From positions 2,232,001 to 2,296,000 of the forward strand of contig AP025582.1 of assembly GCA_022846075.1 (NCBI GenBank): a stretch of DNA of 64,000 nt. The letters are read 5' to 3'. Positions 1 through 64,000 of this stretch are shown here, in pieces. The stretch comes from Oscillospiraceae bacterium. Lineage in GTDB: Bacteria > Bacillota > Clostridia > Oscillospirales > Oscillospiraceae. The notes under the pieces are model-generated. The model did no database searches and had not been told where the DNA came from. It saw nothing but the letters and a program-made list of their open reading frames with translations. Position numbers and translations under genes: made by a program. Each line of letters starts with the position of its first letter. The stretch's first letter is position 1.

Positions 1-481
1 CTCTTCTATAATTTGGTTGCAACCATATTATTAGTATAATTGTTATTATAAAGTTGCGCAATACAGGTGCAAACGCATTATTTGTGCACTTTTATAGTTC
101 TTTTTAACACACAGAGATATGCTAACAAATTCAAACACAAGAGATCATTACAAAACATCCGTATTTTTTCTACGTTTTGACCAGAGATTTTTTGCCACAA
201 CGCTGGCCATAGATGGCAGAGGACAGAAGGGATTATCTGCATGAGCTGGCGAGGGTACCCCCGGTGTATGTCAGGCTTATAGGGAGGAAGGGTGTAGACC
301 TTACTGCTCCCATACCCGCAAAGACTTTTCCCGCAATGGGATTCGGGGCAAAAGTTTTCCCTTAAGTTTTCCCTTTACGTTGTTCAGCCGATTTCCAGCC
401 TATTCCACACCATACCACGGAAGCCTTGGGGCGCAGTACTCCAGGGAGCCGTATTCCACCCATGAAACACATCATCTATAA
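1..481. mobile_element. End of a presumed tRNA-Ser-integrated element (no recognisable gene)
   Basis: This stretch carries no convincing gene. Bases 1-180 are AT-rich, unlike the GC-rich chromosome that follows, and contain an imperfect inverted repeat at 67-89. A 12-bp tandem repeat lies at 352-375. The stretch ends exactly where a partial tRNA-Ser 3' end begins at 482. Integrases of the tyrosine-recombinase class commonly insert at tRNA 3' ends and leave such a duplicate, so this is read as the terminal part of an integrated element whose integrase lies outside the window. The reading rests on the tRNA fragment and composition only. Confidence 0.5.
352..375. repeat. 12-bp tandem direct repeat
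   Basis: The unit AAGTTTTCCCTT occurs twice back to back (352-363 and 364-375), about 110 bp from the tRNA-like core at 482. Short direct repeats near the end of an integrated element can be integrase arm-binding sites, but nothing here proves that role. Confidence 0.6.
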
Positions 482-504
482 TTCGAATCCCTCCCACTCC
501 GCCA
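482..504 (+). other. tRNA-Ser 3'-end fragment, likely attachment site
   Basis: The segment reads as a T-loop TTCGAAT, the 3' strand of a T-stem (CCCTC), the 3' strand of an acceptor stem (CCACTCC), discriminator G and CCA. Discriminator G with this acceptor matches clostridial tRNA-Ser, whose 5' end would be GGAGTGG. Upstream bases cannot form the 5' half of the T-stem and no anticodon arm is present, so it is only the 3' part of a tRNA. It is followed by a strong hairpin that fits the original tRNA terminator. This is the expected structure of an att junction. Confidence 0.7.
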
Positions 505-511
505 GAACCGG

Positions 512-555
512 AACCCTTGCTGTCACTAAGAAAATGAGTGTCAGCAAGGGTTTTT
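512..555 (+). terminator. Intrinsic terminator behind tRNA-Ser fragment
   Basis: Arms AACCCTTGCTG and CAGCAAGGGTT pair perfectly and extend inward by four more pairs across a mismatch. The hairpin is followed by five T. It lies 8 bp after the CCA of the tRNA fragment, as expected for the ancestral tRNA terminator. Confidence 0.75.
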
Positions 556-611
556 CCATGCTTTGCGGCAGGCGTTGCCGCCATATGCTCCCCACGCCGC
601 AGGAATGAAGC

Positions 612-659
612 AAAAAGTCCCCGCCGCCTGGATTCTCTTTCAGGCGGCGGGGGCTTTTT
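612..659. terminator. Bidirectional terminator-like hairpin
   Basis: CCCCGCCGCCTG pairs with CAGGCGGCGGGG around a 10-base loop, flanked by A5 on the left and T5 on the right, so it could terminate on either strand. No gene was recognised directly next to it, so it may be a remnant of a lost transcription unit. Confidence 0.6.
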
Positions 660-843
660 GTTTCATCGTTCCTCTTCCCTGTCCAGCTCGGGCGGCGTCT
701 CTTTGGTGAACCCGTCTCCGGGGCCGGACACGGGGACAGGGTATGCGCTTTGCCCAGTTCGGTCCTCCGGAGCACGCCAGTCCGCATCAAAGGCCGGGCC
801 GCCTCATACAGTTTAGCATCTGAAACTGATGGGAGTTGGTATC

Positions 844-1119
844 GTGACTGACGAGGTGTTGAACTCAAAAATAAAGGAATTGAAAAAGTATAAACGGGAG
901 GTGGAAGAACTTCAGCACAACATTGACGCCATCCAATCCGAAGTGAAGGAGGAGATGCTGCGCCGCGGCGTAGAGCAAATCATGACCAGCGATTACAAAA
1001 TCTCTTGGCAGACGGTGTCCAGCGTCCGTCTGGACACGAAGTCCCTCAAAGAGGAGCGGCCGGAGATCTATGCCCGCTACGCCGTCACCGCTGAAACGAA
1101 ACGTTTTTTGGTGTCATAA
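844..1119 (+). CDS. Small phage/ICE-type protein with N-terminal coiled coil
   Basis: A 91-residue protein of unknown function. The GTG at 844 is chosen because GGGAG (831-835) sits 8 bp upstream; an in-frame ATG at 829 overlaps that ribosome binding site. The first half is strongly charged and heptad-like (KIKELKKYKREVEELQ), typical of a short coiled coil. The second half carries a VSSVRLDTKSLK segment and ends with KRFLV. This layout, helical hairpin then a short beta segment containing S-R-L/F-D-xK-xxK, is familiar from small proteins of clostridial prophages and integrative elements. The family assignment is from memory of the pattern. Its position beside the tRNA-Ser junction fits a mobile origin. 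Confidence 0.7.
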   Translation: MTDEVLNSKIKELKKYKREVEELQHNIDAIQSEVKEEMLRRGVEQIMTSDYKISWQTVSSVRLDTKSLKEERPEIYARYAVTAETKRFLVS

Positions 1120-1161
1120 AAGTCAGCCCATCCCGGAAATACTAACTCCGGGGTGAAAATC

Positions 1162-1401
1162 ATGTCACACAGCAGCGCTTACTTTTCGGTGGGCAAAATT
1201 GCCGGCAAGCACGATTCCAAAGAGCTGAAGCGCGGTCTGGATGCCCTTCCGGGCGTTATGTCTGTCAGCATAAACAGCGCGAAGAACCAGATATCCGTCG
1301 ACTTCGACGATACGGGCGTGACGCAGAACAAGATCCAGCGGAAGCTGGAAGATTTGGGCTACCATATCGAGAGCGTAACCATGGAGCAGATCACGGAATA
1401 A
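1162..1401 (+). CDS. HMA-like domain protein lacking the metal-binding CXXC
   Basis: A 79-residue protein with the ferredoxin-like fold pattern of heavy-metal-associated domains: beta strand near 5-10, helix with KELKRGLDALPGV, strand VSINSAKNQISVDFD, helix TQNKIQRKLEDLGY, final strand. In copper chaperones the first loop carries CXXC; here it reads KIAGKHDSK and no cysteine exists in the protein, so classical metal transfer is unlikely. ATG 1162 is preferred over GTG 1153 because GGGGTG lies 7 bp before it. A terminator follows directly. A degenerate paralogue kept as a binding or regulatory module is one possibility; the function is unknown. Confidence 0.75.
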   Translation: MSHSSAYFSVGKIAGKHDSKELKRGLDALPGVMSVSINSAKNQISVDFDDTGVTQNKIQRKLEDLGYHIESVTMEQITE

Positions 1402-1405
1402 AAGC

Positions 1406-1443
1406 GCCCCCGCCGCCCGGACCTCAATCCAGGCGGCGGGGGC
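1406..1443. terminator. Bidirectional terminator
   Basis: GCCCCCGCCGCC pairs with GGCGGCGGGGGC around a 14-base loop. It lies between the HMA-like gene and the convergent nitroreductase gene and has A/T-containing flanks on both sides, so it can serve both. Confidence 0.7.
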
Positions 1444-1518
1444 CTTCTCTGTCACAGCCCGGCCGCCGGGCCGACAGTTATCCTATGACAAAAGCAGATC
1501 GTGAAAACGCTGTTCCAA

Positions 1519-2295
1519 TCAAAACCACCGGATCGAAGCCGCCTCTTTTTGTGCGGTGCGGCGATAGGTAACGCCGGAATAGCCAAGCACCAAGGCGGCA
1601 ACGGCCTTCTCCCCGCGCCCCAGGCCCAGCGCCTTACGCAGCGGGCGGGAGTGACCGGCAGCCATGCAGAAAAATCCGCTGTACAGCACGCCCAATCCGC
1701 AGGCCTCCGCCATCAGCGCCATATTGGCCGCGGCAAGAGCTCCATTCACCTTATCCCGCGACACAACGACGATTACCGCAGGCGCCTTTTTGAAGAAGAA
1801 GTGGTCATCAATCGTCATGCGCCCAGCCATGGCGCTCGTCAGTTTCGCCAGTGGAAGAATCCGTCGAAACAGGCGCACCGCCAAACGTTCCATTTGCTCC
1901 ATCTCATCCCTCAGCACAAGGAACGAGACGTCCTGGGCGTTTCCGCCGGTCGGCGTCAGGCGTCCGGCCTCAATGATCCGCGCGATGAGATCCGGCTCGA
2001 CCTGCCGGGCCGCAAACTGCCGGATGCTCCTTCTGGTCTTGAGGGCGTCAAGAAGCGCCCCGGGATCCAGCGGGGCGGGCCCCCCGATCTCCTCCGGCGG
2101 CGCGTCAAAGCCCGTGATGGAGACGGCGGCCTTGGGACAGACCGCCACGCAGTGCCCGCACAGGATGCAGTCCTGCGTCAAAACCCTGGCCGTTCCGTTT
2201 TCCACCAAAAGATTGCCCGCCGGGCAGTCCGCCCGGCACAGGCCGCATCCAACACATTTTTCAGAGTCGATCCGGATAATGTGTTTTTTCTTCAA
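1519..2295 (-). CDS. Ferredoxin-nitroreductase fusion
   Basis: A 258-residue flavoenzyme of the nitroreductase family with an N-terminal dicluster ferredoxin. Residues about 5-60 hold two 4Fe-4S motifs, CVGCGLCRADCP and CILCGHCVAVCP. From about 80 on comes the FMN-binding nitroreductase fold with TRRSIRQF, a typical start of the domain, and PTGGNAQ. The likely role is ferredoxin-linked reduction of nitro, quinone or flavin substrates; the substrate cannot be read from sequence. The start is taken as TTG at 2295 because it overlaps the TGA of the upstream EFR1 gene (TTGA), which indicates translational coupling; longer in-frame starts would lie deep inside EFR1. Two-gene operon with EFR1. Confidence 0.85.
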   Translation of the reverse strand: MKKKHIIRIDSEKCVGCGLCRADCPAGNLLVENGTARVLTQDCILCGHCVAVCPKAAVSITGFDAPPEEIGGPAPLDPGALLDALKTRRSIRQFAARQVEPDLIARIIEAGRLTPTGGNAQDVSFLVLRDEMEQMERLAVRLFRRILPLAKLTSAMAGRMTIDDHFFFKKAPAVIVVVSRDKVNGALAAANMALMAEACGLGVLYSGFFCMAAGHSRPLRKALGLGRGEKAVAALVLGYSGVTYRRTAQKEAASIRWF

Positions 2296-3077
2296 CGCTC
2301 CTGTTCCCCACTTTCCCAGCACAAGGTATCGTCCATGATATAGTATTGATTCCGCGCCCCGGATTTTGCCTTGTATGTGATTGCCGCCGTGGGGCAGCCG
2401 CCGATACACGCCATGCAGTGCGTGCAGTTCCCCCGCCACGTGGGTCTCCCCGCCACCAGTTCGATGTTGTTCAAGGGGCACCGGGCGGCGCATTTTCCGC
2501 AGGAAACACAGCGCTCCGAAACGGCAAACCCCTTATCATGCACGCAAAAGGCGTAAAACAGCGGATTGACCGGGCCGCTTTCCAACCTGCTTACAAGGGA
2601 CACGGAGGGCTTGGGAAAGCACTGGCCGGCCCTGATCCGTTCCGCCACCCCGGCGATCTGCGGCAGCGCGCGGTCCATGATCGACCGGCATTCCGCCTCA
2701 TCAGGCGTGGGAAAAAGAGCCAAATAGTTCTCCGGCATGACCACCGGAGCCAGCCCGCAAAACCGCAGGCCCTTCTTCGCGCACAGCTTTTCCGCGTGAG
2801 CGGCGGCGTTTCCGCAGTCGCCGCCGCAGGTCAATACAAAGTAGGCGTCTTGACAGCCCTCAAAACCGGTGTCCATGATCCACCGCTCCACAACCTTGGG
2901 CATGCGCCAGCAGTAAGTTGGGGCCACAAAGACCAGTGGACGCTCCGAGCGAAGGGCTGCATGCTTTCCCTCTTTCAAATGGCGGTTGATCGAAACCACT
3001 TCATCGTCCCCGATCCCCTCCGCCAGCCGGAGCGCCGCGAACTGGCTGTTTCCGGTCCCGCTGAAATACAAAACCAT
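2292..3077 (-). CDS. EFR1-family flavodoxin/ferredoxin
   Basis: A 261-residue electron-transfer protein. The N-terminus (MVLYFSGTGNSQ) is the FMN phosphate loop of a flavodoxin domain spanning about 1-160. The C-terminal third carries two 4Fe-4S motifs, CVSCGKCAARCP and CTHCMACIGGCP. This order defines the EFR1 family of anaerobes. AGGAGG lies upstream of the ATG. It probably passes electrons to the ferredoxin-nitroreductase encoded next. Transcription should start from the divergent promoter region shared with the TetR gene, where a palindrome covers the -10 box, so the pair is likely TetR-repressed. Confidence 0.9.
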   Translation of the reverse strand: MVLYFSGTGNSQFAALRLAEGIGDDEVVSINRHLKEGKHAALRSERPLVFVAPTYCWRMPKVVERWIMDTGFEGCQDAYFVLTCGGDCGNAAAHAEKLCAKKGLRFCGLAPVVMPENYLALFPTPDEAECRSIMDRALPQIAGVAERIRAGQCFPKPSVSLVSRLESGPVNPLFYAFCVHDKGFAVSERCVSCGKCAARCPLNNIELVAGRPTWRGNCTHCMACIGGCPTAAITYKAKSGARNQYYIMDDTLCWESGEQER

Positions 3078-3096
3078 ATTGTCCTCCTCTTGACGC

Positions 3097-3125
3097 TTGA
3101 CAAAAAAGAAACCGTCTAATATGAT
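3097..3125 (+). promoter_or_regulatory. Promoter of the TetR gene
   Basis: TTGACA (3097-3102) and TATGAT (3120-3125) are separated by 17 bp, a near-consensus sigma-A promoter pointing to the TetR gene. Its -10 also falls in the palindromic operator. Confidence 0.8.
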
Positions 3126-3141
3126 ACATATTGTATCATAT
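3119..3141. promoter_or_regulatory. Palindromic operator between TetR and EFR1 genes
   Basis: ATATGATACA and TGTATCATAT form a perfect 10-bp inverted repeat around a TAT spacer. It overlaps the -10 elements of both divergent promoters, the usual position for a TetR repressor that controls itself and its neighbour. Confidence 0.8.
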
Positions 3142-3157
3142 ATTGTCTGGCTGTCAA
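3130..3157 (-). promoter_or_regulatory. Promoter of the EFR1-nitroreductase operon
   Basis: On the minus strand TTGACA (3157-3152) and TACAAT (3135-3130) are separated by 16 bp, close to the sigma-A consensus. The -10 lies inside the palindromic operator. Confidence 0.75.
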
Positions 3158-3193
3158 TGCGCCAACCTGAGACAAATCGAGGGGAATTGTATC

Positions 3194-3736
3194 ATGGACA
3201 AAAGAAAAGCGGCCAATGAAAGAGTGAAGGACCGCCTGTTTTCCGCGCTGATCGAGTTTGCGGGGCACAAGGACTGGTCCAAGCTGACCGTTACAGAGCT
3301 GATTGAAAAGTCGGGCGTCGCCCGGGCCTCCTTTTACCGCAATTTCAAGTCTGTGGAAGAACTGATCGATTATGGCATCCAGTGCATGGCGGCGCGCTAC
3401 CATGAGGGAAACGGGTGCCGGAGCGAGGATTTTCACAGCCGGGAGGCCATGCTGTACAAATTCCGGTTCTACCGGGAAAACGCCGAGATCGTTTTGGCCT
3501 TTCACCGCGCCAAGATGTCGGTCACGCTGTTGGACATCATTACCGACTGTGAGATCGACGCCTATGGAGATATGCCGGTCAATTCCATATCGAAATATGA
3601 GCTTTACTATTTTTCAGGGGCCTTTTATAACATGATGCTCCACTGGCTGGAACATGGAACGAAGGAAACGCCGGAAGCCATGGCGGATGAATTTTTGCGA
3701 ATCGCGGGCCAAATCAATCCTTCCATAGACTCATAA
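3194..3736 (+). CDS. TetR/AcrR-family transcriptional regulator
   Basis: A 180-residue regulator. The N-terminal DNA-binding domain (about 10-55) shows LTVTELIEKSGVARASFYRNF, the classic TetR helix-turn-helix. The remaining roughly 120 residues form the ligand-binding, dimerising part, in which no ligand can be read. ATG 3194 is chosen because GAGGGGAA lies 9 bp upstream, while a longer in-frame start at 3131 would fall inside the operator. It is divergent from the EFR1/nitroreductase operon and probably represses both. It runs convergent with gltB with only 20 bp between stop codons and no clear terminator. Confidence 0.9.
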   Translation: MDKRKAANERVKDRLFSALIEFAGHKDWSKLTVTELIEKSGVARASFYRNFKSVEELIDYGIQCMAARYHEGNGCRSEDFHSREAMLYKFRFYRENAEIVLAFHRAKMSVTLLDIITDCEIDAYGDMPVNSISKYELYYFSGAFYNMMLHWLEHGTKETPEAMADEFLRIAGQINPSIDS

Positions 3737-3756
3737 CCCTTCGGCCTTCCGTCCCG

Positions 3757-6700
3757 TCATCCCCGAACCCCTCCACGGGCATCCGGTTCGCCGTCCCGGT
3801 CATGGGTATGGCCCTGGGCCGCCTCACGGAACGCCTCCATCTCGGCCTGTTCCCGGGACAGGCCCTCCGCCTCATGCCGGGCGATGGCACGCAGCATCCG
3901 GGCGTAGTCGAAGGGGACCACCTTCTTGAACTTCGGCAGGTACTCCTCGAACCGCTCCAAGATCTCCCGGCCACGCCAGGACCGGGTGGCGGCCACGTGC
4001 TCTTCGATGAGGGCCCTCAGCTCGGCGGCGTCCCCCGCTCCGGCGACGGGCTCCATGGAGACCAGCTCCTTGTTCAGCCGCAGATAGAGATCCCGGTCCT
4101 CGTCCAGCACGTAGGCCACGCCGCCGCTCATCCCGGCGGCAAAATTGCGCCCAGTGGGGCCCAGGATTACCACCCTGCCCCCCGTCATGTACTCGCAGCC
4201 GTGGTCGCCCACGCCCTCCACCACAGCCCAGGCACCGGAGTTGCGCACGCAGAAGCGCTCCCCCGCCGTCCCCCGGAGGAAGGCCTTCCCCGAGGTGGCC
4301 CCGTAGAGGGCCACGTTGCCGGCGATGATGTTTTCCTCCGCCTCGAACCGGCTCCCCGGGGGCGGATACACGATCAGTTTGCCCCCGGAGAGGCCCTTGC
4401 CCAGGTAGTCGTTGGCGTCCCCCTCCAGCACCAGGGTGAGCCCCTTGGGGAGGAAGGCGCCGAAGGACTGGCCCCCGCCCCCGGCGCAGTTCACCACAAA
4501 GGTATCCTCCGCCAGGGAATCGCCGTGGAGGGCCGTGATCTCGGCGCCCAGCAGCGTCCCCAGGGCCCGGTCGGTGCTGGACACCCGGAGGGCCGCGGCG
4601 GCGGGCTCGCCCCGCTCCAGTGCGGGGCCCAGCGCCGGCTTCAAGACCCGCAGGTCCGCCGTCTCCTCCAGATGGAAGTCGAAGGCATCGGCGGGGTCGA
4701 ACCGCTCCTTCGCCCCGCCGCCCCGCCAGGGGTTTTCCAGCAGGGCGGAAAGGTCTACCCCGCCGCCTGCGTCGGGCCGGGGGCGGAGCAGGTCGGTCCG
4801 CCCCACCAGGTCGTCCACCGTGGGCACTCCCAGCTCCGCCATGATCTCCCGCAGCTCTTGGGCCATGAAGCACATGAAATTCGCCACGTATTCCGGCCTG
4901 CCCCGGAAGCGCTCCCGCCGGGCCTGATTCTGGGTGGCGATGCCCACGGGGCAGGTGTCCAGGGCACAGGAGCGGCACATGACGCACCCCAGAGCCACCA
5001 GCGGGGCGGTGGCGAAGCCGAACTCCTCCGCCCCCAGCATGCAGGCCACGGCCACGTCCCGGCCGGTCATGAGCTTCCCGTCGGCCTCCAGGGCCACCCG
5101 GGACCGAAGGCCGTTGGCCATCAAGGTCTGGTGGGCCTCGGCCAGGCCCAGCTCCCAGGGAAGGCCCGCCCCCTGGATGGCGCTTCTGGGGGCGGCGCCG
5201 GTGCCGCCGTCATAGCCGGAGATCAGGATCACCTGGGCCCCCGCCTTGGCCACCCCGGCGGCCACGGTGCCCACCCCCGCCTCGCTGGCCAGCTTCACAG
5301 AGATGCGGGCCCGGCGGTTGGCGCACTTGAGATCGTAAATGAGCTGGGAGAGGTCCTCGATGGAGTAGATGTCGTGGTGGGGCGGCGGGGAGATGAGGGC
5401 CACACCGGGGGTGGCGTGGCGGCAGCGGGCGATCCAGGGGTAGACCTTCCCGGCGGGCAGGTGCCCCCCCTCCCCCGGCTTGGCCCCCTGGGCCATCTTG
5501 ATCTGGATCTCCTCCGCGCTGAGCAGGTAGGCGCCCGTCACGCCGAAGCGGCCGGAGGCCACCTGCTTAATGGCCGAGTTCCGATCCGTCCCCGCCCGCC
5601 GGGCCGGTTCGCCCCCCTCCCCGGAGTTGGAGCCGCCGCCCAGCCCGTTCATCGCCTGGGCCAGGCACTCGTGGGCCTCCTGGGAGATGGAGCCGTAACT
5701 CATGGCCCCGGTCTTGAAGCGGCGGACGATGGACTCCGCGGACTCCACCGCCTCCAGGGGCAGCGGGGTTCTCTCCCGGCGGAATTTCAGCAGGCCCCGC
5801 AGGGTGTGGCGCTTCTCCTTGCCGTCCACCAGGGCGGTATACTGCTTGAACAGCCCGTAGTCCCCCTTTTGGACGGCCTCCTGGAGCAGGCGGACGGTCT
5901 GGGGGTCGTAGAGGTGGTCCTCCTTCCCCGTCCGTCCCCCCTCCTCCGGGTCAGAAAGGTCGAAGGCCCGGGAGTGGCGGCGGTCCACCATGGCCCCCAT
6001 CTCCTCCAGCCCGATGCCGCCGATCCGGGACACCGTGTTGGTGAAATAGGCGTCCACCACATCCTTCCGGATGCCCACGGCCTCAAAGAGCTGGGCGGAC
6101 TGGTAGGACTGGAGGGTGGAGACCCCCATCTTGGAGGCGATCTTCACGATGCCGTGGAGCACGGCGGCGTTGTAGTCGTCCACGGCGGCCTGGGGCTCCT
6201 TGTCCAGCAGGCCCTCGTCGATGAGGGCCCCGATGGTCTCCTGGGCCAGGTAGGGGTTGACCGCCCTGGCCCCGTAGGCCAGGAGGGCGGCGAAGTGGTG
6301 GACGTCCCTGGGCTCGGCGGACTCCAGCAGGATGGACACCGCCGTGCGCTTCTTGGTGCGCACAAGGTACTGCTCGATGGCGGACACGGCCAGGAGGGAG
6401 GGGATGGCGGCGTGGGTCTCGTCCACCCCCCGGTCGGAGAGCACCACGATATTGGCCCCGTTCCGGTAGGCCCGGTCCACCCCCAGGAAGAGGGCCTCCA
6501 GCGCCCCCTTCAGGGGGGTGTTTTTGTAGTAGAGGATGGACACCGTCTCCACCCGGAAGCCGGGGCGGTCCATGGCCTTGATCTTCAGCATATCGGTGGT
6601 GGTGAGGATGGGGTTGTGGATCTGGAGCACCCGGCAGTTCTCCGGGGTCTCCCGCAGGAGGTTGCCGTCGTCCCCCAAATAGACGGTGGTGTCGGTGACG

Positions 6701-8307
6701 CAGGCCTCCCGGACGGCGTCGATGGGGGGATTGGTCACCTGGGCGAAGCGCTGCTGGAAATAGTCGAAGAGGGGCCGGTCCGCCCGGTCCAGCACCGCCA
6801 GGGGGATGTCCGCCCCCATGGCCGCCGTGGGCTCCGCCCCGTCCCGGGCCATGGGCAGGATGACCCCCCGGACCTCCTCCCCGGTATAGCCGAAGGCCGT
6901 CTGGAGCCGCCGCCGCTCCTCCGGGCCGCAGGTGGGGGCCCGCCGGTTGGGGATGGCGAGGTCGGAGAGGTGGAGCAGGTTCCCGTCCAGCCACTCTCCG
7001 TAGGGCTGGCGGGCGGCGTACCCCTCCTTGAGGGCCTCGTCGTCCACCACCCGCCCCTCCCGCAGGTCCACCAGAAGCATTTTCCCCGGCTGGAGCCGGG
7101 TCTTTTTCACGATACGCTCCGGGGGCAGGTCCAGCACCCCCACCTCGGAGGCCAGGATGAGGCGGTCATCGTCGGTGATATAGCACCGGGCGGGGCGCAG
7201 GCCGTTGCGGTCCAGCACCGCCCCCACCGTGTCCCCGTCGGAGAACAGGACGGCGGCGGGGCCGTCCCAGGGCTCCATGAGGGTGGCGTAGTACTGGTAG
7301 AAATCCCGCTTGGTCCGGGAGATGGTCTTGTCCCCCGCCCAGGGCTCCGGGATGGCGGCCATCACCGCCTGGGGCAGCTCCATCCCCGCCATCATCAGAA
7401 ATTCCAGGGTGTTGTCCAGCATGGCCGAGTCCGACCCGCCGGGGTCCACCACGGGGTAGATCTTTTCCAGCTCCCCCTCCAGCAGGGGGGAGGACATGGT
7501 CTCCTCCCGGGCCAGCATCCGGTCGGCGTTGCCCCGGATGGTGTTGATCTCGCCGTTGTGGGCCAGCAGCCGGTTGGGGTGGGCCCGCTCCCAGGCGGGG
7601 TTGGTGTTGGTGGAGAAGCGGGAGTGAACGATGGCCAGGGCGCTGTCGTAGTCCTCGTCCCGGAGGTCCCGGTAAAAATTCCGCAGCTGGTCCACCAGGA
7701 ACATCCCCTTGTAGACCACGGTGCGGCTGGAGAGGGAGCAGACGTAGGTCTCCTCCCCCGCCGAATGCTCGAACTCCCGCCGGGCCACGTAGAGCTTCCG
7801 GTCGAAATCCAGTCCCCGTTCCACCCCCGCCGGGCGGCGGACAAAGCCCTGCTCGATGCAGGGCATCTTGTCCAGGGCCTTGCGCCCCAGGATGCCGGGC
7901 TCCACCGGCACCCTCCGCCAGCCCAGGAAGTCCATGCCCGCCTTGGCGGCGATCACCTGGAAGAGCCGCTTTGCCTGGCTCCGCCGCCGGGTGTCCTGGG
8001 GAAAGAAGAACATCCCCACGCCGTAGTCCCGCTCCCCGCCCAGGGGGATGCCCGCGGCCTTCGCCGCCTTCTCAAAAAAGCGGTGGGAGACCTGGAGGAG
8101 GATGCCCGCGCCGTCGCCGGTCCGGCCCTCCGCGTCCTTGCCGGCCCGATGCTCCAGCTTTTCCACGATCTTCAGCGAGTCGTCCAACGTTTGGTGGCTT
8201 TTGCGTCCCTTGATGTCCACCACCGCGCCGATGCCGCAGGCGTCATGCTCGAAGCAGGGGCGGTACAGCCCCTCCGGCCGGAACCCCTCTTGTCTGTATT
8301 TCTCCAT
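3757..8307 (-). CDS. gltB: Glutamate synthase large subunit
   Basis: A 1516-residue enzyme that makes two glutamates from glutamine and 2-oxoglutarate. Domains in order: a type-2 glutamine amidotransferase with nucleophile Cys24 (HDACGIG), exposed after loss of a 23-residue propeptide as in other GltB; a central linker domain; an FMN/synthase barrel; a CX5CX4C 3Fe-4S cluster motif near residues 1107-1119 (CVMCRSCALDTCPVG); and the GXGXG beta-helix domain (about 1240-1480). Full length for bacterial GltB. It is the last gene of a glnA-ANTAR-gltB series. No small subunit gltD is present in the window, so its electron donor is either encoded elsewhere or is ferredoxin. Confidence 0.95.
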   Translation of the reverse strand: MEKYRQEGFRPEGLYRPCFEHDACGIGAVVDIKGRKSHQTLDDSLKIVEKLEHRAGKDAEGRTGDGAGILLQVSHRFFEKAAKAAGIPLGGERDYGVGMFFFPQDTRRRSQAKRLFQVIAAKAGMDFLGWRRVPVEPGILGRKALDKMPCIEQGFVRRPAGVERGLDFDRKLYVARREFEHSAGEETYVCSLSSRTVVYKGMFLVDQLRNFYRDLRDEDYDSALAIVHSRFSTNTNPAWERAHPNRLLAHNGEINTIRGNADRMLAREETMSSPLLEGELEKIYPVVDPGGSDSAMLDNTLEFLMMAGMELPQAVMAAIPEPWAGDKTISRTKRDFYQYYATLMEPWDGPAAVLFSDGDTVGAVLDRNGLRPARCYITDDDRLILASEVGVLDLPPERIVKKTRLQPGKMLLVDLREGRVVDDEALKEGYAARQPYGEWLDGNLLHLSDLAIPNRRAPTCGPEERRRLQTAFGYTGEEVRGVILPMARDGAEPTAAMGADIPLAVLDRADRPLFDYFQQRFAQVTNPPIDAVREACVTDTTVYLGDDGNLLRETPENCRVLQIHNPILTTTDMLKIKAMDRPGFRVETVSILYYKNTPLKGALEALFLGVDRAYRNGANIVVLSDRGVDETHAAIPSLLAVSAIEQYLVRTKKRTAVSILLESAEPRDVHHFAALLAYGARAVNPYLAQETIGALIDEGLLDKEPQAAVDDYNAAVLHGIVKIASKMGVSTLQSYQSAQLFEAVGIRKDVVDAYFTNTVSRIGGIGLEEMGAMVDRRHSRAFDLSDPEEGGRTGKEDHLYDPQTVRLLQEAVQKGDYGLFKQYTALVDGKEKRHTLRGLLKFRRERTPLPLEAVESAESIVRRFKTGAMSYGSISQEAHECLAQAMNGLGGGSNSGEGGEPARRAGTDRNSAIKQVASGRFGVTGAYLLSAEEIQIKMAQGAKPGEGGHLPAGKVYPWIARCRHATPGVALISPPPHHDIYSIEDLSQLIYDLKCANRRARISVKLASEAGVGTVAAGVAKAGAQVILISGYDGGTGAAPRSAIQGAGLPWELGLAEAHQTLMANGLRSRVALEADGKLMTGRDVAVACMLGAEEFGFATAPLVALGCVMCRSCALDTCPVGIATQNQARRERFRGRPEYVANFMCFMAQELREIMAELGVPTVDDLVGRTDLLRPRPDAGGGVDLSALLENPWRGGGAKERFDPADAFDFHLEETADLRVLKPALGPALERGEPAAAALRVSSTDRALGTLLGAEITALHGDSLAEDTFVVNCAGGGGQSFGAFLPKGLTLVLEGDANDYLGKGLSGGKLIVYPPPGSRFEAEENIIAGNVALYGATSGKAFLRGTAGERFCVRNSGAWAVVEGVGDHGCEYMTGGRVVILGPTGRNFAAGMSGGVAYVLDEDRDLYLRLNKELVSMEPVAGAGDAAELRALIEEHVAATRSWRGREILERFEEYLPKFKKVVPFDYARMLRAIARHEAEGLSREQAEMEAFREAAQGHTHDRDGEPDARGGVRG

Positions 8308-8351
8308 ATTCCCCTCTCTCCTTCTCTGAGCGGCCCGCCGTGGGACGGAAC

Positions 8352-8411
8352 AAGCGGCGGCCGGGCCCTATTGGCCCAGCCGCCGCTTTCAGCCGCAGGA
8401 CCGCCTTGTCC
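8352..8411 (-). promoter_or_regulatory. gltB leader with hexaloop hairpin and terminator-like stem
   Basis: Between the ANTAR gene and gltB the minus strand first forms GGAC-AAGGCG-GTCC (8411-8398), a 4-bp stem with a six-base loop having A at position 1 and G at position 4. That loop matches the published ANTAR-substrate pattern. It then forms a long GC stem (8388-8352) of ten base pairs, a wobble and five more pairs. The second hexaloop expected for the dual motif is not clear and no U-run follows the long stem, so this is only a candidate for antitermination by the ANTAR protein encoded just upstream. Confidence 0.45.
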
Positions 8412-8438
8412 AGTGCCGTGTGATCTGTGCTCTTTTTC

Positions 8439-8975
8439 TCAAAGGCTGTCCAGGACCATCCGCGCGGTCTCGGCCAGCTTTACGCCGCTGTTCATGCTCT
8501 TCTTCTGCAAAAAACGGTGGGCCTGCTCCTCCGTCATCTCGTTGCGGTCCATCAGCAGGGCCTTGGCCTGCTCCACAAGGGCCCGTTCCTCCCCGCTGCG
8601 GTGGGGGCGGGAGAACCGCTCCAGCCGCCGCCCCATCTGGAGGAGCATCCGCACCGAGGCGGTCAGGTCCTCCCGCCGCACCGGGGCGGCCAGCTTGAAA
8701 ATATCGTCGCTGCCGCACAGGTCCAGCATGCTCTGGTCAGCCACCATCAGCATGGCGCAGGAGGGGGGCAGGTCGGCCAGCAGCTCCTCGGCGGAGCCGT
8801 CGGGAAATTTGTAGCCGCAGACCACCACCGTGACCCGCTGCTTATTTGCCGTCCGCCGGACCTCGGCGGCGCTGCGGCAGACGATACAGGAGGCGGCGCC
8901 GCCGGACTCCAGGATCTCCCGGACCCGTCGGCAGCTTTTGTCGCCCTCGAAGGCGACGATGACCTTTTCCATCAT
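8439..8975 (-). CDS. ANTAR-domain RNA-binding antiterminator with degenerate receiver
   Basis: A 178-residue protein. Residues 1-110 look like a response-regulator receiver (MMEKVIVAFEGDKSCRRV at the start). The strand that normally ends in the phosphorylated Asp reads VTVVVCGYKFPDG, with Cys where Asp is expected, so phosphorylation is doubtful. Residues about 118-175 form the three-helix ANTAR domain (ERALVEQAKALLMDRN, MTEEQAHRFLQKKSM, KLAETARMVL). ANTAR proteins bind paired hexaloop RNAs and prevent termination. Its position between glnA and gltB points to nitrogen control. AAAGGAG lies 10 bp upstream of the ATG; the same AAGGAG can be masked by a hairpin. Confidence 0.88.
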   Translation of the reverse strand: MMEKVIVAFEGDKSCRRVREILESGGAASCIVCRSAAEVRRTANKQRVTVVVCGYKFPDGSAEELLADLPPSCAMLMVADQSMLDLCGSDDIFKLAAPVRREDLTASVRMLLQMGRRLERFSRPHRSGEERALVEQAKALLMDRNEMTEEQAHRFLQKKSMNSGVKLAETARMVLDSL

Positions 8976-8985
8976 GACGTTTCAA

Positions 8986-9003
8986 CTCCTTTTCCCCAAG
9001 GAG
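8986..9003 (-). promoter_or_regulatory. Hairpin masking the ANTAR-gene ribosome binding site
   Basis: On the minus strand CTCCTT pairs with AAGGAG around a six-base loop GGGGAA. The 3' arm is the Shine-Dalgarno sequence of the ANTAR gene, so folding would block initiation. The loop does not have the A1/G4 ANTAR signature. Confidence 0.45.
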
Positions 9004-9024
9004 CGGCCGGAATCCGGGCGGCAC

Positions 9025-10356
9025 TCAATAGTTGATGATGTACTTCTCCCGCTCCCAGGAGGAGACCCGGGTGCGGTACTCGTCCCACTCCTTCTCCTTG
9101 CCCTCGATGTAGCTCTCCGCCACGTGCTCTCCCAGGGCGGAGAGGATGAGCGGGTCCTCCCGGAGGGCGGCGATGGCCTCCTCCAGGGTGCCGGGCATGG
9201 CCTCGATCCCGTGGGCCGACCGGGCCCCGGCGTCCATCTTGAAGATGTTCTCGGTGATCTCCGCCGGGGGCGTCATGCCCTTCTCGATGCCGTCCAGCCC
9301 CGCCGCCAGGCAGACCGCCAGCTCCAGGTAGGGGTTGCAGGCCGGATCGGGGGAACGCAACTCCACCCGGGTGGCCTGGCCCCGGGAGGCGGGGATGCGG
9401 ATGAGGGCGGAGCGGTTGGAGGCCGACCAGGCCAGGTAGCAGGGGGCCTCATAGCCGGGCACCAGCCGCTTGTAGGAGTTCACCAGGGGGTTGGTGACGG
9501 CGGCCATCCCCTTCACGTGGTGGAGGAGCCCCGCGATAAAGCTGTAACACTCCCTGGAGAGCCCCTTCTCGCCGTTGGGGTCGTAAAAAACGTTCTTTCC
9601 GTTTTTAAAGAGGGACATATTGGTGTGCATCCCGGAGCCGTTGATGCCGAAGATGGGCTTGGGCATGAAGGTGGCGTGGAGCCCGTTTTTCTGGGCCAGG
9701 GTCTTGACCGCCAGCTTGAAGGTCATGATGTTGTCGGCGGTACGCAGGGCGTCGGTGTATTTGAAGTCGATCTCGTGCTGGCCCACCGCCACCTCGTGGT
9801 GGCTGGCCTCGATCTCGAAGCCCATCTCCTCCAGGGCCAGGCAGATCTCCCGGCGGGTGCCCTCCCCGTGGTCCAGGGGGCCCAGGTCAAAGTAGCCGGC
9901 CTCGTCGTTTGTTTTGACGGTGGGCTTGCCCTCCTCGTCGGTCTGGAAGAGGAAAAATTCCGCTTCGGGGCCCACGCAGAAGGAATCGTAGCCCATGGCC
10001 TCTGCCTTTTTCAGCACCCGCTTCAGCACCCCCCGGGGGTCGCCGTCAAAGGGGGTGCCGTTGGGGTTATATACGTCGCAGATCAGCCGGGCCACCTTTC
10101 CCTGCTGAGGCCGCCAGGGAAAGACCACGAAGGTGTCCAGGTCGGGATAGAGGTACTGGTCGGACTCATTGATGCGGGTGAATCCCTCGATGGAGGAGCC
10201 GTCGAACATGATCTCATTGTTCACGGCCTTCTCAATCTGAGACGCGGTAATGGCCACATTCTTCAGCTGTCCGAAAATATCGGTGAATTGGAGCCGGATG
10301 AATTCGATATCCTGCTCGCTGACCATGCGGACGATGTCTTCCTTGCTGTACGCCAT
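9025..10356 (-). CDS. glnA: Type I glutamine synthetase
   Basis: A 443-residue enzyme that condenses ammonia and glutamate with ATP. Length fits the short GSI-alpha type of Firmicutes. Visible motifs are [10 protein letters not shown] in the N-terminal beta-grasp domain (about residue 50), EAEFFLF and the [12 protein letters not shown] active-site segment, and [18 protein letters not shown] near the substrate site. First gene of a leftward unit with the ANTAR regulator and gltB, together the GS-GOGAT route. It has a consensus promoter and a strong leader hairpin about 60 bp upstream of the start codon. Confidence 0.96.
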
Positions 10357-10412
10357 GATGGATTACCCCTTTCTTCTTGCAAAAGCGTCCAAAATCCGCA
10401 GCTGTAAAACGC

Positions 10413-10454
10413 AACAAAGGCGTTCCCTCCCTCAAGGAGCGGAACGCCTTTGTT
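10413..10454 (-). promoter_or_regulatory. Strong hairpin in the glnA leader (attenuator candidate)
   Basis: A perfect 14-bp stem (AACAAAGGCGTTCC with GGAACGCCTTTGTT) around a 14-base loop lies between the glnA promoter and start codon. It is followed only by GCGTTTTAC, a weak U-run. It could be an attenuator acted on by the downstream ANTAR protein, but no A1/G4 hexaloop was found in it. Confidence 0.5.
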
Positions 10455-10470
10455 CTCAACTGTTGTGTGG

Positions 10471-10500
10471 AGTATACCGCCAACCGGCCGCCGCTGTCAA
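10471..10500 (-). promoter_or_regulatory. glnA promoter
   Basis: Minus-strand TTGACA (10500-10495) and TATACT (10476-10471) with an 18-bp spacer give a strong sigma-A promoter, placing the transcription start shortly before the leader hairpin. Confidence 0.8.
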
Positions 10501-10625
10501 GGGCTTTTCGCCCGCCCGCCGACATTTTGTCAGAACTCACAATCCTGCAAGTTTTGGCCAAGCGCATTTCTAATCCTTTGACACATCACAGCGCCGCGAA
10601 GCGCCGGGCCGAAGAAGGCAGGTAT

Positions 10626-10667
10626 AAAAAGGCGCCCGCCCGGTTTTTCCGGGCGGGCGCCTTTTTT
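10626..10667 (-). terminator. Terminator of the perR-rbr-marR unit
   Basis: An 18-bp perfect stem made of A5-GGCGCCCGCCCGG and its complement around a T5 loop, starting at the marR stop codon. On the minus strand it ends in a U-run. Confidence 0.85.
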
Positions 10668-11133
10668 ATTTTTTGGTCTCCCCGCCGCCGGGAGGGCAGC
10701 GGTCTCTGCAATAAGAGAGCAGCGCCTCTATCACCTCGTTGGCCACGGCCAGATCCTCCAGCTCCACGGGCAGCTCTTCCACCACCCGGTTCGCCTCTCG
10801 CTGTTCCTGGATCTCCCGGGCCCGTTGGACCTGCCGGCCCAGATCCGTGAGGTAGAGAAGGCACCGGGTGTCGCTCCGAACCCGCCGGACCAGTCCCTTC
10901 CCCTCCAATTTGTCCACCACGGTGGAGGTGGCGCCCTTGGTGCGGACCATTCTCTGGGACAGCTCGGCCTGGGAGATCCCCTCCCGCAGGGAGATCTCCT
11001 GCAGGGTGTGGATCTCCCCCTCGAACAGCTCCACGCCGTCGTGGTAGCGGGCGTGCCTCATGTTTTCCCGCAGGAAGCGCTCCATCTCATAAAGGTGGCC
11101 GACGAACTTGACCAATTCCTCCGGGCTCGCCAT
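10666..11133 (-). CDS. MarR-family transcriptional regulator
   Basis: A 155-residue winged-helix regulator. The core reads HTLQEISLREGISQAELSQRM then RTKGATSTVVDKLEGKGLV and the wing RRVRSDTRCLLYLTDLGRQV, the usual MarR order at about 40-105, followed by dimerisation helices. The ATG at 11133 is used because GAGAGG lies about 9 bp upstream; a longer reading would run into the rubrerythrin gene. It follows rubrerythrin by 13 bp and shares its terminator, so it is probably the third gene of a perR-rbr-marR operon. Its ligand and targets are unknown. Confidence 0.88.
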   Translation of the reverse strand: MASPEELVKFVGHLYEMERFLRENMRHARYHDGVELFEGEIHTLQEISLREGISQAELSQRMVRTKGATSTVVDKLEGKGLVRRVRSDTRCLLYLTDLGRQVQRAREIQEQREANRVVEELPVELEDLAVANEVIEALLSYCRDRCPPGGGETKK

Positions 11134-11146
11134 GGCCCCAGCCCTC

Positions 11147-11680
11147 TCAGTAGTTCTTGGACAGAAGCTCGAAATAGGCCTGGGGATGGGCGCAGACGGG
11201 GCAAACGCCGGGGGCGCTCTTGCCCACATGGATGTGGCCGCAGTTGCGGCACTTCCAGACGTACTCGTCCCCCCGCTGGAAGACCATTCCCTCGTCCAGG
11301 TTCTTCAGCAGCGTGAGGTATCGCTCCTCGTGCTCCTTCTCGATCTTGCCCACGCCCTCGAAGAGGAACGCCAGCTTGGTGAAGCCCTCTTCCCTGGCGG
11401 TCTCGGCCATCTCCTTGTACATCTGGGTCCATTCCTCGTTCTCCCCGGCGGCGGCGGCCTTCAGGTTGGCGGCGGTGTCGCCGATGCCGCTCAGCTCCTT
11501 GAACCACAGCTTGGCGTGCTCCTTCTCGTTGCCGGCGGTCTCCTCAAAAATGGCCGCGATCTGCTCGTAGCCCTCTTTCTTGGCCTTGCTGGCGAAGAAG
11601 GTATACTTGTTGCGGGCCATGCTCTCCCCCGCGAATGCTTTCCACAGATTGGCCTCAGTCTTGCTCCCCTTGAGTTCCAT
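11147..11680 (-). CDS. rbr: Rubrerythrin
   Basis: A 177-residue peroxide-reducing protein of anaerobes. Residues 1-135 form the ferritin-like diiron four-helix bundle with ExxxARNKY and EKEHAKLW in the first half and [14 protein letters not shown] in the second. The C-terminus is a rubredoxin-like Fe(Cys)4 domain, CRNCG at about 145 and [12 protein letters not shown] near the end. AAGGAG precedes the ATG. It lies directly behind perR and is the classical PerR target, which fits scavenging of hydrogen peroxide with electrons from rubredoxin or ferredoxin partners. Confidence 0.95.
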
Positions 11681-11746
11681 ATGTATTTCTCCTTTCTAAT
11701 TCAAGATCGGAATCTTTGTTTATTTTATCACGGAAGACCTGGGAAA

Positions 11747-12154
11747 TCAAACCAATTCTTCCCCGCGCTCCTCCTGTTCCCCGCAGTGGGGGCACAGGCC
11801 GGTAAAGATCAGATCATGCCGCTCGATCCGAAAACCAGGCTCCGCGGCGCAGGCCGAAGCGTCGATCTCCGGGTCGTAGGCCAGCTCCAGATCGAAAACC
11901 CCGCCGCAGCCCCGGCAGCGGAAATGGGTGTGGGGCTCGGTGTTGGCGTCGTAACGCTCCACCGGGAAGGGCATGCGCATGATGATCCCCTCGTCGGCCA
12001 GCAGGTTCAGGTTGCGGTATACCGTTCCCAGGCTCAGATTGGGGTTGGCCGGCTTGAGCCACTGATAGACCATCTCGGCGGTGGGGTGCTGGTCGGTGCC
12101 GCAGACCGCCTGATAGATCATCTCACGCTGTCTGGAATATCGTTTGCCTACCAT
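11747..12154 (-). CDS. perR: PerR-type Fur-family peroxide regulator
   Basis: A 135-residue Fur-family repressor. The N-terminal winged helix (HPTAEMVYQWL, LSLGTVYRNLNLLADEGI) is followed by the metal domain. The regulatory metal ligands of PerR have counterparts here: His in QHPTAE, Asp in RYDANTEPHTHF with its two His, and Asp in GVFDLE. The structural zinc site is CRGCG and CPHCG. The Asp in RYDANT, where many Fur proteins have Glu, argues for peroxide sensing. AGGAGG precedes the ATG. It heads a unit with rubrerythrin and a MarR regulator; an inverted repeat at its own promoter suggests autoregulation. Confidence 0.85.
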   Translation of the reverse strand: MVGKRYSRQREMIYQAVCGTDQHPTAEMVYQWLKPANPNLSLGTVYRNLNLLADEGIIMRMPFPVERYDANTEPHTHFRCRGCGGVFDLELAYDPEIDASACAAEPGFRIERHDLIFTGLCPHCGEQEERGEELV

Positions 12155-12179
12155 AGGCGCCTCCTTTCCTTATAACAGG

Positions 12180-12224
12180 AATAATTCTCGTTATTAGAAT
12201 ACCATGTCACTAGGAAAAAATCAA
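12180..12224 (-). promoter_or_regulatory. perR promoter with adjoining inverted repeat
   Basis: Minus-strand TTGATT (12224-12219) and TATTCT (12201-12196) are separated by 17 bp. Immediately downstream lies AATAA-N6-TTATT (12195-12180), an AT-rich inverted repeat related to, but not identical with, the TTATAAT-N-ATTATAA Per box. A repressor bound there would block initiation. Confidence 0.55.
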
Positions 12225-12351
12225 CCCCTTTTTTTCATCTTTTTCCCGGTGCCTTTTTCCGGGGTTTCCAAACCCGTTTTGACGCATACTAGCCTCGGAT
12301 GGAGATTCCGACGACCATGCCAAAAACCATGTAAGTTCAGGAGGAGAGGGA

Positions 12352-12714
12352 ATGAAGCGAAACATCAGCTTGTTCGCCCTGGCCATGGCGATGACTCTGG
12401 TTCTGGCGGGCTGTTCCACGACCAAGGCCCCCGCGGTGACGCCCACCCCGGCCGCCACCAGCACCCCTGAGGCGACAACGCCGGCGGAAACGCCCGCGGC
12501 CTCGCCTGAGACCACCGAGGGCAGCACCGCCGCCCACCGCGGCGACAACGCCATGCGGGGCGCTCTTCACGACGCGGGCGACGTAGCCCGGGGCGCCGTG
12601 GATGGGGTCGGCGACGTGGCCCGGGGCGCTGTGGACGGCGTGGGCGACGTCCTCGACGGCGTAGGCAATGCCGCCCGGGACGTGGGCAACGGCGTCAAGA
12701 ACGCCGTCCATTAA
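12352..12714 (+). CDS. Small lipoprotein with tandem 11-residue repeats
   Basis: A 120-residue exported lipoprotein of unknown function. Residues 1-21 are a type II signal peptide with lipobox LAGC, lipidated at Cys21. A Pro/Thr/Ala linker with TPxP units follows (about 25-60). The last 50 residues contain GDVARGAVDGV twice in tandem and a degenerate continuation (GDVLDGV, ARDVGNGVKNAV). The repeat is also visible in DNA as 33-bp units at 12577-12609 and 12610-12642. The 11-residue period suggests an amphipathic helix. AGGAGGAG lies before the ATG, and a terminator follows, so it is monocistronic. Confidence 0.8.
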   Translation: MKRNISLFALAMAMTLVLAGCSTTKAPAVTPTPAATSTPEATTPAETPAASPETTEGSTAAHRGDNAMRGALHDAGDVARGAVDGVGDVARGAVDGVGDVLDGVGNAARDVGNGVKNAVH

Positions 12715-12717
12715 CGG

Positions 12718-12759
12718 AAAAAGACCGGACCGCGGGAGACCTCGGTCCGGTCTTTTTTT
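12718..12759 (+). terminator. Terminator of lipoprotein gene
   Basis: AAAGACCGGACCG pairs with CGGTCCGGTCTTT and is followed by a T-run. Confidence 0.85.
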
Positions 12760-12801
12760 GCCGTCCGCCATCCTTTTCCAGCCAAGCGCGGAAAACAGAG
12801 A

Positions 12802-12831
12802 TTGTAATATCCCGTCTAAAAATGCTATAAT
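12802..12831 (+). promoter_or_regulatory. Promoter of GGDEF/EAL gene within a palindrome
   Basis: TTGTAA (12802-12807) and TATAAT (12826-12831) are 18 bp apart. The -10 lies inside the perfect palindrome ATGCTAT-A-ATAGCAT (12822-12836), a possible operator. Confidence 0.6.
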
Positions 12832-12889
12832 AGCATAACTTGAAATAAAAAATGATCTACGCCCATCGGCCGGATCAGGGGGTAATGGC

Positions 12890-15586
12890 ATGCAGAAGCG
12901 AATCATTCCCGCACTCATGGCCGCAGCGCTGTTGATTACGGGTGTGATCTCCATCATATCCATCCACGGCCTTCAGGGGAACGCCCGGGTCATCAACTAC
13001 GCCGGCGTGGTCCGGGGCGCCACCCAAAGGCTGATCAAAAAAGAGCTCAACGGCCAGCCGGACGACGAGCTGATCCGGCGGCTGGACGGCATTCTGGCGG
13101 AACTGGAGACCGGGGACGGGCAAAACGGCCTGGTCCGGCTGGATGACGACAGCTTTCAGGATTTGATCTCCCAGATGCAGGCCCAGTGGGCCCAGATAAA
13201 AGAGGAAATCGGACGGGTGCGGGCGGGCGCCGATGGGGCCCGCCTCTATCAGCAGAGCGAGGACTATTTCACGCTGGCCGACCTGACGGTCTCCGCCGCC
13301 GAGGACTATTCCGAGCGGCAGGTACATACCGCGGAACTGGGGTTGATCTTCCTCTCCGCCCTCTTCCTGCTGCTGTCTGCCGCCCTGGCCTGGTTCACGG
13401 CGGCCCAGACCCGGCGGCAGCGGCTTCTCCAGGAAGCCGAGGAGAAAAACCTGCTGGAGCGCCAACAGCTGGCCCAGCTCTCCGAGGATCTGCGGGCCCC
13501 CATGGACGAGATCTCCGAGCTCATCTACGTATCAGACATCGTGACCCACGAGCTTCTGTTCATCAACGAGACGGGGCAGCGGACCCTGAACCTTCCCAAA
13601 GCCTGCGGACAGATGTGTTATGAGGTCCTCCAAGGCCTGGACCACCCCTGCGAATTTTGCTCCACCCCCCACCTGGTCCCCGGGGAGACCTATACCTGGG
13701 AGCATTCCAATCAAATCACCAAGCGACACTATCTCCTGAAGGACCGGCTGATCCAGTGGGAGGGCCGCCCCGCCCGGCTGGAGATCGCCTTCGACATCAC
13801 CGAGGCGGAGGCGGAAAAGCAGGCGATCAGGCACACGCTGGACGTGGAACAGATGGTGATGGAGTGTGTGCGGACCCTTTACCAGGGCCACGACCTTTCC
13901 CAGTCCTTTCCCGTGGTGCTGGAAAAGCTGGGCCGTTTCCTTTCGGCGGACCGCGCTTACCTGGCCGTAGCCCGGGACGGGAGGCTCTGCACGGATTACG
14001 AGTGGTCCCTTCAAGCGTCGGAGACCAAAGAGCTGTCCATCGAAGACATCTCCCCCAAAACCCTGGAGCGCTGGCGGGCCGCCTTCGGCCAGGAGGGGTG
14101 CATCTCCTACGACAACATCGAGCGCCTCCGGGAGGCCCACCCGGAGGAATACGGACTGCTGCTCTCCCACAACGCCCACAGCCTTGTGGTGGCCCCCCTG
14201 GACCAGGACGGCCGCCTGAAGGGCTTCCTGGTGGTCATCAACCCGCCCGCCGAGCGGATCCAAAGCATCGCTCCCCTCCTGCAGACGCTTTGCTATTTCC
14301 TCATGCTGACCTTCCGCCGGCTGGAGAGCGAGCAGCAGTTGGCCCAGCTGAGCTACTACGATTCCCTGACCTCTTTTTATAACCGCAACCGCTTTATCGA
14401 GGACTCCAACGCCCTGACCGGCGCCTCCGGGCCGGTGGGCGTAGTGTATCTGGACGTGAACGGCCTCAAGGACATCAACGACCAGCGGGGCCACGCCTAC
14501 GGGGACCGTGTGCTGGCGGAGTGTGCCCAGATGATACGGGAGGCTTTCCAGGACGCGGATTTCTACCGCATCGGCGGCGATGAGTTCGTCATCCTCTGCC
14601 CCGGGGTCTCCCAGTCCAGCTTCGAGACGAGACTGGCGGCCCTGCGCCGCCGCTTTCAGGCCGGGGGGCTCTGCCGCGCCGCCATCGGCGCCCAGTGGGC
14701 CGGGCATTTCGCCAATATCCATCAGATCATCGCCGCCGCCGACGCGGAGATGTACGAGGACAAGAAGAATTTTTACCGCCAGAACCCCGTCTCCAACCGC
14801 TACCGCCACCTCAGCGACGAGGCCCTTCGCCTGTCCGACCCGGAGGTGCTGCGGGAGGAGATCCGGCAAAAGCGCTTCGTGGTCTACCTCCAGCCCAAGC
14901 TCTCCTCCTCCGACCGCTCCACGGTGGGGGCCGAGGCCCTGATCCGCTACCAGTCCCGCTCCGGCTCCCTGACCCTGCCGGGCAACTTTCTCCCCATGCT
15001 GGAGGAGAGCCAGCTCATCAGCCAGATCGATTTTTACGTCTTTGAGTGCGTCTGCCTCCAGATCAACGCCTGGATCGAGCAGGGAAAGCAGCTTCTTCCC
15101 ATCTCGGTCAACTTTTCCCGCTCCTCCCTGTCCCAGCCCGATTTCGTGGACAGCCTGGTCCGGCTCTGCCGGAAACACGGCGTGGAGCAGCGCTATCTGG
15201 AGATCGAGCTCACCGAGACCTCTCACGAGGCGGACACCGTCGACCTCAACGGGTTGATCCAAGAGCTGCGCCAGGCGGGCTTTACCGTCTCCATCGACGA
15301 CTTCGGCACCCGATACGCCAACGTCGCCCTCCTCGCCAAGGCGGAGTTCGACGTCCTCAAGCTGGACAGGAGCCTGGTGGAGGACGTGGCTGTCAACCCC
15401 AGGGCCCGGGACGTGGTGGAGTCCATCGTCAATACCTGCAAAAAGCTGGAGATCCAGGTGGTGGCAGAGGGGATCGAGATGGAAGATCAGCTCTCCGTTC
15501 TGCGCGCCTGCGGCGTCGACCTGGTCCAGGGCTTTTTGTTCAGCAGGCCCATCCCCATCGGGGAGTACGAGGAAAAATTTCTTTGA
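12890..15586 (+). CDS. Membrane-bound dual GGDEF-EAL c-di-GMP enzyme
   Basis: An 898-residue signalling protein. Membrane segments near 7-27 and 145-170 enclose a helical extracytoplasmic sensor. A PAS-like domain (about 205-310, with the Cys-rich CEFCSTPHL segment) and a GAF-like domain (about 325-475) follow. The GGDEF domain (about 485-640) has an intact GGDEF near 562, and the EAL domain (about 655-898) has EAL near 681, DDFG, LKLDRSL and AEGIE, so both synthesis and hydrolysis of c-di-GMP look possible. GGGGG stands before the ATG. The gene has its own promoter and terminator. The signal and net activity cannot be predicted. Confidence 0.9.
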   Translation: MQKRIIPALMAAALLITGVISIISIHGLQGNARVINYAGVVRGATQRLIKKELNGQPDDELIRRLDGILAELETGDGQNGLVRLDDDSFQDLISQMQAQWAQIKEEIGRVRAGADGARLYQQSEDYFTLADLTVSAAEDYSERQVHTAELGLIFLSALFLLLSAALAWFTAAQTRRQRLLQEAEEKNLLERQQLAQLSEDLRAPMDEISELIYVSDIVTHELLFINETGQRTLNLPKACGQMCYEVLQGLDHPCEFCSTPHLVPGETYTWEHSNQITKRHYLLKDRLIQWEGRPARLEIAFDITEAEAEKQAIRHTLDVEQMVMECVRTLYQGHDLSQSFPVVLEKLGRFLSADRAYLAVARDGRLCTDYEWSLQASETKELSIEDISPKTLERWRAAFGQEGCISYDNIERLREAHPEEYGLLLSHNAHSLVVAPLDQDGRLKGFLVVINPPAERIQSIAPLLQTLCYFLMLTFRRLESEQQLAQLSYYDSLTSFYNRNRFIEDSNALTGASGPVGVVYLDVNGLKDINDQRGHAYGDRVLAECAQMIREAFQDADFYRIGGDEFVILCPGVSQSSFETRLAALRRRFQAGGLCRAAIGAQWAGHFANIHQIIAAADAEMYEDKKNFYRQNPVSNRYRHLSDEALRLSDPEVLREEIRQKRFVVYLQPKLSSSDRSTVGAEALIRYQSRSGSLTLPGNFLPMLEESQLISQIDFYVFECVCLQINAWIEQGKQLLPISVNFSRSSLSQPDFVDSLVRLCRKHGVEQRYLEIELTETSHEADTVDLNGLIQELRQAGFTVSIDDFGTRYANVALLAKAEFDVLKLDRSLVEDVAVNPRARDVVESIVNTCKKLEIQVVAEGIEMEDQLSVLRACGVDLVQGFLFSRPIPIGEYEEKFL

Positions 15587-15600
15587 TCAGAGGGCCTTTC

Positions 15601-15632
15601 GCCCCCGGAGCCTATCGCTCCGGGGGCTTTTT
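15601..15632 (+). terminator. Terminator of GGDEF/EAL gene
   Basis: GCCCCCGGAGC pairs with GCTCCGGGGGC around a 5-base loop, followed by T5. Confidence 0.9.
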
Positions 15633-15716
15633 CTCGGGAAAACGCTCCATTTTGTATCGGGACAACACCTTGGAGAATAGGATAGGGGCAGAACGTTGAT
15701 AAAGGAGGCCCCGCCC

Positions 15717-16424
15717 ATGCTCTCCGCCTGGCTCGTCCTGATGCTCCACTCCCTCTTTTTCCCCCTGCGCCTGTCCAGCGCCACCGGCTCCTTCCCCCGG
15801 GCTCTGAAACCGGAGGAGGAACGGGACTATCTGGACCGCTACGCCGCCGGAGATATGGCCGCCCGGGACGCCCTGATCGAGCACAACCTGCGCCTGGTGG
15901 CCCACATCGTGAAAAAATACTACACCCAGACCGGGGACCAGGACGACCTGATCTCCATCGGCACCATCGGGCTCATCAAGGGCATCTCCACCTTCAAGCC
16001 CGACCGGAACGTCCGTCTGGCCACCTACGCCTCCCGCTGTATCGAAAATGAGATCCTGATGCACTTCCGCTCCCAGCGGAAATTTCAGGGTGAGGTCTCC
16101 CTCTCCGACTCCCTGGACTCCGACGGGGACGGCAACTCTCTCTCCCTCATGGACGTCATCCGGGTGGACGACAACATGCTGGAGGAGCTGGACACCCGGG
16201 ACGCCTGCGCCAAGGTCCGCTCCTGCGTGGCCAAATGCCTGGACGAGCGGGAGTCCATGATCGTCACCCTGCGGTACGGCCTCAAGGGGCAGACACCCCT
16301 CACCCAGCGGGAGATCGCCCAAAAATGCGGCATTTCCCGCTCCTATGTCTCCCGCATCGAAAAGAAAGCCCTGGAGAAACTGAAGGGGGCGCTGGAGGGG
16401 ACCGTCACCGCCGCCGAGCCCTGA
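15717..16424 (+). CDS. sigK: Sporulation sigma factor SigK
   Basis: A 235-residue sigma-70 family factor for late mother-cell transcription in spore formers. The N-terminus (LSAWLVLMLHSLFFPLRL) is the hydrophobic pro-region known from pro-SigK, then comes SFPRALKPEEERDYL. Region 2 includes LIEHNLRLVAHIVKKYY and DLISIGTIGLIKGI. Region 4 ends with the helix-turn-helix CGISRSYVSRIEKKALEKL. ATG 15717 is taken because AAAGGAGG lies 9 bp upstream. The gene is uninterrupted, so there is no skin-type insertion. It implies a spore-forming ancestry, though one gene does not prove sporulation. Confidence 0.92.
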   Translation: MLSAWLVLMLHSLFFPLRLSSATGSFPRALKPEEERDYLDRYAAGDMAARDALIEHNLRLVAHIVKKYYTQTGDQDDLISIGTIGLIKGISTFKPDRNVRLATYASRCIENEILMHFRSQRKFQGEVSLSDSLDSDGDGNSLSLMDVIRVDDNMLEELDTRDACAKVRSCVAKCLDERESMIVTLRYGLKGQTPLTQREIAQKCGISRSYVSRIEKKALEKLKGALEGTVTAAEP

Positions 16425-16436
16425 CCTTCCCGCAAA

Positions 16437-16471
16437 AATGGGAAGCGGTCTTTTGAAGGCCGCTTCCCATT
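16437..16471 (+). terminator. Terminator of sigK
   Basis: AATGGGAAGCGG pairs with CCGCTTCCCATT around an 11-base loop, followed by a T-rich tract. Confidence 0.8.
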
Positions 16472-16600
16472 CTTTATTGCTCTGTGCGGCAGTGCCATCA
16501 AGACGGCCAAGCGGGCCGTCCCCGGTCCACGGCCTTGGGATCTCAGCGCCCGTTCATGGAATGAACGGATGCGCGTCAAAAACAGCGTCCCACGCTGTTT

Positions 16601-16771
16601 TTAAAATCCCATGTCCTCGGACAGGTTCTCCATGACCTGGCCCACCGTCTTCATGGCCTTTCCGGCGGCCTTCTTCACGGAGTGCTTCTTCCGGGGCATC
16701 ATGGCCGCGCCCAGCGCGGCCCCCGCCAGGACGCCCAGTCCCATGCCCTTGGCAAATTCGTGATCCTTCAT
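16601..16771 (-). CDS. Small YtxH-like membrane-associated protein
   Basis: A 56-residue protein. A glycine/alanine-rich hydrophobic segment (GMGLGVLAGAALGAAMMPRKK, about 9-29) is followed by a basic amphipathic helix (KKAAGKAMKTVGQVMENLSED). This plan, one GxxxG-type segment then Lys-rich helix, resembles YtxH-type small proteins of Firmicutes. ATG 16771 is used because AGAGGTGGAAGG lies directly upstream; a longer in-frame reading extends over the pyr promoter region. It stands alone and its role is unknown. Confidence 0.7.
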   Translation of the reverse strand: MKDHEFAKGMGLGVLAGAALGAAMMPRKKHSVKKAAGKAMKTVGQVMENLSEDMGF

Positions 16772-16844
16772 ACCTTCCACCTCTCTTTTTTTCAGTGAGC
16801 CTTCGCTCCCGGTTTTATTATTGCCCTGAAACGGGAAAAAACCG

Positions 16845-16873
16845 TTGCTAAAAACCGCCTTCTCCTTTATAAT
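16845..16873 (+). promoter_or_regulatory. Promoter of the pyrimidine operon
   Basis: TTGCTA (16845-16850) and a perfect TATAAT (16868-16873) are separated by 17 bp. The leader of about 100 nt before pyrC contains a short GC hairpin. Confidence 0.8.
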
Positions 16874-16904
16874 AAAAAAGGTAAATTGGAAGGGGCGGGG
16901 GCAT

Positions 16905-16922
16905 GGGCCTCGGCCCTTTTTT
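16905..16922 (+). terminator. Short attenuator-like hairpin in the pyr leader
   Basis: GGGC-CTCG-GCCC is followed by six T. The stem is only four base pairs, so termination would be inefficient. Given its place in a pyrimidine operon leader it may act as a weak attenuator; no PyrR-binding anticonserved loop was recognised. Confidence 0.35.
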
Positions 16923-16981
16923 GCAAATAGAAACTTTTTCATTCATTTTGAAAATTCCCCAGGGAAAGGAAGCGAAGCCGT

Positions 16982-18277
16982 GTGAAACTGCTCATTCGCC
17001 AGGGCCGTCTGGTGGATCCCGTCGGCGGCATCGGCGGGGTGCTGGACATCCTCATCGAGGACGGAAAGGTAGCCGTCATCGGAAGCGACCTGCGCTCTCC
17101 CGGCGCCCAGATCATTGACGCCAAGGGCCTCACCGTCTGCGCCGGGCTTGTGGACATGCACGTCCACCTCCGGGAGCCCGGCTTTGAATACAAAGAGACC
17201 ATCGCCACCGGCGCCCGGGCCGCCGCCGCGGGCGGCTTCACCGCCATCGCCTGTATGCCCAACACCAGGCCCGTCATCGACATCCCCGAGGGCGTGGCCT
17301 TCATCAAGGAGAAATCCGCCCAGGTGGGGGGCGCCCAGGTCTTCCCCATCGCCGCCGTGTCCAAGGGCCAGAAGGGCCAGGAGGTCAACGACTTCGAGGC
17401 CCTCAAGGCCGCCGGGGCGGTGGCCCTGTCCGACGACGGGGTGCCGGTGCAGAACGCCAACCTCCTCCGGGACGCCATGATCCTGGCCCACCGGCAGGAG
17501 CTGACCATCCTCTCCCACTGCGAGGACGCCGACATGGTTCAGAATTTCGCCGTCAACGAGGGCCGGGTCTCCCGCCGGCTGCGCATCCCCGGCCGCCCCG
17601 CCATCGCCGAGGAGCTCCAGGTCATGCGGGACGCCATGCTGGCCGAGGAGACCGGCGCGGCGGTCCATATCTGCCACATCTCCACCGCCAAATCGGTGGC
17701 CATCGTCCGCCGCTTCAAGAAGAAGGGGGTCTCCATCACCTGCGAGACCTGCCCCCAGTACTTCACCTTTACCGAGGATGAGGTGCTCCAGCAGGGCTCC
17801 CTGGCCCGGGTGAATCCCCCCCTGCGCACTCCCGTGGACGTGGAGGGCATCATCGAGGGGCTGAAGGACGGCACCATCGACGCCATCGCCACCGACCACG
17901 CCCCTCACTCCGCCGAGGAAAAGGCCCGTCCCCTCACCGAGGCCCCCAGCGGCATGATCGGCCTAGAGACCGCTCTGGCCGCCGCCCTCACCGCCCTCTA
18001 CCACACGGGACAGATGAGCCTCAGCGATATCCTGCGGAAAATGACCATCAACCCGGCCTGCATCCTGCGGATCCCCGGCAAGGGCCGTCTGGCCATCGGT
18101 TCGGACGCCGATCTCGTCATCTTTGACCCCGACCAGGAGTGGGTGGTGGATCCCGAGCAGTTCCGCTCCATGGCCCGGAACACCCCCTTCGCCGGGAAGA
18201 CCCTCAAGGGGAAGGTGCGGTATACCGTCCTGAACGGTGAGATCATCTACCGGGGGGAAGAAGGCGCGGGGGCATGA
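16982..18277 (+). CDS. pyrC: Dihydroorotase
   Basis: A 431-residue amidohydrolase that closes carbamoyl-aspartate to dihydroorotate, third step of UMP synthesis. Zinc ligands are visible in DMHVHLREPG (HxH), ILSHCED and CHIS, and the catalytic Asp in ATDHAPH. Length fits class I bacterial PyrC. The GTG at 16982 follows AAAGGAAG. First gene of the operon; its stop overlaps the next start by four bases (ATGA), indicating coupling to the small membrane protein. Confidence 0.95.
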   Translation: MKLLIRQGRLVDPVGGIGGVLDILIEDGKVAVIGSDLRSPGAQIIDAKGLTVCAGLVDMHVHLREPGFEYKETIATGARAAAAGGFTAIACMPNTRPVIDIPEGVAFIKEKSAQVGGAQVFPIAAVSKGQKGQEVNDFEALKAAGAVALSDDGVPVQNANLLRDAMILAHRQELTILSHCEDADMVQNFAVNEGRVSRRLRIPGRPAIAEELQVMRDAMLAEETGAAVHICHISTAKSVAIVRRFKKKGVSITCETCPQYFTFTEDEVLQQGSLARVNPPLRTPVDVEGIIEGLKDGTIDAIATDHAPHSAEEKARPLTEAPSGMIGLETALAAALTALYHTGQMSLSDILRKMTINPACILRIPGKGRLAIGSDADLVIFDPDQEWVVDPEQFRSMARNTPFAGKTLKGKVRYTVLNGEIIYRGEEGAGA

Positions 18278-18648
18278 GCCAAAGGAAACGGCGCCTTCTT
18301 TATTGGCCGGTCTCTGCGGTTTTGGCGGTCACCGGGTGCGTTTTGCTTCTGGGCTCCTTCCAAAACCGGTGGTCTAGGGACGGGGGTTATTTTGTTCTCG
18401 GCCTGCTGCTGATCTGGGTCGGCTGGGCCGAATTACTGAATTTTCATCCCTATCGATCGGTCCAGTCAAAATCCCTGGGGACACGCTGGTTCTCCGGTGT
18501 GATAAACCTGGCTCTGGGCTGTCTCTACTTTTTCTTTGTGATCTCGGACCGCCGCTATACGGCCATAGGGCTGGGCACGGCGCTGCTGGCGCTGCTCTCC
18601 GCCGCCGCAGTGACGGCATTAACCAAAAAAGGAAACTCCATTCGCTGA
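18274..18648 (+). CDS. Small four-helix membrane protein, paralogue 1
   Basis: A 124-residue integral membrane protein of unknown function. Four hydrophobic segments are visible at about 10-26, 38-55, 70-88 and 95-113, joined by short basic loops. The segment GYFVLGLLLIWVGWAELLNFHPYR matches in pattern LHFVVGPLWGWMGLAQLMGFFPRR of the gene at 18785, so the two are paralogues. It overlaps the pyrC stop and lies in the pyrimidine operon, but no enzyme motif links it to nucleotide metabolism. Transport or a structural membrane role is possible. Confidence 0.75.
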   Translation: MSQRKRRLLYWPVSAVLAVTGCVLLLGSFQNRWSRDGGYFVLGLLLIWVGWAELLNFHPYRSVQSKSLGTRWFSGVINLALGCLYFFFVISDRRYTAIGLGTALLALLSAAAVTALTKKGNSIR

Positions 18649-18672
18649 AGGATAGAGAGAAGGCGGATTGAC

Positions 18673-18788
18673 GTGGTCCGAACAAACATGCGGCGTCTCT
18701 TTTGGCCCGTCCCCCCCTGCCCATGCTGTTTGTGCTGATCGGCCTTTTGCTGTGGTCGCACACGAAAAGAAAGGAGACCGACCCATGA
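18673..18788 (+). pseudogene. Possible frameshifted small membrane peptide with C7 tract
   Basis: GTG 18673 (with AAGGCGG 7 bp upstream) or ATG 18688 opens a frame coding for MRRLFWPVP. It reaches a run of seven C (18711-18717) and soon stops. After a one-base shift the sequence continues as MLFVLIGLLLWSHTKRKETDP and stops within the start of the next gene. The joined product would be a one-helix membrane peptide. The C7 tract could be a true frameshift, a phase-variable site or a sequencing error. Confidence 0.35.
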
Positions 18789-19177
18789 AAAAGGGAAAAG
18801 AGCTGCTCCTCTTCTGGCTCCCCTTGATCGGACTGACGGCGGCAGGTGTCGCCCTGTGGCCCCTGGTCTTCAAGGCCCGCTTTCCCGAGGGGCAGGCCCT
18901 TCATTTCGTGGTTGGGCCCCTGTGGGGCTGGATGGGCCTGGCCCAGTTGATGGGCTTCTTTCCCCGGCGGGAGGACAGGCCGCCGGAGCCCCTGCCGGTC
19001 CGGCTGTCCCTGGGCCTGGCCATGCTGGGTCTCTGCGCGCTCTATCTGGGCAAAACCTTTTTGCCCGCCCTCTGGTCCTCTTTCCGTCCTCCCCTGTTGG
19101 TTCTCCAGTGCCTTTTCCTGGTTTGCTACCTTGTTTTCACTTGCCTTTCCAGCCGAAAAAAATATAGAGAGGAATGA
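18785..19177 (+). CDS. Small four-helix membrane protein, paralogue 2
   Basis: A 130-residue membrane protein similar in length, helix placement and central motif (FVVGPLWGWMGLAQLMGFFPRR) to the gene at 18274. Hydrophobic segments lie at about 8-28, 40-60, 75-95 and 100-122. ATG 18785 is chosen because AAAGGAG lies 9 bp upstream; a longer in-frame opening from 18668 has no such site. The tail is basic (SSRKKYREE). It sits 4 bp before the pyrF start. The tandem pair inside a biosynthetic operon suggests a conserved but unknown partner role. Confidence 0.78.
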   Translation: MKKGKELLLFWLPLIGLTAAGVALWPLVFKARFPEGQALHFVVGPLWGWMGLAQLMGFFPRREDRPPEPLPVRLSLGLAMLGLCALYLGKTFLPALWSSFRPPLLVLQCLFLVCYLVFTCLSSRKKYREE

Positions 19178-19181
19178 TTTT

Positions 19182-20105
19182 ATGTCCTTCGACAAACTGC
19201 AGGAGCTCATCAAAGCCAAGAAAAACCCCACCGTGGCGGGCCTGGACCCCAAGCCGGAATACGTACCCCCCCACATTCTCAAGGCCAGCCTGGACAAGTA
19301 CGGCGAGACCCTGGAGGGTGCCGCCGACGCCATCCTCCAGTTCAACAAGGGCCTTATGGACGCCCTGTGCGACGTGGTCCCCGCCGTCAAGCCCCAGTCG
19401 GCCTACTACGAGCGGCTGGGCTGGCAGGGCATGAAAGCCCTGGAGGAGACCATCCGCTACGCCAGGGAGAAGGGCCTCTTCGTCATGGCCGACGTGAAGC
19501 GGGGGGACATCGGCTCCACCGCCCAGGCGTACAGCGACGCCTGGCTGGGCAAGACCCGGGTGGGGAGCGCCGATCTGCCCGTCTTTGACGCCGACTGCCT
19601 GACCATCAACGGCTACATGGGCTCGGACACCATTCTCCCCTTCCTGGAGACCTGCCGGGTAGAGGACAAGTGCCTGTTCACCCTGGTCAAGACCTCCAAC
19701 CCCGGCTCCGGGGAGCTCCAGGACATGGTGGCCGGGGACCGGGTGGTCTATCAGGTCATGGGCGATCTGGTGCAGCGGCTCGGCAAGGACGATATCGGCA
19801 AGTACGGGTACAGCCGGTGCGGCGCGGTGGTGGGGGCCACCTACCCCTCCGACCTGCGGGCCCTCCGCAAGCGGCTGGAACACACCTTCTTCCTGGTCCC
19901 CGGCTACGGCGCCCAGGGGGGCACCGCTGAGGACGTGCGCTTCGCCTTCGACAAATACGGCCGGGGGGCCATCGTCAACGCCTCCCGCTCCATCATGTGC
20001 GCCTGGCAGAAAACCGGCCACGACGGCCAGGACTACCAGGACGCCGCCCGGGCCGCCGCCGAGGCCATGCGGGACGACATCAAGCAGTTCGTCACCATCC
20101 TGTAA
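19182..20105 (+). CDS. pyrF: Orotidine 5'-phosphate decarboxylase (type 2)
   Basis: A 307-residue enzyme making UMP from OMP, last step of the pathway. The catalytic segment ADVKRGDIGSTA (about 100-111) holds the D-K-xx-D residues. The early TVAGLDPKPEY and late LVPGYGAQGG motifs complete the barrel. The length and an N-terminal LDP motif followed by a long first helix are typical of the longer type 2 enzymes. ATG 19182 follows AGAGAGG. The zinc-ribbon gene begins 4 bp after the stop. Confidence 0.95.
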   Translation: MSFDKLQELIKAKKNPTVAGLDPKPEYVPPHILKASLDKYGETLEGAADAILQFNKGLMDALCDVVPAVKPQSAYYERLGWQGMKALEETIRYAREKGLFVMADVKRGDIGSTAQAYSDAWLGKTRVGSADLPVFDADCLTINGYMGSDTILPFLETCRVEDKCLFTLVKTSNPGSGELQDMVAGDRVVYQVMGDLVQRLGKDDIGKYGYSRCGAVVGATYPSDLRALRKRLEHTFFLVPGYGAQGGTAEDVRFAFDKYGRGAIVNASRSIMCAWQKTGHDGQDYQDAARAAAEAMRDDIKQFVTIL

Positions 20106-20109
20106 GGCG

Positions 20110-20610
20110 ATGAAGTGTCCATTTTGCGGGGAAGAGATGGAGCTGGGCGCCCTGCGGTCCCGGGGGCGGTATGAGAGCGACTTCGCTTTTGTGCCCCCGG
20201 CGGCGGACCCGCCGGAGGACGACAAGCTCCACATTCTCTGGACCCAGAAGAAATGGGACGACAAAAAGGCCGTCTCCCTGACCCGGACCTTAAAGGAGCG
20301 GAAAGCCCTGAAGGATATGCTCCTCACCGGGGACGACTATTTTGCCCAGGCCTGGAGGTGCGCCAAGTGCGAAAAGGCTCTGGCGGTCTTTGAGGCCTTC
20401 GGTCCCTACATACAGGAGCCCCTCTCCACGCCCGACACCCCAGACGGCCCCCTGCCCACCGAGGGCGAACTCCTGTCCCAGACCTGGGACAGGCCTCCCG
20501 ATCAGGAGCCGGCCAAGCCAAAATCCAAGCCCAGGCGAAAATCCGGCAAGGACCCCTGGGACAAGGGCCCCTTCGGCCGGCGTGGGGACAAGCCCGATTG
20601 GGAGCTGTGA
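20110..20610 (+). CDS. Zinc-ribbon protein, tandem paralogue 1
   Basis: A 166-residue protein with one split zinc ribbon, CPFCG at residues 3-7 and CAKCEKALAVFE at about 87. A long acidic/basic insert separates the two knuckles, and a Pro/Lys-rich tail ends in DKPDWEL. The next two genes share this plan: N-terminal CPxCG, second knuckle followed by hydrophobic residues, PLPTE/PLPSEAE motif and terminal KPxWE(L/F). It starts 4 bp after pyrF. The family looks like the small PF20097/DUF6487-type zinc ribbons, but that link is from the pattern only. No nucleic-acid-binding or enzyme motif is seen. Confidence 0.75.
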   Translation: MKCPFCGEEMELGALRSRGRYESDFAFVPPAADPPEDDKLHILWTQKKWDDKKAVSLTRTLKERKALKDMLLTGDDYFAQAWRCAKCEKALAVFEAFGPYIQEPLSTPDTPDGPLPTEGELLSQTWDRPPDQEPAKPKSKPRRKSGKDPWDKGPFGRRGDKPDWEL

Positions 20611-20622
20611 GGAGGAAAGTGT

Positions 20623-21099
20623 ATGGAACACCAAGCCTGTCCCTTCTGCGGCGGGGAAATGCGCCCTGGAGGGATGTATCTCTCCCTGCGCCTCCAGCAC
20701 GCCGACCCCATCCGCTGGGTGCCCCTGGAGGGCGGCTTTTACGCTCCCTGGGACGCCGACGGGGCCGTCACCCTGAACGGGACCCTGGAAGCCCAGGCGG
20801 CCGACCGGCCCCTGGCCGAACAGCTTTTCGCCTCCTTCCCCCAGGCGGAGGCCTGGTACTGTCCCGCCTGCGAAAAGGCGGTGGCCGTTTTTCAGAAGGC
20901 GGAGTTTTTTGCCGACCCCTTCCCCAACGTCTCCAACGGGCTCTTCCCCACTGAGGCCGAGGTGATGGCCTCCCTCCGGGAGGACAAGCCCGGAGGAAAG
21001 GCGGAGCCCGCCCCGGAACCCAGGCCCCGGCCCGGCAGAGACCCCTGGGACAAGGGCGGGCCGTTCCGCAGGAAAAAGAAACCGGATTGGGAGTTTTGA
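20623..21099 (+). CDS. Zinc-ribbon protein, tandem paralogue 2
   Basis: A 158-residue paralogue of its neighbours. CPFCGGEMRPG at the N-terminus and CPACEKAVAVFQ near 85 form the zinc ribbon. The middle holds a LFPTEAEVMASL motif like the PLPTEGELL of paralogue 1, and the basic tail ends KKKPDWEF. GAGGAAAG precedes the ATG. The tail also shares DPWDKG with paralogue 1, so these two are the closest pair. Confidence 0.75.
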   Translation: MEHQACPFCGGEMRPGGMYLSLRLQHADPIRWVPLEGGFYAPWDADGAVTLNGTLEAQAADRPLAEQLFASFPQAEAWYCPACEKAVAVFQKAEFFADPFPNVSNGLFPTEAEVMASLREDKPGGKAEPAPEPRPRPGRDPWDKGGPFRRKKKPDWEF

Positions 21100-21126
21100 G
21101 CCCATACCGCCGATTGGGAGGTCTCT

Positions 21127-21456
21127 ATGGAAACAAAAACCTGCCCCGCCTGCGGCGGGACGCTGAACTTGAAGCTTCAAAAGCTGGATGTGGGCAGCGA
21201 CGGCTGGAGCCCTCTGATGGCGGTCCTCTCGGAAAGCCTCACCGTGGACGTCTACGCCTGTCCCAAGTGCGGGAAGGTGGAGCTCTATCTGCCCGAGACG
21301 GAGGAAGGGGCCTTTTCGGAGATCCCCGACGGCCCACTGCCCTCCGAAGCCGAGATTGAGACCATGGCCAGGGGCCAGGGCTCCGGGGAGAAGCCCGCCC
21401 CCAAAAAGAAGGGCTTCTTCCGCCGTGACAAAGATAAACCAGGCTGGGAGCTCTGA
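21127..21456 (+). CDS. Zinc-ribbon protein, tandem paralogue 3
   Basis: A 109-residue, shorter member of the family. The first knuckle is CPACGGTLNLKLQKL, the second VDVYACPKCGKVELYLP at about 43-59, then PLPSEAEIE and a Lys-rich tail ending DKPGWEL. VDVYxCPxCGKxE is shared with the separate zinc-ribbon gene at 43362, so four family members exist in this window. GGAGG precedes the ATG. It is 46 bp before pyrK. Confidence 0.75.
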   Translation: METKTCPACGGTLNLKLQKLDVGSDGWSPLMAVLSESLTVDVYACPKCGKVELYLPETEEGAFSEIPDGPLPSEAEIETMARGQGSGEKPAPKKKGFFRRDKDKPGWEL

Positions 21457-21502
21457 GCCCCGGCCCATTCCCCAACAAACCTTCGGAAAGTGGTGATCCC
21501 CT

Positions 21503-22279
21503 TTGATCGTGGAAACCAAATGCCCCATCGTCTATAAAGATACCCCCAGCGCCCATGCCGTCCGCATGGAGCTGGAGGTAGGCTGGATGGTGGCCCAATC
21601 CTTCCGCTCCCCCGGCCAGTTCGTCCATATCAAGTGCGGCCACTCCCGGCTCCTCCGCCGCCCCATTTCGGTCTGCACCTGCCAAAGTGACGATCCCGCC
21701 GACCTGCTGACCATCGTCTTTGAGGTCCGGGGAGAGGGCACCGAATGGCTGGCCCGGCGGGAGGTGGGAGAGTCCCTGGACGTGCTGGGCCTGCTGGGCA
21801 ACGGCTTCCAGATGGATCCCAAGAGCCGCTGCCTCCTGGTAGGGGGCGGCATCGGCGTCCCCCCCATGCTGGGCTGCGCCCAGTACGCCAACGGGAACTG
21901 CGACGCCGTCCTGGGCTTCCGGGACGCCGGCCACGCCCTTCTGGTCAAGGAGTTCCAGGCCCACTGTCCCACGGTGGCCGTGGCCACGGAGGACGGGAGC
22001 CTGGGGGAAAAGGGGTTCGTCACCGGGCCCATGGAGGCCCTTTTGGCCACCCATTCCTATGACGCCGTCCTCTGCTGCGGGCCCAAGCCCATGCTGAAGG
22101 CGGCTGCCGCCCTGGCCAAGGCCCACGGGGTGCCCTGCCAGGTGTCCCTGGAGGAGCGGATGGCCTGCGGCGTGGGGGCCTGCCTGGGCTGCGCGGTCCA
22201 GATGGCCGACGGGACCATGAAACACGTGTGCAAGGACGGGCCGATTTTTGACGCTTCGGAGGTGGACTGGAATGGCTGA
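21503..22279 (+). CDS. pyrK: Dihydroorotate dehydrogenase electron-transfer subunit
   Basis: A 258-residue iron-sulfur flavoprotein that passes electrons from the PyrD subunit to NAD. The N-terminal FAD domain has RRPISVC (about 50-56) and the NAD domain GGGIGVPPM. The C-terminal 2Fe-2S cluster motif is CGVGACLGC with a further Cys in HVCKDGP. TTG 21503 is used as start; the site GGTGAT upstream is weak, so it is the least certain start in the operon. It overlaps pyrD by 8 bp. Confidence 0.93.
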   Translation: MIVETKCPIVYKDTPSAHAVRMELEVGWMVAQSFRSPGQFVHIKCGHSRLLRRPISVCTCQSDDPADLLTIVFEVRGEGTEWLARREVGESLDVLGLLGNGFQMDPKSRCLLVGGGIGVPPMLGCAQYANGNCDAVLGFRDAGHALLVKEFQAHCPTVAVATEDGSLGEKGFVTGPMEALLATHSYDAVLCCGPKPMLKAAAALAKAHGVPCQVSLEERMACGVGACLGCAVQMADGTMKHVCKDGPIFDASEVDWNG

Positions 22280-23183
22280 TATGCGGGTGAACCTCTGCGG
22301 GGTGGAGCTGAAAAACCCCGTCACCGTGGCCTCCGGCACCTTCGGCTTTGGCCGGGAGTACGGGGCGTTTTACGACATCTCCCGGCTGGGAGGCATCAGC
22401 GTCAAGGGCCTCACCCCCCTGCCCCGGAACGGAAACCCCTCCCCCCGCATCGCCGAGACCCCCATGGGGATGCTCAACTCCGTGGGACTGCAGAATCCGG
22501 GGGTGGACGCCTTTATCGCCCACGAGCTGCCCGAGCTGCGGCGGCATGACATCACCGTCATCGCCAATATCTCCGGGAACACCCCGGAGGAGTACGGCGA
22601 GATGTGCGAAAAGCTGTCGGCGGCGGGGGTGGACATGATCGAGGTCAACATCTCCTGCCCCAACGTGAAGGCCGGGGGGCTGGCCTACGGCACCCGGCCC
22701 GAGCTGGCCGCCGAGGTCACCGCCGTGGCCAAGGCCCACTCTGCCGTGCCCGTGATGGTGAAGCTCTCCCCCAACGTCACCGACATCACCGAGATCGCCC
22801 GGGCGGTGGAGGGGGCGGGGGCGGACGCCGTCAGCCTCATCAACACCCTCCGGGGCATGGTCATTGACGTAAAGACCCGCCGCCCCATCTTAAAGATGAA
22901 CACCGGCGGCCTCTCCGGCCCCGCCGTGCTGCCTGTGGCGGTGCGGATGGTCTGGGAGGTCCACAATGCCGTGAAGGTGCCCATCCTGGGCATGGGGGGC
23001 ATCTCCAGCGGGTCCGACGCCGCCCAGATGATGCTGGCGGGGGCCTCCGCCGTAGCTGTGGGAGCCGCCACCTTTGCCGATCCCTTCGCCCCCGTCAGGG
23101 TGCTGGAGGAGCTGGAGGCCATCTGTGACGCCCAAGGACTGAAAAGCGTCACGGAGCTCACCGGGGCCGTACAGCCCTGGTAG
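22272..23183 (+). CDS. pyrD: Dihydroorotate dehydrogenase catalytic subunit, NAD-dependent type
   Basis: A 303-residue FMN barrel enzyme oxidising dihydroorotate to orotate. VASGTFGFG and GISVKGLT near the N-terminus, the catalytic-loop Cys in NISCPNVKAGG, and GMGGISSGSDAAQMMLAGA near the FMN phosphate site identify the class 1B enzyme that works with PyrK. ATG 22272 lies within the end of pyrK and follows GGAGGTG. PyrE is not in the window, so this operon lacks at least one pathway step. Confidence 0.95.
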   Translation: MADMRVNLCGVELKNPVTVASGTFGFGREYGAFYDISRLGGISVKGLTPLPRNGNPSPRIAETPMGMLNSVGLQNPGVDAFIAHELPELRRHDITVIANISGNTPEEYGEMCEKLSAAGVDMIEVNISCPNVKAGGLAYGTRPELAAEVTAVAKAHSAVPVMVKLSPNVTDITEIARAVEGAGADAVSLINTLRGMVIDVKTRRPILKMNTGGLSGPAVLPVAVRMVWEVHNAVKVPILGMGGISSGSDAAQMMLAGASAVAVGAATFADPFAPVRVLEELEAICDAQGLKSVTELTGAVQPW

Positions 23184-23221
23184 GGCCGCGCCAATCCAAA
23201 CACAGAGAGGAACCTGAAGCA

Positions 23222-24358
23222 ATGACCCGAATCTACATCATCCGCCACGCGGAGGCCGAGGGCAACCTCTACCGCCGGATCCACGGCTGGTACGACAGCC
23301 GCATCACAGAAAACGGCAAGCGGCAGATCGCCGCCCTGGAGCACCGCTTCCAGTCCATCCACATCGACGCCGCCTACGCCAGCGACCTGCGGCGCACGCA
23401 GACCACCGCTCAGGCCGTGGTCCGTCCCAAGGGGCTGGAGCTCCATATCGAGCCGGACCTCAGGGAGATCGGTATGGGCGTCTACGAGGACAAGACCTTC
23501 GGCGATCTGGCCTATCACGATCCCGAGGGCCAGCGGCTTTTCGTCACCTGTTCTCCCCAGTGGGACCCCCAGGGGGGAGAGACCTTCGCCCAGGTGGCCC
23601 AGAGGGTCACCACCGCCGTCTTTCGCATCGCCAGAGCCTACCCGGACCAGACGGTGGCGGTCTTCAGCCACGGCACCGCCATTCGCTGCCTCCTCTCCTC
23701 CCTCCGGGGCAAACACCCCCACGAGACCCCGGAGCTGGGCCACTGTGAGAACACCGGCGTCTCCTGCCTGGAGACCGACGGGGAGCGGGTCAGCGTCCTC
23801 TTCGAGAACGACGCCTCCCACCTGCCCGAGGAGATCGCCACCATGGCCCGGCAGAAGCGGGCCATGTCCACCGGCTCCTTCCCTCTCGTGTGCTGGTTCC
23901 GCCCCCTGGACATGGACCGGGAGGCCCAAATCTATTTCGAGGCCAGAAAAGACGCCTGGCAGGACATCCACGGCAGCCTTCAAAACTTCGACGGCCCCGG
24001 CTTCCTGGCGGAGGCCCGGGGCCAGTGGGACGCCGACCGCCGGGCAGTGGAGTGCGTCATGCTGAGGGACCAGGTCATCGGCGTCCTCCAGATGGCCACC
24101 CTGCGGGACGCGGACCAGGGCGTGGGCTACGTCCCCTTCGTCTACCTGAAGCCCGATTACCGCCGCCGGGGCATCGGAGTCCAGCTCATCGGAGAGGCGG
24201 TCTGCGCCTACCGGGCCCTGGGCCGGGACCGCCTGCGGCTGCGCTGTGCCCCCGATAACCACCTGGCCCAGCGTTTTTACAAGCGCTACGGCTTTGTGCG
24301 GATCGGCCAGGCCCCCGGCTCCAGGGTCCCTCTGGATCTGCTGGAAAAGGAAATTTGA
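23222..24358 (+). CDS. Histidine phosphatase-GNAT acetyltransferase fusion
   Basis: A 378-residue two-domain protein. Residues 1-200 form a phosphoglycerate-mutase-like phosphatase: RHAEAEGN at 8-15 with the catalytic His, SDLRRTQTTA, and the second His in VFSHGTAIR. Residues about 225-378 form a GNAT acyltransferase with the acetyl-CoA loop YRRRGIGVQL and the late NHLAQRFYKRYGF motif. A dephosphorylating and an acylating activity in one chain suggests sequential action on one metabolite, which cannot be named. GAGAGGAA precedes the ATG. Last gene of the pyr unit, ended by a terminator. Confidence 0.88.
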   Translation: MTRIYIIRHAEAEGNLYRRIHGWYDSRITENGKRQIAALEHRFQSIHIDAAYASDLRRTQTTAQAVVRPKGLELHIEPDLREIGMGVYEDKTFGDLAYHDPEGQRLFVTCSPQWDPQGGETFAQVAQRVTTAVFRIARAYPDQTVAVFSHGTAIRCLLSSLRGKHPHETPELGHCENTGVSCLETDGERVSVLFENDASHLPEEIATMARQKRAMSTGSFPLVCWFRPLDMDREAQIYFEARKDAWQDIHGSLQNFDGPGFLAEARGQWDADRRAVECVMLRDQVIGVLQMATLRDADQGVGYVPFVYLKPDYRRRGIGVQLIGEAVCAYRALGRDRLRLRCAPDNHLAQRFYKRYGFVRIGQAPGSRVPLDLLEKEI

Positions 24359-24384
24359 GAGAGGGCTTCGCCCTCTCTCTTTTC
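24357..24384 (+). terminator. Terminator of the pyr operon
   Basis: GAGAGAGGGC pairs with GCCCTCTCTC around a TTC loop, followed by T4. It begins at the stop codon of the phosphatase-GNAT gene. Confidence 0.85.
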
Positions 24385-24472
24385 TATCCCCACGCGTTCG
24401 CCAAAAACGCCGAAAGTTCTTCCTCTTTTTTGTTTAAAACATAAATTTTGAATTTTCTCCTTCTTTCGCCTG

Positions 24473-24501
24473 TTTACGAACCGGGCTTTGCCGTATATAA
24501 T
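24473..24501 (+). promoter_or_regulatory. Promoter of the Na/Pi cotransporter gene
   Basis: TTTACG (24473-24478) and TATAAT (24496-24501) are separated by 17 bp. The roughly 75-nt leader contains a small hairpin AACGGC-N7-GCCGTT; no known riboswitch was recognised. Confidence 0.7.
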
Positions 24502-24579
24502 TAGCGTGAACGGCATTTCCAGCCGTTTACAAGAACCATACCAAATCTTGACATTTTTGTCAGTTCTGGAGGCTAGCTC

Positions 24580-26376
24580 TTGGACATTTCAAATGTGATC
24601 TCCATGTTGGGAGCCATCGCGCTGTTCCTCTTCGGCATGTCCACGATGACCGACGGCCTGGAAAAGCTCTCCAGCGGCCGGCTGGAAGGGATCCTGGAGA
24701 AGCTGACCAACAACGTGTTCAAGGGGGTCCTCCTGGGCGCCCTGGTCACCGGCCTCATCCAGAGTTCCGCGGCCACCACCGTCATGTGCGTGGGCTTCGT
24801 CAACGCCGGCATCATGAAGCTGGAGCAGACCGTGGGCATCATCATGGGCGCCAACATCGGCACCACCGTCACAGCCCAGCTCCTCCGTCTGGGCAACATC
24901 TCCTCGGACAACGCCTTCATGGCCCTTTTGAAGCCCTCCTTCCTGGGGCCCATCCTGGCCATCGTCGGCGTGGTCTTTTACATGTTCATCAAGGGCGGCC
25001 GGAAAAAGAACATCGGACAGATCGTGCTGGGCCTGGGCATCCTGTTCATCGGCATGAACACCATGACCGTGGCGGTGGCCCCCCTCCAAGACCTGCCGGA
25101 GTTCCAGTCCCTCTTTACCGCCTTCTCCAATCCCCTGCTGGGCGTGGTGGTGGGCGCCGCGGTCACAGCCCTCCTCCAGAGCTCCTCGGCCTCCATGGGC
25201 ATCCTCCAGGCCATCTCCACCACCGGCGTGGTCCGCTTCAACATCGCCATCCCCCTCATCATGGGCCAGAACATCGGCACCACCGTGACGGCCCTGCTCT
25301 CCAGTATCGGGGCCAGCAAAAACGCCAAGCGGACCGCCATGATCCACCTGTTTTTCAACATCATCGGCTCCCTCTTTTTCCTGGTGGTCCTTTACGCCGG
25401 GAACGCCATGCTGGCCTTTCCCTTCTGGGAGAACGTGATGGACATGGGCTCCATCGCCAACCTCCATCTGCTGTTCAACGTGGCCTGTACCGCCCTGCTG
25501 CTCCCCTTCAACAAGGTCCTGGTGCGGCTGGTGGAGCGGATCATCCCGGGCGGCTCCGAGGTGCGGGAGGTCTCCGTCCTGGACGAGCGCTTCCTCGCCT
25601 CCCCCTCCCTGGCCCTGGAGCGGGCCCACGACGCCGTCATCCAGATGGGCCTCTACGCCCAGGAGAATTACCGCACCGCCGTGGAACTGCTGGGCCATTA
25701 CGATCTCAAAAAGCTGGAGCGGCTCAACGAGACCGAGATCGCCCTGGACAAGATGGAAAACGCCCTGGACAACTATCTGGTAAAGCTCACCGACCGTGCC
25801 CTCACCCCCCAGGAGAACATCAAGATCTCCGAGCTGCTGCACACCCTGTCCGACTTCGAGCGGATCGGCGACTACTCGGTGAACGTGGCCGAGTGCGCCA
25901 CCGCCCTGCACAACAAGGGCATCGTTTTCTCCAATATCGCCAAGCGGGAGCTGAAAGCCCTCACCGACGCGGTGGACGAGACCATTGAAAAGGCCCTGGA
26001 GTGCTACCGGGAGCGCTCTTACGACCTCTCCCTCCAGGTGGAGCCCTTAGAGGAGGTGGTGGACCTGATGCGGGACGACCTGCGGGCCCGGCACATCGAA
26101 CGGCTCAAATCCGGCGCCTGCACCATTGAGCTGGGCACCCAGTTTTTAGAGCTGCTCATCAACCTGGAGCGTATCTCCGACCACTGCTCCAACATCGCCA
26201 TCGGCATCCTTCACCAGACCGCCCCCAAGGGCAACCTGGTCCTTACCGACACCCACGCCTATACCCACGAGCTCCACCACGGCCACAACCCGGAATTTGA
26301 GCTCATGTTCGCCGCCGCCAAAGCCAGATATTACGACCCCCTCATGGAGGCGGAACCCCCTCTGGGAGAGGAATGA
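24580..26376 (+). CDS. Na/phosphate cotransporter with C-terminal PhoU domain
   Basis: A 598-residue membrane protein. The transporter part (about 1-320) has two inverted PNaS repeats, each with the QSS signature: GLIQSSAATTVM near 55 and ALLQSSSASMGIL near 195. The C-terminal part (about 345-560) is a PhoU-like helical bundle with ERIGDYSVNVAE and ERISDHCSNIA, which bind metal clusters in PhoU. The likely role is sodium-driven phosphate movement with built-in regulation. Start is TTG 24580 with GGAGG 8 bp upstream. Monocistronic with its own promoter and terminator. Confidence 0.93.
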   Translation: MDISNVISMLGAIALFLFGMSTMTDGLEKLSSGRLEGILEKLTNNVFKGVLLGALVTGLIQSSAATTVMCVGFVNAGIMKLEQTVGIIMGANIGTTVTAQLLRLGNISSDNAFMALLKPSFLGPILAIVGVVFYMFIKGGRKKNIGQIVLGLGILFIGMNTMTVAVAPLQDLPEFQSLFTAFSNPLLGVVVGAAVTALLQSSSASMGILQAISTTGVVRFNIAIPLIMGQNIGTTVTALLSSIGASKNAKRTAMIHLFFNIIGSLFFLVVLYAGNAMLAFPFWENVMDMGSIANLHLLFNVACTALLLPFNKVLVRLVERIIPGGSEVREVSVLDERFLASPSLALERAHDAVIQMGLYAQENYRTAVELLGHYDLKKLERLNETEIALDKMENALDNYLVKLTDRALTPQENIKISELLHTLSDFERIGDYSVNVAECATALHNKGIVFSNIAKRELKALTDAVDETIEKALECYRERSYDLSLQVEPLEEVVDLMRDDLRARHIERLKSGACTIELGTQFLELLINLERISDHCSNIAIGILHQTAPKGNLVLTDTHAYTHELHHGHNPEFELMFAAAKARYYDPLMEAEPPLGEE

Positions 26377-26381
26377 TACAA

Positions 26382-26421
26382 AGGACGCCCCGGACAGATG
26401 TCCGGGGCGTCCTCTCTTTTT
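26382..26421. terminator. Bidirectional terminator between convergent genes
   Basis: A perfect 15-bp stem (AGGACGCCCCGGACA and its complement) around a GA loop, followed by CTCTTTTT on the plus strand. It separates the cotransporter gene from the convergent fumarase gene. Confidence 0.9.
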
Positions 26422-26430
26422 CCCTCTGAT

Positions 26431-26991
26431 TCAAACTCTGCGGTACTGCGCCTTCCCGCTCTCGTAAAGGTTGGCGCCGGAGGCGTCGATGGCCACGGTG
26501 AGAGGCAGATCCAGCACCTCCATCCGCTTCACCGACTCGCACCCCAAATCGTCGAAGGCAACCACCTCCGCCGACTGGATGCACTTGGCGATGAGGGCCC
26601 CCGCCCCGCCCACGGCGGCGAAATAGGCCGCCTGGTTGCGGACAATGGCGTCGATGACCCCCTGGTCCCGCTCCCCCTTGCCGATCATGGCCGCCAGACC
26701 CAGGTCCAGGAGCCGGGGGGCGAAGGCGTCCATCCGCCCCGCCGTGGTGGGGCCGCAGGCGCCCACCGCCATCCCCTGCTGGCCGGGGGTGGGGCCGGCG
26801 TAATAGATGACGGCGTCCCTGATGTCGATGGGCAGGGGCCTGCCGGCGTCCAACAGCTCAAAAAAACATTTATGGGCGGCGTCCCGGGCCGTATAGATGA
26901 CGCCCGACAGCAGCACCCGGTCTCCGGCCCGGAGGGCGGGCAGGGCGGCGCGGAGCCCGGCGGTGGTCAGGCGCTTTGCCTCCCCGCTCAT
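26431..26991 (-). CDS. Class I fumarate hydratase, beta subunit
   Basis: A 186-residue protein matching the C-terminal (beta) part of oxygen-sensitive class I fumarases and tartrate dehydratases. Recognisable motifs are GDRVLLSGVIYTARDAAHK, YYAGPTP, GACGPTTAGRMD and MIGKGERD. The beta subunit carries no cluster cysteines; the alpha subunit holds the 4Fe-4S centre. No alpha subunit lies next to it, so it must be encoded elsewhere or this is a lone hydro-lyase subunit with another partner. It overlaps the DivIVA-like gene by four bases (ATGA). Confidence 0.88.
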   Translation of the reverse strand: MSGEAKRLTTAGLRAALPALRAGDRVLLSGVIYTARDAAHKCFFELLDAGRPLPIDIRDAVIYYAGPTPGQQGMAVGACGPTTAGRMDAFAPRLLDLGLAAMIGKGERDQGVIDAIVRNQAAYFAAVGGAGALIAKCIQSAEVVAFDDLGCESVKRMEVLDLPLTVAIDASGANLYESGKAQYRRV

Positions 26992-27668
26992 TTCTCCTCC
27001 AAAGGGAGGGGCTGGGGGGCCTTGGGGCCGGACAGGGTCTCCACAGTCTCCTGCAGGGCCTTCAGGGCCGCGTCATGGGCATCGAACTCCCGGGAAATGC
27101 CCTCCAGGCTTTGGTTCACCCGGTCCAGCTCCCCGGAGGCGTGGGTGATGGTGGCGTCCAAATCAGCCCGCAGGCGGCTGTACGCCGACTGGAGCTTGCC
27201 GAACCAGCACTCCATCTCCGCCTTGGTCTTTTTCACCTTGGCCTGGGCCTCCTGCTCGATGGCCTGAGCCCGGCCGTGGGCCTCCAGCTCGATGCCGGCG
27301 GTGCGGTCCTTGATGGCCTCATATGAGGCGGCGGCGGGGGTCAGCTTCTTGACCTCCTGGGTCAGTCCCGCCACCTGGGCGGCCAGATCGGCCCGCTCGG
27401 CGCTCAGCTTGGACAAAGAGGCCTCCCGGTCCGCCAGGTCGGCGGCCAGACGCTTGTTCTCCTCTTCCAGGGTAGACAGCCGCTTCTCCTCCGCGGACGC
27501 CTTCTCCTCGGCCTCCGCCTTCCCCTTTTTGGCCTCCTCCAGCTCCCGCTGGAGGGCGGAGAGCTTCTCCGCCTGTTCCCGGGCGCTGGTCTCCAAATAG
27601 GTCAGCACGTCCTGCTTCTGGAAGCCGCCGAAGGCCGCCGTGCGGAACTGCAGCTCTGTCTCGTTCAT
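26988..27668 (-). CDS. DivIVA-like coiled-coil protein
   Basis: A 226-residue protein. The first 25 residues (FRTAAFGGFQKQDVLTYLE) carry the DivIVA/GpsB-type membrane-targeting motif with a Gly-Phe pair. From 30 to about 110 runs an uninterrupted Glu/Lys/Ala-rich coiled coil, followed by a second helical part. Such proteins bind curved membrane at septa and poles. Translational coupling with the fumarase beta gene is odd and may only reflect compact genome layout. GGGGAA lies before the ATG. Confidence 0.75.
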   Translation of the reverse strand: MNETELQFRTAAFGGFQKQDVLTYLETSAREQAEKLSALQRELEEAKKGKAEAEEKASAEEKRLSTLEEENKRLAADLADREASLSKLSAERADLAAQVAGLTQEVKKLTPAAASYEAIKDRTAGIELEAHGRAQAIEQEAQAKVKKTKAEMECWFGKLQSAYSRLRADLDATITHASGELDRVNQSLEGISREFDAHDAALKALQETVETLSGPKAPQPLPLEEK

Positions 27669-27706
27669 GGAGGGTTCCCCCTTATTTCTACAAATTGAGA
27701 TATATT

Positions 27707-27735
27707 ATCATATCACATTTTTTTCCCGGTGACAA
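27707..27735 (-). promoter_or_regulatory. Promoter of the DivIVA-like/fumarase unit
   Basis: Minus-strand TTGTCA (27735-27730) and TATGAT (27712-27707) are separated by 17 bp. Confidence 0.65.
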
Positions 27736-27905
27736 CCGGACAAAACCGCCCTTTCTTTCCCGATATTTTCCGCTGATAAGCCCCGGCGGTTTGAATCAGT
27801 CCATTGTGGGAAATCCGTTTGTATGTTAGTATTGAGTGAATCAAACATCATCCCCGGCAGAGAAAGCACACGCGGCAAACCGGAAATGCGCATGGGAGAA
27901 TTATT

Positions 27906-28319
27906 ATGTATGAAAGAATGCTTGATAAGCAGACCAGGCCAACCTTCGATGATATGGTCGCATACTGCGGCAAGGGTATGGAGCTGTTTGTCCGAATCAA
28001 TGAGTGGCTGTCAGATGTGTGTCACACGACCCAGGAGATTTCTTTTCCCTATGGAAACAACTATGGCTGGGCAGTCGCTCACAGAAAAAAGAAAAAGCTG
28101 ATCTGCAACGTGTTTGCGGAGAATGGCGCCTTTACCGTTATGATTCGGTTGTCAAATAACCAATTTCATATGGTATATGACCAGATGGAAAAAGAAACGC
28201 AGGCCTGCATCGACAGCAGATACCCCTGTGGTGACGGCGGCTGGCTACATTACCGAGTGACCAGCGAGGCTCATTTCTGTGATATACAAAAGATGCTGGA
28301 AATGAAGTGCGCATCCTGA
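27906..28319 (+). CDS. DUF3788-family protein
   Basis: A 137-residue soluble protein of unknown function. FPYGNNYGWAVAHRKKKKLICNVFAENGAF followed by MIRLSN and a C-terminal GGWLHYRV segment is the pattern of DUF3788 proteins. GGGAG is 7 bp upstream of the ATG. The gene and its surroundings (about 27700-28440) are clearly less GC-rich and use more A/T-ending codons than neighbours, which suggests recent acquisition. It stands alone between two GC-rich units; the 28320-28569 gap holds no clear gene. Confidence 0.75.
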   Translation: MYERMLDKQTRPTFDDMVAYCGKGMELFVRINEWLSDVCHTTQEISFPYGNNYGWAVAHRKKKKLICNVFAENGAFTVMIRLSNNQFHMVYDQMEKETQACIDSRYPCGDGGWLHYRVTSEAHFCDIQKMLEMKCAS

Positions 28320-28569
28320 ACTGCAATTATTCATTGATGCAGGCCATCAAACAGCAGGCGGCCCCGCGAGGGTGCCCGTCTGCTTTGCGCATTTCCACGG
28401 CAGGTCTGCAAACGATGCTTGTCGTATAAAATTCAAAAAGGGAGAGACCACATATCCCCTCCGATCTTTGCCGGCACCGTCCCCCCTCCCTCTCCCAACT
28501 GAGCAAGAATGGTCGAGCGTCTTTTTCCCCGATCCGCTATGATGAGAACGTCCACAGGAGGTGACAGAG

Positions 28570-29442
28570 ATGACAGATCAGATCGAGGCCGTCCAGCGGA
28601 TGCAGGATTATATCGAGGACCACCTGGCCGAGGAGATCACCCTGGCGGACCTGGCCGGGGCCGCCCGCTTCTCCCCCTGGTACTCCGCCCGGCTCTTCCG
28701 GACCCACACGGGTCTGGCCCCGGCGGACTACATCCGCCGCCTGCGGCTGGCCCGCTCCGCCCTGCGGCTGCGGGACGAGGGGTGCCGGATCACCGACGTG
28801 GCCTACGAGATGGGCTTTGGCAGCGTGGACGGTTACCAGCGGGCCTTCCGGCGGGAATTCGGCCGCAATCCCCGGTCCTACGCCGAAGAGCCGGGTCCCC
28901 TGCCTCTCTTCACCCCCTACGGCGTCAAGTTCAGGGAATTATGGAAGGAGACGAGCCACATGGAAGAGGTTAAAAGCGTATTTATCCAGCTGGTGGACAA
29001 GCCCGCCCGGAAGGTCATCTGCAAACGGGGCGTCCGGGCAGCGGATTACTGGAGCTACTGCCAGGAGGTGGGGTGCGATGTGTGGGGCATCCTCACCAGC
29101 ATGAGATCCATCTCGGGGGAGCCGGTGTGTCTGTGGCTGCCCCGGCGCTACCGGAAGCCGGGCACCTCGGAGTATGTGCAGGGGGTGGAGGTGGACGCCG
29201 GGTATGACGGCCCGGTGCCGGAGAGCTTCGACGTCATCGACCTGCCCGCCTGCCACTATCTGATGTTCCAGGGGGAGCCCTTTGCCGAGGAGGACTACTG
29301 CCAGGCCATCCAGGCCCTTCAAACCGCCATGGACCGCTATGACCCGTCGGTCATCGGCCGCCGCTGGGACGACGACAGCCCCCGCATCCAGCTGGAGCCC
29401 GTCGGCTCCCGGGGTTACATTGAACTCAGGGCGGTAGAGTAA
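28570..29442 (+). CDS. AraC-family regulator with GyrI-like effector domain
   Basis: A 290-residue regulator with the DNA-binding domain first. Residues 5-105 hold two AraC helix-turn-helices (ITLADLAGAARFSPWYSARLF and ITDVAYEMGFGSVDGYQRAFRREFG). Residues about 140-290 form a GyrI-like small-molecule-binding domain of the type found in multidrug-sensing regulators (VDAGYDGPVP, CHYLMFQGEPF). ATG 28570 is chosen because AGGAGGT lies 7 bp upstream. No efflux gene adjoins it, so its regulon is unknown. A terminator follows at once. Confidence 0.88.
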   Translation: MTDQIEAVQRMQDYIEDHLAEEITLADLAGAARFSPWYSARLFRTHTGLAPADYIRRLRLARSALRLRDEGCRITDVAYEMGFGSVDGYQRAFRREFGRNPRSYAEEPGPLPLFTPYGVKFRELWKETSHMEEVKSVFIQLVDKPARKVICKRGVRAADYWSYCQEVGCDVWGILTSMRSISGEPVCLWLPRRYRKPGTSEYVQGVEVDAGYDGPVPESFDVIDLPACHYLMFQGEPFAEEDYCQAIQALQTAMDRYDPSVIGRRWDDDSPRIQLEPVGSRGYIELRAVE

Positions 29443-29482
29443 ACCAGAAAGAGGACGGCCGTAAGGCCGTCCTCTTTCTGGT
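29443..29482. terminator. Bidirectional terminator
   Basis: A perfect 18-bp stem (ACCAGAAAGAGGACGGCC and its complement) with a GTAA tetraloop between two convergent genes. Confidence 0.85.
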
Positions 29483-29494
29483 CTGAGGCCCTCT

Positions 29495-30889
29495 TCAGCC
29501 TGCCAGCCTCTCCCCCGCCGCGGTTTTCTGACCCCGGGTGGGCTCCCAGCTCAGCCGTAGCTTCACCAGCCGGTCCGGCCAGCACAGGACATAAACCTGC
29601 CTGGGCTCCCCCGCCCGGTCATATTGGTAGGCCTCCTCCGCCCCCCAATCCCCGGCAGAAACCGTCCGCCAAAGATCCCCATCCTCTTTTTGGTAGTCGG
29701 TGATCTCCAGCAGCTCCGCCTTGCAGGCGTCGTAGAGCGGCCCGAACTTCACGTCCACGACCTCATAGCTCAGCTCCGGGGCCATCGGCTCATCCAGGAC
29801 GGTCTGCCGCTGGTCATATGCCGTGTAGTCCAGCAGGAAGGAGTTCTGCGTCAGCTGTTGTTGATAGGTATAGTATTCATAGCCCGTCTCCAGCAGGTCC
29901 TCCACCCGCAGCGGAAGTGGATCGCGGTGGATCACCCACCTTCTGGTCTCTCCGGGGGCGATCTCAACGGAGTATGTCTCCCCGTCCGCCCCCGAGAAGT
30001 TCCTCTCCAGGGCCGTGACAGACACATAGCGCACCATGGCAAAGACGCCAATCACGGCCACCAGGATACACCCGGTCCAGGTGACGATCCGGTTGGTCCT
30101 CCGGCTGGCTCCGCACCACTTCAAAAGGCTTTTCAGCCCCAGCGCCGCCGCCAGCACGGCGGCCACGTAGAGAAAGGCGGGCCCCGCGATCCACCCATTG
30201 CCCATTCCGGCGACATAGGCCAGCCACACCGCCAGAGAGCCCAGAGCCACCACCATCAGGACAAGGCTGGTCCTCCGGACGGCCGCCCCTCTCACCACAC
30301 AGGCTCCGCCCCGCTCCACCGATTTTTGAGAGGCCCGGTACCACAGGGCGTAGCCCGCCAGGTTCATGACATAGTTCGCCAGCAGCAGGGCCCACATGGC
30401 CGCCGCCCACAGCCCCATGCCGTTGGACCAGACCTGGATCACGCTTCCGCCGACGTTGTGGGTCTGCATCCAGATCTGGAGGATGGACAAGACCACCATC
30501 ACCGCCTGGGAGGGCAGGAAGTTCTTTTTCATGGCCTGATGGATCGTGTTCAGCTTGACCCCCTCGTCGGTCTCCAGGGGGACCGCGCCGGGGTCCTCCG
30601 AATAGAAGATATCCATCTGGAGCCACTGGGCCGCCATATGCCACCCAGCCTCCTCACAGTAGTCCAAAAAGGTCCGCTGTTTCGGAGTTGGACCGGCGTC
30701 GAATTCGGAGGCCCCGGCAAAATAGGTGACGGCGACCCCCCGTTTTTTCGGCTCTGCCTGACGGTAGGTCCACCAAACCGTTCCCGCCTTTTCCAGCACC
30801 CAGCCTTTCTCCGACATCCGCTCCAGATGGGCCGTGACCCCGGCGTAATCGTAAAAGCAGTAGGTCCACATCTCCCGTTTTTTCCTCAT
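29495..30889 (-). CDS. DUF2812 membrane protein
   Basis: A 464-residue protein. Residues 1-115 form the cytoplasmic DUF2812 domain (MWTYCFYDYAGVTAHLERMSEKGW, then YFAGASEFD and the CEEAGWH segment). Four to six membrane helices follow (about 125-285). The last 170 residues are probably extracytoplasmic (YSVEIAPGETRRW, YTYQQQLTQ). DUF2812 proteins are typically encoded behind a PadR regulator, as here, where start and stop overlap (ATGA). The family is thought to act in membrane stress or anti-sigma-like roles; nothing in the sequence proves it. Confidence 0.85.
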   Translation of the reverse strand: MRKKREMWTYCFYDYAGVTAHLERMSEKGWVLEKAGTVWWTYRQAEPKKRGVAVTYFAGASEFDAGPTPKQRTFLDYCEEAGWHMAAQWLQMDIFYSEDPGAVPLETDEGVKLNTIHQAMKKNFLPSQAVMVVLSILQIWMQTHNVGGSVIQVWSNGMGLWAAAMWALLLANYVMNLAGYALWYRASQKSVERGGACVVRGAAVRRTSLVLMVVALGSLAVWLAYVAGMGNGWIAGPAFLYVAAVLAAALGLKSLLKWCGASRRTNRIVTWTGCILVAVIGVFAMVRYVSVTALERNFSGADGETYSVEIAPGETRRWVIHRDPLPLRVEDLLETGYEYYTYQQQLTQNSFLLDYTAYDQRQTVLDEPMAPELSYEVVDVKFGPLYDACKAELLEITDYQKEDGDLWRTVSAGDWGAEEAYQYDRAGEPRQVYVLCWPDRLVKLRLSWEPTRGQKTAAGERLAG

Positions 30890-31206
30890 GCCTCTCCCCC
30901 CTCCCGGTACCGGCGGTAGTCCCCCGCCAGCTCCGTCAGCCGACGGTACTCCTCATCCAGAGCCCTCAGCCCATGCTGGGTGATGCGGTAGCTGCGTCTG
31001 CGCCCCTCCACCTTGGTCTGGCGGATCATCCCCGCCTCCTGGAAGCTCTCCAGCAGATTGTAAAGAGTCCCCGGGCCGATGGCCACCCGCCCGGCGGTCA
31101 TCTCCTTGACCCGCTCCATCAGGTCCATGCCGCACCACTCCGACTGAAGGCACAGCAGGATATAAAACATCTGCTCCGTCAGGGTGCCGAACTTTTCCCG
31201 GGCCAT
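30886..31206 (-). CDS. PadR-family transcriptional regulator
   Basis: A 106-residue winged-helix repressor. LTEQMFYILLCLQSEWCGMDLMERV starts the domain, IGPGTLYNLLESFQEAGMI is the recognition helix and KVEGRRRSYRITQHGL the wing, all typical of PadR subfamily 1. It overlaps the DUF2812 gene and is preceded by a strong promoter containing an inverted repeat, so it most likely represses its own operon. Confidence 0.92.
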   Translation of the reverse strand: MAREKFGTLTEQMFYILLCLQSEWCGMDLMERVKEMTAGRVAIGPGTLYNLLESFQEAGMIRQTKVEGRRRSYRITQHGLRALDEEYRRLTELAGDYRRYREGGEA

Positions 31207-31247
31207 ACCCCTCCCCCCTTTTTTCTATTATCGATTATCGTAATTAC

Positions 31248-31276
31248 AGTATATTATCGAATATCGATAATGTCAA
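31248..31276 (-). promoter_or_regulatory. PadR operon promoter with operator
   Basis: Minus-strand TTGACA (31276-31271) and TATACT (31253-31248) are 17 bp apart. Between them lies ATTATCGA-ATA-TCGATAAT (31253-31271), a perfect 8-bp inverted repeat filling the spacer. A further ATTATCGAT half-site occurs at about 31228-31236 downstream. The layout fits PadR autorepression. Confidence 0.8.
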
Positions 31277-31309
31277 GAAAAAAACGGCCCTCCCTGATTG
31301 GGGAGGGCC
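31277..31309 (-). terminator. Terminator of the M18 peptidase unit
   Basis: GGCCCTCCC pairs with GGGAGGGCC around a 6-base loop; on the minus strand it is followed by a run of T. Confidence 0.8.
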
Positions 31310-31327
31310 GCCGGATGTTTCTGCCGC

Positions 31328-32737
31328 TCAGTGGGCCAGATAGACCGCCTTCATGCCCTTGTAGGTCATATAGCAGTCCAGCTTGCCGGTGACCTCAAAG
31401 GGGGCGTGCATGGAAAGCACGGGCACCCCGGCGTCCAGGGTGTCGATGTCCCGCTCGGCCATATAGACGGCCACGGTGCCGCCGCCGCCGGCGTCCACCT
31501 TGCCCAGCTCCGCCATCTGCCAGATGACCCCCGCCGCGTCCAGGGTCCGGCGGACGAAGCCCACCACCTCGGCGGAGGCGTCGGAGGCGCCGGACTTGCC
31601 CCGGGCGCCGGTGTACTTGCAGAAGCCCATGCCGTAGTTCACCCGGGCGCTGTTGCGCTTTTCGAACACCTCGGGGAAATTGGGATCATAGGCCGCCGTC
31701 ACGTCGGCGGAGAGGCAGAAGGAGTGCTCATAGCAGGTCTTGAGCATCACCCGCTGGGCGTCGCACAGATCGCTCATGAAGGTATCGAAGGCGGCGCTCT
31801 TCATGCCGGAGACCCCCTCGGAGCCGATTTCCTCCTTGTCCGCCAGCATGCACACGGCGGTGTGGGCGGGCCGCTCGATATCAAAGAGGGCCGCCAGGGA
31901 GGCGTAGGCGCACACCCGGTCGTCCTGGCCGTAGGCCCCGATGAGGGAGCGGTCGAAGCCGATGTCGCTGGCCCGGAAGGCGGGCACCACCTCCAGCTCG
32001 GCGGAGATGAAGTCCCGCTCCACGATGCCGTACTTTTGATTGAGGATATCCAGAATGGCCAGCTTCACCCGGTCAGAGCCCTCGTCGTCCTTGAAGGGGC
32101 GGGAGCCCACCAGCAGGTTCAGATTCTCGCCGGGGATGGCCTCGTTCAGGGGCTTCTTCCCCTGCTCGGCGCCCAGGTGGGGCAGCAGGTCGTCCACGGT
32201 GAACACCGGGTCTCCGGCCCCCGCGCCGATGGCCACCTTCACGGTGGAGCCGTCCTTCTTGACGATGATGCCGTGGAGCTCCAGGGGGATGGTCACCCAC
32301 TGGTACTTGCGGATCCCCCCGTAGTAGTGGGTCTTGAGGAAGCCCAGCTCCCCGTCCTCATAGAGGGGCTGGGGCTTCAGGTCCAGCCGGGGGGAGTCGA
32401 TGTGGGCCGCGCCGATGGACACGCCGTCGGCCAGGGACTTCTCCCCGATGACCGCCAGCATGACGGCCTTGCCCCGGTTCACCCGGTAAAACTTGTCTCC
32501 GGGGTTCACCGTCATGCCCCGGGTGAAGGGGACGAACCCCCGGGCCTGGGCCTGGCGCACCACCTCGTCCACCGCCTCCCGCTCGGTCATGGCGGCATCC
32601 AGGAACTTCTTATAGTCCTCGCAGTAGGACTTCATGGCCGCCTCGTCCTCGGCGGTCAGGCAGTCATACCCGTTCTTCTGGTCATCCATCAGCGCCTCCC
32701 GGCGCAGCTGGGCCGGAGTCTTTTCCTTTTCTTCCAT
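31328..32737 (-). CDS. M18-family aminopeptidase
   Basis: A 469-residue cytosolic metallo-aminopeptidase that trims N-terminal residues, usually acidic or neutral, from peptides. Metal-binding segments of the family are visible: GAAHIDSPRLDLK (about 108), DDRVCAY, DKEEIGSEG, and the late SMHAPFEVTGKLD with its His. Length matches bacterial M18 enzymes. AAGGAGG lies 8 bp upstream of the ATG. Last gene of the leftward housekeeping series, followed by a terminator. Confidence 0.93.
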   Translation of the reverse strand: MEEKEKTPAQLRREALMDDQKNGYDCLTAEDEAAMKSYCEDYKKFLDAAMTEREAVDEVVRQAQARGFVPFTRGMTVNPGDKFYRVNRGKAVMLAVIGEKSLADGVSIGAAHIDSPRLDLKPQPLYEDGELGFLKTHYYGGIRKYQWVTIPLELHGIIVKKDGSTVKVAIGAGAGDPVFTVDDLLPHLGAEQGKKPLNEAIPGENLNLLVGSRPFKDDEGSDRVKLAILDILNQKYGIVERDFISAELEVVPAFRASDIGFDRSLIGAYGQDDRVCAYASLAALFDIERPAHTAVCMLADKEEIGSEGVSGMKSAAFDTFMSDLCDAQRVMLKTCYEHSFCLSADVTAAYDPNFPEVFEKRNSARVNYGMGFCKYTGARGKSGASDASAEVVGFVRRTLDAAGVIWQMAELGKVDAGGGGTVAVYMAERDIDTLDAGVPVLSMHAPFEVTGKLDCYMTYKGMKAVYLAH

Positions 32738-32820
32738 GGAACATACCTCCTTATAGTTTCACTGTCTCCAAATTACCATGTAATTATGAACTTTTCTACT
32801 GCCAAAAGGAACTTTTCTCC

Positions 32821-33888
32821 TCAGCGTAGCAGTTCCTCAAAGAGGGCCCTCGCCCGTTTCCCGAACTCCTCCGGGGTGTCCTCCTGGGTGTTTTCCAGCA
32901 CGTGGCCGCTGTGGGAGCGGAAGAAGCCGTCATCCGGCTGGGCCAGGGCCCTGCGGCGGGCGTATGCCTCGTCGATGCCGTCCCGGGCCATGATGCGTTT
33001 CACCCGCAGCTCCAGGGGGGCCAGCACGGCCACCACGGTGTCGCACTTGGCCGCCGCCCCGCTCTCGATGAGGGCGATGGCGTCGATGGCGGCGGCGGGA
33101 CGGCCCGCCCGCCGGGCGGCGGCGACGCGGTAGTCGATGGCGGTCATGACGTAGGGATGGGTGATCTCGTTGAGCCGCTCCAGCCCGTCCGGGTAGACCG
33201 CCGCCGCCAGAGCCTTCCGGTCCACCTGCCCCGCCCCGTCCAGGATTCCGTCCCCAAAGGCCCGGACCAAATCCCGGCGCAGGAGGTCGCTGCTCTCCAG
33301 CAGGTCATGGTAGACGGCGTCGGCGTCGATGATTTCCGCCCCCAGCTCCCGCAGGGCGTTCAGCGCCGTGGTCTTCCCCGCCCCGGTGGGGCCGGTGATG
33401 CCGATGACCTTCATGGGCTTTCTGTGGGGCCACAGCCACCCCAGGGAAAAGGCCAGGACAATCAGCGCCAGGGCTATGACCTCCGAGGCAGTCATGGTGG
33501 CCTGACCGACGTAGTTGGGCTGGCTTTCAAAGAGGAGCGCCAGCCGGGTGGTATAAATGGCGAAAACGTTGAACCATTGGCTGAACCCCGCCAGAAGCAT
33601 GCTCCTGGCCTCGTCTCCTACCAGAAGGAACTGCCACAGGTAGACCGCCACCTCCGTCGCCATCACCCAGTGGGTCAGCGCCAGGGTGGGCAGGTAGCGG
33701 CGGCCTTTGGCCCGGCAGTTGTAACCCAGCAAGCCCCAGAAAGCGAGTACCGCAAGGGGGACGCCATACCAAATGAACATGCCCAGCACAGGGATTGTGG
33801 CCCATATCATAAACGTGACGTTGTACACCCAGCCCACCGCCGCAGGCGCCAGGCCCGCCAGCAGGAGCTTCCAGGCGCTCTTTTTCAC
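32821..33888 (-). CDS. coaE: Membrane domain fused to dephospho-CoA kinase
   Basis: A 355-residue chain. Residues 1-155 have four to five hydrophobic segments (about 8-28, 32-52, 68-92, 132-152) with no known domain. Residues 159-355 are a dephospho-CoA kinase: P-loop GITGPTGAGKTT, IDADAVYHDLL, and a lid with RIMARDGIDE. CoaE is normally soluble, about 200 residues, and its P-loop usually reads GGIGSGKS-like, so this is unusual. Met159 (ATG at 33414) could be a separate start, but no Shine-Dalgarno precedes it and the frame is open throughout. GTG 33888 is used, with GAGAGG upstream. Confidence 0.78.
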   Translation of the reverse strand: MKKSAWKLLLAGLAPAAVGWVYNVTFMIWATIPVLGMFIWYGVPLAVLAFWGLLGYNCRAKGRRYLPTLALTHWVMATEVAVYLWQFLLVGDEARSMLLAGFSQWFNVFAIYTTRLALLFESQPNYVGQATMTASEVIALALIVLAFSLGWLWPHRKPMKVIGITGPTGAGKTTALNALRELGAEIIDADAVYHDLLESSDLLRRDLVRAFGDGILDGAGQVDRKALAAAVYPDGLERLNEITHPYVMTAIDYRVAAARRAGRPAAAIDAIALIESGAAAKCDTVVAVLAPLELRVKRIMARDGIDEAYARRRALAQPDDGFFRSHSGHVLENTQEDTPEEFGKRARALFEELLR

Positions 33889-33900
33889 CGCTCCGCCCTC

Positions 33901-34503
33901 TCAGGTATTGGCGGTCACATCCGCCTCGATGGCCGCCTCGCATTCCCGCATGGCGGTCAAAGTCTTGTCCAGCAGGGTGTCCAGCTCCCAGCCCAGCTGC
34001 TCGGCCCCCTGGAGGATGGTATCCCGGGAGCAGCCGGCGGCGAACTTGCGGTCCTTGAATTTCTTCTTGAGGCTCTTGAGCTCCATGTCGGACACGCTCC
34101 CCGAGGGGCGCATGAGGGCGGCGGCGCCGATGAGGCCGGTCAATTCATCGCAGGCGAAGAGGACCTTCTCCATCTCCAGCTCAGGCTTGGCGTCGGTGCC
34201 AGTCATGCCCCAGCCGTGGCTCGTCACGGCGTGGACGAACTCCGGGGTGAAGCCGGCCTGGGTGAGCAGCTCCACCGCCTTGACGCAGTGCTCCTCGGGC
34301 CACTTCTCGAAGTCCACGTCGTGCATCAGCCCCACCAGGGACCAGAACTCGGCGTCCTCCCCATAGCCCAGGTCTTGGGCGAACCAGCCCATGACGGCTC
34401 CCACGGTGAGGGCGTGGCGGACGTGGAAGGCCTCGGAATTGTACTCCTTCAGCAGCTTGAGGGCCTCTTCCCGGCCCACTCCGGCGGACAATGTGCTCAT
34501 CAT
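33901..34503 (-). CDS. HD-domain phosphohydrolase-like protein
   Basis: A 200-residue protein of the HD superfamily. HVRHALTVGA supplies the first His, GLMHDVDFEKWP the HD pair, and SHGW plus CDELTGLIGA later ligands, so a metal-dependent phosphohydrolase centre looks complete. This type, with a CDELTG motif, is common in Clostridia without assigned substrate. Two adjacent ATG codons occur at the start; GAGGG fits better the second one (34500). It ends 12 bp before the CoaE fusion gene. Confidence 0.82.
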   Translation of the reverse strand: MMSTLSAGVGREEALKLLKEYNSEAFHVRHALTVGAVMGWFAQDLGYGEDAEFWSLVGLMHDVDFEKWPEEHCVKAVELLTQAGFTPEFVHAVTSHGWGMTGTDAKPELEMEKVLFACDELTGLIGAAALMRPSGSVSDMELKSLKKKFKDRKFAAGCSRDTILQGAEQLGWELDTLLDKTLTAMRECEAAIEADVTANT

Positions 34504-34519
34504 GCTTCCCTCTTTCTCT

Positions 34520-34873
34520 TTATTTGCTCAGCCACGCCAAGGCCTCGGCCTCGGTGGGAACGAAACAGACGCTTCTGCCCCGGTTGCTCTCGCCCAGGAA
34601 ATCCAGCAGGTTTTTGCTGGTGTAGCGGGAGAAGTCCCCCACCACCGCCAGCCGGGTCTGGTAGTTGACGAATTTTTGCAGCACCTCCCCCGCCAGCCCC
34701 GTGGGCAGGCGGAAAAAGTCCTCGTCCAGGGCCTCCTTCGGGAGGATGAGGGCCCGGCACTCCGTCCCGTACCGGGCGGAGGCGATCAGGTCCAGGGCGT
34801 CCTGGGCGGAACGGATGACGGTTTCGTCGGTCCGGACCGCCGTGATGGTCTTGCTCAGCGGTTCCAGTTTCAT
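34520..34873 (-). CDS. DUF4180-domain protein
   Basis: A 117-residue protein. ALDLIASARYG, LILPKEALDEDFFRLPTGLAGE, LQKFVNYQTRLAVVGDFS and the ending CFVPTEAEALAWL match the DUF4180 family in order and full length. Function unknown; the fold is predicted alpha/beta. ATG 34873 is used because AAAGGAG lies about 10 bp upstream, whereas an in-frame TTG at 34882 is too close to that site. Confidence 0.85.
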   Translation of the reverse strand: MKLEPLSKTITAVRTDETVIRSAQDALDLIASARYGTECRALILPKEALDEDFFRLPTGLAGEVLQKFVNYQTRLAVVGDFSRYTSKNLLDFLGESNRGRSVCFVPTEAEALAWLSK

Positions 34874-34890
34874 ATTGTTCAAACTCCTTT

Positions 34891-35904
34891 TTATAACTCG
34901 ATGATATGAAAGCCCGCGGCCTTGTTGAGGCGGTTGGTCACCGCAAGGCCCAGGCCGGTGTCCGTGGGGGACTGGGCCCAGATATCGGTGACGTCGGCGT
35001 GGTCGAAGGCCCGCAGGGCGTCGAAGACGCGCCGCGCCTGCTGGGCCTGGTCGGCGGCGGGGCCGATGGCCTCCACCAGATGGCCCCGGAAGTACCCGGC
35101 GTACTCGTCAAAGCAGATGACGCCGCTCCTCTCCCCCATCCGGGCCACGATGTACCCCGCCGTCTCGTCCGGGTCCCCCCTCACCACGGTGACGGGGGCC
35201 TGGGGGGCGTAATGGCGGTATTTCATGCCGGGGGCCTTGGGCTGCTCCCCGGGGGCCATGAGACGGCGGACCGCCTCGTCCACCGCCACCTCCCCCAGGG
35301 CGTCCTCCAGCTCCTCCAGGGTCACCCCGCCGGGGCGGAGGAGGCGGGGGGGCGTGACGGTGAGGTCGACGATGGTGGACTCCACCCCCACCTGGCAGGG
35401 GCCGGCGTCCACGATGGCGTCGATTTTGCCGTCCATATCCTCCAGCATGGCCGCCGCCGTGGTGGGGCTGGGGCGGCCGGAGGCGTTGCCCGAGGGGGCG
35501 GCCACCGGCACGTCGGCCCGGGCGATGATCTCCCGGGTGACGGCGCAGTCGGGGCAGCGCATCCCCACGGTGTCCAGCCCCGCGGTGACGGCGTCGGGCA
35601 CTATCGGCTTCCGCCGCAGAATCATGGTCAGCGGGCCGGGCCAGAACTGGTCGGCCAGGGCGTAGGCCACGGGCGGGACGTCCGTGCAGTAGCGCTCCAG
35701 CCAGCCGGCGTCCGGCACGTGGAGGATGAGGGGGTTATCCTGGGGGCGGCCCTTGGCGGCGAAGATGGCCCCCACGGCGGCCGCGTCCAGGCCGTTGGCC
35801 CCCAGGCCGTAGACCGTCTCGGTGGGGATGCCCAGCAGGCCGCCGGCGGAGATGACCCGGGCGGCGGCGGCAGCATCGGCCGGGGTCAGGCGCTTCGTTT
35901 CCAA
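34891..35904 (-). CDS. Threonylcarbamoyl-AMP synthase (Sua5 type)
   Basis: A 337-residue enzyme that makes threonylcarbamoyl-AMP from Thr, bicarbonate and ATP for the t6A37 tRNA modification. The YrdC domain (about 1-200) shows GIPTETVYGLGANG, AAKGRPQDNPLI, RCPDCAVTREI and APSGNASGRPSPT. The C-terminal Sua5 domain follows after SPGMKYRHY-like APGMKYRHYAP, which distinguishes it from short TsaC. Start is TTG 35904 with GGTGA upstream. Probably co-transcribed with prfA and neighbours. Confidence 0.92.
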   Translation of the reverse strand: METKRLTPADAAAAARVISAGGLLGIPTETVYGLGANGLDAAAVGAIFAAKGRPQDNPLILHVPDAGWLERYCTDVPPVAYALADQFWPGPLTMILRRKPIVPDAVTAGLDTVGMRCPDCAVTREIIARADVPVAAPSGNASGRPSPTTAAAMLEDMDGKIDAIVDAGPCQVGVESTIVDLTVTPPRLLRPGGVTLEELEDALGEVAVDEAVRRLMAPGEQPKAPGMKYRHYAPQAPVTVVRGDPDETAGYIVARMGERSGVICFDEYAGYFRGHLVEAIGPAADQAQQARRVFDALRAFDHADVTDIWAQSPTDTGLGLAVTNRLNKAAGFHIIEL

Positions 35905-35922
35905 ATCAGGTCACCCGATTTC

Positions 35923-36189
35923 TCAATAGATGGGCGTGCGGGTCCCCGCCAGCTCGATGGTGGTGCCCTTGTCGAAGCCCTCCCGCTGGAGGTAAGCCCG
36001 GACGGCCATGATGCCGTACTTGGGGTTCATCTTCTCGTCCTCCAGCTCCAGTTCCACGAAGCCGGCCTCGCCGGTCCGGCCGGAGGAGAGGAGCCAGCCG
36101 TCGTCCTCCAGGACGGCGTCCAGGTCACTTTTGAATTGGTCCAGGTCCTTGCCCTGGGGAAGGGCGGGAAAGTCGATGCGAAGTTCCAT
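35923..36189 (-). CDS. Small conserved protein of unknown function
   Basis: An 88-residue soluble protein with no recognised domain. It is predicted alpha/beta: a first strand MELRIDFPALP, an acidic helix QFKSDLDAVLEDDG, then strand EAGFVELELED and helix YGIMAVRAYLQREGF. Cysteine is absent. AAAGGAG lies upstream of the ATG. It sits between prfA and the Sua5 gene with short gaps, so it is likely in the same transcript; a role in translation is only a guess from context. Confidence 0.65.
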   Translation of the reverse strand: MELRIDFPALPQGKDLDQFKSDLDAVLEDDGWLLSSGRTGEAGFVELELEDEKMNPKYGIMAVRAYLQREGFDKGTTIELAGTRTPIY

Positions 36190-36247
36190 AAGAGGGTGTG
36201 CTCCTTTCGGTTGGTGGTTTCAAGATGGGACGGGGCTCGGGCGGATA

Positions 36248-37315
36248 TTATCCCCCCGCCGTCTCCTGCTCCAATCGCTGGGCCTGGTCGGCGGTGACCA
36301 GGGCGTCGATAATTTCATCCAGGTCCCCGTCCATCACCGCGTCCAGCTTGTAGAGGGTCAGGCCCACCCGGTGGTCAGTGAGCCGCCCCTGGGGGAAGTT
36401 GTAGGTGCGCACCCGCTCGTTGCGCATGCCGGTGCCCACCTGGCTTTTGCGCTGGGCGGAGTGCTCCCCCTCCACCCGCTCCCGCTCCTGCTCGTAGAGG
36501 CGGGAGGCCAGGATGCGCATGGCCTTCTCCCGGTTCTGGAACTGGCTGCGCTCCTGCTGGCACTCCACCACCATGCCCGAGGGCTTGTGGATGAGCCGCA
36601 CGGCGGAGGAGGTCTTGTTGATGTGCTGCCCCCCCGCCCCGGAGGAGCGGAAGACCTGCATCTCGATGTCGCCGGGGTCCAGCTTCACGTCCACGTCCTC
36701 CAGCTCGGGGAGCACCGCCACGGTGACGGTGGAGGTGTGGACCCGGCCGCCGGACTCGGTCTCCGGCACCCGCTGGACCCGGTGGACGCCGCTTTCAAAC
36801 TTGAGCCGGGAGTAAGCCCCCTCCCCCTGGATGGTGAAGCATATCTCCTTGAGGCCCCCCAGCTCGGTCTCGCTGGCGGAGTCCACCTCCACGCCCCAGC
36901 GGCGGCCCTCGGCGTACATGGAGTACATGCGGTAGAGGCTCCCGGCGAAGAGGGCGGCCTCCTCCCCCCCCACCCCGGCACGAATCTCCACGATGACGTT
37001 TTTGCCGTCGTTGGGGTCCTTGGGCAGGAGCAAGACCTTCAGCCGCTCCTCCAGCTCCGGGAGGGCGGCCTTGGCCTGGGCATACTCCTCCCGGGCCATC
37101 TCGGCCAGCTCCGGGTCGGAGAAGAGCTCCTGGGCCTGGGCCATGTCCGCCTGGGCCTTCTCGTAGGCCCGGTAGGCCTCCATCAGCGGGGAGAGCTCCT
37201 TTTGCTCCTGGTTGAGCCTGGCGGCCAGGGCGTGGTCGTCGTAGGTGGCGGGGTCGGCCAGCCGGGCCTCCACCTCCTGGTAGCGCTGCTCGATGGTTTT
37301 CAGCTTGTCCAGCAT
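36248..37315 (-). CDS. prfA: Peptide chain release factor 1
   Basis: A 355-residue class I release factor for UAA and UAG codons. The GGQ motif that triggers peptide release is in RSSGAGGQHINKT (about 225-237). The PXT-type anticodon-like loop region lies in the middle (RVPETESGGRVHTSTVTVAV). Length and the N-terminal coiled coil are normal for RF1. AAGGAG lies 6 bp upstream of the ATG. It lies just downstream of the YdcF gene. Confidence 0.96.
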   Translation of the reverse strand: MLDKLKTIEQRYQEVEARLADPATYDDHALAARLNQEQKELSPLMEAYRAYEKAQADMAQAQELFSDPELAEMAREEYAQAKAALPELEERLKVLLLPKDPNDGKNVIVEIRAGVGGEEAALFAGSLYRMYSMYAEGRRWGVEVDSASETELGGLKEICFTIQGEGAYSRLKFESGVHRVQRVPETESGGRVHTSTVTVAVLPELEDVDVKLDPGDIEMQVFRSSGAGGQHINKTSSAVRLIHKPSGMVVECQQERSQFQNREKAMRILASRLYEQERERVEGEHSAQRKSQVGTGMRNERVRTYNFPQGRLTDHRVGLTLYKLDAVMDGDLDEIIDALVTADQAQRLEQETAGG

Positions 37316-37324
37316 AAGCTCTCC

Positions 37325-38005
37325 TTATCGGTCAAAGACGAAAGATTTCACCAGGGCCAGCGGCTCCCGGAAGAACATCTGGATGGCGGAGGGGGCGTGG
37401 CTCACCGGGGCGGCCAGGGTGGAGACGTTCTCCGCCCGTCCCCCGGCCCTCGCCCACAGCATCTTGATGCGGGCCAGGTGGAAGCCGCTGGACACCAGCA
37501 ACACCTCACCGCCGGGATTCATCCGATTGTCCGCCTCCCCTGTGGCGGCGTTCATGGTCCCGCCTGCCTCCCCCATGAGGTCCAGGGTGTAGTTCACATT
37601 CTCCCAGGTGTTGCTGGCCCGGTCCTCCAGAAAGATGTTCTCCCCGTTCGCCCCATGGGCGGTGAGGTAGTCGTACATGGCCCGGGCCTCGGTGACATGC
37701 TCGTCGTCCCCCTGGCCGCCGGTGACCACCACCAGCGTGTCCGGGTGGTCGTTCAAATAAGTCAGGGCGGTGTCCAGCCGGTCCTGGAGGAGAACGGAGG
37801 GGCCCCAGGTCTCCACCTTACAGCCGAAAACCACCATCACGCCGGGTTCCCCGGCCACCCGCGTGCGGCTGTGGACGCCGATGTAAATTTCCAGTGCGGC
37901 GAAAAAGAGCACCCCCGCCGCCAATAACAGCAGCAGGGTATTGCGCAGGGGGTGCCGCTTCCCGGCGTAGCCGCTGCGCCCGTCCCAAACCCGTCTGTCG
38001 CTCAT
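37325..38005 (-). CDS. YdcF-family membrane-anchored DUF218 protein
   Basis: A 226-residue protein. One membrane helix (about 20-40) anchors an extracytoplasmic DUF218 domain with VVFGCKVET, VVVTGGQGDDEHVTEA, EDRASNTWENV and LVSSGFHLARIKML, the normal order of the family. Members such as SanA and YdcF are linked to envelope integrity or vancomycin tolerance, with no settled reaction. ATG 38005 overlaps the stop of the ABC-F gene (ATGA); a 13-codon longer reading would lie inside that gene. Confidence 0.87.
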   Translation of the reverse strand: MSDRRVWDGRSGYAGKRHPLRNTLLLLLAAGVLFFAALEIYIGVHSRTRVAGEPGVMVVFGCKVETWGPSVLLQDRLDTALTYLNDHPDTLVVVTGGQGDDEHVTEARAMYDYLTAHGANGENIFLEDRASNTWENVNYTLDLMGEAGGTMNAATGEADNRMNPGGEVLLVSSGFHLARIKMLWARAGGRAENVSTLAAPVSHAPSAIQMFFREPLALVKSFVFDR

Positions 38006-39900
38006 CCTCTCGCCTCCTCCAGCTCGGCGGCCAAGGTCTCCCACACCGTGTACAGGTGGGCGATCTCCTCCTCCAGCGCCTTTTGCTCGTCGCAGACCTT
38101 TTGCAGCTCCAGATAGTTGGAGGCGACCTCCTCCGCCCGCTGGGTCAGCTCAAACTGCCGCTCCTCGGCCTTGGCCACCGCCCGCTCGGCGGCGGCCACC
38201 TGCTTTTCCAGCTCCTTGGTGCCGCCGGGGCGCTTGGGCTTCTCCTTCTTGGGTTCCTCTTTCACCGGGGGCGGGGCCCCCTTGGCGAAGGCCTTCTGCC
38301 GGTCCTGATAGTCCAGATATTCCTGGTAGGTGCCCTTGAAATCGCTGATTTTGCCGTCCTCCAGCATCCAAATGCGTCCGGCGAACTCGTTGATAAAGTA
38401 CCGGTCGTGGGAGACGAAGAGGAGGTTCCCCTCGTACTGGGACACCGCCCCCTCGATCCAGTCCCGGCTGTCCACGTCCAGGTGGTTGGTGGGCTCGTCC
38501 AAAATCAGCAGGTTGATCTGCTGGCTCATGAGCTCGCATAGCTTCAGGCGGCTTCTTTCCCCGCCGGAGAGGCTCGCCACCACCTTGAACACGTCCTCTC
38601 CCCGGAAGTTGAAGGCGGCCAGCCGGTCCCGGGCCTCCTGGGGGGTGCAGTCGAGGTCGTAAAGGAGGGTGTCCACCAGATTGCGCTCCGGATGGTCGAA
38701 GGTGACCAGCTGGGGCAGGTAGCCCACCCGCACCGTGGGGCCGAAGCGGAGCTTCCCCTCGGTGGGGGCCAGCTCTCCGAGCAGTATCTTGACGAAGGTG
38801 GACTTGCCGGTGCCGTTGTCCCCCAAAAGGGCGATGCGCTCGCCGCCGACCACCTCCAGGTTCACCCCGGAGAAGAGCGTCCTCCCGTCGAAGGCCATGC
38901 CCAGGTCCTTGGTCTCCAGCACCTCGTCCCCCCGGAACTCCTTCTCCCCGAAGCCTATGGTGAGCTTGCGCTCCTTGGTGGGCCGGTCGGTGGTCTGGAT
39001 GCGCTCGATGCGCTTTTCCATGGAGAAGGCCTGCTTGAAGAGCTTGTCGTTGCCCAGGAAGGCCCACAGCCGCAGCCGCTCGGCGGCCTCCTGGAGCTGC
39101 TCCACCTTGGCCTGCTCCTTCTCGTACTGGCGCAGCTTTTCCTGGAAGCGGCGCTCCTTCTCCTCCACGTAGAAGCTGTAATTGCCCGAGTAGAACTCGG
39201 CCTTGCCGTTTTGGATCTCCACGCAGCGGGTCACCACCCGGTCCAGGAACCAGCGGTCGTGGGAGATGGCCAGCACCGTTCCCTTGTAGCGGGACAGGTA
39301 GTCCTCCAGCCACTCGGTGGCGTGGAGGTCCAGGTGGTTGGTGGGCTCGTCCAGCAGTAAAATCTCCGTGTCCCGGAGGATGAGCCGGGCCAGGTTCACC
39401 CGGGTCTTCTCCCCGCCGGAGAGCTGATCGAACAGCTGGGCCCGCATGGCGGGAGGGATGTCCAGGCCGTTGCAGACCTTGTTGAGCTCGATGTCGGTAT
39501 GGTAGCCGCCGCCGGACTCGAAGGCGGCGCTCAGCTCGTCGTAACGCTTGAGCTGGGCGGGGGTGGCCTCTTCCATTCGCTCGGCCAGCTCGGCCATCTC
39601 CCGCTCCATGGCCCGCAGGTGGTCGAAGGCGGTGGCCAGCACGTCGGCCACGGTGTACTCGGGGGGGTAGACGGGGATTTGGGAGATGAGGCCCACCCCC
39701 TTGCCGGGGGCGGTGCGGGCCTCGCCCTCGTCGGCGTCCAATTCGCCGGTGAGGATTTTAAAGAGGGTGGTCTTGCCCGCGCCGTTGCGGCCCAGCAGGC
39801 CCACCCGCTCGCCCTGGTCCACCTGGAAGGTGAGGCCGTCTAAAATTTTCTTACCGACCTCAAATTCCTTTGACAGGCCGGTGACTGTGATGTCGATCAT
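38002..39900 (-). CDS. ABC-F family ATPase
   Basis: A 632-residue soluble protein with two ABC ATPase domains and no membrane segment. Domain 1 has GRNGAGKTTLFKIL, LSGGEKTRVNLARLIL and LLDEPTNHLD; domain 2 has GDNGTGKSTFVKIL, LSGGERSRLKLCEL and ILDEPTNHLD. The long interdomain linker (about 240-300) is helical, and a C-terminal coiled coil (about 545-632) follows a Lys/Pro-rich hinge. ABC-F proteins act on the ribosome in translation quality control or antibiotic protection; the coiled-coil tail resembles Uup-type members. ATG 39900 follows GAGGAAAA. Confidence 0.92.
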   Translation of the reverse strand: MIDITVTGLSKEFEVGKKILDGLTFQVDQGERVGLLGRNGAGKTTLFKILTGELDADEGEARTAPGKGVGLISQIPVYPPEYTVADVLATAFDHLRAMEREMAELAERMEEATPAQLKRYDELSAAFESGGGYHTDIELNKVCNGLDIPPAMRAQLFDQLSGGEKTRVNLARLILRDTEILLLDEPTNHLDLHATEWLEDYLSRYKGTVLAISHDRWFLDRVVTRCVEIQNGKAEFYSGNYSFYVEEKERRFQEKLRQYEKEQAKVEQLQEAAERLRLWAFLGNDKLFKQAFSMEKRIERIQTTDRPTKERKLTIGFGEKEFRGDEVLETKDLGMAFDGRTLFSGVNLEVVGGERIALLGDNGTGKSTFVKILLGELAPTEGKLRFGPTVRVGYLPQLVTFDHPERNLVDTLLYDLDCTPQEARDRLAAFNFRGEDVFKVVASLSGGERSRLKLCELMSQQINLLILDEPTNHLDVDSRDWIEGAVSQYEGNLLFVSHDRYFINEFAGRIWMLEDGKISDFKGTYQEYLDYQDRQKAFAKGAPPPVKEEPKKEKPKRPGGTKELEKQVAAAERAVAKAEERQFELTQRAEEVASNYLELQKVCDEQKALEEEIAHLYTVWETLAAELEEARG

Positions 39901-39974
39901 GATGGTGTTTTCCTCATTTTGTGTAGTGGGGTCCGTTTGATTGGTGGCCGATTGCACGTCAAACGTGCGTGTTT

Positions 39975-40017
39975 CTGGGGGATGTTTCTTTTCCCGAGGA
40001 AAAGAAACATCCCCCAG
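39975..40017. repeat. Perfect 20-bp inverted repeat
   Basis: Arms 39975-39994 and 39998-40017 are perfectly complementary around a CGA spacer and include the core GTTTCTTTTCC. On the minus strand no U-run follows, so it is not a standard terminator. Confidence 0.9.
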
Positions 40018-40179
40018 GCCCCCAAAGAAAAGTCTCTGGTGCTGACCTGCCCGAAGATTCCCTTTTTGATAGGAGGTCTACTGCCCAAAGATAGGGGTAT
40101 AAGCACGGGTGCGTCTGTGCGACCCGTGGTCCCTCTTGCGCCGCTGCCGCTGATAGCTTCTTGATACCGCCTGGTCCTT

Positions 40180-40317
40180 AGCCTTCCCCTCGGGGGAAGG
40201 TGGCAGCCGGTCGGGCTGACGGATGAGGGGAGCTGGTAAAACGGGGAAAAGCTCTGCTAAACGATAAGTTCCCCTCATCAGTCTGCTTCGCAGACAGCTT
40301 CCCCCCAGGGGAAGCCT
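40180..40317. repeat. MITE-like palindromic element
   Basis: The left end (40180-40231) and the reverse complement of the right end (40270-40317) are similar over almost 50 bp: each starts AG(C/G)CTTCCCCT, has a GGGGGAAG stretch, an inner small palindrome and ends GATGAGGGGA. This is the form of short non-coding palindromic repeats common in gut Clostridia. A half-copy is found at 59121-59167. No transposase is nearby. Confidence 0.65.
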
Positions 40318-40569
40318 AATTTCCATTTACCCAGGCGCGCCAATGAGTTGCAAAAGGTTTCTGTACAGCAGCCCCCAGCGGCAGCGGCACTAAGAGGAGA
40401 CGGAGTTGACAGACGTGAGCGCCGGTCGTTAGGAGTTGCCACTTGTATATTTAATCGGCGCTTTTCTTTGGCATCCAAAACCGTTTCTTTTGGCAAGACA
40501 AAAGAAATGGGTTTGGGCCCCGCAGGGCCGCCCTGCCATTCGTCCCCGCCCGCGGGCAGGCGCCCCGTC

Positions 40570-41961
40570 CTACCCCTCCCGGGTGATGGACTTCAAATAC
40601 CCGACAATGCTCTCAAACTCCATCCCCCGGGATGCCTTCACCAGCACGGTGGTGCCGGGCCGCAGGAGCTTCTCCAGCACCGGCAAAGCCTCTTCCTTGG
40701 TCCCGAAGTAGTGGCACTCGGGCACGTCTTGGGCCGCGGCGGCGTCATAGATGTGTTTGGCCAGCTCCCCTACCGCCACCAGGCAGTCCACGTGGCTGCG
40801 GCCCAGAAATTCCCCCACACCGGTGTGGAGCACCGAGGCCAGAGGCCCCAGCTCGAACATATCGCCCAGCACCGCGATCTTGTAATCCCCGGTGTAGCCG
40901 TCCAGCACCTCAATGGCCGCCCGCATGGACTGGGGGTTGGCGTTGTAGGCGTCGTCCAGGATTGTGATATTGTCGGCCCGGTTGAGAATGTTCATCCGCA
41001 TCTTGGTGGGGGCGAAGTTGCGCACCCCGGCGGCAATCTCCTCCAGCTTCATGCCGAATCGCTCCCCCACTGCGGCGGCCATGAGGGTGGGGTAGATCAT
41101 GTGCTCGCCCAGGGCGGGGATGTCCATGCGGCAGGTCCCCCGGGGGGTGTCCACCCGGCAGGAGACCTGGCTGCGCCAGTCGCTCTCCAGCTCACTGGCC
41201 CGGTAGTCCAGGCCCTCTCCACTGCCGCAGAACACGGCGTCGCCGGGGGTGTGGCCCCGGAGCGTGGCCAGCAGGGGGTCGTCCCCGTTGAGGATGGCGT
41301 AGGCTCCGGGCTTGGCGTAATGGAAAATCTCGCACTTGGCCTCAAAGATCTTCTCCCGGGAGCCAAAATTCTCGATGTGGGAATCCCCGATATTGGTGAT
41401 GAGCACCACGTCGGGCTGAGCGATGGCGGAGAGGTAATCCAGCTCCCCGGCGTGGTTCATGCCCAGCTCCAGCACGGCGATCTGGTGCTTTTTCTCCAGA
41501 CGCAGCAGGGTCAGGGGCAGGCCGATATCGTTATTCTTGTTGCCCTCGGTCTTGAGGACCTCGTATTTCTCGCTGAGCACCGCTGCCACCATGTCCTTGG
41601 TGGTGGTCTTTCCCACGCTGCCGGTGATGGCCACCACGGGGATGTCGAAACGGTGCTTGTACCACACCGCCAGGTCCCGCAGGGCCCTGTGAGTGGAGTC
41701 CACCTTGATATAGAACTTCCCCGGCAGATAGCTCTCCCGCTCCCGCTGGGTCAGGCACCCGGCGGCGCCCCCCTCCAGGGCCGCGTTGATATAGGCGTGG
41801 CCGTCAAACCGTTCCCCGTTCAGGGGCAGAAAGAGGGCCCCGCCGGAGATGGTCCGGCTGTCGGTCTCCACCTTGGTGACTGCGGCGTCCAGGTCGTTGA
41901 AGTCGCCCAGCAGGCGGCCGTTTACCGCCTCCAGGATCTCTCGGATGGTCAAGGCTTCCAT
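40570..41961 (-). CDS. murF: UDP-MurNAc-tripeptide-D-Ala-D-Ala ligase
   Basis: A 463-residue cytoplasmic Mur ligase that adds D-Ala-D-Ala to the peptidoglycan precursor. The ATP loop is AITGSVGKTTTKDMV (about 110), followed by KTEGNKNNDIGLPLTLL, LELGMNHAGEL and DDAYNANPQSM, all MurF hallmarks. ATG 41961 is used; a longer in-frame reading continues upstream but covers the ddl gene in another frame. It lies 14 bp behind ddl, which makes its substrate D-Ala-D-Ala, so the pair forms one operon. Confidence 0.95.
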   Translation of the reverse strand: MEALTIREILEAVNGRLLGDFNDLDAAVTKVETDSRTISGGALFLPLNGERFDGHAYINAALEGGAAGCLTQRERESYLPGKFYIKVDSTHRALRDLAVWYKHRFDIPVVAITGSVGKTTTKDMVAAVLSEKYEVLKTEGNKNNDIGLPLTLLRLEKKHQIAVLELGMNHAGELDYLSAIAQPDVVLITNIGDSHIENFGSREKIFEAKCEIFHYAKPGAYAILNGDDPLLATLRGHTPGDAVFCGSGEGLDYRASELESDWRSQVSCRVDTPRGTCRMDIPALGEHMIYPTLMAAAVGERFGMKLEEIAAGVRNFAPTKMRMNILNRADNITILDDAYNANPQSMRAAIEVLDGYTGDYKIAVLGDMFELGPLASVLHTGVGEFLGRSHVDCLVAVGELAKHIYDAAAAQDVPECHYFGTKEEALPVLEKLLRPGTTVLVKASRGMEFESIVGYLKSITREG

Positions 41962-41975
41962 GTGGGAGTCCTCCT

Positions 41976-43028
41976 TCAAGGCTTCCGCCGCTGGCGCAGC
42001 GAAGCGTCCACGATGTGCTGGCACAGGGTGGGGTAATCCAGCCCGGCGGCGGCGGCCTCCTGGGGCATGAGGCTGGTGGGGGTCATGCCGGGGAGGGTGT
42101 TGATCTCCAGGAACCAGGCCGTTCCGCTCTCGTCCAGGATGAAATCGGCCCGGGAATAGACCCCCAGGTCCAGCGCGGCGTACACCGCCTCGGCCGCCCG
42201 GGCCACCTGCCGGGCCGCCTCGGGAGAGATGGGGGCGGGGCAGATCTCCTCCGCCGCCCCGGCCTGGTATTTGTTCTCGTAGTCGTAAAAGCCCTGCTTG
42301 GGGATGATCTCGATGGCGGGGAGGGCCTTGCCGTCCAGCACCCCCACCTGGATCTCCCGGCCGGAGACATACCGCTCCAGCACGCACCGGCCGCCGAATT
42401 TGAGGCCCTCCAGCAGGGCGGCCCGCAGCTCCTTTTTGTCCCTGGCGATAGCCACGCCGATGGAGGAGCCCGAGTCCACCGGCTTCACCACACAGGGCAC
42501 CGGGGTCTTGCTGGTGAGCCGGTCCACGTCCTTTTCCGTGTACTCGGCATAGCTCCACTCGGGGGTGGACACCAGCCCCTTCACCAGTTTCTTGGTCATA
42601 TCCTTGTCCATGGCCACCGCGCTGCCCAGGTAGCCCGAGCCGGTATAGGGGATATCCATCAGATCGAAGGCGGCCTGGACCCGGCCGTCCTCCCCGCACT
42701 GGCCGTGGAGGGCCAGGAACACGATATCGGCCCCCTGGCACAGCTCCAGCACGCCGGGGCCGAAGTCCCCCTTGCCGTCCCACTTCCGGCTGTTCCGCAC
42801 GGCCTCCAGGTCCGGGGCGGCCCGGTCCACCTTCCGCCACCGCTCGGGGGCGGGGGCTTTATACAGCTCCTCCCCGGTGAGCCCGGGATAATCCTCCAGG
42901 CCAAAAAACATATCGATCAGGGCTGTCTGATGCCCCAGGCCCCGCAGGGCCTCGGCGATCTTGGTGCCCGAAGAGAGGGAGACGTTGCGCTCCGGCGACA
43001 GCCCCCCAGCCAAAACTACGATTTTCAA
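41976..43028 (-). CDS. ddl: D-alanine-D-alanine ligase
   Basis: A 350-residue ATP-grasp enzyme. VVLAGGLSPERNVSLSSG at the N-terminus, GEDGRVQAAFDLMDIPYTGSG, PVDSGSSIGVAIARD and the metal-binding FLEINTLPGMT near the C-terminus are the family motifs in order. The TTG at 43028 is taken as start because GGGAGGG lies 8 bp upstream and the protein then begins directly at the first beta strand; a longer frame to 43124 adds 32 unrelated residues. Co-transcribed with murF. Confidence 0.93.
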   Translation of the reverse strand: MKIVVLAGGLSPERNVSLSSGTKIAEALRGLGHQTALIDMFFGLEDYPGLTGEELYKAPAPERWRKVDRAAPDLEAVRNSRKWDGKGDFGPGVLELCQGADIVFLALHGQCGEDGRVQAAFDLMDIPYTGSGYLGSAVAMDKDMTKKLVKGLVSTPEWSYAEYTEKDVDRLTSKTPVPCVVKPVDSGSSIGVAIARDKKELRAALLEGLKFGGRCVLERYVSGREIQVGVLDGKALPAIEIIPKQGFYDYENKYQAGAAEEICPAPISPEAARQVARAAEAVYAALDLGVYSRADFILDESGTAWFLEINTLPGMTPTSLMPQEAAAAGLDYPTLCQHIVDASLRQRRKP

Positions 43029-43290
43029 AGGGATGACCCTCCCATATTTCCATGATGATTCCATTTTATGCTTGATTTTATATTGTAACACAAGGCCTTG
43101 GGAATGACAAGGTCGGCAAGGCAAGGGCTGTGTGGAATATTCTCTGGGAAAAGCACTACGGAGGGACGCCGCCGGATGTCTCCTCTCCGGGGAACCGCGC
43201 CCATGTCCAAACGCTCCGGGTTCCGGCCGGAACGGAATGAGTTTCCACCCGCTTGATATTGTGGTAGAATGAAAAAAAGATAAATCAATA

Positions 43291-43307
43291 TTGCTTTGAT
43301 GCGTCTT
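43291..43307 (+). repeat. Left 17-bp direct repeat flanking zinc-ribbon cassette
   Basis: TTGCTTTGATGCGTCTT differs at two of 17 positions from TTGATATGATGCGTCTT at 43671-43687, exactly 380 bp away. The copies flank a lower-GC gene. Confidence 0.65.
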
Positions 43308-43361
43308 AGGCGGATAAGGCGCACATAAGGATTATTTATATTTTTTGAGGAGAGAGGGTCA

Positions 43362-43646
43362 ATGAATCAGATTGATTGCTTGCGATGTAGAACCAAAATG
43401 CAATATGTGTCCAGTGAGAAAATACAATTAGGTCAAACTGGCTGGATGTTAGGCAACCTGCCCAACTTGCTTGCAGGCGCAATGGAAGTTGATGTGTATT
43501 CATGCCCTGTCTGTGGCAAATTAGAGTTTTTTCAAAGCGAAAATGTTGAGGATGATCTTCCTCAAAGGCAATGTCCTAAATGCGGTAAAATGCATGATTT
43601 TGACTACCCTAAATGCCCTTTCTGTAAATATGACTACAGCAGATAA
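43362..43646 (+). CDS. Zinc-ribbon protein, detached family member
   Basis: A 94-residue protein with three CxxC knuckles or more: CLRCRTKM (6-13), VDVYSCPVCGKLEFF (about 45-59), CPKCGKMHDFD and CPFCKYDYS at the end. The first half, including LGQTGW and VDVYxCPxCGKxE, matches the zinc-ribbon protein encoded at 21127, but the C-terminal second ribbon replaces the KPxWEL tail. The gene is much richer in A/T than its surroundings and lies between 17-bp direct repeats, so it was probably acquired. GAGGAGAGAGGG precedes the ATG. Confidence 0.8.
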   Translation: MNQIDCLRCRTKMQYVSSEKIQLGQTGWMLGNLPNLLAGAMEVDVYSCPVCGKLEFFQSENVEDDLPQRQCPKCGKMHDFDYPKCPFCKYDYSR

Positions 43647-43669
43647 TGAGCATTTGTCAAATGCTCATT
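43645..43669 (+). terminator. Hairpin at the end of the zinc-ribbon gene
   Basis: AATGAGCATTTG pairs with CAAATGCTCATT around a single T, overlapping the stop codon. The A/T-rich sequence after it is compatible with termination. Confidence 0.7.
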
Positions 43670-43670
43670 A

Positions 43671-43687
43671 TTGATATGATGCGTCTT
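43671..43687 (+). repeat. Right 17-bp direct repeat flanking zinc-ribbon cassette
   Basis: TTGATATGATGCGTCTT matches the copy at 43291-43307 at 15 of 17 positions, including the continuous 11-mer TGATGCGTCTT. Confidence 0.65.
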
Positions 43688-43738
43688 TGCCAACATTCCC
43701 CTCGTTCGGAGAGACAGCGGGGCAAGGCGGCCTTCTTC

Positions 43739-43787
43739 GCCGACAGGAGGGAAAACCCTGAACGGGCTTTCCCTCCTGTCGGCTTTT
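43739..43787 (+). terminator. Strong hairpin upstream of purA promoter
   Basis: GCCGACAGGAGGGAAA pairs with TTTCCCTCCTGTCGGC around a 13-base loop and is followed by TTTT. It lies before the purA promoter, so it insulates purA from upstream transcription rather than being a purA attenuator. Confidence 0.75.
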
Positions 43788-43821
43788 GCGTGAACAATTC
43801 CTCCCTGGCTCCAAAAAAACC

Positions 43822-43850
43822 TTGCTTCCCCGGTGCCCGCATATTATAAT
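43822..43850 (+). promoter_or_regulatory. purA promoter
   Basis: TTGCTT (43822-43827) and TATAAT (43845-43850) are separated by 17 bp. Confidence 0.7.
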
Positions 43851-43934
43851 TGCTATGTATCCATTCGTTATAACGTCCCGGAAAAGGCAAACCCGCCCCG
43901 CGGGTTGCGAATCCCGGACATGGAGGTAACGAAC

Positions 43935-45212
43935 ATGGTCAAAGCAATCGTGGGCGCCAACTGGGGCGACGAGGGCAAGGGCAAAATCACCGACCTGCTG
44001 GCGGAGAAATCCGACGTGGTCATCCGCTTCCAGGGCGGGGCCAACGCGGGTCACACCATCATCTGCGATTACGGCAAATTTGCCCTGCACCAGCTCCCCT
44101 CCGGCGTGTTCTATCCCCACACCACCAACGTCATCGGCACCGGCGTGGCCCTGGACGTGGACAAATTTCTGGCCGAGCTCAAGCAGCTGGCTGACGGCGG
44201 CGTCCCCGCCCCCCACGTGCTGGTGGACCAGCGGGCCCAAATCATGATGCCCTATCACGTCCTCCAGGACACCTACGAGGAGGAGCGGCTGGCCGGGAAG
44301 GCCTTCGGCTCCACCAAGTCGGGCATCGCCCCCTTCTATTCCGACAAATACGCCAAGATCGGTGTGCAGTTGGCCGACCTCTTCGACGAGAAGCGGCTCA
44401 TGGAGCGGCTGGAGCACGTGTGCGAGCTGAAAAACGTGCTCTGGGTCCACCTCTACCACAAGGAGCCCTTGGACCCCAAGGCCCTTTTCGATCAGCTCAT
44501 GCCCATGCGGGACGCCATCGCCCCCTACATGGGGGACGCCGTGACCTTTGTCCACACCGCCCTGAAAAACGGCAAGACCGTCCTACTGGAGGGCCAGCTA
44601 GGGTCTATGAAGGACCCGGACCTGGGCATTTACCCCTTCACCACCTCCTCCCACACCCTGGCCGGTTTCGGCACCGTGGGCGGCGGGGTGCCCGCCACCG
44701 CCCTCAAGGACGTGGTGTGTGTCACCAAGGCATACTCCTCCGCCGTGGGAGCCGGGGCCTTCGTCTCCGAGCTCTTCGGGCCCGAGGCTGACGAGCTGCG
44801 CCGCCGGGGCGGCGACGCCGGGGAGTTCGGGGCCACCACCGGCAGGCCCCGCCGGGTGGGCTGGTACGACGCCGTGGCCAGCCGCTACGGCTGTATGGTC
44901 CAGGGGGCCACCGAGATCGCCCTCACCGCCATCGACTGCCTGGGCTACCTCGATGAAATCAAGGTCTGCGTGGGCTATGAGGTGGACGGCACTGTGACCA
45001 GGGACTTCCCCGTCTCGGCCAAGCTGGACGCCGCCAAGCCGGTGTACGAGACCCTGCCGGGGTGGAAGAGCGACGTGCGGGGGGTCACCGACTTCGCCAA
45101 GCTGCCCCAGGCCGCCAGGGACTACGTGAAGTTCATCGAGGAGCAGTTGGAGGTCCCCGTCAAGATCGTCTCCACCGGCCCCAAGCGCCACGAGATCATC
45201 GACCTGCACTGA
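43935..45212 (+). CDS. purA: Adenylosuccinate synthetase
   Basis: A 425-residue GTP-dependent enzyme joining IMP and aspartate on the way to AMP. GANWGDEGKGKITD (residues 6-19) is the P-loop with catalytic Asp, then GGANAGHTI, GSTKSGIAP, EGQLGSMKD and TTGRPRRVGW follow in the expected order. ATG 43935 is used because GGAGG lies 9 bp upstream; a longer frame begins before the promoter's -10. It has its own promoter and terminator. Confidence 0.96.
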   Translation: MVKAIVGANWGDEGKGKITDLLAEKSDVVIRFQGGANAGHTIICDYGKFALHQLPSGVFYPHTTNVIGTGVALDVDKFLAELKQLADGGVPAPHVLVDQRAQIMMPYHVLQDTYEEERLAGKAFGSTKSGIAPFYSDKYAKIGVQLADLFDEKRLMERLEHVCELKNVLWVHLYHKEPLDPKALFDQLMPMRDAIAPYMGDAVTFVHTALKNGKTVLLEGQLGSMKDPDLGIYPFTTSSHTLAGFGTVGGGVPATALKDVVCVTKAYSSAVGAGAFVSELFGPEADELRRRGGDAGEFGATTGRPRRVGWYDAVASRYGCMVQGATEIALTAIDCLGYLDEIKVCVGYEVDGTVTRDFPVSAKLDAAKPVYETLPGWKSDVRGVTDFAKLPQAARDYVKFIEEQLEVPVKIVSTGPKRHEIIDLH

Positions 45213-45219
45213 AACACGG

Positions 45220-45259
45220 CAGCCCCCGTTCCCCTTGTGGGGAACGGGGGCTGTTTTTC
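45220..45259 (+). terminator. Terminator of purA
   Basis: CAGCCCCCGTTCCCC pairs with GGGGAACGGGGGCTG around a TTGT loop, followed by T5. Confidence 0.92.
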
Positions 45260-45287
45260 TTCCCTCCGCGGCCCGTTCACCTTTTTA

Positions 45288-45316
45288 TTTACAATCCAGT
45301 CTATTTCCGATATAAT
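45288..45316 (+). promoter_or_regulatory. Promoter of the CofE-like gene
   Basis: TTTACA (45288-45293) and TATAAT (45311-45316) are separated by 17 bp. Confidence 0.75.
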
Positions 45317-45367
45317 AAAGTGTTAATTGACCAAAACCGCAAATCAAAGAACAAGGAAGTGCTTTCT

Positions 45368-46561
45368 ATGAGCCGTATGGTCGGCACTATTTCCAGGGGC
45401 CTGCGTGCCCCCATTATCCGCGAGGGGGACGACCTGGTCTCCATCGTCACCCAGTCTGTGCTGGACGCCGCCAAAGAGGACGGCTTCTCCCTTCGGGACC
45501 GGGACATCGTGGCCATGACCGAGGCCATCGTGGCCCGGGCCCAGGGCAACTACGCCACCGTGGACGACATCGCCGCCGACGTGCGCGCCAAGCTGGGCGG
45601 CGGCACCGTGGGCGTGGTATTCCCCATTCTGAGCCGCAACCGCTTTGCCGTGTGCCTGCGGGGCATCGCCATGGGCTGCGAAAAGGTGGTGCTGGTCCTC
45701 TCCTACCCCTCCGACGAGGTGGGCAACCACCTTATCTCTCCCGACGCCGTAGACGCCAAGGGCGTAGACCCCTACAAGGACGTGCTCACCCTGGAGCGTT
45801 ATCGGGAGCTCTTCGGCTATGAGAAGCACCCCTTTACCGGCGTGGACTATGTGGAGTACTACGAAAACCTGATCCGGGACTGCGGCGCCCAGGTGGAGAT
45901 CATCTTCGCCAACGACCCCCGGGCGGTGCTGGCCTACACCAAGGACGTCCTCACCTGCGACATCCATACCCGCCAGCGCTCCAAGCGGCTCTTAAAGGCC
46001 GCCGGCGGGGAGCGGGTCTTCGGCCTGGACGATATCCTCACCGCGCCCGTGAACGGCAGCGGCTATAACCCCTCCTATGGCCTGCTGGGCTCCAACAAGG
46101 CCACCGAGGACAAGGTGAAGCTCTTCCCCCGGGACCCCAGCGCCCTGGTGGAGGCCATCCAGGCCAAGCTACTGGAGCTCACCGGCAAGCACATGGAGGT
46201 CATGGTCTACGGCGACGGGGCCTTCAAGGACCCGGTGGGCAAGATTTGGGAGCTGGCCGACCCGGTGGTCTCTCCCGCCTACACCCCCGGGCTGGAGGGC
46301 ACCCCCAACGAGCTCAAGCTCAAGTACCTGGCCGACAACGACTTCGCCGACCTCTCCGGGGCCGCCCTGCGGGACGCCATCGCCGGGGCCATCCAGAAAA
46401 AGGACGCCGACTTGAAGGGCAATATGGCCTCCGAGGGCACCACCCCCCGGCGGCTCACCGACCTCATCGGCTCCCTGTGCGACCTGACCTCCGGCTCCGG
46501 CGACAAGGGCACGCCCATCGTCTACATCCAGGGTTACTTCGACAACTACACCACGGAGTAA
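45368..46561 (+). CDS. Coenzyme F420-0:L-glutamate ligase-like protein
   Basis: A 397-residue protein related to CofE, the enzyme that adds glutamate to coenzyme F420. The N-terminal RAPIIREGDDLVSIVTQSVLDA and IVAMTEAIVARAQGNYAT segments and the NGSGYNPSYGLLGSNKATEDKVKLFPRD stretch recall the family. Nothing else of F420 synthesis is seen here and Firmicutes of this type are not known F420 producers, so the substrate may be another gamma-glutamylated cofactor or metabolite. ATG follows AAGGAAG. The rRNA methyltransferase gene starts 3 bp after its stop. Confidence 0.8.
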   Translation: MSRMVGTISRGLRAPIIREGDDLVSIVTQSVLDAAKEDGFSLRDRDIVAMTEAIVARAQGNYATVDDIAADVRAKLGGGTVGVVFPILSRNRFAVCLRGIAMGCEKVVLVLSYPSDEVGNHLISPDAVDAKGVDPYKDVLTLERYRELFGYEKHPFTGVDYVEYYENLIRDCGAQVEIIFANDPRAVLAYTKDVLTCDIHTRQRSKRLLKAAGGERVFGLDDILTAPVNGSGYNPSYGLLGSNKATEDKVKLFPRDPSALVEAIQAKLLELTGKHMEVMVYGDGAFKDPVGKIWELADPVVSPAYTPGLEGTPNELKLKYLADNDFADLSGAALRDAIAGAIQKKDADLKGNMASEGTTPRRLTDLIGSLCDLTSGSGDKGTPIVYIQGYFDNYTTE

Positions 46562-46564
46562 GCG

Positions 46565-47797
46565 ATGAAACAACAGCGGAACTATCCCATTGTCACCATC
46601 ACCAAAAAGGGCCAGCGGGCCATTGAGGGAGGCCACCCCTGGGTCTACGAGGGGGAGGTCCTCTCCTGCCCCGGGGATGCCCCAAACGGCGCAATTGTGG
46701 ACGTGCTGGGGGAAAAGGGGACCTGGCTGGGGGCGGGACTGCTCTCCCTCCAGTCCAAGATCCGGGTGCGCCTCCTCTCCCGCAACGCCAACGACGCCTT
46801 TGACGACGGCTTCTGGCTGCGGCGGTTCCAGTACGCCTGGGCCTACCGCAAGACCGTGCTGGCGCCGGAGGACCTGGCCTGCTGCCGGGTGGTCTTTGGG
46901 GAGGCGGATGCCCTCCCCGGCCTCACGGTGGACCGGTTCGGGGACGTGCTGGTGACCCAAACTCTCTCCTACGGGATGGAACAGCGAAAGGCCCGGCTCT
47001 TCCCCCTGCTGGTGAAGGCCCTCCGGGAGGACGGGCAGGACATCCGGTGCGTCTATGAGCGGGATGACGAGGCTCTCCGGGACAAGGAGGGCCTACCCCA
47101 GGGGAAGGGGTTCTTCCCCCTGCCCGGGGAGGAAATCCCTACTGGGACGGTCACGGAGATCGTGGAAAACGGCGTCAAGTACGCCGTGGACTTTGAAAAC
47201 GGGCAGAAGACCGGCTTTTTCCTGGACCAGAAGCTGAACCGCCGGGCGGTGGCCCGGCTGGCCAGGGGCAAGCGGGTGCTGGACTGCTTCACCCACACCG
47301 GCTCCTTCGCCCTCAACGCCGCCCTGGGCGGGGCGGAGAAGGTCACCGCCGTGGACGTGTCCGAGGCCGCCGTGGCTCTGGCCCGGGAGAACGCCCGGCG
47401 CAACGGGGTCTCCGACCGGATGGAGTGTATGGCCGCCGACGTCTTTGACCTCCTGCCCAGGCTGGCTCAGGAGAAGCGGCGGGACTGGGACTTTATTATC
47501 CTGGACCCGCCCGCCTTCACCAAGTCCCGCCGGACGGCGGACCAGGCGGCCAGGGGCTACAAGGAGATCAACTACCGGGCCATGAAGCTGCTGCCCAGGG
47601 GTGGATACCTGGCCACCTGCTCCTGCTCCCACTTCATGGAGGAGCACCGCTTCGCCGGGGTGGTGGCCGCGGCGGCCCGGGACGCGGGGGTGCAGCTGCG
47701 GCAGATCGAGGCCCGGCAGCAGGCCCCCGACCACCCCATCCTCTGGGGCGTGCCTGAGACGAACTACCTCAAATTCTATCTTTTCCAGGTGGTGTAA
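46565..47797 (+). CDS. Class I SAM-dependent rRNA methyltransferase (RlmI-like)
   Basis: A 410-residue enzyme. An N-terminal PUA RNA-binding domain (about 1-90, IEGGHPWVYEGEV) is followed by a central EEHEP-like fold and a Rossmann methyltransferase domain. SAM motif I is VLDCFTHTGSFALNAALGGA (about 237-256), the acidic residue is in AVDVSEAA, and the catalytic-site motif is ILDPPAFTKSR. The order and length match the RlmI/RlmK family of 23S rRNA cytosine-5 methyltransferases; the exact target base cannot be told. Likely co-transcribed with the CofE-like gene. Confidence 0.9.
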   Translation: MKQQRNYPIVTITKKGQRAIEGGHPWVYEGEVLSCPGDAPNGAIVDVLGEKGTWLGAGLLSLQSKIRVRLLSRNANDAFDDGFWLRRFQYAWAYRKTVLAPEDLACCRVVFGEADALPGLTVDRFGDVLVTQTLSYGMEQRKARLFPLLVKALREDGQDIRCVYERDDEALRDKEGLPQGKGFFPLPGEEIPTGTVTEIVENGVKYAVDFENGQKTGFFLDQKLNRRAVARLARGKRVLDCFTHTGSFALNAALGGAEKVTAVDVSEAAVALARENARRNGVSDRMECMAADVFDLLPRLAQEKRRDWDFIILDPPAFTKSRRTADQAARGYKEINYRAMKLLPRGGYLATCSCSHFMEEHRFAGVVAAAARDAGVQLRQIEARQQAPDHPILWGVPETNYLKFYLFQVV

Positions 47798-47801
47798 GGG
47801 T

Positions 47802-48263
47802 ATGGAAACGCTGCGCGTCACCTCCCCCGCCTTTGCCGACGGCGGCCTCATCCCGGTGGAGCATACCGGCTTCGGGGCGGACCGCTCCCCCGAGCTTCGG
47901 CTGGAGGGACTGTGCGCCGGGGCCCTGTCTCTGGCCGTCATTCTGGACGACATGGGCCACCCCATCCCGGCCTACAACCACTGGACGATCTGGAACCTGC
48001 CGCCCCAGCCCGTCATTCCCGGGGGCATCCCTCCAGGGGAGCGGGTGGAAGCCCTGGGCGGAGCGGTCCAGGGGCGGGGCTACGGGCGGAACCGCTACCG
48101 GGGGCCCAAACCGCCCTTTCATTGGTCCCACCTTTACCACTTCAACGTCTACGCGCTGGACTGTGTCCTGGACCTGCCGCCCACGGCCCGAAAAAAGGAC
48201 CTGCTGGCCGCCATGGAGGGCCATATCCTGCAAAACGCACTTCTGACTGGGCATTATCGATAA
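47802..48263 (+). CDS. YbhB/YbcL-family PEBP-like protein
   Basis: A 153-residue protein of the phosphatidylethanolamine-binding (Raf kinase inhibitor-like) family. The ligand-pocket motifs are seen as SPELRLEG, LAVILDDMGHPIPAYNHWTIWNLPP and the GKPFP-loop counterpart PKPPFHWSHLYHFNVYALD. No signal peptide, so cytoplasmic. ATG 47802 is used since AGGTGG lies 9 bp upstream; a longer frame overlaps the methyltransferase gene. Last gene of this unit, followed by a terminator. Confidence 0.88.
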   Translation: METLRVTSPAFADGGLIPVEHTGFGADRSPELRLEGLCAGALSLAVILDDMGHPIPAYNHWTIWNLPPQPVIPGGIPPGERVEALGGAVQGRGYGRNRYRGPKPPFHWSHLYHFNVYALDCVLDLPPTARKKDLLAAMEGHILQNALLTGHYR

Positions 48264-48266
48264 ACG

Positions 48267-48305
48267 AAAAGAGCGGCGGGACAACTGTCCCGCCGCTCTT
48301 TTTGT
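48267..48305. terminator. Bidirectional terminator
   Basis: AAAAGAGCGGCGGGAC pairs with GTCCCGCCGCTCTTTT around an AACT loop, between convergent genes, with T-runs on both strands. Confidence 0.92.
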
Positions 48306-48310
48306 TTGTC

Positions 48311-48796
48311 TCAGTCCTCCACGGGGATGAGGATGGGCTCCTTGCCCAGGTACTCGGCGATGGTCTGGGTCAGGCGGCGGTGGTCCTGGAGGTGAGGCAG
48401 GCCGGAGATGGTCACGAGGCCCCGGTATTCCCCCTTCACCACGATGGGGAAAGCGCCGCCCTTGAAGGCGTAGTGCTCCTCGTCGCTCTGCCAGGTCTCC
48501 TTGGCGCCGAAGAGCTCCCGCTCCACCCCCGCCATGAGGGAGCAGTGATGGGTGCGGCTGACGGTGGCGCACTTGCGGTTCATCCAGCCGTTGTTGTCCT
48601 CGCCGGTGCCGGGGAGAAAGGCCTGGTAGACGATGAGGTCGTCCAGTACGATGCGGATGGAGGTGGGCTTGGGCTCGGTCTGGCCGTCCCGCCAGAGCCG
48701 CTCCCCCAGGTCGTGGGCGTCGGTCAGGTCGAATTTGTCGAACACGAACTCTTTTTCCGCCCGTTTCAGGGCCTCCAGGGTTGCCGGTGTGTACAT
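48311..48796 (-). CDS. UPF0303/HbpS-like heme-binding-domain protein
   Basis: A 161-residue protein. FDLTDAHDLGERLW, IVLDDLIVYQAFLPGTGEDNNGWMNRK, TVSRTHHCSL and the ending YRGLVTISGLPHLQDHRRL match the UPF0303 family, which shares the GlcG/HbpS fold and is often annotated heme-degrading. Heme binding is not proven by any residue here. ATG 48796 is chosen because GGAGG is 9 bp upstream; an in-frame GTG at 48805 lies on top of that site. Monocistronic. Confidence 0.85.
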   Translation of the reverse strand: MYTPATLEALKRAEKEFVFDKFDLTDAHDLGERLWRDGQTEPKPTSIRIVLDDLIVYQAFLPGTGEDNNGWMNRKCATVSRTHHCSLMAGVERELFGAKETWQSDEEHYAFKGGAFPIVVKGEYRGLVTISGLPHLQDHRRLTQTIAEYLGKEPILIPVED

Positions 48797-48872
48797 GTGA
48801 AACACCCTCCTATGTCAAAATTTGTCCTACCATTTTTGCCTATCATACCACATCACAGATAGGGACGCAAGG

Positions 48873-48902
48873 AAAAAGCGGCGGGGTGTCCCGCCGCTTT
48901 TT
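48873..48902 (-). terminator. Terminator of the 56-residue gene
   Basis: AAAAAGCGGCGGG pairs with CCCGCCGCTTTTT around GTGT, directly behind the stop codon of the small gene and with a U-run on the minus strand. Confidence 0.88.
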
Positions 48903-49072
48903 CAATAGATGTGCTCCGCCTCTTCCGCCGCCTTTACCATCTCCTCATAGGTGGCCGGGCGGTGCTTCCGGTTGTTGATCTGGGCCTGGATATGGCCCGG
49001 AAGGCTTCTGAAATAGGCCTCCGCCCTGGGATCCATGGGAAGCGGGGCATACTGGTCGGTGTAAGTCTCCAT
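48902..49072 (-). CDS. Small 56-residue protein
   Basis: A short gene ending in a terminator. The protein begins METYTDQYAPLPMDPRAEAY, then FRSLPGHIQAQINNRKHRP and a C-terminal acidic helix EEMVKAAEEAEHIY. GAGGTGA lies 6 bp before the ATG, and it starts 10 bp after the stop of the next gene upstream, so both are one transcript. No domain is recognised. Regular codon use, upstream ribosome site and terminator support that it is real. Confidence 0.7.
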   Translation of the reverse strand: METYTDQYAPLPMDPRAEAYFRSLPGHIQAQINNRKHRPATYEEMVKAAEEAEHIY

Positions 49073-49082
49073 CCCTCTCACC

Positions 49083-49508
49083 TCACAAAAAAGCCTTGAG
49101 CTCTTCGGCCCCGGCCTCTTCGGTGGCCAAAAGCCGCTGGGCCAGCTGCTTGGCCGGCCCGCCGCCGTGGTAGTCGTGGAGGTGCTGGAGGGTCTTGCTG
49201 ACCCCCATGTTGTTCCCCTGGATGGTCATCTCGGCGATTTTGGAGGGAGAGCGGTCCATCAGCAGCTTTCCCGCCGACATGACCTCGGTGGACATTTTGG
49301 CCATGGCCCCCACTCCGTTGGCCTCCGCGCCCTTCTCCTCCAGGAGCCGCCGGGCCTCATCTTTCAGCTCCCGGTACTCCTCCATCTGCTCCTTCAAGGC
49401 CTCCTTCAACCGCTGGTCCTCCACGTAGTCCAGCACGGCCAAGATCCCCTCGCATCCCATGTCGGCGGTTTTGTGGATATATTGCAGAAGCTCTTCTTCC
49501 TTCATCAT
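49083..49508 (-). CDS. Small all-helical protein of unknown function
   Basis: A 141-residue protein predicted almost entirely alpha-helical: MMKEEELLQYIHKTADMGCEG, a long charged helix (LKEALKEQMEEYRELKDEARRLLEEKG), then a segment MDRSPSKIAEMTIQGNNMGVSKTLQHLHDY and a C-terminal helix. The TIQGNNMGVSK stretch is compact and conserved-looking and resembles ferritin-like or DUF2383-type bundles only loosely. Two ATG codons occur at 49508 and 49505 behind GGGGAGAG. Transcribed with the 56-residue gene. Confidence 0.7.
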   Translation of the reverse strand: MMKEEELLQYIHKTADMGCEGILAVLDYVEDQRLKEALKEQMEEYRELKDEARRLLEEKGAEANGVGAMAKMSTEVMSAGKLLMDRSPSKIAEMTIQGNNMGVSKTLQHLHDYHGGGPAKQLAQRLLATEEAGAEELKAFL

Positions 49509-49647
49509 GACGCTCTCTCCCCTTTCTTTTCTGCCAGTGTTCCACCGGCGGACGGCGGCTATACCAGAAAAAAAGAAAAAATAAAATGACGGAACGAGCG
49601 GCTCTGCCAAATCCGGGTCGGAACCGCCTTCCTTCCGCTTAACAGAA

Positions 49648-49677
49648 CGGAGCCGCCCCATTTCTGGGGCGGCTCCG
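49648..49677. terminator. GC hairpin behind the GNAT gene
   Basis: CGGAGCCGCCCCA pairs with TGGGGCGGCTCCG around a TTTC loop, adjoining the stop of the GNAT gene. The U-run on the minus strand is poor. Confidence 0.65.
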
Positions 49678-49679
49678 CC

Positions 49680-49946
49680 TTACAGCAGGTCGCTTTCCTC
49701 AGGATGCTCCGAAAACCACTTGACGGCGTAGGGACAGGTGGGCCTGGCTCTGAGCCCGGCCCTCCTGATCTGCCCTACCGCCTCGGAGACCAGCTGTCCG
49801 GCCACCCCCCGGCCCCGCAGGGAGCCGTCCACGAAGGTGTGGTCGATGGTGGCCACGCCGTCCGCGGCGGGGAAGGTGACCTCCGCCAGCAGCCTTCCCT
49901 CCGGGTCCTGGGCAAAGATGCGGTTCGGTTCGTATAAAAATTCCAT
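49680..49946 (-). CDS. Short GNAT-like N-acetyltransferase (YjdJ type)
   Basis: An 88-residue minimal GNAT. EVTFPAADGVATIDHTFVDGSLRGRGVAGQLV contains the strand and acetyl-CoA pyrophosphate loop (RGRGVAGQL), followed by ARPTCPYAVKWFSEHPE, the pattern of the COG2388/YjdJ group. Substrate unknown. ATG 49946 is chosen; an in-frame GTG nine bases further upstream overlaps the AGGTGA ribosome site. Located just downstream of the giant surface gene in the same direction, separated by a GC hairpin. Confidence 0.85.
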   Translation of the reverse strand: MEFLYEPNRIFAQDPEGRLLAEVTFPAADGVATIDHTFVDGSLRGRGVAGQLVSEAVGQIRRAGLRARPTCPYAVKWFSEHPEESDLL

Positions 49947-50000
49947 AGGGCTCACCTAAGCCCCAGTGTAGCAGGTTTTCTCCAGCCGCACAACCGCTTT

Positions 50001-50024
50001 GCCCGGCGGTCCCTCCGCCGGGGC
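50001..50024 (-). terminator. GC hairpin behind the giant surface gene
   Basis: On the plus strand GCCCGGCGG pairs with CCGCCGGGGC (one bulge) around TCCCT, 15 bp beyond the stop codon. No U-run is present, so termination strength is uncertain. Confidence 0.4.
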
Positions 50025-50039
50025 GGAAACCCGGGGGTA

Positions 50040-53000
50040 TCACCGTCTGACCAGATACCCCACGTAGCCCCGCATGATCTCGGCGGCCTGCGCCCGGGTG
50101 ATGGGGGCGGTCAGATCCCCGTCCTCCCCCAGCCGCACCAGACCGGCGTTGATGGCCCAGGCCACGGCTTCCGCCGCCCAGGAGGAGGTCCCCTCCGGCG
50201 CCCCTGCCCCGGTGTCGTCCGCCGCGGGCACCAGCAGGTCGGCGTAGGTGGTGTAGCGATAGAGCATCACCAACATCTGTTCGGCGGTGAGGGCCACGTC
50301 GGGGGCAAAGCCCTCCCCCGTGCCCTGGACCACGCCGCTCTCGCCGCCCCAGGCCGCGGCGGAGGCGAACCAGGCCTCCGGCGGCACGTCGGGGAACAAC
50401 TCCAGCCCCTCCGGGTCCTCCGCCCCGTTCAGACGCCACAGCACCGTGGCCAGCATGGCCCGGTTCATAATCATCTCCGGGGAGAACTCCCGCTCCCCGG
50501 TGCCCGTCCACAGGGCCCGGGCCGCGCCGAAGTCGGCGGCCGCCTTGGCCGCCCCCTCCACGTCATCGAAGAAGTCCCCGGCGGTGACGATCCTCAGCTC
50601 TTCCGAGGCCTCCAGCACCACGTAGGCCTTGCCGTCCTCCACCAGTGCCAGGGCGACGGGGGTGCCGTCCCCCCGCAGCACCACCGTGCCGTCGGTCACG
50701 GGGATGGCCACGATCACCGGGGTGTCCAGCGCGCCGGGCAGGTCCACCGCGATGGCGGTGGACCCCTCCCCCGTCCCGCTCCCGCTGGTGGGAATGCTCT
50801 GGCCGGGGATCTCCACCAGAGGCACGCCGCCCTCCTTCGGCGGCGTCAGCGCCGTCTGGGGCACCGTGACGGCGGCGGTCACCGTGCCGTCCTTCTCCGT
50901 CTTTACCACGGTCTCCACGCCGTTTTCGGCCTTGGTGGTCTCGGTGACCGTGCCCGTTTTCTTGTCCGTGACGGTGGTGGTCTTGCTCCCGTCCGGGTTG
51001 GTCTGGGTCGTGGTCGTGGTGGTAGTGGAACTGCTGGAGCCGCCCGTGCCGCTCGAACTTCCGCCGCCGGACTTGGTGAAGTCCGGGTAGGCCCCGGCGT
51101 GGGCGTACCACGCGGCGTAGTCCGCGCCCTCGTCCTGGGCGGTCACCCAGGCGCTCAGGGTGTCGGCGAAGGCGGGGGACTGCATCTCATCCGCCGTCAT
51201 GGCGGTGGGGGTGTTGACGAAGGTGCCGTAGCCCGAGGGGGCGCCCATGGTGTTCAGGTAGTAGAGCGGGCCGGTAACTCCGGTGGCATTCTCTGCGTCA
51301 CCCACCAGAGCGGCGGTGCGGACAGGTCCGGCGCCGGGCTGGACGGTCACCGCCCCCGCCGCGTAGCAGTTTCTCATGTCCACCTTCGGGTCACCATCAT
51401 AACCCGACATACTACCCACCAGGCCCCCGGCGTATACAATATATATGTTGCGGACGCCGGTCGGACTGCCGACGGGCCCCACGAACACCTCCGCCAGAGC
51501 GGCGCAATTGCTCAGGGTCGTGTCGGATACCTCCATCTGGCCCACCAGGCCGCCCACCATTCCATCCCGCCCGGCCAGGGAGACCGTGCCGGTAAACAGG
51601 ACGTTGTAGATCTCGATGGGGCCGCCAAATACCGACCCGGCCAGGCCGCCCACGCAGGCCGTGCCCGAGGTCCTGGCGGCGGACACGTTCCCAGAGAGGG
51701 TCAGGTCGTGGATCGTGCCCCTGCACATGCTGAACAGTCCGGCGCACTCCCAGTTGCCCGTCACGTTCATGCCGGTGATGGCGTGGCCCTGGCCGTCAAA
51801 CTCGCCGTAGAATATACCAACAGTTCCCCCAATGGGGACCCAGTCGTGGGCGCTCAGGTCGATGTCGGCCCCCAGCTTGACGGTCTTGCTACCCAAGCCG
51901 TTCCTGTCGTCCACCAGCTTCGCCAGACCCGCCAGTTGTTCGGCGGTGGTGAGGGTGAATTCCGACTTCTGACTGTCGTACCAGGCGGTGTCGGCAAACT
52001 CGGTCCAGCGGGCCCGGCCCACGGTGATGGGGCCGGTCAGGGTCAAATTATTACCATCCTGGGTTCCAGACAGGTCCACCACCATGTTCTGGTCCCCGTC
52101 GTAGAAGTGGTAGCCCTCCGCCAGCAGGTCGGCCGGGGTGGCGTCGCCGTCCACATCCGCCAACGTGGGCTTGTACATCAAAATGGCCTTCTCCCCCAGG
52201 AAGCTGCCGCCGGAGAGGATGCCCTTGTACGCGAATTCCGTGCTCGGCCTAATCCAGAGGGCCGCCTTGCCCTCCGCCCCTTGGAAGGTACCGCCCGAGA
52301 TCGCAAGGCTCTGACCGCTCGAAAAGCGACCCCCGTAATTGCTTGAGCCGGTGAAGCTCCCCCCGGTGACGGTGAGCGTGGCCGATTTGCTGTTTTCTAT
52401 GATGATTCCGCTATTCCCGTAGTAGCTGCCTCCGGCGATTTGGACTGTTCCCATCAGTTGCACTCCGTATCCTCTGGAGCTCTCCGACGGGCCAGCGCCG
52501 CCGGTCACCGTGGGCGAAGCTCCCTGAGGGACCCGCAGGGTCCCCACCGTGTTCACAACGACACCATAGCCACCGCCGCTTTTCCCGACGCCGCCGGTGA
52601 TGAAGGGGGTCCCGGTGAGGGTCAGACTTCCGCCCAACACTCGGACGCCCTGGCCGCCGTAGCCAAGTTCCGCGTCCCCCGTGCCATCTCCGCCTGTCAC
52701 GTGGGCGTCTCCCGTCACGGTGAGGGCCCCGGCCTTCACCTGGATGCCCGCCCCGCCTGTGGCGATTTTGATCTCATCGAGGTGATAAAAGGTCCCCGCC
52801 GCGCCGCCGGTGGCGGCGCTGGGGTAGTCCTCGTCAAAATCGCTGTCCATGACGGTCAGCTTCACCCCCGCCCCGTTCAGGACCAGGGCGGGCTTACCGT
52901 CGGCGGCGCTGTCGATATTATTGGTCTCCAGCGCCGCCCCCGGCGCGCCGGTGATACTGTACCCGCAGAGGTCCAGGGTGTAGGTCCCCGCCGTGATTTC

Positions 53001-56000
53001 CACGGGGAGCATCAGGGTCACGTTTTTGTCCAGGGTGACGGTGTTGGTCTGGGGGTCGATGAGGGCGTTCTTCGCCCCGCCCAGGGCGGCCTGGAACTCG
53101 TAAATGTCGTGGACCGGCCCGCCCCGGCGGGCGATGTAAACGGTGTCGGAGGTTCTTTCGCCCGAGGGCTGTTCGTCCAGCTTCTCGCCGTATTCGTCCG
53201 CGTAGTAGCAGTAGTCCGGCAGGAGGGCGGACAGGTATGTACTCCCGACGATGCGCAACTGAATCCCCGCATAACATCCGCCGATGAGCAGCGGACGGAT
53301 GGCATTATCTGGCCACCCGATGTCCAAGCCGTAGGCTGCGCTTTGGCTTCCCTCTCCGCCGGTATAGGTACCGCCGGTAAGGGTCCCGTCCACCTCGCTG
53401 TAATGTTCCAGAGCCAGCCCGGAGCCGCCGTTGGTGCTTCCGCTTCCGCCGGTGAGGACAGGCCCCGCGCCGAGGGCCAGGGCCAGGGTGCCGCCGTCCC
53501 CGCAGAGCACGCCGGAGCCGCCGTCGCCGCTGTCGCTCGCGCCGCCGGTGACCCGGACCTTGCCGGACAAAATCAGCTTGCCGCCGTCCTCCACCGACAC
53601 CCCGGAGTGTTGGCCCGCACCGCCAATGACCAGCCCCGCGCCGCTGTCGTCGTGGAGGGTCAGCTCCCCGCCGTTCTCCACCTCAACGGCGACATTCCCC
53701 ACCGCCCCGGTGATGGTACAGCCGTTCAGGTCCAGGGTCACCTTCTTGTCGATTACCAGGGCTTCTTGCAGAACCGTGTTCTGCAAGAGCCGGACGGACT
53801 GGCCGTCCACGGCGGCGGCAAGGGCGGCGGGCAGGCTCTCGTAATACCTGCCGCCCACCTCCGCCGCTCCTTTGGAGGTCATGACGATGGCGTTGCCGTC
53901 CAGCGCCAGCGCGTAGTCCGGGCTGTCGGAGAAGAAGGCCGCCAGGTCGGTTTGGGTGAGGGTGTAGGGCGTCAAGCCGTCCTCCGCGGTGGCCCCACGG
54001 GCCACCACGCCGGGGGCGGGGACTATGCTCATGGTCCAGGTGCTCTCGTCCATGACCATTGACACCCGGCTCACGCCGATGGAGCCCGCCCCGCCGGTGA
54101 GGGGGCCGGTGACCACGGCCACGGTCTCCGGGGGCGGGGCCATGTCATAATAGTCCTCGTCCCCCATTTCGGGCAGCTCCAGCAGCACCAGATTGGCGGG
54201 GGTTCCCGTCCCCTGGCCGACGTAGTTGCCCTTGACGGTCACGTTCCCGGAGAGGATGACCTTATTGGTCAACACGCCGCCCGCCATGGGGGGAAGCTCG
54301 GCATAGACCTCGTCCTCGTAGTAGCTGGGGAAGTCCGGCATGGCGGCCCGGTTGCCGGTGATGAGGGTGGGGTGTTCCGCCGTGCCAGAGAGGGTGAGGG
54401 TGAGGGGGTCCTCATACCCCCTCAGCATCACGCCCCCCGCCGTAATGCCGGTGTTGCCGCGAATGGTGACGCCGGACATCGCCAAGTCCGCCTCACTGAG
54501 CACGCCGCCCGCATCGCCGCCCAGGTTGCCGCTGACCTCGCTGTTCGTAACGGTGGCCTTTCCGCTGTTATAAATCATAAGTCCGCCCACAAAATCGCCC
54601 AGGTTGTTTCGGATAGTGGTGCCGGTGAGGTTGGCTTCCCTGCCGATGACGACCGCCGCATCGGGCGGGCCCTCCTCCACCGGCTCCGCCGGGGGCGGGT
54701 CAAAATAGCCGTTGTTCTCCACCGTCACGTTGTCTATCACCAGCTCCGGGCAGCTGGTCTCCGGGCTGTCCACCACTGGGCCGGGATATTGGGAGCTGCC
54801 GGGAAGCTCCGGGCCGGCGCCGTTCAGGGTGAGGTCTTTCAGGGTGACGGTTCCAGAGTTCGTGTGTTTCAATTCCACCAGCGGACGGAATATCCCCGCC
54901 TCCCGGGACAGGGTGTTGCCGCAGCCTTCTACGGTGAAGGTGACGGATATAGCATACTCATTCCTGTCCGCCAGGGCCCCGGACAGGTCCGTCAGGAGGT
55001 TGAAGGTTTTTCCGTCGTAGTCATAGTCAAAATAGGAGTCCATGTCCTTTAGGCTACTGAAATAGCGGGAGGCGGTGGTCCCCTCCGGGTCCTCGTAGTC
55101 CACCAGAATGTTCTTGTCGAAGGCCCGGACCTCCAGGACGGGGGGAACGGGGTCGCCCAGGCCGAAGAAATACTCCCGGTCCTCCTTCGGCTCGAAGTAG
55201 CCATAGCCCGCCGCCAAGGGGAGGGGGTTCCCGCTGAAGGCTTTGCTGTTCAGGCCATCGCCGCCCTTAAAATAGCCCTTGGTGAGGGTACCCTCGACCT
55301 CGGCGGCGTCGCCGCTGACCCCCATACCGCCGTTGTCCGTGCCGTTTCCACCGACGCAGGTGAGGTCCAGGCCCTCCGACAGGTTCAGCAACGAGCCGGA
55401 CACCAGCGCAAGGCCGCTCCCCCCCGCGCCGTCGGTACTTTCTCCGCCGGTCAGGGTCAATTTCCCCTCCAGGATGAGCTCGCTGGCGTTCCCCACCGAC
55501 ACGGCGGGGCCCGCCGCTTCGCCCGAGCCCCCCGTCACGGCCCCCGGCCCTTTCAGGGTCAGGTCGCCGCCGTCCAGGAACAAGGCGGCGCTGGTCCCCG
55601 TCCCCAGGAGGGTGTGGCCGTTCAAGTCCAGGGTCCACGTCCCGGGTTTAAACTCGACTCCACTCTCCACCTGGATGTTGCCGGTAAGGGTGACTGTCTT
55701 GCCGTCGGCGCTCACCGTGGCCTTGTTGCCGAACACGGTCCGAATCTCATCGGCGGTACTGTCGTTGTTGATGCTCCCGCCGGGGACGGTGATGGAATCC
55801 TTCACCGCCAGGTAGGTGGCCGTAGCCAAAGCGCCGTCGGCCACGGGGTCGCCGTTTTGGTCCACGTATTGGCACTCTTCTCCCAGGAGGGTCGGGAGGG
55901 GTTCGTTTTCAGAGTCGATGGCCGGACCGCCGGCGCTCTCGAACACGCCGCCGGTGAGGGTAGGAGTGCCAATCGTGCCCAGCGCCGGTTCGCCCTTGAA

Positions 56001-58010
56001 CGCGCCGCCGGTGATGGTCAGGCTGGTGCCGGTACTAAAGACCGCGCCCGCTTCGCCGCCGTCCACTCCGCCGCCGCCATAGCCGTCCGTGATGGTGAGG
56101 GCGCCGTCCACGCACATCACGGCATAGGACACCGACAGCCCTTCCGCCAGGGAAAGGGTGTATCCGTTCAGGTCCAGGGTCCAGTCGCCGCCGCTGAACA
56201 TCACCTCTTGCCCCAGGGTCACGTCGTCGGTAAGGGTAATGAATTGGCCGCGCTGGTCCTTCTCCGCGTTGCCGCCGAAGATACTTTCCACGGCGGCGGC
56301 ATCGGTGTCACTCGTGACGCTGCCGCCCAGGGGCTTGACGGTCACGGCGGGGGTGACGCTGCCGCTGCCGTTCACCCAGGTGCCGTCATCCTTGTAGAAG
56401 CCGTAGCCGGGGGCCAGGAGAGATTTGTTTCCGGGATTGTAGATTGCCGAACCGCTCCCGCCGCTTGCGGGGGTAAATGTACCGCCGGTGAAGTGCCCCT
56501 CTACGGTAGCGTTGGCGTTCAGTTGCAGGCCCGAACTGCCGGTACACACGGGGGCCGCGCCGTCGCCGATGGTCAGCGTGGTGCCGTAATCGCATTGAAG
56601 CCCCACCCCGTCGGGCGAACCCCTTCCGCCGGTCAGCGTCGGCTTTGCCCCCTCGCCCAGGATGAGAGCGCCAGAACCGTGAGCATAAACGCCATTGCCG
56701 CCTGCACCTCCGCCGGTGAGGGCGACAGAACCCTCCAGGGTGAGGGTGCCGGATACGTCCACGGTAGCCATTCCTGACGTTTCGCCGCCCAGCACCCCGC
56801 CGCCCTCGGTGGAGGTGAGGGTAAGCTTAGCGCCCGCCCCCACCGCCAGTGCGCTGCGTCCATCCGGCCCGGTAATGGTGTGGCCGTTCAGGTCCAGGGT
56901 CCACTCGCCGCCGGTAAAGGTGATTTTGTCGGTGAGGGTAACGTTCTTTGTAAGGCGGAGGGTGCTGTCCTCCGCCTCGCAGCCCTCCATGAGGGCTGCG
57001 ATTTGCCCGGCGCTGGTACCAGCGCCGATTTCTCCGCCGGGGGATGTTGTGGGGCCGGTGCCGGGGTCCTCTCCGCCACCGGAGCCGCCGCCCGATGAGT
57101 CCACGTAGACCGAGTAGGCCAGACTGGTTTCGTCGTTCAGCGTCACTTTCGAGTTGTCCGAAACCTTGTAGAAAGAGTAGCCCTCCGCCAGGAGATCGGA
57201 AAGAACAGGGGTAGAGCCTCCCCCAAACAGGTCGATTGCTTTGATTCCGTCTGTGTTGCCGCTTCCGGGAGCAAATTTTCCGTCGGTAAAATGACCCACT
57301 ACGGCCACAGTACCCACCAGTTCCAGGCCGGAGCCGGGGCCGCCCTCCTCCGTTCTGGTCGAAGCGCCGCCAATACATACTGGGGCTGCGCGGGTTCCGA
57401 TATTCAGCGTGGAACCGTCGCTGCAGCGAAGCCCCGCCCCGGCAAAAGATGTACTGCTTCCGCCTGTGAGCGTCGGCGCCGCGTCCTCACCGAGGAACAG
57501 CGTGCCGCCCTCAGAGACCAAAAGCCCATACGCCATCACGTTAAAATTGTCACAGGCCCCACCCGTCAAGGTAACAGCGCCTTCCAGTGTGAGGGTGCCC
57601 GATACTTTCACCGCCGTACGGTTGACACCGCCCAGAACCGCACCTCCTCCCCCACTGTCCCGCAGCGTGAGCGTAGCGGAAGAGTCAACGGTCAGCGTAG
57701 GGACATCATATATAACGTAACCATCATTATTTATGTTCCCTGCTCCGATGATAGTGTTGCCTCCAAGATTTAAGGCCCACACGCCATTGTCAAAAGATAT
57801 TGTATCTGTGGCCACAATATCTTTTTGGAGCGTGATGGTGGTTCCCTCAATCTGAATATTGTCCTCGCCGAACGCCGTTTTCGCGCTGGCCCCGTCCGCG
57901 ATGGACCCCCCGGGGGCAACCACCGGGTCCCCCGCCGCCCACGCCGACGCCGGCAGCAGGCTCCACACCATGCACGCCGTTAACAAAATACTCAATAGTC
58001 TCTTTCTCAT
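50040..58010 (-). CDS. Giant secreted SLH-anchored beta-helix surface protein
   Basis: A 2656-residue exported protein. A signal peptide (1-25, cut near AWA-AG) precedes modular repeats. Four modules begin with GGSI/GGEI/GGSV at about 34, 325, 562 and 744; each has a TLxxDV stretch then WTLDLNGHTI and many LTGG turns. Related units start near 1388 and 1636. Such short-strand, Gly-rich repeats predict right-handed beta helices. A GLUG-like region (GGLAGSVFGG, GGLVGQM, GGLVGS) spans 2110-2205. A Ser/Thr-rich linker (2313-2345) leads to three SLH domains (about 2479-2656) that bind cell-wall polysaccharide. GGAGGG is 8 bp before the ATG. Likely adhesin or S-layer-associated protein; ligand unknown. 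Confidence 0.9.
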   Translation of the reverse strand: MRKRLLSILLTACMVWSLLPASAWAAGDPVVAPGGSIADGASAKTAFGEDNIQIEGTTITLQKDIVATDTISFDNGVWALNLGGNTIIGAGNINNDGYVIYDVPTLTVDSSATLTLRDSGGGGAVLGGVNRTAVKVSGTLTLEGAVTLTGGACDNFNVMAYGLLVSEGGTLFLGEDAAPTLTGGSSTSFAGAGLRCSDGSTLNIGTRAAPVCIGGASTRTEEGGPGSGLELVGTVAVVGHFTDGKFAPGSGNTDGIKAIDLFGGGSTPVLSDLLAEGYSFYKVSDNSKVTLNDETSLAYSVYVDSSGGGSGGGEDPGTGPTTSPGGEIGAGTSAGQIAALMEGCEAEDSTLRLTKNVTLTDKITFTGGEWTLDLNGHTITGPDGRSALAVGAGAKLTLTSTEGGGVLGGETSGMATVDVSGTLTLEGSVALTGGGAGGNGVYAHGSGALILGEGAKPTLTGGRGSPDGVGLQCDYGTTLTIGDGAAPVCTGSSGLQLNANATVEGHFTGGTFTPASGGSGSAIYNPGNKSLLAPGYGFYKDDGTWVNGSGSVTPAVTVKPLGGSVTSDTDAAAVESIFGGNAEKDQRGQFITLTDDVTLGQEVMFSGGDWTLDLNGYTLSLAEGLSVSYAVMCVDGALTITDGYGGGGVDGGEAGAVFSTGTSLTITGGAFKGEPALGTIGTPTLTGGVFESAGGPAIDSENEPLPTLLGEECQYVDQNGDPVADGALATATYLAVKDSITVPGGSINNDSTADEIRTVFGNKATVSADGKTVTLTGNIQVESGVEFKPGTWTLDLNGHTLLGTGTSAALFLDGGDLTLKGPGAVTGGSGEAAGPAVSVGNASELILEGKLTLTGGESTDGAGGSGLALVSGSLLNLSEGLDLTCVGGNGTDNGGMGVSGDAAEVEGTLTKGYFKGGDGLNSKAFSGNPLPLAAGYGYFEPKEDREYFFGLGDPVPPVLEVRAFDKNILVDYEDPEGTTASRYFSSLKDMDSYFDYDYDGKTFNLLTDLSGALADRNEYAISVTFTVEGCGNTLSREAGIFRPLVELKHTNSGTVTLKDLTLNGAGPELPGSSQYPGPVVDSPETSCPELVIDNVTVENNGYFDPPPAEPVEEGPPDAAVVIGREANLTGTTIRNNLGDFVGGLMIYNSGKATVTNSEVSGNLGGDAGGVLSEADLAMSGVTIRGNTGITAGGVMLRGYEDPLTLTLSGTAEHPTLITGNRAAMPDFPSYYEDEVYAELPPMAGGVLTNKVILSGNVTVKGNYVGQGTGTPANLVLLELPEMGDEDYYDMAPPPETVAVVTGPLTGGAGSIGVSRVSMVMDESTWTMSIVPAPGVVARGATAEDGLTPYTLTQTDLAAFFSDSPDYALALDGNAIVMTSKGAAEVGGRYYESLPAALAAAVDGQSVRLLQNTVLQEALVIDKKVTLDLNGCTITGAVGNVAVEVENGGELTLHDDSGAGLVIGGAGQHSGVSVEDGGKLILSGKVRVTGGASDSGDGGSGVLCGDGGTLALALGAGPVLTGGSGSTNGGSGLALEHYSEVDGTLTGGTYTGGEGSQSAAYGLDIGWPDNAIRPLLIGGCYAGIQLRIVGSTYLSALLPDYCYYADEYGEKLDEQPSGERTSDTVYIARRGGPVHDIYEFQAALGGAKNALIDPQTNTVTLDKNVTLMLPVEITAGTYTLDLCGYSITGAPGAALETNNIDSAADGKPALVLNGAGVKLTVMDSDFDEDYPSAATGGAAGTFYHLDEIKIATGGAGIQVKAGALTVTGDAHVTGGDGTGDAELGYGGQGVRVLGGSLTLTGTPFITGGVGKSGGGYGVVVNTVGTLRVPQGASPTVTGGAGPSESSRGYGVQLMGTVQIAGGSYYGNSGIIIENSKSATLTVTGGSFTGSSNYGGRFSSGQSLAISGGTFQGAEGKAALWIRPSTEFAYKGILSGGSFLGEKAILMYKPTLADVDGDATPADLLAEGYHFYDGDQNMVVDLSGTQDGNNLTLTGPITVGRARWTEFADTAWYDSQKSEFTLTTAEQLAGLAKLVDDRNGLGSKTVKLGADIDLSAHDWVPIGGTVGIFYGEFDGQGHAITGMNVTGNWECAGLFSMCRGTIHDLTLSGNVSAARTSGTACVGGLAGSVFGGPIEIYNVLFTGTVSLAGRDGMVGGLVGQMEVSDTTLSNCAALAEVFVGPVGSPTGVRNIYIVYAGGLVGSMSGYDGDPKVDMRNCYAAGAVTVQPGAGPVRTAALVGDAENATGVTGPLYYLNTMGAPSGYGTFVNTPTAMTADEMQSPAFADTLSAWVTAQDEGADYAAWYAHAGAYPDFTKSGGGSSSGTGGSSSSTTTTTTTQTNPDGSKTTTVTDKKTGTVTETTKAENGVETVVKTEKDGTVTAAVTVPQTALTPPKEGGVPLVEIPGQSIPTSGSGTGEGSTAIAVDLPGALDTPVIVAIPVTDGTVVLRGDGTPVALALVEDGKAYVVLEASEELRIVTAGDFFDDVEGAAKAAADFGAARALWTGTGEREFSPEMIMNRAMLATVLWRLNGAEDPEGLELFPDVPPEAWFASAAAWGGESGVVQGTGEGFAPDVALTAEQMLVMLYRYTTYADLLVPAADDTGAGAPEGTSSWAAEAVAWAINAGLVRLGEDGDLTAPITRAQAAEIMRGYVGYLVRR

Positions 58011-58063
58011 TCCGCGTCCCTCCCTTGATGGTCTGTGGTCACAAAAGTTTCTTCCTAGCTTCG

Positions 58064-58072
58064 ATTATACCA
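58064..58072 (-). promoter_or_regulatory. Extended -10 promoter of the giant surface gene
   Basis: On the minus strand TGGTATAAT is an extended -10 element about 55 bp before the start codon. No good -35 stands at 17 bp, which is common for activator-dependent promoters. The TTGA-rich box at 58093-58107 lies where an activator would bind. Confidence 0.6.
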
Positions 58073-58092
58073 AAGAACCTCACCGGCAATTT

Positions 58093-58107
58093 TCAATCTT
58101 TCGTCAA
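58093..58107 (-). promoter_or_regulatory. Putative response-regulator box, giant-gene side
   Basis: Minus strand TTGACGAAAGATTGA: TTGA half-sites repeated with 11-bp spacing, matching 14 of 15 positions with the box at 58156-58170 on the other strand. It lies about 20-35 bp upstream of the giant gene's -10. Tandem direct repeats at 11 bp are typical for OmpR-family regulators, and such a regulator is encoded by the divergent gene. Confidence 0.55.
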
Positions 58108-58155
58108 TTTTTCACAGCGGGGCGGTCCCCAGGGCAAGCCGGGGCCCGCCGGATA

Positions 58156-58170
58156 TTGACGAAAAATTGA
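58156..58170 (+). promoter_or_regulatory. Putative response-regulator box, regulator side
   Basis: TTGACGAAAAATTGA, the same tandem TTGA-N7-TTGA arrangement as at 58093-58107, facing the response-regulator gene and about 35 bp upstream of its -10. Suggests autoregulation. Confidence 0.55.
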
Positions 58171-58204
58171 GGATTGGGGCGGATGGATTCTCCGGGATCT
58201 ATGC

Positions 58205-58210
58205 TATAAT
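58205..58210 (+). promoter_or_regulatory. -10 element of the response-regulator gene
   Basis: TATAAT at 58205-58210 lies 36 bp before the start codon. No consensus -35 is present, consistent with activation from the upstream TTGA box. Confidence 0.55.
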
Positions 58211-58245
58211 GGAGAAAAAGACCGCGAACAGGGAGGGGAACGGCC

Positions 58246-58926
58246 ATGTACCGTGTACTGCTGGTGGACGACGACCGGGCGCTGCTGGACGCCAACGAGG
58301 CCTATTTCGCCGACCACGGCTATCTGGTCCACCGGGCGGAGACGGCCCGGGACGCCCTGGCCATCCTGCGGGGGGCCAAGCTGGACTGTGTGGTGCTGGA
58401 CGTGGACCTGCCCGACCAGGACGGCTTCCAGGTCTGCCTCCAGGCCCGGAAATATTCCAGCATCCCCATCGTCTTTCTCTCCGGCTACACGGAGGAGGAG
58501 AGCCGGGTGCGGGGGCTGACCATCGGCGGGGACGACTACGTGACCAAGCCTTTCTCCGTCACGGAGCTGGAGCTGCGGGTACGCCTGCGCATCCAGCGCC
58601 ACCAGACCGCCCAACCCCTGACCGTTCTGGACTTCGGGCCGTTGTCCATCGACCTGAGCCGCCGCGCCGTGTCCTATGAGGGCAGGGAGCTGGAGTTTTC
58701 CCGCCTGGAATTCGACGTGCTGTCCTATCTGTGCCTCCATCCGGGCCGGACCTTTTCTTATGGGGAGCTTTACGCCGGTGTGTGGGACGAGCCCATACAG
58801 GCGGGGCTTCACAACCTGCAGGTGAACATCGCCAAGGTGAGGCAAAAGCTCTCCGGGCTGGCGCCCGGCCGGAACTATATCCGAACGGTGCGGGGCAAGG
58901 GATACCTGTTCGATCCGGAGGGATAA
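58246..58926 (+). CDS. OmpR/PhoB-family response regulator
   Basis: A 226-residue regulator. The receiver (1-118) has the acidic pair VDDDR at 7-11, phosphorylation site Asp52 in VVLDVDLPDQDG, and Lys101 in VTKPFS, so it should be phosphorylatable. The winged-helix DNA-binding domain (about 125-223) ends with YIRTVRGKGYLFDPEG. GGGAGGGG lies before the ATG. It is divergent from the giant surface gene and 2.2 kb from the histidine kinase gene, read in the same direction, with one surface-protein gene between them on the other strand. The likely partner is that kinase. Confidence 0.92.
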   Translation: MYRVLLVDDDRALLDANEAYFADHGYLVHRAETARDALAILRGAKLDCVVLDVDLPDQDGFQVCLQARKYSSIPIVFLSGYTEEESRVRGLTIGGDDYVTKPFSVTELELRVRLRIQRHQTAQPLTVLDFGPLSIDLSRRAVSYEGRELEFSRLEFDVLSYLCLHPGRTFSYGELYAGVWDEPIQAGLHNLQVNIAKVRQKLSGLAPGRNYIRTVRGKGYLFDPEG

Positions 58927-58931
58927 AAAAG

Positions 58932-59089
58932 CAGCTCTCCGAGCTGTTTTTATCCGCGTCCGCCCACTCCAGTGGGCGGACGCTTACGGTTTCAGGCCGT
59001 GGGCCGGGGCGGCCTGGCTGAACGTTTTTACAGCGCTGTACGGCAGAGCTGTAAAAACGCACGGAGGCCAGGTCTTGGCCTCCGTGCGT
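58932..59089. terminator. Cluster of hairpins between convergent genes
   Basis: Four hairpins follow each other: CAGCTC-TCC-GAGCTG with T5 (58932-58951), terminator of the response-regulator gene; CGTCCGCCCACT with its complement (58957-58982); GTTTTTACAGC with its complement (59024-59058); and ACGCACGGAGGCCA with TGGCCTCCGTGCGT plus T4 (59057-59089). The last ones can act on either strand and end the convergent surface-protein transcript. Confidence 0.75.
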
Positions 59090-59120
59090 TTTGGACAGGC
59101 TATGGGGATCTGACGGTCAC

Positions 59121-59167
59121 GCCCCCTCTCCGTCAGCTTCGCTGACACCTCCCCCGGAGGGGAAGGC
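59121..59167. repeat. Half-copy of the MITE-like repeat
   Basis: CCCCCTCTCCGTCAG, a small palindrome GTCAGCTTCGCTGAC and CCCCCGGAGGGGAAGGC follow the same order as the right half of the element at 40270-40317. It lies between convergent genes. Confidence 0.55.
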
Positions 59168-59197
59168 TTTTCCTCTTGGGGGGGAACGGGCCCGGGC

Positions 59198-61108
59198 TCA
59201 CTTCCTTCCGCGCCGGAGTTTCCTCCACAGTGCCCTGGCCGCGCCGGGGTTCAGCAGCGCCGCGGCACCGCCCGTCACCGCCGCGATGGCGGCGATCCCC
59301 AGGGCGATCTGGGCCGCCGGGGGCAGAGCCGGGGCCTCTTCCGCCGTCTGGGGAGGCGGGGTGGGGGCCGGGGCCTCCGTCTCTTCCGCAGGGGGCTGGC
59401 TGGGGGAAGCGGACGGCTCCGCCGTGGGCCCAGGCGTGGGCTGGACGGGTTCCGCGGTTTGGGTTACAATGGGGGTATCCACAGGCTCCACCGGCTTTGA
59501 CGGTGCCGGGGACACCGCCGCCGCCGGCACGTAAGGCTCCGGCGTGACGGCGGCCTCCGGGGACTCCGGCGGCGCCTGGCTCGGGCTGGGTTCCGGGGTA
59601 GGGACCGGCTCCGGGGTTGGGGACACGGAGGGTTCCGGCGAGGGCGTCGGTGTGGGGCCCGGCGTCGGCTTTGGCGTCGGGCTGAGACGCGGCGCGGCCG
59701 TCGGCTTTGGCGTGGACACCGGCCTGTCGTCATCCTCGTGATCATCGTCATCGTGGCCGCCGGACGGTTCCGGTGGCGGGAGAATGGGTTCCCCGCCGCC
59801 CCGGTGGCCGTCGTACCAGGGCATGGGAGAGGTATTGTCCTCGTCGATCCGCACCGTGTCGGTGTGGACCAGCCGCTCCCCGCCGGGGCTGGCCGGGTCG
59901 GGATAGACCAGTTCCAGCAGGAACCAGCTCCCCGGTTGGAAGGGGATCGCTCCCACCGTGAGAAATTGGTCTTTCTTGTCCTGAAACTCCTGCTCCACCC
60001 GCCAGGTCTTTCCCTCGTCCTCGGAGTACAGGGCCCGCACGGCGGTGGCGCCTGGGTCCGCGATATAATAGACGTACCCCACCATGCTGGTCATGCCCGA
60101 GGTGGAGGTGCCCACCTGAAAATCCAGGTTGAGCAGGGCCGCGCCCCCCTCCCGGAAAGCCACCACGCACTCCGGCGTCACCGCGGCGGCGCAGTCCTCG
60201 GCGGCGAAGGTCATTCCGTCTACCGTGACCTCCCCGGTGAAGCGCCCCTGAAGGGTGACCCGCTGGCGCTGGGCGAAGGCCTCCGCCGCCGGGGCGGTGT
60301 CCCAAAGGACGGCCACCTCCTGGGTCTCGGTGACCCCCTGGAACTTCACCTGGACCTCCACTGAGGCGGGCAGGGCCGCCAAATCAGGGGCCTCCCCGTC
60401 GGGCACCGCCAAAGCGGGGACGAAGAGGGGCGGCACCTCGCAGAAAATGGTGGGCCGCTCCCCGTACACGATGGTTCCCGTCAGCGCCAGCCTCGCCGGG
60501 TCGGTGTTCAAAATGCCGCCCTCTTCTTGGCCCAGCGCCACACCGGCCTCGCTCCCAGCGTCCAGGGTGATATAATAGGCGTTCAGGGTCCCGCCGGGCA
60601 GGACCCTCAGCAGCCCCTCCTCCGTCCCATCGCCGGTAAAGGTCAGGAGATGGGTCAAGCTCGCATTGATACAGTCGAGCTCCAGCACGCCCTGGACATA
60701 GATGGTGTGTTCCCCGCAGTCCACCGTCACCGGTCGGAGCTTCCCGGTGTTGGGGCCCAGATTCGCCAGATAGCCGAACATTCCATCCATGGTGATATCG
60801 TCTGTCAGCCGGACCGTACCGCCCACCAGCCGGTTGTCCAGCAGCCAGGCCCGCAGCTCCCCCCAATCGGAGACGGTGTCCTCCTCCACCGGGGCGCCGC
60901 CCACCCCGTCCTCCGGGACACCCCCGCCAGGCGGGGTTTCTGACGGCGGCAGGTGCAAGTCGGTCGGGACGTCGGACGGCAGCGCGCCGGACGCCTCCGG
61001 CGCCGGGCCGGGGGGCGGGGCCTCCTCCGCCATCGCCGGCGGCAGGGCCAAACACAGGGACAGCAGCAGCGCCAGCGCCGCCGCGGCCCGTCGCGGGCAG
61101 ATGGTCAT
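59198..61108 (-). CDS. Membrane-anchored surface protein with proline-rich stalk
   Basis: A 636-residue exported protein. Signal peptide 1-27 (LALLLSLCLALPPAMAEE). The ectodomain (about 75-430) includes GGTVRLTDDITMDG and VTVDCGEHTIYVQG, which resemble the beta-helix start of the giant protein's modules, followed by beta-rich units. A long TPxP/PxP-rich stalk (about 440-590) leads to a C-terminal membrane helix (AQIALGIAAIAAVTGGAAALL) and basic tail. There is no LPXTG sortase signal, so it is held by the helix. GGGGGAG precedes the ATG. Its gene lies between the response regulator and kinase, on the opposite strand. Confidence 0.85.
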   Translation of the reverse strand: MTICPRRAAAALALLLSLCLALPPAMAEEAPPPGPAPEASGALPSDVPTDLHLPPSETPPGGGVPEDGVGGAPVEEDTVSDWGELRAWLLDNRLVGGTVRLTDDITMDGMFGYLANLGPNTGKLRPVTVDCGEHTIYVQGVLELDCINASLTHLLTFTGDGTEEGLLRVLPGGTLNAYYITLDAGSEAGVALGQEEGGILNTDPARLALTGTIVYGERPTIFCEVPPLFVPALAVPDGEAPDLAALPASVEVQVKFQGVTETQEVAVLWDTAPAAEAFAQRQRVTLQGRFTGEVTVDGMTFAAEDCAAAVTPECVVAFREGGAALLNLDFQVGTSTSGMTSMVGYVYYIADPGATAVRALYSEDEGKTWRVEQEFQDKKDQFLTVGAIPFQPGSWFLLELVYPDPASPGGERLVHTDTVRIDEDNTSPMPWYDGHRGGGEPILPPPEPSGGHDDDDHEDDDRPVSTPKPTAAPRLSPTPKPTPGPTPTPSPEPSVSPTPEPVPTPEPSPSQAPPESPEAAVTPEPYVPAAAVSPAPSKPVEPVDTPIVTQTAEPVQPTPGPTAEPSASPSQPPAEETEAPAPTPPPQTAEEAPALPPAAQIALGIAAIAAVTGGAAALLNPGAARALWRKLRRGRK

Positions 61109-61135
61109 TCGATTCTCCCCCTTGAGGTGATGGTT

Positions 61136-63115
61136 ATGAAACGAAGCTGGAAGCGCGCCGGGCCCGCCCTGGCCTGCTGCCTTTTGGCGGCGGCGGCGCT
61201 GTGCCTGCTCTACCGATTCGACAATAAGTATACCGCAAGGGCGGCTTTGACGCAAGACGGAGCGGTGGCGCTCTCCGCCGGGGCCGTGGACCGGGGGGTG
61301 CTGTTCCCCGCCGTGGACGGCTGGCAGCTCTGGCCCGACCGGCTTCTGGCCCCCGGGGAGCTGGAGACCTCCGGCGGGCCGCCGGTAGAGACCTACATCG
61401 GCCAGGCCCTCACCCTGCGGCCCTACCACGCCGACGGCTCCCCTTACGGCGTGGCCACCTGGCGGCTGCGGCTCACGTCGGACCGGCCCGTCACCGTGAG
61501 CATGCTCATCCCGGAGGCTTACTGCGCCAGCGCGGTGTGGGCCGGTGGAGCCTATCTGGGCGGCACCGGCTCTGTGGAGCCCTATACCCCCCTGGTGGCC
61601 GACGGGCTCTACTCCTTTTTACTGGACGGGCCCACCGAAGTGGTGGTCCAGACCGCCAACTACTCCCACTACTACTCCGGCCTCACTTTCCCGCCGGTGA
61701 TGGGCTCCCCCGGCGCCTTGGGGCGGTATATGGCCCTGCGGCTGGTCCTCTACGCCTTTCTCTGCTTCTCCTCCCTGGCTGTCGCCCTCTTTTCCGCGGC
61801 GGTCTGGCTGGGGCGGAAGGGGCGGCGGGACCCCCTGCACCTCTGGTTCGGGGGGCTGTGCCTGGCCTTTGCCCTGCGGGTGTGCTACCCCTTCGTCCGG
61901 GCCGCGGGGGTCCCCCTGGTGTGGCCCCTCTACGCCCTGGAGGATCTGGGGGCTTTCGCCCTGCTCTACTGCGCCGGGCGGATCGTCTGCCGCCTGGGGG
62001 GCTGGGAGGACAGGCCATGGGCCCGGTACGGGCTGTTCCCCGTCTCCCTGGCCATGTGCGCTGTGGGTGCGCTGGGCCCCGGCCTGCTCCTCCCCGCCCT
62101 GCCCGCCTTCTCCCTGGTTTACGGCCTCCTGGTGAGCTGGTACCAGCTTATCACGGCGGTCCTGCTGCTGGCCCTTGCCCTCCGGGGGGCCTCCGGCAAG
62201 AGCGCCGCCCCCCTGTGCGGCCTGGGGGTCTTTGCCGTAACGGAGTTTTTCTCCGTGGTGTGGAACGGCCCCTTCGAGCCCCTCCGGGGGGCCTGGCCGG
62301 AGGAGTACGGCGGCTTCGTCCTGGTGCTGTGCTTCGCCTGGCTCATGGTGGAGCGCAGCCGCTCCATGGCCGCGGAGAACGAGCGCCTCACCGACTGCCT
62401 CCAGGAGGAGGTGGCCCTGAAGACCGCCTCCCTCACCGCCATGACCCAGGAGCGGGCCCGGCTCCTGGCCGGGATGCTCCACGACCTCAAGTCCCCCCTG
62501 TCCGCCATCCAGAACTACGCCGCCCTGATCCGGGAAAACGGCGTGCTTTTGGACGAGGACACCAGGGATAAGCTGGCCCTGATCGACGGCAAATGCCGGG
62601 ACCTGGGCGGACGGATGAAGGCCATTCAGACCGTCAATTCCAGCCGTCCCGCCGCCCTCCGGCCCGAGCCGGTGGACCTGGCCGCTCTGCTGGAGCGCTT
62701 CTACCGGCGCAACAAGCCCGATATCGAGGTGGGGGACGTGGATTTCCTCCTCCGCCTGCCGGGGGAGCGGTGCATCCTCCAGGCAGACCCCGCCGCCCTG
62801 GAGCAGGTGTTGGAAAACCTGGTCTACAACGCCGTCTCCTTCACGCCCCCCGGCGGGCGGATCCTCCTGTCCCTGGACACGGCGGAGGGCCGCCCGGTCC
62901 TCCGGGTTTCGGACACCGGCGCCGGCATCCCACCAGATGTCCTCCCCCACATCTTCGAACCCGGCTTCACCACCCGCGCCGGGGACGGTGGACAGGGCCT
63001 TGGCCTGGCCATCGTCAAGTCTACCGTGGAGTCTGCCGGCGGCAGCGTCACGGCAGCCTCCACGCCGGGGCTGGGGACGGAGTTTGTCCTCAGGTTTCCA
63101 CCTTTTTCAGGTTGA
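61136..63115 (+). CDS. 7TM-type sensor histidine kinase
   Basis: A 659-residue kinase. A signal/anchor helix (about 10-27) is followed by an extracytoplasmic beta domain (about 40-195, ending GLYSFLLDGPTEVVVQ), then seven hydrophobic segments (about 200-425), the layout of 7TMR-DISM receptors. The kinase core has the phospho-accepting His near 449 in MLHDLKSPLSAIQ, the N box ENLVYNAVSF near 561, and G boxes DTGAGIP and GQGLGLAIVK. ATG 61136 is preferred as GAGGTG stands 6 bp upstream. Only 27 bp separate its start from that of the divergent surface gene. Probable partner of the regulator at 58246. Confidence 0.9.
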   Translation: MKRSWKRAGPALACCLLAAAALCLLYRFDNKYTARAALTQDGAVALSAGAVDRGVLFPAVDGWQLWPDRLLAPGELETSGGPPVETYIGQALTLRPYHADGSPYGVATWRLRLTSDRPVTVSMLIPEAYCASAVWAGGAYLGGTGSVEPYTPLVADGLYSFLLDGPTEVVVQTANYSHYYSGLTFPPVMGSPGALGRYMALRLVLYAFLCFSSLAVALFSAAVWLGRKGRRDPLHLWFGGLCLAFALRVCYPFVRAAGVPLVWPLYALEDLGAFALLYCAGRIVCRLGGWEDRPWARYGLFPVSLAMCAVGALGPGLLLPALPAFSLVYGLLVSWYQLITAVLLLALALRGASGKSAAPLCGLGVFAVTEFFSVVWNGPFEPLRGAWPEEYGGFVLVLCFAWLMVERSRSMAAENERLTDCLQEEVALKTASLTAMTQERARLLAGMLHDLKSPLSAIQNYAALIRENGVLLDEDTRDKLALIDGKCRDLGGRMKAIQTVNSSRPAALRPEPVDLAALLERFYRRNKPDIEVGDVDFLLRLPGERCILQADPAALEQVLENLVYNAVSFTPPGGRILLSLDTAEGRPVLRVSDTGAGIPPDVLPHIFEPGFTTRAGDGGQGLGLAIVKSTVESAGGSVTAASTPGLGTEFVLRFPPFSG

Positions 63116-63185
63116 TCTGGCCGGTTCCGCCCCTGACTCCAGTGATAACGGCCCGGGCCTGTAATCCCCGCCGCGCACTTATCTG

Positions 63186-63250
63186 AAACAACAGCTCTGG
63201 CCGATCCGGCAGGTTCGCAGAACCCATCGGATCGGCCAGAGCTGTTGTTT
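63186..63250. terminator. Large bidirectional terminator hairpin
   Basis: A perfect 23-bp stem (begins AAACAACAGCTCTGG) encloses a 19-base loop, with A-run on one side and T-run on the other, between the kinase gene and a convergent gene. Confidence 0.85.
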
Positions 63251-63257
63251 GCATTGT

Positions 63258-64000
63258 TTACTCGGCGGCGGACACGCTGTATGCCCCGGATCTCATCAGG
63301 GGCGGCCCCTGGATCTGCTTCATCAGCAGGCGGCAAAAATAATCCGGAGGCGGCCAGTTCCCGGTGTCAGGCTCCCGCTCCGGGGAGAGGACAAGCAGGC
63401 ACCCGTGGGGGATAAGGAACAGCCGCTCCGCCCCCGGATAACGCGTCAATATCTGCTGGTACAACGGCCGCAGGTTCATATAGCCTGTCCCATCGTGGTT
63501 TTGGAGGTCGATGTCTCCCCCCTCTTCAGCCGCCAGTGCGAAACAGTCTCCGCAGGCATAGGCCGCCAGCCGTTCGCCCAGGATCCGCACCGCCGGCGCC
63601 GAGACCCACATCTGGAAGTAGCGGCCCATCTCCAAGGTCAGCGGCGTCTCGATGGTCAGCTTGTGGAAGCCCTCCAGATTTTCCAGCGTGGAGAGGGCGC
63701 AGATATCGGCGGACACCACCAGGGCGCCGTCCACCCTGCGGCAGTAGATGTCCTTTTCAAACCAGTGCTCCCTGGCAAAGGACACTACCTCCGGCTTTCG
63801 GATGACATGCATGTCCCCGTCCTTCTCCAGCACGATGGAGCCGTTGCCCTGCTCAAAAAAGGCCAGCATACCGTCCTTCCGCCGCACTTCAGAGCGCCGC
63901 CGCAGGACCCGCTTGATCCGAAGGGCCTCCCCTGATATCTGGCAGGTCAGGCAGCGGATTTTTTTGGTCTCAATCCGGATGTAGCCTTCGGGAGAAAACA
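63258..64000 (-). CDS. Unidentified protein, N-terminus beyond the window
   Basis: The C-terminal 247 or so residues of a gene that runs past the right edge. The frame stays open from 63258 to 63998, with in-frame GTG at 63887 but no ribosome site there, so the true start is outside. Visible features: a CxxC (RCLTCQ) then very basic RIKRVLRRR near the window end, ENLEGFHKLTIETPLTLEMG, a Cys-rich AAYACGDCFAL and the ending LMRSGAYSVSAAE. No membrane helix is evident. The predicted beta-rich part with basic region could be a LytTR- or cofactor-type domain, but no family was recognised. It ends at the shared terminator. Confidence 0.7.
   Translation of the reverse strand, partial: FSPEGYIRIETKKIRCLTCQISGEALRIKRVLRRRSEVRRKDGMLAFFEQGNGSIVLEKDGDMHVIRKPEVVSFAREHWFEKDIYCRRVDGALVVSADICALSTLENLEGFHKLTIETPLTLEMGRYFQMWVSAPAVRILGERLAAYACGDCFALAAEEGGDIDLQNHDGTGYMNLRPLYQQILTRYPGAERLFLIPHGCLLVLSPEREPDTGNWPPPDYFCRLLMKQIQGPPLMRSGAYSVSAAE

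Follow-up and report, generated by a model that had tools for sequence, protein, structure and literature searches.

The 235 bp gap between two divergently transcribed genes of the window (the whole 64 kb stretch of DNA analysed here), one for a response regulator and the other for a giant secreted protein, carries two tandem boxes that are probably operators of the adjacent regulator, through which it would activate its own gene and, here, the giant gene as well (Table 1). The box facing the regulator recurs before orthologs of this regulator in other genera and families, at a fixed spacing to an extended -10.

Table 1. Genes, boxes and promoter elements of the region, in positions of the window
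Feature	Position	Strand	Basis and remarks
Giant secreted protein, 2656 aa, C-terminal SLH; proposed target	50040..58010	-	Open reading frame and Pfam
Extended -10 TGGTATAAT, giant gene promoter	58064..58072	-	Sequence; 23 bp past the giant-gene-facing box
Giant-gene-facing tandem box TTGACGAAAGATTGA	58093..58107 (read 58107-58093)	-	Sequence; 23 bp gap to the -10
Regulator-facing tandem box TTGACGAAAAATTGA	58156..58170	+	Sequence; 10 further loci of the closest group have a counterpart before the regulator
Extended -10 TGCTATAAT, regulator promoter	58202..58210	+	Sequence; 34 bp past the regulator-facing box
Response regulator, OmpR/PhoB-type, 226 aa, PF00072 and PF00486	58246..58926	+	Open reading frame and Pfam
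Secreted protein, C-terminal membrane anchor (by eye)	59198..61108	-	Opposite strand, between regulator and kinase
Membrane histidine kinase, PF00512 and PF02518; presumed partner of the regulator	61130..63115	+	Pfam

The product of the adjacent gene is an OmpR/PhoB family response regulator, with a receiver domain (PF00072, 85.1 bits) and a winged-helix C-terminal domain (PF00486, 63.4 bits), both above the cut-off. No named equivalog model reaches its cut-off among the best 25 of the 92 listed, the PhoB model TIGR02154 scoring 151.8 against a cut-off of 296.2 and CreB 163.2 against 273. The secreted protein between the regulator and the kinase matches no Pfam family. The sensor part of the kinase appears, by eye, to be 7TMR-DISM-like, but there is no Pfam match to 7TMR-DISM in the kinase at E ≤ 1. 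There are 107 SLH matches in the genome of the window, several of them in very long open frames (3229 and 5036 aa); examples on C1 are at 2298993 and 2888878, one of which is just past the right end of the window.

The first-pass annotation had the coordinates and sequences of the two boxes exactly, as well as their identity at 14 of 15 bases, the TTGA half-sites 11 bp apart (start to start) in both, and the outward orientation of the pair between the two promoters. The inverted match extends to a 22 nt inverted repeat, 86% complementary with 46 nt between its arms, and the boxes are 63 bp apart centre to centre, which is about six helical turns. TTGA-N7-TTGA is present at two sites only in the 64 kb window, these being the two boxes, where 0.77 are expected and two or more are seen in 16 of 100 shuffles. 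Because a bare count of two is not unusual window-wide, the weight rests on the placement of the boxes and on their recurrence. When the 235 bp gap is shuffled with its dinucleotides preserved, 0 of 5000 shuffles have the motif on both strands and 48 of 5000 have at least one site; 2 of 400 contain a 15-mer whose inverted match reaches 14 or more bases.

In both promoters the -10 hexamer is TATAAT with a preceding TGn (58205-58210 on the plus strand, 58069-58064 on the minus strand), while the best -35 at a spacing of 16-18 bp matches TTGACA at 2 of 6 positions for the regulator and 1 of 6 for the giant gene, so that the earlier description of a good -10 and a poor -35 at each holds. The TTGAC motifs do not serve as -35 elements, their distance to the -10 being incompatible with a 16-18 bp spacer, and a generic σ70 promoter scan of the region gives 0 promoters. 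From the two -10s, transcription is predicted to begin near 58217 on the plus strand and near 58057 on the minus strand. Between the last base of TGA-N8-TGA and the -10 (TGn is absent from the search pattern), eight loci of the closest ortholog group have 23 bp, two have 22 bp, and the window regulator has 34 bp; the gap is 23 bp at the giant gene of the window, where the geometry is the canonical one, and 45 bp in the more distant G113 (43% identity). Gaps of 23, 34 and 45 bp are steps of 11 bp, and the window regulator has one helical turn more than 23. All 13 promoters found have TGnTATRAT as their -10, and in each the best -35 matches at 4 of 6 positions at most.

Twenty regulator loci were gathered, including that of the window and L049. 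The window regulator, used as query, matches at E ≤ 1e-45 in 11 of the 400 family genomes searched (its own included). The genus of G400 has matches in 7 of 64 genomes, which add five new loci, and that of G293 in 2 of 8, which add none. With the G137 regulator, matches are found in 5 of 394 genomes of the order at E 1e-55, three of them new, and in 1 of 4 genomes in the genus of G183, which adds no further locus. Among the 80 loci listed in a scan of named genomes, L049 is the one ortholog. TGAC-N7-TGA is present before the regulator in 8 of 9 loci (2000 shuffled sets have it in 0.26 loci on average and in 3 at most), and in all three loci fetched later, the regulators of which are 70-77% identical to that of G137 and not fully independent. 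In the closest ortholog group it is found, with its period of 11 bp, in 11 of 12 loci, and none of the other periods from 3 to 27 bp is above 5 of 12. G113, G229, L049 and the G400 group are not counted in it, and its line was drawn after the upstream sequences and neighbours had been viewed, making 11 of 12 a favourable figure; across all of the gathered loci, unselected, 12 of 20 have the box and a phased -10. The arrangement is absent in seven of the 20 (G014, L049, G400, G425, G472, G456, and G442), and in G229 there is a box, TTGACAGAAATTTGAC, before the regulator without a recognised -10. With two head-to-tail half-sites at an 11 bp period near a promoter, the boxes are predicted to be operators of the OmpR/PhoB type, and the one at the regulator's own promoter is conserved in sequence, as would fit an autoregulated two-component system.

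Several loci show variations on the box. In G612 (L214, upstream of 8404) the regulator is preceded, by eye, by two boxes in succession and two possible -10s, and in G253 (L134, at 10065) there are three TGA half-sites at 11 bp steps. The G400 group (L129, L130, L139, L140, and L141) has a TTGACG half-site, with no second TGA by eye, some 35-36 bp from a -10 facing the divergent gene; its neighbours, named by eye, are STAS and phosphatase-like genes. The less similar regulator of G229 (L048, 39%) has TTGACAGAAATTTGA upstream near 1430, and TTGACTGAAATTTGA recurs near 3428 before a lipoprotein-like gene that follows the kinase, so that this may be an operator of the type described here with a second target. 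The recognition-helix region varies with the half-site, being HNLQV in the window and in G113, which have TTGAC boxes, and mostly HNIQVCMARVRQKL where the boxes are GTGAC, with the exception of G712 (HNLQV, GTGAC).

The giant gene side is less widely shared. In G181, G183, G612, and G513 the divergent gene beside the regulator begins, by eye, with what resembles a signal peptide; the neighbour in G137 is a frame without such a start, with a secreted giant behind it. Among these, the G183 neighbour alone is clearly homologous to the giant protein of the window, in the SLH part and a middle part; the match of the G181 neighbour is marginal (E 4e-4), and the long G137 protein is not clearly homologous. 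There is no giant-facing box in any of these five orthologous gaps, as sought by split matrix (G181, G137, G183), by eye, and by pattern (G612, G513). In G181 and G183 a single box, which might serve both directions, lies, by eye, 44 and 43 bp from a possible divergent -10. The first-pass annotation had called for phylogenetic footprinting of the gap and had named absence of the boxes from orthologous gaps in which the genes are kept as one result that would refute its proposal; by that test, conservation, with the regulator-facing box kept in 11 of 12 loci but the giant-facing box in 0 of 5 gaps, confirms only the regulator half of what it proposed. As no giant-facing box is present in the five gaps, it is autoregulation that seems to form the conserved core, with the separate giant gene box as a feature of the window lineage.

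The giant-facing box was also scored with a matrix from seven orthologs, the window excluded. With whole-turn shifts, the regulator site (27.0 bits, at +11) and the giant site (24.7 bits, at +0) are first and second in the 64 kb, the next window score being 17.9, or 21.7 when any shift of 0-22 bp is permitted. With no shift, the giant site is first in the window at 18.3 bits (next 15.4), but it is outscored by at least six placements, with up to 20.7 bits, in the 1.02 Mb of other loci. A promoter profile built from eight promoters, that of the window giant gene included, was run over 12 genomes, in each of which 150 of the 169 to 390 candidates were scored, and was blind to +11 bp variants; it returned those eight sites (E ≤ 1.2e-5) and nothing else under E 0.03, and missed the window regulator promoter due to its extra helical turn. 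In the window's own genome the giant promoter is the sole site listed, for 150 of 208 candidates scored and with +11 bp variants invisible, and on those terms no further site is listed for the genes of the 107 SLH matches. Seven further places in this genome match the window box with two mismatches, and the strict pattern of box and -10 has no match in their loci.

It might be that only the regulator-facing box works and that the giant-facing copy is a chance or recent inverted duplicate of little weight. Its absence from the five orthologous gaps inspected would fit, as would the lack of another SLH-linked site in the genome among the 150 of 208 candidates scored, +11 bp variants being invisible. 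This is nevertheless rather unlikely, given that the giant-facing box is exactly 23 bp from TGGTATAAT, which has no -35, and that shuffling of the gap never produced both boxes together.

Gene order around the regulator is partly conserved. Kinase homologs are present in ten other loci, over 635-665 aa at 37-46% identity, and the order of regulator, opposite-strand secreted anchored protein, and kinase is found in G137, G253, G113, G468, G480, G513, G712, G425, and L049. It is absent in G293, with no gene between, and in G612 and G014, where no such kinase adjoins the regulator; the G181 contig ends at the regulator-kinase stretch. In the window (58926-61130) the starts of the anchored protein and of the kinase are about 20 bp apart, and nine other loci repeat this arrangement, L132, L213, L212, and L204 being among those with these three genes. 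The middle secreted protein itself is poorly conserved, with matches solely in L049, G113, G442, and G400, and none in G137.

The boxes could instead bind another OmpR-type regulator of the genome, which has 28 matches to the window regulator (E ≤ 0.001), and the sites of the OmpR family are all direct repeats (PMC4832192); or the adjacent regulator could act there as a repressor. Both are improbable. The arrangement of box and -10 tracks the orthologs of the window regulator, being present in 0 of 79 other OmpR-type regulators among the matches listed in the named-genome scan, and in 0 of 28 paralog loci of related genomes (L012-L039), some of them shortened by contig ends. In the 79 listed controls, which are from many phyla and therefore differ in base composition, TGAC-N7-TGA is found once and TGA-N8-TGA six times. 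A box common to all OmpR-type regulators can thus be set aside for these listed controls. In 1.16 Mb of fetched, partly overlapping loci there are three matches elsewhere (L055, L117, and L135), which look like chance. A box placed 22-45 bp before -10s that lack a -35 is what would suit an activator. That the inverted repeat forms an RNA hairpin or terminator, as its 86% complementary 22 nt arms might suggest, is very improbable and has been dropped, because both arms are upstream of both -10s and hence outside both predicted mRNAs, the region has no terminator-like site or Rfam match, and the orthologs retain the tandem box rather than the inverted pair.

If the two boxes are operators of the adjacent regulator, as is preferred here, the presumed kinase would phosphorylate the regulator, which would then bind head to tail on both half-sites of a box, spaced 11 bp apart, and recruit RNA polymerase to a promoter with an extended -10 and no -35. 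We infer the binding, its dependence on phosphorylation, activation rather than repression, and the pairing with this kinase from sequence and gene position. The plus-strand box would drive the regulator gene, in positive autoregulation of the PhoB/PhoP type, and the minus-strand box would drive the gene for the giant SLH surface protein in the window lineage, where the regulator and the surface protein would be switched on together. More tentatively, an inverted copy of an ancestral self-activating two-component promoter may have captured the giant gene, the site sliding by whole turns, with dimers that could touch. Were this doubtful extension true, gaps of 23, 34, and 45 bp would keep the face of the DNA and set different strengths for the regulator and its target, and the spacing of about six turns would let two dimers share a face, coupling the divergent promoters.

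The operator reading probably describes an ordinary, well-known kind of mechanism in an unstudied two-component system, for which a literature search of partial coverage recognised no published description. It would give an uncharacterised system of several genera a defined candidate operator, a promoter rule (TGAC-N7-TGA, 23 bp, TATRAT with a preceding TGn, and shifts of one helical turn) sharp enough for a test with one purified protein, and, in the giant SLH surface protein, a first predicted target. It also offers a natural example in which orthologous promoters differ by whole helical turns in the position of their regulator site.

Operators of the OmpR family are direct repeats bound as tandem dimers (PMC4832192, PMC4415409). 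The mycobacterial PhoP operator is a direct repeat of TCACAGC with a strict 4 bp spacer and an 11 bp period, bound by a tandem dimer; the ortholog boxes, in reverse complement, likewise read TCAC-N7-TCAC or close to it, but the third to fifth motif bases and the recognition helix differ, and the system is a different one (PMC4832192). The PHO box of E. coli PhoB has two 11 nt direct repeat units, bound head to tail, and its core CTGTCAT resembles the reverse complement of GTGAC, by which likeness the boxes here would be oriented oppositely toward the promoter (PMC4415409). If their resemblance to half-sites of the TGTCA type shows how the regulator sits on them, the boxes would face away from the promoter. 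A reversed box of Salmonella PhoP works at 27, 37, and 48 nt, with little activity at 23 and 28-32 nt (PMC3335776), and the inactivity of that orientation at these distances would count against the operator reading preferred here. The half-site of Salmonella PhoP is (T/G)GTTTA, as opposed to TTGAC/GTGAC, and its regulon is large, whereas one site per genome is seen here by a profile blind to +11 bp variants (PMC3335776 for Salmonella). Its box is 17 nt, so distances are only roughly comparable, the present gaps then being about 21, 32, and 43. A direct box is active at 12, 23, and 33 nt, with little activity at 7, 17, and 25-28 nt, and it is this case that the 11 bp ladder of the window and its orthologs resembles, the engineered Salmonella promoters following a similar whole-turn rule. 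As in the system described here, a single tandem box upstream of the -10 is used there with no reliance on a -35, and the phoP promoter is autoregulated (PMC3335776).
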